From the NCBI GenBank assembly GCA_030849065.1, contig JASAON010001430.1, forward strand, positions 1 through 26,049: DNA of 26,049 nt, given 5' to 3'. Position 1 is the first letter of the stretch; each line of letters begins with the position of its first letter. Below are positions 1 through 26,049 of this stretch, one piece after another. The DNA comes from Jaenimonas drosophilae. Taxonomy: Eukaryota > Euglenozoa > Kinetoplastea > Trypanosomatida > Trypanosomatidae. The notes under the pieces were generated by a model. The model saw nothing but the letters and a program-made list of their open reading frames with translations. It was not told the origin of the DNA and ran no database searches. The position numbers and the translations under genes were made by a program.

Positions 1-24
1 TGATTGACCGCCTTTTCTGCCCAG
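1..24 (+). promoter_or_regulatory. Candidate trans-splice acceptor of the ankyrin gene
   Basis: A short pyrimidine-rich run (ccgccttttctgcccag) ends in AG at 23-24, about 150 bases before the ATG at 178. In kinetoplastids a polypyrimidine tract followed by the first AG is where the spliced leader is joined. Another AG at 175-176, one base before the ATG, is possible but has no pyrimidine tract. Assignment is by pattern only. Confidence 0.35.
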
Positions 25-177
25 ACACGATCTATCTAAGGACCATAACAACACAACGCGGAAGTGCTGAAGCACATCCATCTTGGGGAGCTCTCAAGCA
101 CCACACACGCCGCACCAAGGCGGCATCAATCATCTACACACACGATATATACAATATAAAACAATTTGTGTGCCAGT

Positions 178-2625
178 ATGGAGCGTATCTTCAGAGTACG
201 TCTGGGAGATGTAGTGGCACACCATCTCTCCACAGCTCTCGCCACCTTGACAGATGATGATGATGCGCATGGCACATCATCCAACATCACCGTGAAGCTG
301 GATTTTGATGGACGAGTTGAGGAGCTGTTGTTGTGTGCCGTGGAGGGCCCATCAACATCACCGGCTACCCTCTTGCGAAGCTCACGCAATCATCGGCTGG
401 CACCGGTGATGGCCCCGGCGGAGCACAACTGCACATTTGTGTATTCCATCCAACACAAAACTCATGATACAGAATCACTGCTTCAGTTGTTGCAGCGTCT
501 GAAGGCCACGATTGAGGTGTGCTACTACCGGCATGAGCGTTGTGCCACGTTGCAGAATGAGAGGAATGACGACGTCAAGATGCTCCATCGTGGTGGGAAC
601 GCATGTACCTCCTCATCATCTTCGTATTCATCATCACCACCACCACCATCGGTGGTTGTGGTGTCATCCACCACCATCTCCATCGCCGCACTCATGGCCG
701 CCTGCTGCACCAACTATCGCATGGTGATACGCATCCCGCACGCACCGGGCGATGCAGCAGCCACATCCCCATCATCATCATCATCATCACCACGTCGTAC
801 CGGTGAGCTTAACTTCTCGCTCTCCGTGGAGGAGGTTGTTGATATGCATGTTGGCCTGACCAAGATTCACATGCACGCACTTCAACCAGGACGACGCTAC
901 TGCGTTGGTTATCAAGACTTTGTGGAGCGGCGCACGGTGCCAAACCACTTTCTTGCATCAACCACCACCACCCTCACAACAACATCTGCATCACCGTCCA
1001 TCACCAACTCACCCAACGCCACAATCGATGATGAAAGTTTGATCGCATCGCCGGTGCGACGACGTCGGCGGCCTCGACGTGTCGGGGCCGCCGTGGAGGC
1101 AGACGTCGATGGTGTTGCCACATTTTCTGCACAACAACTGCCGCCACCACTCGTGATGCGTGGCACCCGTCAACGTCTCGCCGACCACCACTTGCAGCTC
1201 CTCATTTATGATGTCAGTGGTGATGATGATGGTGATGATGGCGCTGTTGGCGGGAATGTACCGGGGCCAACAACGTATACGGCCTTTGCGGTGCCTGCAT
1301 CGGCACCACATGGACGATTGAGCTTGCCACTCTCGTCACTTCTTCGCGCCGCCACCTGCGCGCGCGAGACGTACCGCATCTCCACCCACGACCGGCGCAG
1401 TGGATGCATCGCCGATGGTGATTTGCGTTTGGTGCGGCTGCCCACCTTCCGTGCAGAGCTGCGGCGGCAGATGCACCTTCTTGCACGTTATGGCCCTCTC
1501 CCCACTACTACACAACACGCACCCATGATGAATGATGATGATGAGCAAAATCATCACCATGCGCGCCCATCATCACGATCTCTGCGTGGACGTCGCTGGC
1601 CAACATCTCCATCATCACCAACATCATTTCGGCAGTTGCAAGAAGCCACCTTATCGGCTGACACACTCGCCGACGCCGTTGCCGCCATCGTCACCGCCTC
1701 CACATTTACATCTCCCGCCACCTCACCCAACACGATGGATGCAGATGATGATCATGCTCGAGAAGCTGCTGCGCCACAATCGCAACACCAGCGCATGGCA
1801 ACGTACAACAGCACCGTCAAACAGTTCCCGGCACCTCCTCGATTGCATGCCCAACCCACGCAGCCATCTACATCCTCCTCATCATCCTTTCAACGTGCGT
1901 CGGAGCTCATTCACGCCAATGACGCAGAGGCAGAGACCAACTTCTTGTTGGCCCTGGATCACGGTGAGGTGGCTCGCGCACGGTACATGCTGGAACAACA
2001 ACCACAGCTCATATACCGCAGCAACAACTGCCTGCACGCCGCGTGCTCCACGAGTGCGCCAAACGCAGATTTGGTTGAGGCTCTTCTCCGACGTCGTCCG
2101 GAGCTGGTCCACGGCGTTGATCAGCACACGGGAAACTCACCACTTCACTTTGCGTGCATGGCTGCCATTCCATCGCGACGTGTGGTGGAGGTGTTGCTGC
2201 ATCACCACACCCCAACACAGCTCGTGAATCATGAAGGCCTCACCGCCTTTCATGTTGCGGCGCTGAATCATGGCGATGCGCTCGGCCACACCGTCAAGGA
2301 CACACTTTTGTCTTTGGGAGGTGTTGATGTGGATGTTGCGTGCGCAGATGGATCCACCTCACTGCATCTCTGCTGCAGCCATGATAGCTACATCAATGTG
2401 GTGCGTTTCTTGGTGGCGAGAGGGGCCAACGTGCGCGCGCAAACACGTGTTGTGGCGCATGCGGATGGTGGTGCGGATCATCCGTTGATGCGCCACATGC
2501 CACATCGAGCATTGGCGATGATGCAAGATAGCGGGATGATGATGGATGCGCTGCAGCTCAGCCAAGTGTGTGGGGCAATGAAGGTGCATCAGGTGCTCCA
2601 GCAACACCTCGCTGCGTACATGTGA
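178..2625 (+). CDS. Ankyrin-repeat protein with unassigned N-terminal region
   Basis: An 815-residue protein. The C-terminal part (about residues 585-765) holds four to five ankyrin repeats, seen as successive helix-turn-helix units with the usual signatures: NCLHAACST, SPLHFACMA, TAFHVAALN and TSLHLCCSH, each followed by a VEALL/VVRFLVARGAN-type second helix. Ankyrin repeats bind other proteins, so an adaptor or scaffold role is likely, but the partner cannot be read from sequence. The first ~480 residues alternate hydrophobic beta-like segments with low-complexity runs of Ser, Asp, Thr and Pro encoded by triplet repeats; I do not recognise a family, though some segments (around HHLQLLIYDVSG) could be beta-sandwich domains. 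The frame is open from 166, but the first ATG is at 178, which I take as the start. Ends in TGA. The next gene on the same strand is 677 bases away. Confidence 0.85.
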   Translation: MERIFRVRLGDVVAHHLSTALATLTDDDDAHGTSSNITVKLDFDGRVEELLLCAVEGPSTSPATLLRSSRNHRLAPVMAPAEHNCTFVYSIQHKTHDTESLLQLLQRLKATIEVCYYRHERCATLQNERNDDVKMLHRGGNACTSSSSSYSSSPPPPSVVVVSSTTISIAALMAACCTNYRMVIRIPHAPGDAAATSPSSSSSSPRRTGELNFSLSVEEVVDMHVGLTKIHMHALQPGRRYCVGYQDFVERRTVPNHFLASTTTTLTTTSASPSITNSPNATIDDESLIASPVRRRRRPRRVGAAVEADVDGVATFSAQQLPPPLVMRGTRQRLADHHLQLLIYDVSGDDDGDDGAVGGNVPGPTTYTAFAVPASAPHGRLSLPLSSLLRAATCARETYRISTHDRRSGCIADGDLRLVRLPTFRAELRRQMHLLARYGPLPTTTQHAPMMNDDDEQNHHHARPSSRSLRGRRWPTSPSSPTSFRQLQEATLSADTLADAVAAIVTASTFTSPATSPNTMDADDDHAREAAAPQSQHQRMATYNSTVKQFPAPPRLHAQPTQPSTSSSSSFQRASELIHANDAEAETNFLLALDHGEVARARYMLEQQPQLIYRSNNCLHAACSTSAPNADLVEALLRRRPELVHGVDQHTGNSPLHFACMAAIPSRRVVEVLLHHHTPTQLVNHEGLTAFHVAALNHGDALGHTVKDTLLSLGGVDVDVACADGSTSLHLCCSHDSYINVVRFLVARGANVRAQTRVVAHADGGADHPLMRHMPHRALAMMQDSGMMMDALQLSQVCGAMKVHQVLQQHLAAYM

Positions 2626-2691
2626 AGAGCATATTATTCATGTATCAAGAACCAGAATACGCACACTACGCACATATAAATCATCATTGTT

Positions 2692-2775
2692 TGCCTCTTT
2701 CATTCTTCTTCATTTTTTATTTTCATTTTTTATTTTTATTTTCATTTTTATTTTCATTTTTATTTTTATTTTCAT
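2692..2775 (+). repeat. Imperfect T-rich tandem array
   Basis: Irregularly repeated blocks of T(4-6)-A-T(4-5)-C-A over about 84 bases, lying 70 bases after the ankyrin gene. Such long T-rich tracts can influence polyadenylation and downstream trans-splicing in kinetoplastids, but here it may simply be a microsatellite. Confidence 0.7.
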
Positions 2776-3117
2776 CCGGTGTGTTGTGGTTTACTGGATC
2801 TCTGCCACGTCTGTGAGTGTTTCTCTGGTTCTCCGCGCCTGGTTGTGTGCAACCTCAGCCCTGTCTCCGCCAGATTCACATTCATTCACGTTTTCATGTT
2901 GTTTCTTGGTCATGTGTGTGCGATGTATGCATGCGTTCATTCATTTCCATCAAGACGTAGAAGTGTTTTATTGTTTCATCTGCTGAGATCATTGTGAATT
3001 TGGATGGAGTGGGATTATGCGGATTGCCTCCCACCAACAAACACGGTGTTGTGTTGTGTTGTGTTGTGTTGTATGATGATGATGATGATGAAGCATACAC
3101 ACACGTTGCTGCACCGC

Positions 3118-3192
3118 ACTTTTCTCTCTCTCTCTCCTTCCACGCTCGATGTTGCCATAGACGCCGCGCATGTTTTTTTGGTGATTTGTGTA
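3118..3192 (+). promoter_or_regulatory. Candidate trans-splice acceptor region of the acidic protein gene
   Basis: A CT tract (about 3120-3141, tttctctctctctctccttcc) is followed by AG in catag (about 3159) and by a T run with gtgtag (about 3191). Either AG could receive the spliced leader. The 5' UTR would then contain the CA/ACAT microsatellite. Confidence 0.4.
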
Positions 3193-3302
3193 GCCAACAG
3201 CGGCACTGAAACAGAACAGCAACACAACATACACACACACACACATACATACGTACGTACATACATACATAGATACACACACAATCATAGATACCTACAC
3301 TG

Positions 3303-6300
3303 ATGGAGTTTGAGCAAACTAGCTTACTTCGTGAGGCCAACATGCCCTTCATGGCTAGGGTGTTTGGTGCAGAAAACACAAAATACAGCAACAAGAACAA
3401 CAACAACACGAAGATGAAGATGATGCAGGTCAATGCAGAAGAAGTAGGTGTGGCGGCACAGGAGCATCTCCGCCATGATCGGCTGCGTGCGTGGCAATAC
3501 TCACTCCCAGCCAATATCGAGCACAGTGCATCTCATCCGCTGGTGTGGGGCCATGAAAATCATGAAGTTGTTGCAACAAAGATTGCTGGAGGAGCATCTC
3601 ATCATGCCGCAGACATCTTTACGGATGAAGATCGACGTGAGCTGCGTGCGGAGTTGTTGGCAGCAGCACAAGAACAACCACAACATTCATCATCGCCAGG
3701 CTTGTTTCGTCAGCGCATGCGTGAGCTACAGACACGCGTGGAGGAACAAATGGAGGTACATCGTGGCATCTCTCGAGCAATGTTGGATCTTGATCGGCTG
3801 GAGCGCGAGGCGCGCCAACAACGTGCGGAGGCACACACACAAACGTTGGTGCATCTTCTTCGTCAACGGCAATCGTCGGTTCTACGACGTGTCTTTGGTG
3901 GAGATGATGATGGCCTCAACTTCACAACAACACCAACACCACAACAACCTACTACTACTACTACAACAACACAGCAACCTACTACAACAACAACTACAAC
4001 TTCAACAGCACAACCAACACAAGCACCAACAACAACGGGGGTTGTACCCACCACACAAACAAGTAGCTCAGCCAGTCCAGCTCTTCAAGACCTCCTCAAG
4101 ACCTTCTCACAGCCACGACGTAAACCAGCAACAACAACAACAACGAATGATGCACGTGTGGCAGATGTAGCACCAAGGGTGGTGAGCCGCGTTGACGTGG
4201 TTCAGCCACCACCTCCTCCTCCATCCTACATCATCACTCGGTGGGTGCGTGTGGAGCCTGCAACATCAACGCCCACACGTGAAGAAGAACATGAAGAAAC
4301 TATCATCAGCAACAACAACACAAATACAAAGATGGATGAGCTTCATGAGGTGGAGTCCAAGGCTACAAGTGTGCGGGATGATGCATCATCTGTGGCACCA
4401 TCATCGGTCGTGGAGGAAGTGGATGATGATGATGATGCGCACGAGGCTGCTTCTTCATCAAGCACCTCTTCACTCTCCACTCATGTTGCGGATGATGCGG
4501 ATGATGTTGCATCGAGCATGGAAGATGTGGCCTCCATCCCCGAAGACGATGGCGTTGCCTCCGCCATCCTCAGTGAAGTGGTGGATGATGTTGTAGATGA
4601 TCTCGATGATGATCTTCATCGTCATCATCATCAGCAACGTGTGGATGGCATGAACGTCGCTGCATTGCGCGAGGTGCTGGAGCAGTTTTATGTTGCGTGC
4701 AAACATGGCAACGCATTGACGTCGGCGTTGATCTCGGCTCCACCAACAACGCTGAAGGACGTACTCCCCCAAAACAACAAGAAGAATGATGGTGATGATG
4801 ATGGTGATACGATGGAGGAAGATGATGTTCGTGTGCGTCGTGCCACGATGCGTGAAGCGGATGCAGAACTCCTCCGTTGGCGGCAGCTCCTCGCCAGTGA
4901 TGTTGCCAACGTACGCCATCTCCGCACGTTTCTCCAACACCTCCGCCACAACATCAACATGATGGACCTACAACGCAAAGCACATCGAGCGAAGATGGTG
5001 CAGCTCAGGAAGGCGCAGAAGCTGGCCAAGGTGGTGCAACGCATGCGTCAACGGCCGCAGATGAGCGTGGATGAGGTGGTGGATGATCTCGACGAGAACT
5101 TTTTCAGTGAAAACAACAACAACAAACATCGCAATCGTGAGTGGAAGCGGAAGCAGATGCGGCACCTACTCACGGGTGATGCTGATGATGATGATGTACG
5201 TGATGATGATGATATCGTGGAAGAGATGGACTTTGATGTGCAAGATGTTGTTGGCAGTGAAGATGATGTTGTGGATGATGTTGTGGGCTACATGAGCGGC
5301 AGTGAAAATGATGATGGCAGCATTGCATCCATGGAGTGGGACGTTGATGATGATGATGATGTTGGGCGACGTTCGCCGCTCTTTGGGGTTGATGTTGAGG
5401 ATATTTTGGATGGTTTGGTGGATGCGGAGGTGACGAGTGTCATGGAGGAGGATGTGCTCGATGCATTCGAGACACATTTCGTACAACAACTGGTGTCAGT
5501 GGATGTGGATGAGATTGATGATGATGTTGTGGCGGAGCTCGAAGGGTACAGCGATGTGGATGAGATTGAGTATCCGCCCGCGTGGAGATCACGTACAACG
5601 AAGCGCGCAGCAGCACCATCAACATCATTCACGTCATTGGTCGTGGATGAGGTGGAGGACCTCATCAACGATGATGAAACATCGCCACAACAACAACAAC
5701 AACATCATCTTCCATCATCATCATCTGCATCATCGGTGGCGGAGCGGGAGGCGAGTGATGTAGATGGCTCCATCCACAGCAACAACAAGAGCAGCACGGA
5801 GCATGAGCATGATGATGATGATGATGATGATGCGTTGGAGATGATGGAGGATCTTCTTGCCGAGGACGAGGAAGAGATGAATGAGTTGCGTGCGGACATT
5901 GAACGTACACGACCGCGGCGCCAACGCGCACTGCGTCAGGTGAGGCCAACCACCTTCACGGAGATTTACACCACACAAGAAACACCTCATGATGGTTCTA
6001 AAGATGATGATGGTGATGATGCATCATCCTCACCACAACAAGAACACGTGGCTGATGCAGCTCAGCACGTTGATGATGAGGTTGAGGTAGCTCCACAAGC
6101 AGAAGTAGCGCCACATCCATCCAATGATGTTGTGGCTCTACATGATGATGACGTGCAGCACGCATCAACCAATGTTGGCACCGACTTGGCGATGGATTTT
6201 GCTGCACAAGTGAGTTGGGTGGAGCAACAACGCCGTTTGTTTTCAGATATCCTTCCGGTGACGTCAAGAGCTCAACACGATGCTTCAACCAACATCAATG

Positions 6301-6518
6301 ATGATGATCATCATGATGATGTGCAGGTGCGTGCCTTCACGCATCATTGGGGTGTGGTGGAGTCGTTGATGCAAACCAAGTTTGGCCGCCATCGCGTGTG
6401 GCCGTCCTACCAGCTCATGAGCGATGAAGATGAAGATGGTGGTGATGATGATCATGATGATGTTCTTGATGATTGGAGTAGTGAGCTCGATACGAGCACC
6501 TACTCCAGTGATGCATGA
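3303..6518 (+). CDS. Large acidic repeat-rich protein of unknown family
   Basis: A 1071-residue protein I do not recognise. In order: a short N-terminal region; a helical, charged segment with coiled-coil character (about residues 108-199, many Arg/Glu/Gln/Leu); a Thr/Gln-rich linker (about 208-258) made by CAA/ACA triplet repeats; a proline run near 302; a very acidic Asp/Glu/Ser stretch; a second, basic helical segment (about 505-590, rich in Arg, Lys, Leu, Met); then a long acidic tail with many Asp and Val residues and repeated motifs of the type DEVVDDL, VDEIDDDVV. The alternation of basic helices and acidic tails resembles scaffold, chaperone-like or nucleolar proteins, but that is only analogy. 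The ATG at 3303 is preceded closely by a CA/TA microsatellite and fits a trans-spliced start. The single uninterrupted frame through so many triplet repeats argues that it is translated. Ends in TGA. Confidence 0.8.
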   Translation: MEFEQTSLLREANMPFMARVFGAENTKYSNKNNNNTKMKMMQVNAEEVGVAAQEHLRHDRLRAWQYSLPANIEHSASHPLVWGHENHEVVATKIAGGASHHAADIFTDEDRRELRAELLAAAQEQPQHSSSPGLFRQRMRELQTRVEEQMEVHRGISRAMLDLDRLEREARQQRAEAHTQTLVHLLRQRQSSVLRRVFGGDDDGLNFTTTPTPQQPTTTTTTTQQPTTTTTTTSTAQPTQAPTTTGVVPTTQTSSSASPALQDLLKTFSQPRRKPATTTTTNDARVADVAPRVVSRVDVVQPPPPPPSYIITRWVRVEPATSTPTREEEHEETIISNNNTNTKMDELHEVESKATSVRDDASSVAPSSVVEEVDDDDDAHEAASSSSTSSLSTHVADDADDVASSMEDVASIPEDDGVASAILSEVVDDVVDDLDDDLHRHHHQQRVDGMNVAALREVLEQFYVACKHGNALTSALISAPPTTLKDVLPQNNKKNDGDDDGDTMEEDDVRVRRATMREADAELLRWRQLLASDVANVRHLRTFLQHLRHNINMMDLQRKAHRAKMVQLRKAQKLAKVVQRMRQRPQMSVDEVVDDLDENFFSENNNNKHRNREWKRKQMRHLLTGDADDDDVRDDDDIVEEMDFDVQDVVGSEDDVVDDVVGYMSGSENDDGSIASMEWDVDDDDDVGRRSPLFGVDVEDILDGLVDAEVTSVMEEDVLDAFETHFVQQLVSVDVDEIDDDVVAELEGYSDVDEIEYPPAWRSRTTKRAAAPSTSFTSLVVDEVEDLINDDETSPQQQQQHHLPSSSSASSVAEREASDVDGSIHSNNKSSTEHEHDDDDDDDALEMMEDLLAEDEEEMNELRADIERTRPRRQRALRQVRPTTFTEIYTTQETPHDGSKDDDGDDASSSPQQEHVADAAQHVDDEVEVAPQAEVAPHPSNDVVALHDDDVQHASTNVGTDLAMDFAAQVSWVEQQRRLFSDILPVTSRAQHDASTNINDDDHHDDVQVRAFTHHWGVVESLMQTKFGRHRVWPSYQLMSDEDEDGGDDDHDDVLDDWSSELDTSTYSSDA

Positions 6519-6676
6519 AGCACAACAACAACAACAACCATGATGATGCACGTACAGACCATACTTCTTGTGTGCGTGAAGAATATTATTCTTGTGTATG
6601 TGCGTATTCTTCATTCTTGTTCTTGTAACAACAACAACATGTGTTTGTGTAGGTGTGTAGTGCGTAATCACTCATC
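6519..6676 (+). promoter_or_regulatory. Short spacer with probable splice signals for strumpellin
   Basis: A 158-base spacer. It is T-rich in places (cttgtgtgcg, ttcttcattcttgttcttg) with AGs in tgtgtag repeats (about 6650-6660) shortly before the ATG at 6677. It also holds a small inverted repeat around gaagaatattattcttg. This is the shortest spacer between two certain genes and must contain both the polyadenylation site of the acidic gene and the splice acceptor of strumpellin. Confidence 0.4.
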
Positions 6677-9600
6677 ATGGCTGCGGTTGAGCTCATGCCG
6701 CTGCGGGTGCTTATCTCCACAGGCCACGCCATCATCGCCGAGCTCTACGCCATCTCGTGCGATGTGCCACACATCTTCAAGTCGGAAGATGATGCGATGC
6801 CGAATACATCATCATCATCAGCAACAACACCTCAGCTTATTCATGATTTGCGCTACTACAATGAAGCCAGTGTCATCGAGGCACGCATACGCGCATCTCC
6901 CGCGACGATGGCGGCCGATGTTGCGTTCCGACACGAGCACGGCAACATTCTCCGGCGCACATACAAAGTCTTGAGACGCATGTTTCGTTTCTGGCGAGAT
7001 ATGCATGGCCTGAGAGTAGCTGGAGGCCGTCATGATTGTGCACGTGTTGCTGATGATGATGATGATCATCATCAAGAACAACAACAGCGTGAGTTGGATG
7101 CGGCGGTGGAGGTGTACGTGAGCTCCAGCGAAGGCGTGCAGCTCTTGGCGGAGGTGTTGTATCTGTGGGGTGCCATGTTGTTGGTGGCGGATGTATTGTT
7201 GAAGGGCACCACACGTGAGCGTTTGTTCGTGAGCTACATGCGCTATGCTGGTGCGGGAGCTCGAGATTCTGTGCGGATATCTGAGTTGTGCCAACGCACC
7301 ACACGTCCATCCTTCTTTGGTGTGGAAGCGATGATGGCAGCCGCAGAAGAAGAAGTGGCAACAACAACAACAACAACAACATCATCATCATCATTGGAGG
7401 CCTACCCGGTGGCCTACTTCAAACGTCTTCCGTTGCTACTACACAAGCACATTCCTCGCCTCATGGCAAACATCATGACGGAGGATGTGCGTACATCCAT
7501 GATGGATCGCCGTGCCGCCATCATCTTCGTCCTGAGTTTCTTTGATGCATCGGTCTTGATGAGCGATGAGCTCTTCATGCAGCGTTGCGTTGACCGCTTG
7601 TTTTCATCGCAGCGCATCATCGCCATCTACGCTGGCATCACGGTGGACGTGGATAAAGCGTGGGCAACGTTTCCTGCCGCGACGCACGCGCTTCAACGCA
7701 GTCGGTGCGCATCATCTCCATCCACGTCCGTGTGGCTGTTGATGGCAGATCATGAGCGCAATGTGGTGCGTGATTGGCAGCGTATGCAGCCAGAAGTTGC
7801 AGCACTTGCGGAGCATCTCTCGCAGATTCACGATGCGGATGTTGTAGAAGATGATGATGATGTTGATGTGCATCGAAATGATGATGAAAGTGAGCTGCAC
7901 AATGCAGATGAGCTGCGTTCGTGGTTGACGCTCCTGCGAGATGCCAACGCGTGGCTGCGATTTGTGCTGCTCCACACAGCGTGGAGCAGCACAACAAAAA
8001 AGAATGATGATGATGATGTTGGGGAGGTGCTACCAACGGAGCACGTACTTCGTTTTCTGTTGGATGTGGCTCACGTCGAGGGGCTGTTGCGACGACGTCT
8101 CGCAAACATCATTCGCGCATCGCCACAACGTTGGCGGTCCACGTGTGTAGAAGTGGTTGAGCACCTCCGACGTGCAGGCAGGAGCTCGAGGGAGATACGC
8201 AACAACAACAACAACAACCATGACGATGGTGATGATGTTGCGTTGTGGTTTGATGGATTGGCAGACATGGTGATGCGCCTACCCACGCCAACATCATCAT
8301 CATTCACGTTGGCCGAGACGTTGAGCCAACTTCGCCAGCTACAAGAAGCTCTACGTACCATGCAACAACAACAACAACACGGCATGGCCCATACACTTCA
8401 GCCCACGGTGGAGTTGGTGTGTGCGTTGTTTGTACGTCTAGAGAAGATCGCCGCTGGTGATGCGATGCGTGCGATGTTAGAGCTCATCGCCAACTGTGAG
8501 TTTGGATATGGCTTTGATCTCATCTCTGCGGAACCTGTTCGTGCGCGTATACGCGATGTGCTGCATCGTGATGTATCGCTGAGCATCAAGATATACTTCC
8601 TCACGCACAAGCTGGCCTCTCTGCCTCAGCTGCCATGCCAACGATGGATGATGATGCAGCCAACACACAATCTTGTGGAGGATCATGATTGCCAACAACA
8701 ACAACAACAACAACATGATGAAGATGTGCGGGGGCGACGGGTATGGATGTGGGGCCAGGAAGATGCGTTGAAGCACTACGCCCACGCAATCTCATGTGCA
8801 GCACATGAGCTCGTGGAGATGTGCGCGAAGGGTCTCGTGGCCTGCCTGCGTCGTTTGGAAGATGTTGTGGAGGTGCCACAACAAGAACAACAACAACAAC
8901 AACGCGTTGATGATGATGTTGTGGCACAACTTCTTGGTGAGGTGGCCCACTTGTGTGATGGCCTCGTGCGACGTGATGGACGATTGCCGCTTGGGATCAA
9001 GAATATCTCGATGGAGCTGAGCTACCACGACTTCATGGCGACGCACATCTCACATCATCTTCATGCGCGGATAGAAGAGGTTATGCACGCATGTACGTGT
9101 ACCTGGCCAACACGTTGTTTGGATGATGTTGGTGGTGTTGCAACAACATTGGTGAGCCATCTTCGTGGGCTTCGCGTCGCGCTACGCAAGATACATCGCT
9201 CGGTGGAGATGATTGCGGATGCTGCACGTATTTTATCCTCGCGCATGTACTGGGATGCGTTGCGTGAGGTGATGGCGATGGCGTTGAGGCAGGATGAGGC
9301 ACCACTGGCAAAGATTGTGGAGGAGCTGCGTATGCTCATTCACACATCATCATCATCATCCAGTACTTCCATCAAGGCCTACACGATTCTGAATGAGGCG
9401 CTGCACCTGGCCGGAGATATCTTTGGTTTGGACGGGCTTCACGTACTCGATCAGTGTGTGGGGATGCGTGTGTGCCAGGTGCTGACGAAGGTGCTCCACC
9501 AAACAACAAGAAGCGTGAATATCAGCAACGTTGTGGTTGATGAAGCGCCACAACTACGTGAGATGATGATGGCGCAAACTCCTCCACAAACACGTCTCGA

Positions 9601-10240
9601 TTGGTGTGCGTGGATGCTTGATCAGGTAGCATTGACGTCTGCCTCGGCAGCACCGGTCGCGATGATGATGGAGGAGCTCGGCGAGCTCAACGAGCTCCGC
9701 AAGAGGTTGGCGTTGGCGCGGCAACGTGTGTGCCGCCAACACAACATGCAACAAATGGCTGACCTCATCACCGTCAATGCCAACGCATTGCGCCAACAAC
9801 AACGACCAGGTACTCCATCAGCAGACGGTGTGAAGAAGTGTGTTGGTGAGGATGTTGTTGTTGTGGGCGAGGATGTGGTACGCGCACTTCGTCGAGTAGG
9901 TTGTGTGGATCCATCCTCGGCCATGTACGTGCCATCCGTGGTGAATGAGCTGGCGGAAGAGATGGAGATCATCAACGTGTTGTGTTTCATTGTGGTGGCA
10001 CATAGTCAGCCACACCCTGATGATGAAGATGATGATGATGATGATGAGAGGAGCTCATCCATGTTTGTGGAGGGTCTTGCCCTTGTACTTCGTCATGTTG
10101 CGTCGGAAGCACGCATCGCATCGCGAATGTGTGTGCAGATCAGCCATCTTCATCATCATCTTGTTGCGTCGCGCATCAAGTGGGCCAACAAGTTGGCCAT
10201 CATGCAAGCTCTTCTCACTGCACGCATCACCGGCGTGTAG
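6677..10240 (+). CDS. WASHC5: Strumpellin, WASH complex subunit 5
   Basis: An 1187-residue homologue of strumpellin, close to the ~1160 residues usual for the family. Strumpellin is a helical core subunit of the WASH complex, which activates Arp2/3-driven actin assembly on endosomes for cargo sorting and retrieval. Diagnostic conserved blocks are visible: TGHAIIAELYAIS (residues 15-27, family pattern G-N/H-AIIAEL), HDLRYYNE, EGVQLLAEVLYLWGAMLLV followed by TTRERLFVSYMRYAG (about 153-193), AAIIFVLSFFDASVL (about 281-295) and IIAIYAGITVDVDKAW (about 315-330). The C-terminal end also aligns in character (FIVVAHSQP; SMFVEGLALVLRHVAS). Species-specific insertions of poly-Asp, poly-Asn and poly-Gln made from triplet repeats sit between conserved helices, for example near 8200-8235 and 8690-8715. 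ATG at 6677, TAG stop. No other WASH subunit is in this window. Family assignment rests on recognised motifs, not on a search. Confidence 0.9.
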   Translation: MAAVELMPLRVLISTGHAIIAELYAISCDVPHIFKSEDDAMPNTSSSSATTPQLIHDLRYYNEASVIEARIRASPATMAADVAFRHEHGNILRRTYKVLRRMFRFWRDMHGLRVAGGRHDCARVADDDDDHHQEQQQRELDAAVEVYVSSSEGVQLLAEVLYLWGAMLLVADVLLKGTTRERLFVSYMRYAGAGARDSVRISELCQRTTRPSFFGVEAMMAAAEEEVATTTTTTTSSSSLEAYPVAYFKRLPLLLHKHIPRLMANIMTEDVRTSMMDRRAAIIFVLSFFDASVLMSDELFMQRCVDRLFSSQRIIAIYAGITVDVDKAWATFPAATHALQRSRCASSPSTSVWLLMADHERNVVRDWQRMQPEVAALAEHLSQIHDADVVEDDDDVDVHRNDDESELHNADELRSWLTLLRDANAWLRFVLLHTAWSSTTKKNDDDDVGEVLPTEHVLRFLLDVAHVEGLLRRRLANIIRASPQRWRSTCVEVVEHLRRAGRSSREIRNNNNNNHDDGDDVALWFDGLADMVMRLPTPTSSSFTLAETLSQLRQLQEALRTMQQQQQHGMAHTLQPTVELVCALFVRLEKIAAGDAMRAMLELIANCEFGYGFDLISAEPVRARIRDVLHRDVSLSIKIYFLTHKLASLPQLPCQRWMMMQPTHNLVEDHDCQQQQQQQHDEDVRGRRVWMWGQEDALKHYAHAISCAAHELVEMCAKGLVACLRRLEDVVEVPQQEQQQQQRVDDDVVAQLLGEVAHLCDGLVRRDGRLPLGIKNISMELSYHDFMATHISHHLHARIEEVMHACTCTWPTRCLDDVGGVATTLVSHLRGLRVALRKIHRSVEMIADAARILSSRMYWDALREVMAMALRQDEAPLAKIVEELRMLIHTSSSSSSTSIKAYTILNEALHLAGDIFGLDGLHVLDQCVGMRVCQVLTKVLHQTTRSVNISNVVVDEAPQLREMMMAQTPPQTRLDWCAWMLDQVALTSASAAPVAMMMEELGELNELRKRLALARQRVCRQHNMQQMADLITVNANALRQQQRPGTPSADGVKKCVGEDVVVVGEDVVRALRRVGCVDPSSAMYVPSVVNELAEEMEIINVLCFIVVAHSQPHPDDEDDDDDDERSSSMFVEGLALVLRHVASEARIASRMCVQISHLHHHLVASRIKWANKLAIMQALLTARITGV

Positions 10241-10277
10241 ATGTGTGCGGGATACGCACCTCACGTACCAGATGATC

Positions 10278-10320
10278 CAAATTATTATTATTATTATTAT
10301 TATTATTGTTGTTGTTGTTG
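10278..10320 (+). repeat. ATT then GTT trinucleotide microsatellite
   Basis: An (ATT)n run passes directly into (GTT)n in the spacer just after strumpellin. Such runs on this strand are unusual; most triplet repeats here are of the ATG or CAA class. Confidence 0.85.
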
Positions 10321-10340
10321 TACTTCACGACCATCATCAA

Positions 10341-10369
10341 CCACATCTCTTCTTCTTTTCATGTTGTAG
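10341..10369 (+). promoter_or_regulatory. Trans-splice acceptor of the 58-residue gene
   Basis: A pyrimidine tract (cttcttcttttcatgttgtag) ends in AG at 10368-10369, 45 bases before the ATG at 10415. A good acceptor in this position supports a separate mRNA for the small downstream gene. Confidence 0.55.
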
Positions 10370-10414
10370 CAACACACTCACTCTCACTCTCACACACACA
10401 CCCTCTCTTCATCA

Positions 10415-10591
10415 ATGTTCGGCATGCCTGGTATGGGAGGGCCACAGCCCATTCCTAATCACGAGGCCTATCCAATGTTCTGGGCCAACCTCAACCGGCT
10501 TCTTCTCGTGAGCGCCATCACCATGAGCGTGGCAGCGAGCATCCGCTGGGCAGAAGGGCGCACCCACCAACTTCTCCTGAATACCATCTAG
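10415..10591 (+). CDS. Small putative membrane protein, possibly frameshifted
   Basis: A 58-residue frame starting MFGMPGMGGPQPIPNHEAYP, then a hydrophobic stretch (about residues 21-44, LNRLLLVSAITMSVAASIRW) that could be one membrane segment, and ending in TAG. I do not recognise a family. Support for a real gene: a good splice acceptor 45 bases upstream, a compact 5' UTR, and a spacer on both sides. The coding sequence may go on in another frame: directly after, a frame that is open across the stop runs to a TAG at about 10705-10707 and encodes a charged tail (around KKWYEDEDGRRRR). That would make a ~97-residue protein if one base is extra near 10580-10590. Small single-span proteins of this kind are often mitochondrial or ER subunits, but nothing here proves that. 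Confidence 0.5.
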   Translation: MFGMPGMGGPQPIPNHEAYPMFWANLNRLLLVSAITMSVAASIRWAEGRTHQLLLNTI

Positions 10592-10965
10592 GGATGGTGA
10601 CGTCGATGCACTTCTCTCCCATCACGTACACATCATCATGAATTACGATGTGCGTGTGAAGAAGTGGTACGAGGATGAGGATGGACGGAGGAGGCGAATA
10701 ACGTAGCTCACACACACACGCACACTCGTTGGGGTGTTTAAGCATTCAATCATTCATGACACGTACTTCATGATGTATCTCTGGTGTGCTTATACACACA
10801 ACAACAACAACAACAACACGCATGAATCATCATCTTCTTCCATCTCATCTACGCTGGTTGCTGAAGGCCATTTGGCTGATCTAGTCCTACAACACACAGA
10901 GAGAGAGGAGCTACATTGTGTTCCATCACACACAACAACAACAACAACACCTCATTCATCTCATC
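10592..10965 (+). other. Spacer between the small gene and the Uba4 homologue
   Basis: The first 115 bases contain the possible frameshifted continuation of the small gene (ending about 10707). The rest is spacer with CA and CAA repeats (about 10795-10820 and 10930-10950). A pyrimidine-rich run (about 10828-10852) followed by AGs near 10860-10885 is the probable splice region for the next gene. Confidence 0.5.
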
Positions 10966-12393
10966 ATGATCTCCGAGGCACCGAGTCTCTCCTCCGATGA
11001 CGTTGAACGCTTCTCGCGGCAAATCATGGTTGAGGGAATCGGTGCATGTGGCATGGCAAACATCAAAGCCGCCCACGTTGTGTGTGTTGGTGCCGGTGGT
11101 TTGGGGAGCACCATCGCGCTGTATCTCGTTGCGGGAGGTGTTGGCTCCATCACCATCATTGACTTTGATGATGTGGAGCTCTCCAACCTTCATCGCCAAA
11201 TCATCCACGCACATGATCGCATCGGCACCAACAAGGCCGAAAGTGCGCGCCAACGGTGCTTGGAGCTGCGGCCAGATGCGACGGTGTGCGCCATGCAATG
11301 CCGCCTCGATCACACCAACGCCGTGGAGCTCTTTCGCGGAGCACAGGTGATTGTAGATGGCTCCGACAACGTGGCGGCGCGCTACATCATCAATGATGCG
11401 GCAATGCGTTGCGGAGTACCTCTCGTCAGTGGCAGCGCGATGCGTTGGGAAGCACAGCTCTCCGTCTATGGATACGTACATCCGAAAGCACCATCACCAT
11501 CATCCTCATCTCCACGTGCGAATGGTACCGTTGATGATGCCCAACAACCACAAGAAGACGAAGCATCATGTGTTGGTCCGTGCTATCGATGTGTGTTTCC
11601 CACACCTCCGCCACCCGCTGCGGTGGGAAGTTGCAATGATGTTGGTGTTGTTGGTCCTGTGGCGGGGATGATGGGCTGCCTCCAGGCGATGGAGGTGTTG
11701 AAGGTCTTGAGCGGTGCTGGTGAGTGCCTCTCCGGGCGGCTATTCATCTTTGATGGTTTGCGCTTTTCATCACGTGTGGTGAAGCTACGTCAGCGGCAGA
11801 TGAGGTGTGCGGCGTGTGGCGTGGATGCGCAACGTGGAAGTGGTGTGGCGCTGGTGCATCGGCCAGAGTATGCGCCACCATCTTGTGTGGTGGGGGCGGC
11901 GTACAGCCACGCACGTCTCGCCGCGGAGGTGTGCTGCACCCCCGAACAGTTTGGCAAGGTTTTTGATGCAGGGGCCACAACCACACTGCCATCATCATCA
12001 TCATCCAACACGGTGGCGCTCTGCGTGGATGTTCGCGATGCGCAACAATATCATATGGCGCACCTTTCGTGGGCGCGCTCACTCCCGCTCGATGAGCTCC
12101 AAAGTTGGTGCAATGCGCCAGAACAACGTGAGGCTGCTGCACACCGCTTCGTGAATACGTTGAAGACGTGGTTGAAGAAGGAGGAGGAGGAGGCATCATC
12201 ATCATCATGTACTACTGTTGAGGTATATCTCATCTGCCGTCGTGGTGTTGCATCAACGCAAGCGCTGTTGCTCCTTCAAAGTTGGTTGGCGGAGTGCGGC
12301 TCGCGCGAGGCGGGGTTGGTGAAGCTGCACAACGTTGATGGAGGCCTCAACGCCTACCATCATCGCGTGGATGCGAGCTTCCCATTCTACTAG
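10966..12393 (+). CDS. UBA4: Uba4/MOCS3-type E1-like enzyme with rhodanese domain
   Basis: A 475-residue protein. The N-terminal ThiF/E1 adenylation domain has the nucleotide loop GAGGLGS (residues 42-48), the IIDFDDVELSNLHRQ block (64-78), and DGSDN (131-135). It has both zinc-binding pairs, C206/C209 (CYRC) and C281/C284 (CAAC), and the catalytic cysteine C223 in GSC after the conserved FPTPPPP. The C-terminal rhodanese domain (about 345-475) has VDVRD, the active-site loop beginning at C424 (CRRGVAST) and the terminal GGLNAY. In eukaryotes this enzyme adenylates and thiocarboxylates Urm1 for tRNA wobble-uridine thiolation, and MOCS2A/MoaD for molybdopterin. The linker (285-345) and poly-Ser/Glu insertions are longer than usual. 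I chose ATG 10966 because the domain starts right after it; an upstream in-frame ATG at 10918 would add a His/Gln-rich tract from a CAA repeat. TAG stop. Confidence 0.93.
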   Translation: MISEAPSLSSDDVERFSRQIMVEGIGACGMANIKAAHVVCVGAGGLGSTIALYLVAGGVGSITIIDFDDVELSNLHRQIIHAHDRIGTNKAESARQRCLELRPDATVCAMQCRLDHTNAVELFRGAQVIVDGSDNVAARYIINDAAMRCGVPLVSGSAMRWEAQLSVYGYVHPKAPSPSSSSPRANGTVDDAQQPQEDEASCVGPCYRCVFPTPPPPAAVGSCNDVGVVGPVAGMMGCLQAMEVLKVLSGAGECLSGRLFIFDGLRFSSRVVKLRQRQMRCAACGVDAQRGSGVALVHRPEYAPPSCVVGAAYSHARLAAEVCCTPEQFGKVFDAGATTTLPSSSSSNTVALCVDVRDAQQYHMAHLSWARSLPLDELQSWCNAPEQREAAAHRFVNTLKTWLKKEEEEASSSSCTTVEVYLICRRGVASTQALLLLQSWLAECGSREAGLVKLHNVDGGLNAYHHRVDASFPFY

Positions 12394-12646
12394 TGAGAGC
12401 ACGCACACACACACACACATGTTTGCTTCAAATAATCCGTTTTTAAGATGATGTCTGTGACGTACACATGTTGTGTTGTTGTTGTGTCTATGTTGTAGTG
12501 CTCATTCATCATTCATCACTCTTCTCTTTCTTTTTTCTTTGCTACAAGAATTTTTTTTTGTGTTTTGGATCGATTGGCATCAGCAACATCCTCCTCTTAC
12601 AAACACCCTCCCACACACACACACACATACAAGTAGTACATTCAGA
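12394..12646 (+). promoter_or_regulatory. Spacer with strong polypyrimidine tract and acceptor
   Basis: The tract at about 12513-12540 (cttctctttcttttttcttt within it) ends at AG 12547-12548, about 100 bases before the ATG at 12647. A second T run follows directly. It is the best candidate acceptor for the first Mex67-like gene. The frame is open back to an ATG at 12473, but that extension translates the pyrimidine tract and is rejected. Confidence 0.6.
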
Positions 12647-14308
12647 ATGAGCCGGCCCTACTCCAAGACTGGCAACATGCGCCGCGGAGGTGGTGGCGGT
12701 CGCGGTGCTCCACCACACAACCGCGGAGGTGGCGGCGGCGGTTTTATTTACAACAACAACGACTCGCGTCGTGGTGGTCGCAGCGCGGGCGGCGGGCCAT
12801 CCAACGGGCGTGGAGTCCTGGGCAAGGCCAACCACAACAACAACAACAGGCCAAACAACAATGGAAACAACAACAACAACAGGAATGGTGGTGGTGCTGC
12901 ACCTGCCAACGATGTTATGAAGGCCCTCCTCACGCTCCTCTTTGAGAAGAACCGCGGCAGCATCTTTTCCGAGGCCAACAGCATGCTCAATCTCTCCGCG
13001 ATGCACGAATCGCCTGACCTCGCCACCGTCGCGACGAGCGTGGACCTCAACAGCGTTGGCTTCTGCACCTCCCTCGTCCAGGTGTTGCGTGAGCACTTCG
13101 CCAACTCCATCCGCATCATCAATCTCAACAACAACCGCATCAAGAAGCCAAACGCGATATTGAATGCCCTGATGGAGTGCGATATGCACGCGGGCATCAC
13201 CGCCATCTCCGCCATGAATAACAACATTCAGGATTTGGCATTTGTTGGCGTGCTCAAGAAGTTCTCTTCTCTCACGGAGGTGCTCCTGACGGGCAATCCG
13301 GTGTGCTCCACAGAGACGTACCGCACCACAATGATACGCAATCTGCCTCAACTGCGTGTCTTGGATCAGAGCGCGGTGGAGCGTGCGGCGTTGATGTTGC
13401 CGAACCCGGTGATGCGGCCTCCCCACGAGGGCATCGCGCTGATTGTGTTGCAGTTTCTGGAGAGCTCCATCTTTCAGTGGATGGTGAGCGGGGTTGATGC
13501 GCGCATCGATGAAACGGCGCCAACCTTCTACGCTCCAACCGCGGCCCTCTCCATCTCCGCCAACGCCGACTACATCCCAACACGGATGCCAACGGATGCG
13601 CTGCACAACTCCGCACACCTTAGCAAGGACCAACTCCGCGCGATGCAGGCGGATATGGTGGGCGTACGCAACGGCACCTACATTCGCAATCTGGCACGCT
13701 CCATGGATACGGCGCGCGAGGTGGCGATTGGCCTCCACAACATCAAATCAAAGTTCCGCGCCTTCGCCGGCCTCCAACACAACAGCAACAACAACAACAA
13801 CGGTGTAGGCCGCCAAATCCGCATCGCGCAAGAGCCGAACAGCAACGCCAACGTGTGTTTCCTGGAGCATGGCGTGAAGCACCCCATTTGTATTCTCACC
13901 GTACATAGCAAACTGCACTACACATGGACGGCAGATTCTCAGATGCCCTTCATTGCCGCCTTCATTGATCGCACCGTGGTGCTCACCTACGACGCCACAA
14001 CCAATCAGTGGCGTATCACCAATGACCTCATGTTTGTGCGCCCCGACCGTGTTGTGGCGGATGCGGAGAGTGGCAGCCCGTCTTCCGCTCTCTTCTTCGC
14101 CAATCAGATGTCCTACGTGATGCGCCAACACCGCATCCTGAAGGCGCCCATCTCGGTGGAGGCGATGCAGCTGCTGTACCAGCTCGCCGTGAATGATGCG
14201 AAGGTGCGTGAATGGATCTCTGTGCTCTGCGCCATGCCACCGGAGGAGATTCAGCGGGTATCGGCATCGCCAGACGCCCTCAAACAGGCCTTGGGCATTG
14301 CGGCGTGA
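12647..14308 (+). CDS. Mex67/NXF1-like mRNA export factor, RGG-type N terminus
   Basis: A 553-residue protein. Residues 1-90 are Gly/Arg/Asn-rich with RGG-like motifs, suited to RNA binding. Residues about 90-250 form the leucine-rich-repeat region: INLNNNRI (158-165), ITAISAMNNNI, LTEVLLTGNPVC (209-220) and a cap with LPQLRVLD. Residues about 262-470 look like the NTF2-like domain (LQFLESSIFQW, FYAPTAALSI, then strands with WRITNDLMFV). The end (about 480-553) is helical and could be a UBA-like nucleoporin-binding domain. Mex67/NXF1 proteins pair with Mtr2/NXT1 and carry mRNPs through nuclear pores. The protein is a paralogue of the gene at 15988: both share the motif order FEK-SI-NSVGFC/NTMSFC, LRR, TGNP/AGNPLC, NTF2-like. 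It lacks the CCCH finger. Start chosen at ATG 12647, right after a CA repeat and downstream of a strong acceptor. TGA stop. Confidence 0.87.
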   Translation: MSRPYSKTGNMRRGGGGGRGAPPHNRGGGGGGFIYNNNDSRRGGRSAGGGPSNGRGVLGKANHNNNNRPNNNGNNNNNRNGGGAAPANDVMKALLTLLFEKNRGSIFSEANSMLNLSAMHESPDLATVATSVDLNSVGFCTSLVQVLREHFANSIRIINLNNNRIKKPNAILNALMECDMHAGITAISAMNNNIQDLAFVGVLKKFSSLTEVLLTGNPVCSTETYRTTMIRNLPQLRVLDQSAVERAALMLPNPVMRPPHEGIALIVLQFLESSIFQWMVSGVDARIDETAPTFYAPTAALSISANADYIPTRMPTDALHNSAHLSKDQLRAMQADMVGVRNGTYIRNLARSMDTAREVAIGLHNIKSKFRAFAGLQHNSNNNNNGVGRQIRIAQEPNSNANVCFLEHGVKHPICILTVHSKLHYTWTADSQMPFIAAFIDRTVVLTYDATTNQWRITNDLMFVRPDRVVADAESGSPSSALFFANQMSYVMRQHRILKAPISVEAMQLLYQLAVNDAKVREWISVLCAMPPEEIQRVSASPDALKQALGIAA

Positions 14309-14499
14309 GCGTGAGTGTGTGCCTGCTGGAGATGTGGCTGTACGTGCATACGTACCACCCCAACATACTCTGCCAACATACACAGACACACATCATCATG
14401 ATGATGATGATGATGATGTGTTGTAGCTTTACTTTCTGAAGTATCTTCGTTTAAGATGAGTTCTCCTTCCCATTCACCCTCTCTTCCTCTCTCACACGC

Positions 14500-14530
14500 A
14501 CCTCGTCGTGGCAGTGGCGGCAGACGAGGT
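14500..14530. repeat. Perfect 8-bp inverted repeat, 15-base loop
   Basis: Arms acctcgtc (14500-14507) and gacgaggt (14523-14530) are perfectly complementary. It could form a hairpin in RNA. The arms lie just after a CT tract; purpose unknown. Confidence 0.6.
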
Positions 14531-15052
14531 GCAGTGTGCTGATGATGAGCAACAACAACAACTAATCATCCTGTCGCGTGGTCAGGGGAGGAGGGAGAGG
14601 AAATGAAGAGCGTGGAGATGTACGACCACAACTCAGCAGCAGAAAACCATGGTTCCTTTGCGTGATGATGATGATGAAGAGGAGGTTTGATGAGCAACAT
14701 TGAGTAGGTGCTCGAGAGAAGTGTGTGTGTCTGTGTAGGATGCACACGCACACATGGATGCTCAACGCCTTCTGCAACTCAAGAGTGTGTGGAGTAGCCT
14801 CACATGCGTACATCTTTCACCCACACACACACACATACATGACGTAGGAGTAGGATCTTTTATCAACCTTCCCTTCATTATCATCATCATCAACGTCCAT
14901 CGCATCGGCATCCTTCACGTGTGTGCCGATGTGTGTGCGTTCGTAGTCCTCACACTCTTCTTCTTCCTCTCATCCTCCTCCTCCTCCTCTCTCTCTTGTT
15001 GAAGTGTATGTGTACGTGTGTTTCATGCCTAATTCATGTCTGTGCCTGAATA

Positions 15053-15086
15053 CCCGCCTGCCTCCGTCTCTCCCATCTTTGTTTAG
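15053..15086 (+). promoter_or_regulatory. Strong splice acceptor without an obvious gene
   Basis: A pyrimidine-rich tract (cctccgtctctcccatcttt, then gtttag) ends in AG at 15085-15086. It is as good as the acceptors of the real genes, but the first ATGs after it (15089 and 15096) open frames of 4 and 9 codons, and the third (15110) one of 47. Confidence 0.45.
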
Positions 15087-15109
15087 AAATGATTTATGCA
15101 TAGTTGCGG

Positions 15110-15253
15110 ATGTGCGAGTACATGATGCACAATGTGCGTACGCAGTGTTGTCGTACCCAACAGCATCATCATCTTCCCACAACACATTTATTATTATTAT
15201 TATTCATTGTGTTGTTCTTCTATTTCTTGTTTCGTCTGTGGTGCATGCGGTAG
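15110..15253 (+). CDS. Possible 47-residue hydrophobic micro-ORF
   Basis: Begins 24 bases after a strong splice acceptor. The C-terminal half is very hydrophobic (LLLLLFIVLFFYFLFRLW) and could be one membrane span, but part of it comes from a (TTA)n microsatellite, so chance is a good explanation. No family recognised. Confidence 0.15.
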   Translation: MCEYMMHNVRTQCCRTQQHHHLPTTHLLLLLFIVLFFYFLFRLWCMR

Positions 15254-15524
15254 AGCAACATGCTCCAGCTGTTGTGTGTGCAGATGTGTGCTCCACCTCA
15301 CTTGTTGGCTGGCTGTCTGAGCCGCCCTTGGTTCGGTGGGGATGAGCGAACTCATGATGCGTGGTGATGTTGCATCAACGTTGTGTGTTTGTACCTCCAT
15401 GGTTGTTGGGGGAGGTGGTGTGTGGTGGTCTCGCTCTCTTGATGGGGGAGGAAGCATCGTGAGCGTCGTGAGTTGTGAGTGTTGTTATGATTAATAATGA
15501 AGAAGTGAATGCCACAGTGGCATG

Positions 15525-15550
15525 GTTGTGTGGCAACTACGCCACACAAC
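15525..15550. repeat. Perfect 10-bp hairpin with 6-base loop
   Basis: gttgtgtggc (15525-15534), loop aactac, gccacacaac (15541-15550). A smaller palindrome gccacagtggc lies just upstream (15511-15521). Together they give a locally structured RNA; it may be part of a small RNA gene or a 3' UTR element. No T run follows, so it is not a bacterial-type terminator. Confidence 0.65.
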
Positions 15551-15669
15551 AACAAGATGCATCCATGATTAGCTCTCAAGCCGTGGCACAACACATCTTC
15601 TGCGGATGATTGTGTTTTTCTGCCTTTGTTGCTCACGTTGTCTTGGACGACGACCATCAATCAAACCAC

Positions 15670-15703
15670 ACAACATCCATGCGTACACAACATCCATGCG
15701 TAC
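15670..15703 (+). repeat. 17-bp direct tandem duplication
   Basis: Two exact adjacent copies of acaacatccatgcgtac (15670-15686 and 15687-15703). Looks like a recent slippage or duplication event in non-coding DNA. Confidence 0.85.
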
Positions 15704-15936
15704 ATCATCCCTGGAGGTAGTACAGATGTTTCTGGATTCATTATATTCAGCACAACACAAACATGAATGTTGTGTGCGCACCCCCACTTCAGCACGTTCT
15801 GAGTAGTGGATTGAGTGAAGGCTTGTGCGAGAGATGTGTGTTTTGCTGCTTCGTGGAGATGATCCAAACTTCATGGGATGGTGTCTTTCCGCTTTGCGTA
15901 CATGATGCTTCAATGTGTGTGTGAATGCTATTCATG

Positions 15937-15978
15937 TCCCTCTCCCTCTCTCTCCTTCTCGTTCATCATCTCTCACAG
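15937..15978 (+). promoter_or_regulatory. Trans-splice acceptor of the CCCH-type Mex67 gene
   Basis: An almost pure pyrimidine tract (15937-15960) is followed by AG at 15977-15978, only 9 bases before the ATG at 15988. This decides the start: the upstream in-frame ATG at 15925 would lie before the splice site and is excluded. Confidence 0.7.
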
Positions 15979-15987
15979 CTCCGCCAA

Positions 15988-17760
15988 ATGGCGAATCCAT
16001 ACAAGAAGAGGAATGATAAGCACGCCAAGAACTTCAACACACCATGCAAGTACTTCATTCGCGGCAAGTGCAACAACGCCCACTGCCCCTACCTCCACGT
16101 GAAGGGGAACCACAGCAATGGCAACGCCAGCACCGGTGATAAGATGGAGCAACACACCGCCGCCTCGGGCATCTTGCAAACAATGCTGAAGCTCTTCTTT
16201 GAGAAGCAACAAAGCAGCATCTACGCTGCTGAATTAGGCATCCTGGATCTCTCCGACTTGCTGCGCTACGACGATCTCAAACCGATCGCGTCCAGCATCG
16301 ATTTCAACACGATGAGCTTCTGCGAGGCGCTCTTCGCCAACGTGAAGGAGCTCATCCAACCTCCGCCACCGGTGCTTCGTCTCGACCACAATCACATCAA
16401 AACGGTGCTCCCCCTCGTCAAGGCCCTCGAGGCCAACCACCTCCACGAAGGATTGCGCGCACTGAGCCTCTGCAGCAACACCCTGGGCAACAACACCAAC
16501 GCCAACAACATCAACGATGGCATCTTCGATGTTCTGAAGCGTCTAAAGGATCTCAACGAGGTGCATCTCGCCGGGAACCCGCTCTGCGAGGAGCCCAACT
16601 ACCGCGCACGTGTGAAGAAGGCGCTGCCACACCTCCTCGGACTTGATGGGGCGGCGATTGTGAGCCCCCCACTCGCGCTGCCGTGGCCCATCTTCAAGGA
16701 TCCGAGCGCACCACCGCCCACCTCGGAAGATGGCGCCAGCACGGCCTACGACGCTGACCAGCAACACGTGCTTCACTTCATTCAGAACTCCATCTTGGCA
16801 CCTCTGGAGGCCAACCAAGGCGTGGATGCGGTGTCAGATGCCTACGCCACACACGCCATCTTGACGTTTTGCTGCAGCACACAAGAAGCGCTCGTGGAGC
16901 TGCCAAAGAAGGCCGGCACGAGCTACCATCGCGACTGCGTGCGTGATTTGGTGGGCTTCAAGATGCGTCAGCGGGAGGCCAACCACAACATCTTGCTCGG
17001 CACCAAGTCGGCGCAGGTGGCATCGGGGCGCACGAAGGTGTGCGCGCAGCTGGAGCATTGGATGTATCCGTGTGGGTTTGAGGTGCGGCACTGTTTGCAC
17101 GCGAGCCCCTCCGTCGTGGTGCTGGATAATCGCGGGATGGGCCCCAAGGCGGTGGTTGGCGTGAAGGAGGCCATCTCCATCGTCAGCGTTCATGGAGTGA
17201 TGATGTGGAGCTACAAGGGCAGCAGCACATCATCCTCACCCGCGTGTATCAAGCGCAACATGGCACGAACGTGGGTGGTGAGCCGCGTGGAGGCTGGACG
17301 ATGGCAGGTGGCGAATGATATGATTACCATCTTTCCTTTTAGTGGCACGATGCCCGAGGCGATGGCGGGCGGAGAGGTGGCCGATCTCATCACGGCTGAC
17401 CTCCACGACTATGATATGGTCTTCGCTCCCGCCGTGGATCCCAATCGTGCCGCACGTCTTGGTCGGCGCTATCATGTTCCCGCGAATGTGGTGGCCACCC
17501 TGTTGCGATGCACCAAGTCCGATGCAGAGCTCATCACGATCCTCTCCGACCTGCGCGATGCACCGCTGGAGCTCTACGAGAATTGTGCGCGCATGGTGGA
17601 GATGGAGCCCATCCCGGCCATTGTCTTGTGTCGGGCCGTGGTGCGTCTTGGTGTTTCACCAGAAGTTGGCGTTGAGCTCATGCGCCAACACGGGCTTGAT
17701 TGGATCGCCATTGAAACCGCTGTGGCAGCCTCGACGGCAACAACGTCGTCGTCCTCCTAA
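15988..17760 (+). CDS. MEX67: Mex67/NXF1-like mRNA export factor with CCCH zinc finger
   Basis: A 590-residue protein. It begins with a basic stretch and one CCCH zinc finger, C20-x7-C28-x4-C33-x3-H37, a known hallmark of kinetoplastid Mex67 that takes the place of the RNA-binding domain of other eukaryotes. The leucine-rich-repeat region follows (about 55-225: ILDLSDLLR, VLRLDHNHI, LRALSLCSNTL, LNEVHLAGNPLC, LPHLLGLDG), then an NTF2-like domain (about 255-480: VLHFIQNSIL, then HAILTFCCST and later strands ending with WQVANDMITIFP), and a helical C-terminal region (about 495-590), possibly UBA-like. It should form a heterodimer with Mtr2 and export mRNA through nuclear pores. Codon use is GC-rich with few triplet repeats, fitting a well-expressed gene. 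The paralogue at 12647 is on the same strand. TAA stop. Confidence 0.9.
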   Translation: MANPYKKRNDKHAKNFNTPCKYFIRGKCNNAHCPYLHVKGNHSNGNASTGDKMEQHTAASGILQTMLKLFFEKQQSSIYAAELGILDLSDLLRYDDLKPIASSIDFNTMSFCEALFANVKELIQPPPPVLRLDHNHIKTVLPLVKALEANHLHEGLRALSLCSNTLGNNTNANNINDGIFDVLKRLKDLNEVHLAGNPLCEEPNYRARVKKALPHLLGLDGAAIVSPPLALPWPIFKDPSAPPPTSEDGASTAYDADQQHVLHFIQNSILAPLEANQGVDAVSDAYATHAILTFCCSTQEALVELPKKAGTSYHRDCVRDLVGFKMRQREANHNILLGTKSAQVASGRTKVCAQLEHWMYPCGFEVRHCLHASPSVVVLDNRGMGPKAVVGVKEAISIVSVHGVMMWSYKGSSTSSSPACIKRNMARTWVVSRVEAGRWQVANDMITIFPFSGTMPEAMAGGEVADLITADLHDYDMVFAPAVDPNRAARLGRRYHVPANVVATLLRCTKSDAELITILSDLRDAPLELYENCARMVEMEPIPAIVLCRAVVRLGVSPEVGVELMRQHGLDWIAIETAVAASTATTSSSS

Positions 17761-18052
17761 ACGTTGCATGCATACACCGCGTCGAAGTGTGCTCATAAAA
17801 CATCACGGATAAAGTTCGTACACCACATCAACGCCATCACTCGATGCATCATTTGTCTGAGTACATCACGACTATGTTGTCATTCACACATGTCTGCGCC
17901 TACTTCTTCATTCTGAATGCATCTCTCTTTTTTTTAGCCGCTGACTGCCGTGGTTGTATTCTTTCCCCCCGCTTCACGGCCAACAGAATTTTTCCCACTG
18001 TCCCCCCCAACACACAACCAACAACAACAACAACCAAACCACATTCACAACC
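17761..18052 (+). promoter_or_regulatory. Spacer and splice signals upstream of eRF1
   Basis: The tract atctctctttttttttag (about 17921-17937) has AG at 17936-17937. A second tract with AG at 17985-17986 lies closer to the start codon. The upstream part is AT-richer spacer. The leader just before the ATG is C- and CAA-rich. Confidence 0.6.
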
Positions 18053-19417
18053 ATGGCTGAAATGAGTGATGCGGAGAAGACGATTGAGCGCTACAAGGTG
18101 AAGAAGCTCATTCAGATGCTCGAATCTGCTCGTGGCATGGGAACCAGCGTGATTAGCGTGTACATGACGCCGAAGGAGCAGTTGTCGGGCATGGTGACGA
18201 AGCTCAACAACGAGTACGGCACCGCCTCCAACATCAAGTCTCACACCAACAAGCTGAGCGTGCAGAGTGCCATCACAGCCGCCCTCGGACGCCTGAAGCA
18301 GTTTAACCGCGTCCCAGACAATGGTTTGTTGCTGTACTCCGGCACCGTCCTGACCGCCGACAACAAGGAGAAGAAGCTCACCCTAGATATTGAGCCCTTC
18401 AAGGCGGTGAGCCGATCACTGTACCTCTGCGACAACAAGTTTCACACCGAGGAGCTCCATCGCATGCTCGAATCCGACGATAAGTTTGGCTTCATCATCA
18501 TGGATGGTAATGGATGCATGTTCGCGAGCGTCTGCGGTGATGTGAAGGAGAAGCTGGGCAGCTTCACGGTGGAGCTCCCCAAGAAGCATGGACGTGGTGG
18601 TCAGAGTAAGAACCGTTTTGCGCGCATTCGCATGGAGCGCCGGCACAACTACGTACGCAAGGTGGCCGAGGCTGCCGTTGGCTACTTCATCACCAATGAT
18701 CGCCCCAACGTGCGTGGTCTTGTGCTTGCCGGTTCCGCCGACTTCAAGGAGGTGCTCTTCCAATCCGATCTCTTTGACCCACGTCTGAAGGAAGTGGTTG
18801 TGAAGATCGTGGATATCGCCCACCCCGGTGACGTGGGCCTCAACCAGGCCATCGACCTCTCCGCCGACGCCCTTTCTGGGGTGAAGCTCGTGCAAGAGAA
18901 GAAGTTGTTGCAGTCCTTCTTTGATCAGATTGCGCAAGACACGCAACAGTACTGCTTCTGCGTTAATGACACCATTTGCTGCCTCGAGGCTGGTGCCGTG
19001 GAGACCCTCATTTGCTTCGAGGATCTTCAGCTCAACCGCTACGTCATCACTAAGAACAAGGGCACCGACGAGGAGGTGGTGGAGATTCAGTTCCTCACGG
19101 AGGCGGATGCCAAGCGCAAGAACATCTTCGCCCATGAGCCTGGCAAGCCGCAGAGTGAGATCAACGAGGACAACTTTGTGGATTGGTTGGCACAGAACTA
19201 CCACAAGTTTGGCTGCTCCCTCGAGCTCATTAGCGACCGTAGTCAGGAAGGAACGCAATTTGTGCGTGGATTTGGTGGCGTGGGTGGCATTCTGCGGTAC
19301 AAGATGGATATTGTGGCCCTTCGCAGCCACGACAAGGTGGATGGCGAGGTGCATGGTGAGAGGGTGGAGGAGGATGAGAAGGAGGATGAGTACGAGTTTG
19401 ACGACGACTTTATGTGA
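18053..19417 (+). CDS. ERF1: Eukaryotic peptide chain release factor 1 (eRF1)
   Basis: A 454-residue protein, close to the ~437 of human eRF1. It recognises all three stop codons in the ribosomal A site and triggers peptide release together with eRF3. Domain 1 has the stop-decoding motifs GTS (30-32), NIKS (60-63) and YxCxxxF (Y124, C126, F130). Domain 2 has GGQ (182-184), the catalytic loop for peptidyl-tRNA hydrolysis. Domain 3 (about 275-440) binds eRF3 and ends in the usual acidic tail (EEDEKEDEYEFDDDFM). All decoding motifs are canonical, matching the use of TGA, TAG and TAA in this window. ATG 18053 has a good context (ccatgg); an upstream frame extension to 17954 crosses the splice signals and is rejected. 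TGA stop. Confidence 0.98.
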   Translation: MAEMSDAEKTIERYKVKKLIQMLESARGMGTSVISVYMTPKEQLSGMVTKLNNEYGTASNIKSHTNKLSVQSAITAALGRLKQFNRVPDNGLLLYSGTVLTADNKEKKLTLDIEPFKAVSRSLYLCDNKFHTEELHRMLESDDKFGFIIMDGNGCMFASVCGDVKEKLGSFTVELPKKHGRGGQSKNRFARIRMERRHNYVRKVAEAAVGYFITNDRPNVRGLVLAGSADFKEVLFQSDLFDPRLKEVVVKIVDIAHPGDVGLNQAIDLSADALSGVKLVQEKKLLQSFFDQIAQDTQQYCFCVNDTICCLEAGAVETLICFEDLQLNRYVITKNKGTDEEVVEIQFLTEADAKRKNIFAHEPGKPQSEINEDNFVDWLAQNYHKFGCSLELISDRSQEGTQFVRGFGGVGGILRYKMDIVALRSHDKVDGEVHGERVEEDEKEDEYEFDDDFM

Positions 19418-20375
19418 GGTGATGGGGTGATGGAGGTGGCCGAGGATGCAGATGGGGGCTTCTGTGGCATCGTCACGTTGGCGTGGTTGTGGTTGTTTCG
19501 CACGTGTGGGCGTACAACCACACGCACAGAGGTGCCCGGCGTACTGAGGCACTAAATCCATATCTTCGTCCTTTGGCACTGCTGATGATGAAGATCCACG
19601 TGCGCCGATTCACATCGCCTCTCCACCACCGCAACAGCAGCAGAGCTCGTCTGCCGCTGCGTGGATGGGGGGGCCAAGAATGGCGAAGAGTTGTAAAGAT
19701 GATCGATAATTAATTTCTTTTGTTGTTGTTTTGGCGTCGTTGGATAATGGGCAGTGTAAGCGTGAGAGTTGGTGGATATAAGATGGAAACTCCCCACAAC
19801 ACACACGGAAATGTTAGATGGTCTCACCGTCATGCGCAATGCACGTTGGTGTGCCGCTACATCTGCTGCCTTGCTATTCTCCTCGAGTGCGACGGGTACG
19901 AGCGCCGTCGTGTAAAGGGGCCAGGCTGTGCATCCCTTTTTTCATCATCTTTTTTGCTGGCACGGCAGCCCTCATCCAACCCAGACACACACACACACGT
20001 GGTGGAGCAGGAGTATATATGCGTAGTTGTGATGGTGTGTGCCCAGAGTGTTGATGCTTGAATCATGATAAATCTTCATCTTTCTTCGTCCTCTTCTTCT
20101 TCCTCATGTGCAGGTTGGAATACGTGCTGCTGCAGCACAGAACCACAGCCACACCTTTTGGTTATTAGGTAGGTCCTGTTGCTGCTCTATCCTGCTTCTA
20201 TCGTCTTTTTGTGCTCGGTTGGAACGACTTCGCCTCCTGCCATTGCTCATCATCTCTGATATACGAGAGGACCAGTGATTCACCCCCCGTTCATGTGTGT
20301 GTGCAGCACGCCAACCACACATACGCACCCAACGCCTTAAACAACACAACACACTTACATTTACTCCCTCGCATC
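19418..20375 (+). other. Spacer and 5' leader ahead of the PGK fusion gene
   Basis: No gene recognised. It includes a 7-bp inverted repeat (cgtgtgg 19503-19509 with ccacacg 19518-19524), a 6-bp one (around 19888-19908, cgacgg/ccgtcg), an AT-rich stretch near 19700-19720, a CA repeat near 19985, and the strong splice acceptor ending at 20113. From there the mRNA leader would be 262 bases. I found no tRNA-like cloverleaf. Confidence 0.55.
20076..20113 (+). promoter_or_regulatory. Strong trans-splice acceptor of the PGK fusion gene
   Basis: A near-continuous pyrimidine tract (cttcatctttcttcgtcctc continuing to 20104) ends at AG 20112-20113. It is the clearest acceptor in this part of the window. 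Confidence 0.7.
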
Positions 20376-23111
20376 ATGTCTGTTGGCTTCATTGGCTCGA
20401 AGCACACCGTCTACGACGTGTACCCCCTTCGTGGAAAGAAGGTTTTTGTGCTCGTGGACCCCCAAAATGTGCTCGACATGGATCAAGTACGTGAGGCACC
20501 AAACACCCTTAGCACCATCGCCTACCTCCTCGAGAAGGAGGCCTCCGTCGTGGTGGCCTCCTCCTTCGGCCCCTTGACGGGCATCCTGATGAATCTCTCC
20601 CGCAAGGAACGCGAGCTGGCCCTCCACGCCTTCAAACAGGAACATGGCATGGGCTACACCAACTTCTTCTCCGCCCTCCCACCAGACGCGAAGATGAGCA
20701 TCTTAAGCTCCGTCGAGGGCCTCAGCCTCACACGTGAGATGAGCAACGTTCCCAACACGGGCAAGACCACTCTCTTCGGCTCTCTCACCACCGCTCAGAA
20801 GATCCAAGCCCTGCACCACTACGACCCGCACCTCACCTTCGCACCCGTCACTACCTTGGCATTCGTGGATGCCATTTCTGCAGCACTGCCCGAGGCCACA
20901 GTACACTTCGCCCCCGACTCCCTTCGCGCGCCCATTCATGAGTTGAAGCCCGGGGAGGTGATGGTGCTGGAGAACCTGCGCTTCTACAAGAATGAGACCT
21001 CCGCTGAGTCGCAGGAACGGAGTGAGATGGCCGACGTCTTGGCCGCAGACCTCGACATATTCATCAACGACTCCTTCGGCACAGCCTTTGCGCGTCATGC
21101 TAGTACCATTGAGCTTCCACGACGCCTGCAACACGGCGCGGCGGGTTTGGCCATGGACCGTGAGCTGGCCTTCTACTCCAAGTTCCTCGGCCACCCTGCC
21201 CGCCCACTGGCCCTGGTGATGGCGGGCCACAACATCCAGCAAAAGATGCACCTCCTCCACAGCCTCGTTGGACGCGTGGATCGCGTGCTCCTCGGCGGTG
21301 CCATCGCCTTCCCCTTCTTGGCCGCCAAGGGCCTTCACTGCGGCCGTGGCTATCCCACAGGGGCTGACGAGCTCACGATTCACCGCCCCCACACCCTCGG
21401 CAACAAGTCGGTGAGCAGCCAGGCCATTCCATGCTCGCAATACGCCCGCGAGCTTCTGGCCCTCTTCGCCGCCAACAACATGTCTGTGGTGCTCCCCGTT
21501 GACCACATCATCAACACCAACCCCGAAGATGCACGACGCGCCACGCGGCTGGACAACACCGCCATCCCGCCCGAGGCCTACGCCGTGGATTGCGGAACCA
21601 AGACGGTGATGCTCTTTTGCCGCTGCCTCCGCGACTGCCGCACCGTTGTTTGGACGGGCACGTTTGGCTGGGCCGCCAAGGGCTACGTTGAGGGGAGCAC
21701 CAGCTTCGCCGCCTCCCTCGCCCAGCTCAACTGCCTCACCATCGTGAGCGGGCGATACACCATGGCCGCGGTGCACGCGGCGCAGGTGTGGGATAAGATT
21801 CAGCACGGCAGTAGCGGCAGCATGTCTTGCCTGGAGGTGCTGCAGGGTGCGCCACTCCCCGGGGTGGAGGCCCTCTCCGACGTGGTGCCGCCCGCTGGGG
21901 AGTCGGAGAACAACGCCAGCCTCAGCGTCAACGAGCTCGTCCGTCGGCTGCCCCTCTTCATGGGCTGCTCCTCGCACCAGCTGAAGATCATCGCCCGCAA
22001 ATTCATCCGACGCGAACACGTTCGCGGGGACTATCTCGTCAACCGCGGTGATCGGCATGTGCGGCTCTTCGTCGTGGCACGTGGAGGGCTCGTGGCGACC
22101 TGCGACGAAGAGAGCAGCTCCGCCCCGGCACGCTTCATCTCCAAGGGCCAGACCATTGGCATGTACGAGTTTATCACCCAAGCCGCCGCCATGGAAACGG
22201 TGCGTGTGGCACACAAGGAAACAGTCACCTACCAACTCACGAGCAGCGCCCTCAACGAGCTCCTCAACGCCCAGGCAGACTTGTCGGCGCAGCTCTTCCA
22301 GAACTTATCCACCCCATTGTGGGTTATTGCCAATGACGACTACCAACAGCAGCAGGATGTGGCCTCCATCGCCACACGCAACGCCAGCCGAGTGCGTGTA
22401 CCACAACCGGGCGGCATTCCTCAGCATGGCTCCGGCTTCTGGTTAGACCTCCTCTCGGACCTCATCTCCACCGTCGCCCTGCAGTCGCTCACGATGCGCT
22501 ACACTCCGTACGTGGAGATGCAGTGCGCCTCCTCCGGCCTCCCTGCCCGCCAGCTCAAGGGTATTCAGTCCTTGCAGCTCCATCAAGGCCTGCCGTGTAC
22601 GATGCTCCTCTCCGTCGCCCGCAATGTGCTCTATCACCAGTGCGTACACCACCTCGGCCGGCCGTGGTTGGGGAGTGTGCTGAGCTCCATCCTCGTCTCC
22701 CCACTACGTCTTTTGGCCTACGGCATCACCTACAACGACATCAACTTCAAGCTAGTCTTGGACGAGGCCTTGTGTGGGGCAGCGGTGAGCGGGGCTCCGC
22801 TGGCCGCCTACGCCATGGCCCTCACGGCGCAGCGCCGGATTGAGCACCGACGCGGTGTGGTACCCACTGCAGTTCAGCTCCTCCTTCTCGCACTGTCTCG
22901 GCTGGTGTTGGGTCTGGCCGCCTTCCCAATTATTTTCCAGCGCAACTTTGTGTATACGCAACCGTCGGCGAGTCGTTGGTGGAGTGCGCAGGCCTTCCGC
23001 GCCTACGAAGCGAAGCAGGTGGCGTTGATTCTCATCCGCTACCTCACGCAGACCCTTCTCAAACTGATCTCCGTCACTCCTCCCCCACCAAAGGGCAAAG
23101 TACGTGTCTAG
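20376..23111 (+). CDS. Degenerate PGK fused to CNB-like and membrane domains
   Basis: A 911-residue three-part protein. Residues about 10-505 are phosphoglycerate kinase: VLENLRF (197-203), FINDSFGTA (229-237), LLGGAIAFPFL (305-315), VVLPVD (371-376), VDCG (404-407), VVWTGTFG (424-431), LPGVEALS (494-501). An insertion (about 65-155) sits in the N-terminal half, where trypanosomatid glycosomal PGK-A also has one of about 80 residues. Key residues are changed: the SHLGRP block reads SSFGPL (62-67), the GGAKV-x-x-K block reads AGHNIQQK (283-290, first Lys lost), and GGGDT reads SGRYT (458-462). Residues 519-650 fit a cyclic-nucleotide-binding fold (LPLFMGCSSHQLKIIARKF, GDYLVNRGD, LFVVARGGL) with a weak phosphate-binding cassette. 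Residues 685-911 are hydrophobic, with probable membrane spans near 760-785 and 828-855. Normal PGK makes ATP in glycolysis; this one is probably catalytically dead. ATG 20376 follows a 262-base leader. TAG stop. Confidence 0.88.
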   Translation: MSVGFIGSKHTVYDVYPLRGKKVFVLVDPQNVLDMDQVREAPNTLSTIAYLLEKEASVVVASSFGPLTGILMNLSRKERELALHAFKQEHGMGYTNFFSALPPDAKMSILSSVEGLSLTREMSNVPNTGKTTLFGSLTTAQKIQALHHYDPHLTFAPVTTLAFVDAISAALPEATVHFAPDSLRAPIHELKPGEVMVLENLRFYKNETSAESQERSEMADVLAADLDIFINDSFGTAFARHASTIELPRRLQHGAAGLAMDRELAFYSKFLGHPARPLALVMAGHNIQQKMHLLHSLVGRVDRVLLGGAIAFPFLAAKGLHCGRGYPTGADELTIHRPHTLGNKSVSSQAIPCSQYARELLALFAANNMSVVLPVDHIINTNPEDARRATRLDNTAIPPEAYAVDCGTKTVMLFCRCLRDCRTVVWTGTFGWAAKGYVEGSTSFAASLAQLNCLTIVSGRYTMAAVHAAQVWDKIQHGSSGSMSCLEVLQGAPLPGVEALSDVVPPAGESENNASLSVNELVRRLPLFMGCSSHQLKIIARKFIRREHVRGDYLVNRGDRHVRLFVVARGGLVATCDEESSSAPARFISKGQTIGMYEFITQAAAMETVRVAHKETVTYQLTSSALNELLNAQADLSAQLFQNLSTPLWVIANDDYQQQQDVASIATRNASRVRVPQPGGIPQHGSGFWLDLLSDLISTVALQSLTMRYTPYVEMQCASSGLPARQLKGIQSLQLHQGLPCTMLLSVARNVLYHQCVHHLGRPWLGSVLSSILVSPLRLLAYGITYNDINFKLVLDEALCGAAVSGAPLAAYAMALTAQRRIEHRRGVVPTAVQLLLLALSRLVLGLAAFPIIFQRNFVYTQPSASRWWSAQAFRAYEAKQVALILIRYLTQTLLKLISVTPPPPKGKVRV

Positions 23112-23471
23112 TACTTCACCCTAAAAAAAAAAAAACGATGATGATGATGATGTTGGTTGTGCGTTTGGAATGGGAGTGGAATGAACGATTCCCACGTCTG
23201 TCAGTATACCCATATCGAAGGTGAAGATGATGTGCTGCCACACTTATCCATGACACTCACTCACACACACTCCTGATTACATCCATGTACTCTTATCTGA
23301 TATCCTACTTCTCTCTCTACCTCCACAAAGAACAACCGTCTCCTTCCATCTACAAGAGCTCTTCTACCCGCGGACCTCCACGTTCCTACCGGCCAACTCA
23401 CCAACCTTACCACAAACCCACACCCACACCCACACACACTCACCCCCCAAACCAACACACATCATACAATC
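23112..23471 (+). promoter_or_regulatory. Spacer with poly-A run and splice signals
   Basis: A run of 12 A and an (ATG)n run follow the PGK fusion gene. Pyrimidine tracts at about 23305-23325 (AG 23329-23330) and 23336-23352 precede the BAR gene. The leader close to the ATG is rich in CA/CCA. Confidence 0.5.
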
Positions 23472-24224
23472 ATGTGCGGTGGCGGCAGCAACTCGACGAC
23501 GATTGACTACGAGACCAACGCCCGCTCTCAATACCTGGCGGACCTCGATGGCACCCTCAAGAAGTTTGATCACGCTCTCGTCTCCACCATGAACAGCTAC
23601 CGCGACCTCCTCGTGGCCTACGACCAGGTTGGTCAGTTCCTCGGCAGCGTCGCGGGCACGAGCGGTGAGAACGTCAAGCAGCCCATCTTCCACACCCGCG
23701 ACTGCCTGCGTGAGATGAAGGACAAGGGCCCCTATGTTGCCCTGAACACGAGCTTCCACAAGGGCGTGAATCCCGCCATCGCCAACATCAAGACGGAGCT
23801 GAAGAAGGTCAACGCCTCCCTCGATGAGCTCAAGAAGAGCCAGAAGGAGTACGACAGCATCCGCGCCAAGGTGGAGAAGCGTGAGGCGGAGGCGGCCAAG
23901 AAGGGCACCGCCCTCACCACCAACGCCGACTACAAGAAGGACTCTGCCAAGCGCGATACCGCCAAGAAGAACTACGAAACCAAGAAGGCCAACTTTGACA
24001 ACATAATGCACAAATTTCAGGACACGGTGGATAAGACGTTGACGAGTGCCATGAACTTCTACCTCCACTCCAACGCCTCCATGTGTGAGTACATGCAGGT
24101 CCGTCTCACCACCCTCCGCACCAACGGCAGCAGCGACACGAAGAACGATATCGACCGCATGGTGGATGGCCTCCGCCAGGGCCGCACGGTGAACCCCCTC
24201 GCCGCTCCACCGGCCGAAAACTAG
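23472..24224 (+). CDS. BAR-domain protein
   Basis: A 250-residue protein whose core (about 17-215) is three long helices with BAR-domain character: a first amphipathic helix (YLADLDGTLKKFDHALVSTM), a middle one with ALNTSF then VNASLDELKKSQKEYDSIRAKVEKR (the YDS-R-K-EK pattern typical of amphiphysin-like BAR domains) and a third ending NFYLHSNASMCEYMQVRL. BAR dimers bind and bend membranes, in endocytosis or tubule formation. The helix linking is Lys/Ala-rich. The N terminus MCGGGS has a cysteine at position 2 and could be palmitoylated; the usual myristoylation MG start is absent. A short Gly/Pro/Ala tail follows the core and no SH3 domain is present. Codon use is GC-rich with no triplet repeats, fitting a well-expressed gene. 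ATG 23472, TAG stop. Confidence 0.82.
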   Translation: MCGGGSNSTTIDYETNARSQYLADLDGTLKKFDHALVSTMNSYRDLLVAYDQVGQFLGSVAGTSGENVKQPIFHTRDCLREMKDKGPYVALNTSFHKGVNPAIANIKTELKKVNASLDELKKSQKEYDSIRAKVEKREAEAAKKGTALTTNADYKKDSAKRDTAKKNYETKKANFDNIMHKFQDTVDKTLTSAMNFYLHSNASMCEYMQVRLTTLRTNGSSDTKNDIDRMVDGLRQGRTVNPLAAPPAEN

Positions 24225-25294
24225 AGAAGGTGGCCCAAATCCCCACCGAGACCCCCTTTGCTCTCCACGCTTGTCTGAGCGGAGATCTTTGGGTAGGATG
24301 TGCGCCAGCGGAGGCAGCCCCTGCTGCACGCGCGCCGTCCTTCCAAAGTCCCTTCACTCACGGGTCCATACGCCACGACGCAAGCAAACGTTGGGCTGCT
24401 CCTCCTCCTTTTACCACCACCCCTGTTTATCGGGGGGACAAGGAGAGGGTGGAGTAGTGAGCCATCTCCTTCGCTCATTTTTCTATTTTGAAGTACCGCA
24501 GTCTGGTGAGTTGGGTGAGACCCGCTGCCTATGTTCCATGTTGTTGCGTTCTTCTTCTTCTAGGATGTATATTTCTGCAATTTTTCTGCGTGGCCGCATG
24601 GCTTGCTTGGTGCGCGAGTCCGCGCGTACGCCACCCGCTAACCACAAAAAAAAAAACCTCCGAACACATTTCATTCTCCATATGGTGTGAAGACAAGTCT
24701 CGCGACCGGTTGTCGAAAGAACGCTGCTCAACCACTCACTCTCTCACAACACACGCGCACTTACAGCAAAGGTCCATGGAAGGCTGGAATGAGTCACGGA
24801 CGCAATGAAAGCAAAACATCAACAGCAGGCAGATATATATTGCTTTGTTTCACTACCCTTTCTTGTCGGTTTTACCTACCATGATTTCCTCCATTTACCT
24901 CAATTTTTCCTTCTCTTCCGTTTCGCTGTGTTTGATCTTTGCTTTCTGCGCCAGGAACAATTCCCTGACGCCCCCCAGCCGCCTCTCAACGTGAGGTGGG
25001 CTGGTGTGTGATGATGCCGCAATAAAGTGAAAGCGCGCCCACACACCAACCCACCAACCCCACGCACGACCAGGTGAGAATTCAGTGTTGGTTGATCTTT
25101 GTACTTCATGGCTCTGTCTGCCATCTGATGTGTCGCACCATGTTCGGAGCAGCCACGCCACGACTGCCCTCCCACCCAAATACCCCTCCCTCTGTTACAA
25201 AACACGCTCCCAATTTCACTCCTCTTCGAAGGTAGATTTCAGCCGACAATAGACGAAGCCGGGGGGACCTAAGCCCCGTGAAGCGAGGCCGGTG
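24225..25294 (+). other. Region without a recognisable gene, orphan splice acceptor
   Basis: About 1.07 kb with a base mix unlike the rest: few triplet repeats, more neutral composition. It holds a run of 11-12 A near 24646 and a very long pyrimidine-rich stretch (about 24840-24952) ending at AG 24953-24954. After that AG no frame of any length starts with ATG on the + strand. Near 25260-25290 there is a small GC-rich inverted repeat (gggg-acctaag-cccc). It may be the 3' UTR of the BAR gene plus the flank of the retroelement. Confidence 0.5.
24896..24954 (+). promoter_or_regulatory. Orphan splice-acceptor-like tract
   Basis: Pyrimidine-rich over about 55 bases (tttttccttctcttccgttt and further), ending gcgccag at 24954. 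It matches the acceptor pattern seen ahead of real genes here but no coding frame follows before the retroelement. Confidence 0.4.
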
Positions 25295-26049
25295 TCACGA
25301 TACCATGTGAGAGTAAAGGGGGGAAAAAGACGAATGCAATAACCAAGCTCGACTGCTGAACGCTCGCTGTCCAACGCAGCACACATTGCTCATGTACCGT
25401 TTCGTTGAATCAAAGCAACCCCAGCCGCCAGCCGAGGCGTCTGCGCACACTATGAAATCATAGTCCGCCTCGGTGTAGGATACTTGGCGCTGGTCAGCAA
25501 TCTGCCACCAATCGTTTCACCCAGTTCCTGAAGTTGTTTTCTAACCAAATGATCCAGGTAGGGAATCTCATCGTCCCAGTCGTAACCCGCGGCCACCCGG
25601 TGGTCCACCCCACGGTAAGCTCGTAACAGGCGGAAAGCGCCTGCTGGGTTTATCTTCGTCGTATGCAACGCGTCCATTAGCAAAGATATCACCGACGCGA
25701 AAGACCTGCAACTGAAACGCTCAAATTGTAATGCCAGTCTCATATTTGCCAATGTTTAGCTGAGTTGCTTCCAAGCCTGTCGGTGCTGTTCCACTGGTAC
25801 TCCTCCCCGAAGAACACCTCGTCCTCAATGCGTCGTAAAACGGTGTGGATCATTACAAGTGTACTGATGTCCACAATCGTCCACTTGATAGTTTGTCCCA
25901 CCGCCACACTCCATGTCGCTCCCGTAGAAATTGGAATTGTGCGCAAACAGTGGTACTCCCCGCCCCTGGCCCGGAAAATAAAACTGCTTCCGGTGGCCTC
26001 AGGCGCGTGAGACGACCATTGCGCTATGCACATAGCGGGGGGAAGCGTG
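25295..26049 (-). pseudogene. Broken reverse transcriptase-RNase H retroelement
   Basis: Read on the minus strand from the window edge leftward, three frames carry parts of one retroelement polyprotein. Frame one (26049 to 25740) has a reverse-transcriptase palm-like block, FIFRARGGEYHCLRTIP then GATWSVAVGQTI; it ends in TGA and its start is outside the window. Frame two (about 25743 to 25450) has the thumb/connection-like block FASVISLLMDALHTTKINPA, LLRAYRGV and DWDDEIPYL. Frame three (about 25490 to 25295) has an RNase H start, DFIVCADASAGGWGCF (DASAGGWG at 25441-25418), ending in TGA. No YxDD-like catalytic box is visible between the first two blocks, so part of the palm seems deleted. The order RT, connection, RNase H with a DAS-GGWG motif points to tyrosine-recombinase (DIRS/VIPER-like) or Ty3-like elements; I cannot separate them. 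It runs opposite to the genes and lacks their triplet-repeat bias. Confidence 0.7.

What the first reader, a model, noticed from the sequence alone, without database searches (positions are those of the whole stretch)
20376..23111. PGK-CNB-membrane fusion with a probably dead kinase
Seen: a PGK fold over residues 10-505 keeps structural motifs (VLENLRF, ND-FGTA, LLGG, LPVD, DCG, LPGVEALS) but has lost residues tied to catalysis. SHLGRP has become SSFGPL, GGAKV-x-x-K has become AGHNIQQK, and GGGDT, which holds the nucleotide phosphates, has become SGRYT. It is joined in one frame to a cyclic-nucleotide-binding-like domain and a hydrophobic C-terminal domain. Known: kinetoplastids have several PGK isoforms, one with an insertion at the same place, and a PAS-PGK fusion in trypanosomatids. 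Inference: this is a metabolite- or nucleotide-sensing pseudoenzyme on a membrane, possibly the glycosome. I do not know a described protein with this exact order.
Basis: partly seen in the sequence, partly recalled or inferred. Interest (0 to 1): 0.8.

Follow-up and report, generated by a model that had tools for sequence, protein, structure and literature searches.

The report
Known dead-kinase fusion protein, PGKL
This gene makes PGKL, an already described protein of trypanosome relatives in which a worn-out glycolytic enzyme is fused to a worn-out signal-sensing domain and a membrane domain; what looks new is that the membrane part is predicted to be folded like a mitochondrial transporter and that the enzyme part carries an insert shared with another glycolytic enzyme.

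Summary
One ATG-to-stop frame (20376-23111, 911 aa) encodes PGK, CNB-like and hydrophobic domains, and homologues span the junctions. It is not new: this is PGKL (T. brucei Tb927.11.2380), described in 2014 and 2020 as PGK-CNB-membrane, predicted dead, axonemal in T. brucei. The kinase is almost certainly dead: N26, R39, H62, R65, K219 and E345 are missing in 11 of 11 PGKLs and kept in 14 of 14 canonical-group PGKs. The CNB lacks its phosphate-binding arginine in 11 of 11, so nucleotide sensing is not supported.

Two points I did not find in print. (1) PGKL's N-lobe insert is homologous to the PGKA insert (11 of 11 at 22-42 bits; best shuffle 12.6), so PGKL descends from an insert-bearing PGK, against the 2014 inference. 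(2) The C-terminal domain, previously unassigned, is predicted to have a mitochondrial-carrier-like fold. That rests on structure prediction alone: sequence comparison shows nothing and the carrier motif is absent. Best reading: a membrane-anchored scaffold made of disabled modules.

The parts
20376..23111 (+). PGKL gene, 911 aa, 99.5 kDa, pI 8.9
   Evidence: single open frame; 10 homologues; molecular weight and pI computed
20376..21884 (+). Degenerate PGK domain, residues 1-503
   Evidence: Pfam PGK 17-491 E 5.3e-73; residue map; best PDB match 13pk, PGK, E 4.2e-50
20580..20855 (+). PGKA-type insert in the N-terminal PGK lobe, residues 69-160 (profile match at residues 76-149)
   Evidence: profile of 41 insert-bearing PGKs matches at 42.5 bits; best shuffle 12.6
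21930..22295 (+). Cyclic-nucleotide-binding-homology domain, residues 519-640, phosphate-binding arginine missing
   Evidence: Pfam PF00027; PDB matches to PKA-R, PKG and SthK; column check
22428..23108 (+). C-terminal membrane domain, residues 685-911, six long helices, predicted mitochondrial-carrier-like fold
   Evidence: AlphaFold2 of residues 641-911: pLDDT 80.3, pTM 0.76; VIA-align ranks 3-11 are UCP1 and ADP/ATP carriers; Foldseek BFVD
20080..20113 (+). Pyrimidine-rich tract ending in AG: candidate spliced-leader acceptor, 262 bases before the ATG
   Evidence: read from sequence; not tested

Best explanation
This is the PGKL gene of an unnamed trypanosomatid. It arose from an insert-bearing (PGKA-type) PGK that lost its active site and was fused to a cyclic-nucleotide-binding-homology domain and a C-terminal membrane domain. 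I propose that it acts as a membrane-anchored scaffold. The membrane domain, six long helices with a mitochondrial-carrier-like arrangement but without the carrier motif, holds the protein in a membrane (flagellar, as the T. brucei work suggests, or glycosomal). The inert PGK and CNB domains lie outside the membrane as protein-binding surfaces that dock it to the axoneme or another partner. Shown here: domain order, loss of catalytic residues, loss of the CNB arginine, shared insert, conservation across the homologues. Supported by prediction only: the carrier-like fold. Inferred: scaffolding, topology, location in this organism.
For: 9 of 10 homologues cover 93-99% at 45-57% identity; T. vivax P0014, 795 aa, fits the review's 86 kDa T. 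vivax PGKL. N26, R39, H62, R65, K219, E345 are missing in 11 of 11 PGKLs and kept in 14 of 14 canonical-group PGKs, 1 of 1 PAS-PGK and 10 of 10 bacterial-type PGKs apart from one R65K; 32 of 41 insert-bearing PGKs keep all nine residues checked. PGKA-type insert in 11 of 11. The CNB core is the best conserved part, mean pairwise identity 64% against 47-58% for the PGK parts and 47% for the C-terminus, which argues for a kept function other than catalysis; 12 canonical PGKs average 78%. Carrier-like fold. Published T. brucei data: Ty-tagged PGKL stays with detergent- and salt-extracted flagella; null mutants grow and swim normally (PMC4106842, sections 11 and 12 read).
Confidence: 0.55

Rival explanations
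1. Nucleotide- or metabolite-sensing pseudoenzyme: one of the degenerate pockets still binds a ligand, perhaps a different one, and relays it to the membrane domain.
For: The CNB pocket stretch is highly conserved (residues 592-612), and position 598 is acidic in 11 of 11, which one gapped PDB alignment (PKG I) sets opposite the glutamate of the phosphate cassette. R135 of the PGK substrate site is kept in 10 of 11. Kinetoplastid PKA-R is said to prefer other ligands than cAMP (recalled, no call).
Against: In the ungapped alignment to PKA-R both cassette residues are replaced (Glu by M596 in 11 of 11, Arg by A or S at 605 in 11 of 11). K219, E345 and G376 of the PGK nucleotide side are missing in 11 of 11. 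The 2014 authors report that residues lining the ATP pocket are not conserved among four Trypanosoma PGKLs.
Confidence: 0.2
2. Evolutionary relic: remnant of a lost flagellar glycolytic step, kept without a present function (a weaker form of the 2014 reading).
For: Null mutants without phenotype; pseudogenes in Leishmania; shortened or missing membrane part in T. vivax and T. congolense; a degenerate GAPDH-like protein in the same flagellum. Here P0007 diverges at its C-terminal end and P0010 has an internal gap and a long 3' extension.
Against: 43-58% identity to the window protein in the 10 rows aligned with it, of which 7 (P0002-P0006, P0008, P0009) run the whole length, with the CNB more conserved than the rest; the 2020 review reports wide retention and expression.
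Confidence: 0.15
3. Working carrier with regulatory domains: the membrane domain still transports a solute, and the PGK and CNB parts gate it.
For: Carrier-like fold; a CNB beside a membrane domain is the layout of the SthK channel, which is among the PDB matches of the CNB.
Against: The motif P-x-[DE]-x-x-[RK] occurs nowhere in the C-terminus of 11 of 11 PGKLs, and none has D or E at the three slots that I assigned by eye (705, 778, 853).
Confidence: 0.07
4. Active PGK with unusual residues.
For: The overall PGK fold scores strongly.
Against: Loss of the six listed residues, matching the published conclusion for T. brucei.
Confidence: 0.03

Closest known systems
PGKL, T. brucei Tb927.11.2380 (Brown et al. 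2014, PMC4106842) and orthologues (Rojas-Pirela et al. 2020, PMC7729029)
   Same: PGK, then CNB, then membrane segments, about 100 kDa, catalytic and cyclic-nucleotide residues lost; a MEX67 gene lies close by in both: Tb927.11.2370 in T. brucei, 15925-17757 in the window
   Different: An eRF1 gene lies between MEX67 and PGKL here; no HTH match by Pfam here, as the review reports for T. vivax, T. cruzi and B. saltans; location in this organism unknown
PGKA, insert-bearing PGK of kinetoplastids
   Same: Homologous N-lobe insert, with GKTxxFxxL-like units
   Different: No CNB or membrane domain; 32 of 41 insert-bearing PGKs keep all nine active-site residues checked
Mitochondrial carrier family (SLC25), fold only
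   Same: Predicted six-helix arrangement; VIA ranks 3-11 are UCP1 and ADP/ATP carriers (ranks 1-2 are Tetrahymena complex IV chains that I recall to be carrier proteins); 8 of the top 9 BFVD hits are named carriers
   Different: No detectable sequence similarity, motif absent, 227 residues against 265-318 in the carrier chains matched
CNB-homology domains that do not bind cyclic nucleotide (KCNH channels; property recalled)
   Same: CNB fold with the cassette arginine missing; KCNH2 is among the weak PDB matches (E 0.093)
   Different: Not a channel; an intrinsic-ligand motif was not tested

Membership tests
PGKL | Domain order PGK-CNB-membrane in one polypeptide | tested here: met
PGKL | Loss of PGK substrate, ATP and catalytic residues | tested here: met
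   compared with the residues named in PMC4106842
PGKL | Loss of cyclic-nucleotide contacts in the CNB | tested here: met
   Arg missing in 11 of 11; Glu missing in the ungapped alignment, possibly replaced by acidic 598 in a gapped one
PGKL | Sequence orthology to a known PGKL | tested here: met
   T. vivax P0014 (named only phosphoglycerate kinase; taken as the review's T. vivax PGKL by size): 40% over 72% of residues 505-911, 43% in alignment A2; one side of a branch with SH-aLRT 100 in a quick tree of 76 PGKs. T. brucei PGKL itself was not among the hits
PGKL | Conserved gene neighbourhood (MEX67, flabarins) | tested here: inconclusive
   MEX67 by Pfam NTF2_MEX67 E 2.2e-72 and T. brucei gene numbers; the flabarin-like call for 23472-24224 is inference
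PGKL | Axonemal location | not testable with these tools
   reported for T. brucei
Active PGK | R39, H62, R65, K219, E345 and the GGG loop present | tested here: not met
Functional cyclic-nucleotide-binding domain | Arginine of the phosphate-binding cassette | tested here: not met
   residue 605, A or S in 11 of 11 (by the ungapped PKA-R alignment)
Mitochondrial carrier (SLC25) | Three-repeat six-helix fold | tested here: inconclusive
   favoured, not by Foldseek on the PDB
Mitochondrial carrier (SLC25) | P-x-[DE]-x-x-[RK] in the odd helices | tested here: not met
   motif absent from 11 of 11 C-termini
Mitochondrial carrier (SLC25) | Sequence similarity to Mito_carr (PF00153) | tested here: not met
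PGKA-type (insert-bearing) PGK lineage | About 80-residue N-lobe insert of shared sequence | tested here: met
   canonical, PAS and bacterial-type PGKs have 7-24 residues there

The most novel reading that the evidence does not exclude
PGKL is a fusion of three disabled ligand-handling machines: a dead PGK descended from an insert-bearing PGK, a CNB domain without its cyclic-nucleotide site, and a captured mitochondrial carrier whose gate motif has gone. It would be a non-transporting carrier fold reused as a membrane anchor for a flagellar or glycosomal pseudoenzyme. On this reading the 2014 inference, that nothing points to PGKL's origin by duplication of a glycosomal-type PGK gene, is overturned.
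Probability: 0.5. Interest if true: 0.6.

Novelty: new member of a known kind. Interest (0 to 1): 0.4.

Why it matters
PGKL has been an orphan since 2014: dead by sequence, conserved, with a C-terminal part that 'contain[s] no recognizable domain'. A carrier-like fold for that part gives a testable topology and a reason why it looks only moderately hydrophobic. The shared PGKA insert gives PGKL a place in PGK history that trees cannot give, because its stem is 2.7 substitutions per site long. Both bear on whether kinetoplastids once had a separate flagellar glycolysis, or reused a spare insert-bearing PGK as a scaffold.

Tried and rejected
Frame error: thought unlikely, since homologues span the junctions. 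Shifted catalytic motifs: rejected by alignment. HTH domain: not found in residues 505-690 by Pfam.

Carrier by sequence: profile-profile comparison with 11 of the 30 own-genome carrier loci fetched (unique ORFs of 270-460 aa with at least two carrier motifs) gave probability 0.4%, reversed control 0.1%. Single-repeat profile: 17 of 30 loci used; the 13 others gave a stop in my fixed cut and were dropped. Best-domain scores of the 11 real C-termini were -3.8 to 1.3 bits; of 2,211 decoys (2,200 shuffles, 11 reversed) hmmsearch reported 1,413, the best 9.6 bits, so the real ones do not stand out. A profile of 8 of the 11 C-termini found nothing in the PDB at E <= 10; Pfam scans of the same 8 gave three weak single-member matches (DUF3097_N 0.0055, Caa3_CtaG 0.048, UPF0182 0.11) and no carrier.

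Tree placement: the free quick tree put PGKL beside bacterial PGKs on a 2.72 stem, which I read as long-branch attraction. Three constrained trees joining it to kinetoplastid PGKs had log-likelihoods 16.6-20.9 higher, p-AU 0.81-0.82; the groups were named after seeing the tree, so this shows only non-rejection.

Rows left out: 12 PGKL proteins were in hand (P0001-P0011, P0014). The residue map and insert test used 11 (not P0011, N-terminus missing); the trees used 10 (not P0010, P0011); alignment A2 and the column and conservation counts used 11 (not P0010, which has an internal gap and a long 3' extension). The full-length model was weak (pLDDT 69.1, pTM 0.40, much of the CNB under 50); I use it for nothing beyond noting that its C-terminal helices fall where those of the C-terminal model do. 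One search ended with an error in its last table and was redone. dN/dS was not done: no coding DNA of relatives was at hand. That the two new points are not in print rests on searches (open-licence PMC papers only; titles and abstracts of the listings seen) and on the passages and sections of the two PGKL papers that I read, not on their supplements or figures.

Full report
What is there. The frame at 20376-23111 (+) encodes 911 residues without a stop. Pfam finds PGK at 17-491 and a cyclic-nucleotide-binding domain at 546-631. The window is a run of same-strand genes, as is usual in kinetoplastids (recalled): ankyrin-repeat protein, an unassigned ORF, strumpellin, ThiF-rhodanese, LRR protein, MEX67 (NTF2-like domain), eRF1, then this gene, then a 250-residue ORF starting MCGGG.

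It is known. A protein search returned ten homologues at 45-57% identity, nine of them covering 93-99% of the query and one, P0011 from Novymonas esmeraldas, 70%; one is from Angomonas deanei. Only about 8,000 candidates per search were scored, so this is a lower bound. A search with residues 505-911 added T. vivax P0014. Two papers describe the protein as PGKL: Brown et al. 2014, PMC4106842 (sections 10, 11, 12 and part 1 of 13 read, passages elsewhere) and Rojas-Pirela et al. 2020, PMC7729029 (part 1 of section 40, sections 44, 45, 47 and passages read). They report a PGK-CNB-(HTH)-membrane order, predicted loss of catalysis and of cyclic-nucleotide contacts, an axonemal Ty-tagged protein in procyclic T. 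brucei, viable null mutants, and pseudogenes in Leishmania. T. brucei PGKL is Tb927.11.2380 and MEX67 is Tb927.11.2370; flabarin-like and flabarin are .2400 and .2410 (passages). In the window MEX67 precedes PGKL with eRF1 between, and the MCGGG ORF follows; calling that ORF flabarin-like is inference from position, size and N-terminal cysteine.

The kinase is dead. In an alignment with T. brucei PGK numbering, N26, R39, H62, R65, K219, E345 and the third glycine of the GGG loop are missing in 11 of 11 PGKL rows; R135 is kept in 10 and R172 in 4 of 11. All nine residues checked (D24, N26, R39, H62, R65, R135, R172, K219, E345) are kept in 14 of 14 canonical-group PGKs (8 of them with kinetoplastid names, the others unnamed), in the organism's own PAS-PGK, and in 9 of 10 bacterial-type PGKs (the tenth has K for R65). 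Among 41 insert-bearing PGKs, 32 keep all nine; the 9 others, this organism's own PGKA included, have lost one or more, so decay of the active site is not confined to PGKL. The PGK parts of PGKL average 47-58% pairwise identity against 78% among 12 canonical PGKs.

The CNB is probably empty. Matches are PKA-R, PKG, SthK and weakly KCNH2. In the ungapped alignment to PKA-R, the cassette glutamate is M596 (11 of 11) and the arginine is residue 605 (A or S in 11 of 11). One gapped alignment (PKG I) instead puts the acidic residue 598 at the glutamate position, so only the arginine loss is firm. Yet this is the most conserved domain (mean 64%), which suggests a kept surface rather than decay.

Origin. 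The organism's own genome (G000, 18.8 Mb) shows a PAS-PGK, an insert-bearing PGKA and this gene; a further PGK is cut off by a contig end. A profile from 41 PGKA-type inserts scores 22.2-42.5 bits on 11 of 11 PGKL inserts; of 11,000 shuffles 10,043 were reported, the best at 12.6 bits. Insert-free PGKs of the canonical group have 7-24 residues there, PAS and bacterial-type PGKs 7-9. So PGKL descends from an insert-bearing PGK. Brown et al. saw no phylogenetic evidence for origin from a glycosomal PGK gene. My free tree also fails to show it, placing PGKL by bacteria on a 2.72-substitution stem, but constrained trees with kinetoplastid PGKs are not rejected and score higher. The review calls the insert specific for PGKAs in the passages I saw. 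Because Bodo saltans P0033 and other rows outside the trypanosomatid clade also carry the insert, the donor may be an ancestral insert-bearing PGK rather than glycosomal PGKA as such.

How it works. Shown: missing PGK residues, missing CNB arginine, conserved architecture, shared insert. Predicted: carrier-like anchor. Inferred: a membrane-anchored scaffold whose CNB and PGK faces bind partners. The published axonemal retention in T. brucei supports partner binding; normal null mutants and loss in Leishmania limit how important it can be in culture.

Verdict. Observation confirmed; interpretation partly supported; the gene is a new member of a known family, with two additions that deserve testing: the shared PGKA insert and the carrier-like membrane domain.

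Noticed in passing
L002:1003-2508 (own genome contig C32): The organism's PGKA-type PGK (P0013) has also lost substrate-site residues (R39 to L, H62 to D, R65 to N, R172 to M) while keeping K219 and E345; 9 of 41 insert-bearing PGKs have lost at least one of nine residues checked.
   Followed up: partly
L002:2761-2793: Contig C32 ends 11 codons into a frame after PGKA (MALVPKKTIDD), so a further PGK, probably the canonical B/C enzyme, seems cut off by the assembly rather than absent.
   Followed up: partly
own genome G000:C312:35225-36973 (L010, L012, L017): Six Mito_carr repeats reported in one 747-residue open frame: apparently two carriers fused head to tail.
   Followed up: no
window 23472-24224: 250-residue ORF starting MCGGG after PGKL, weak Vps5 match (E 0.0063, under the cut-off); perhaps a flabarin-like flagellar BAR protein by position.
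   Followed up: partly
PGKA and PGKL inserts (P0013; P0001 residues 69-160): The insert seems to contain two similar GKTxxFxxLxxxxKxxxL units, as if it arose by internal duplication (seen by eye).
   Followed up: no
window 3300-6515: 1072-residue frame (CTG start in the listing) without any Pfam match at E <= 0.1.
   Followed up: no
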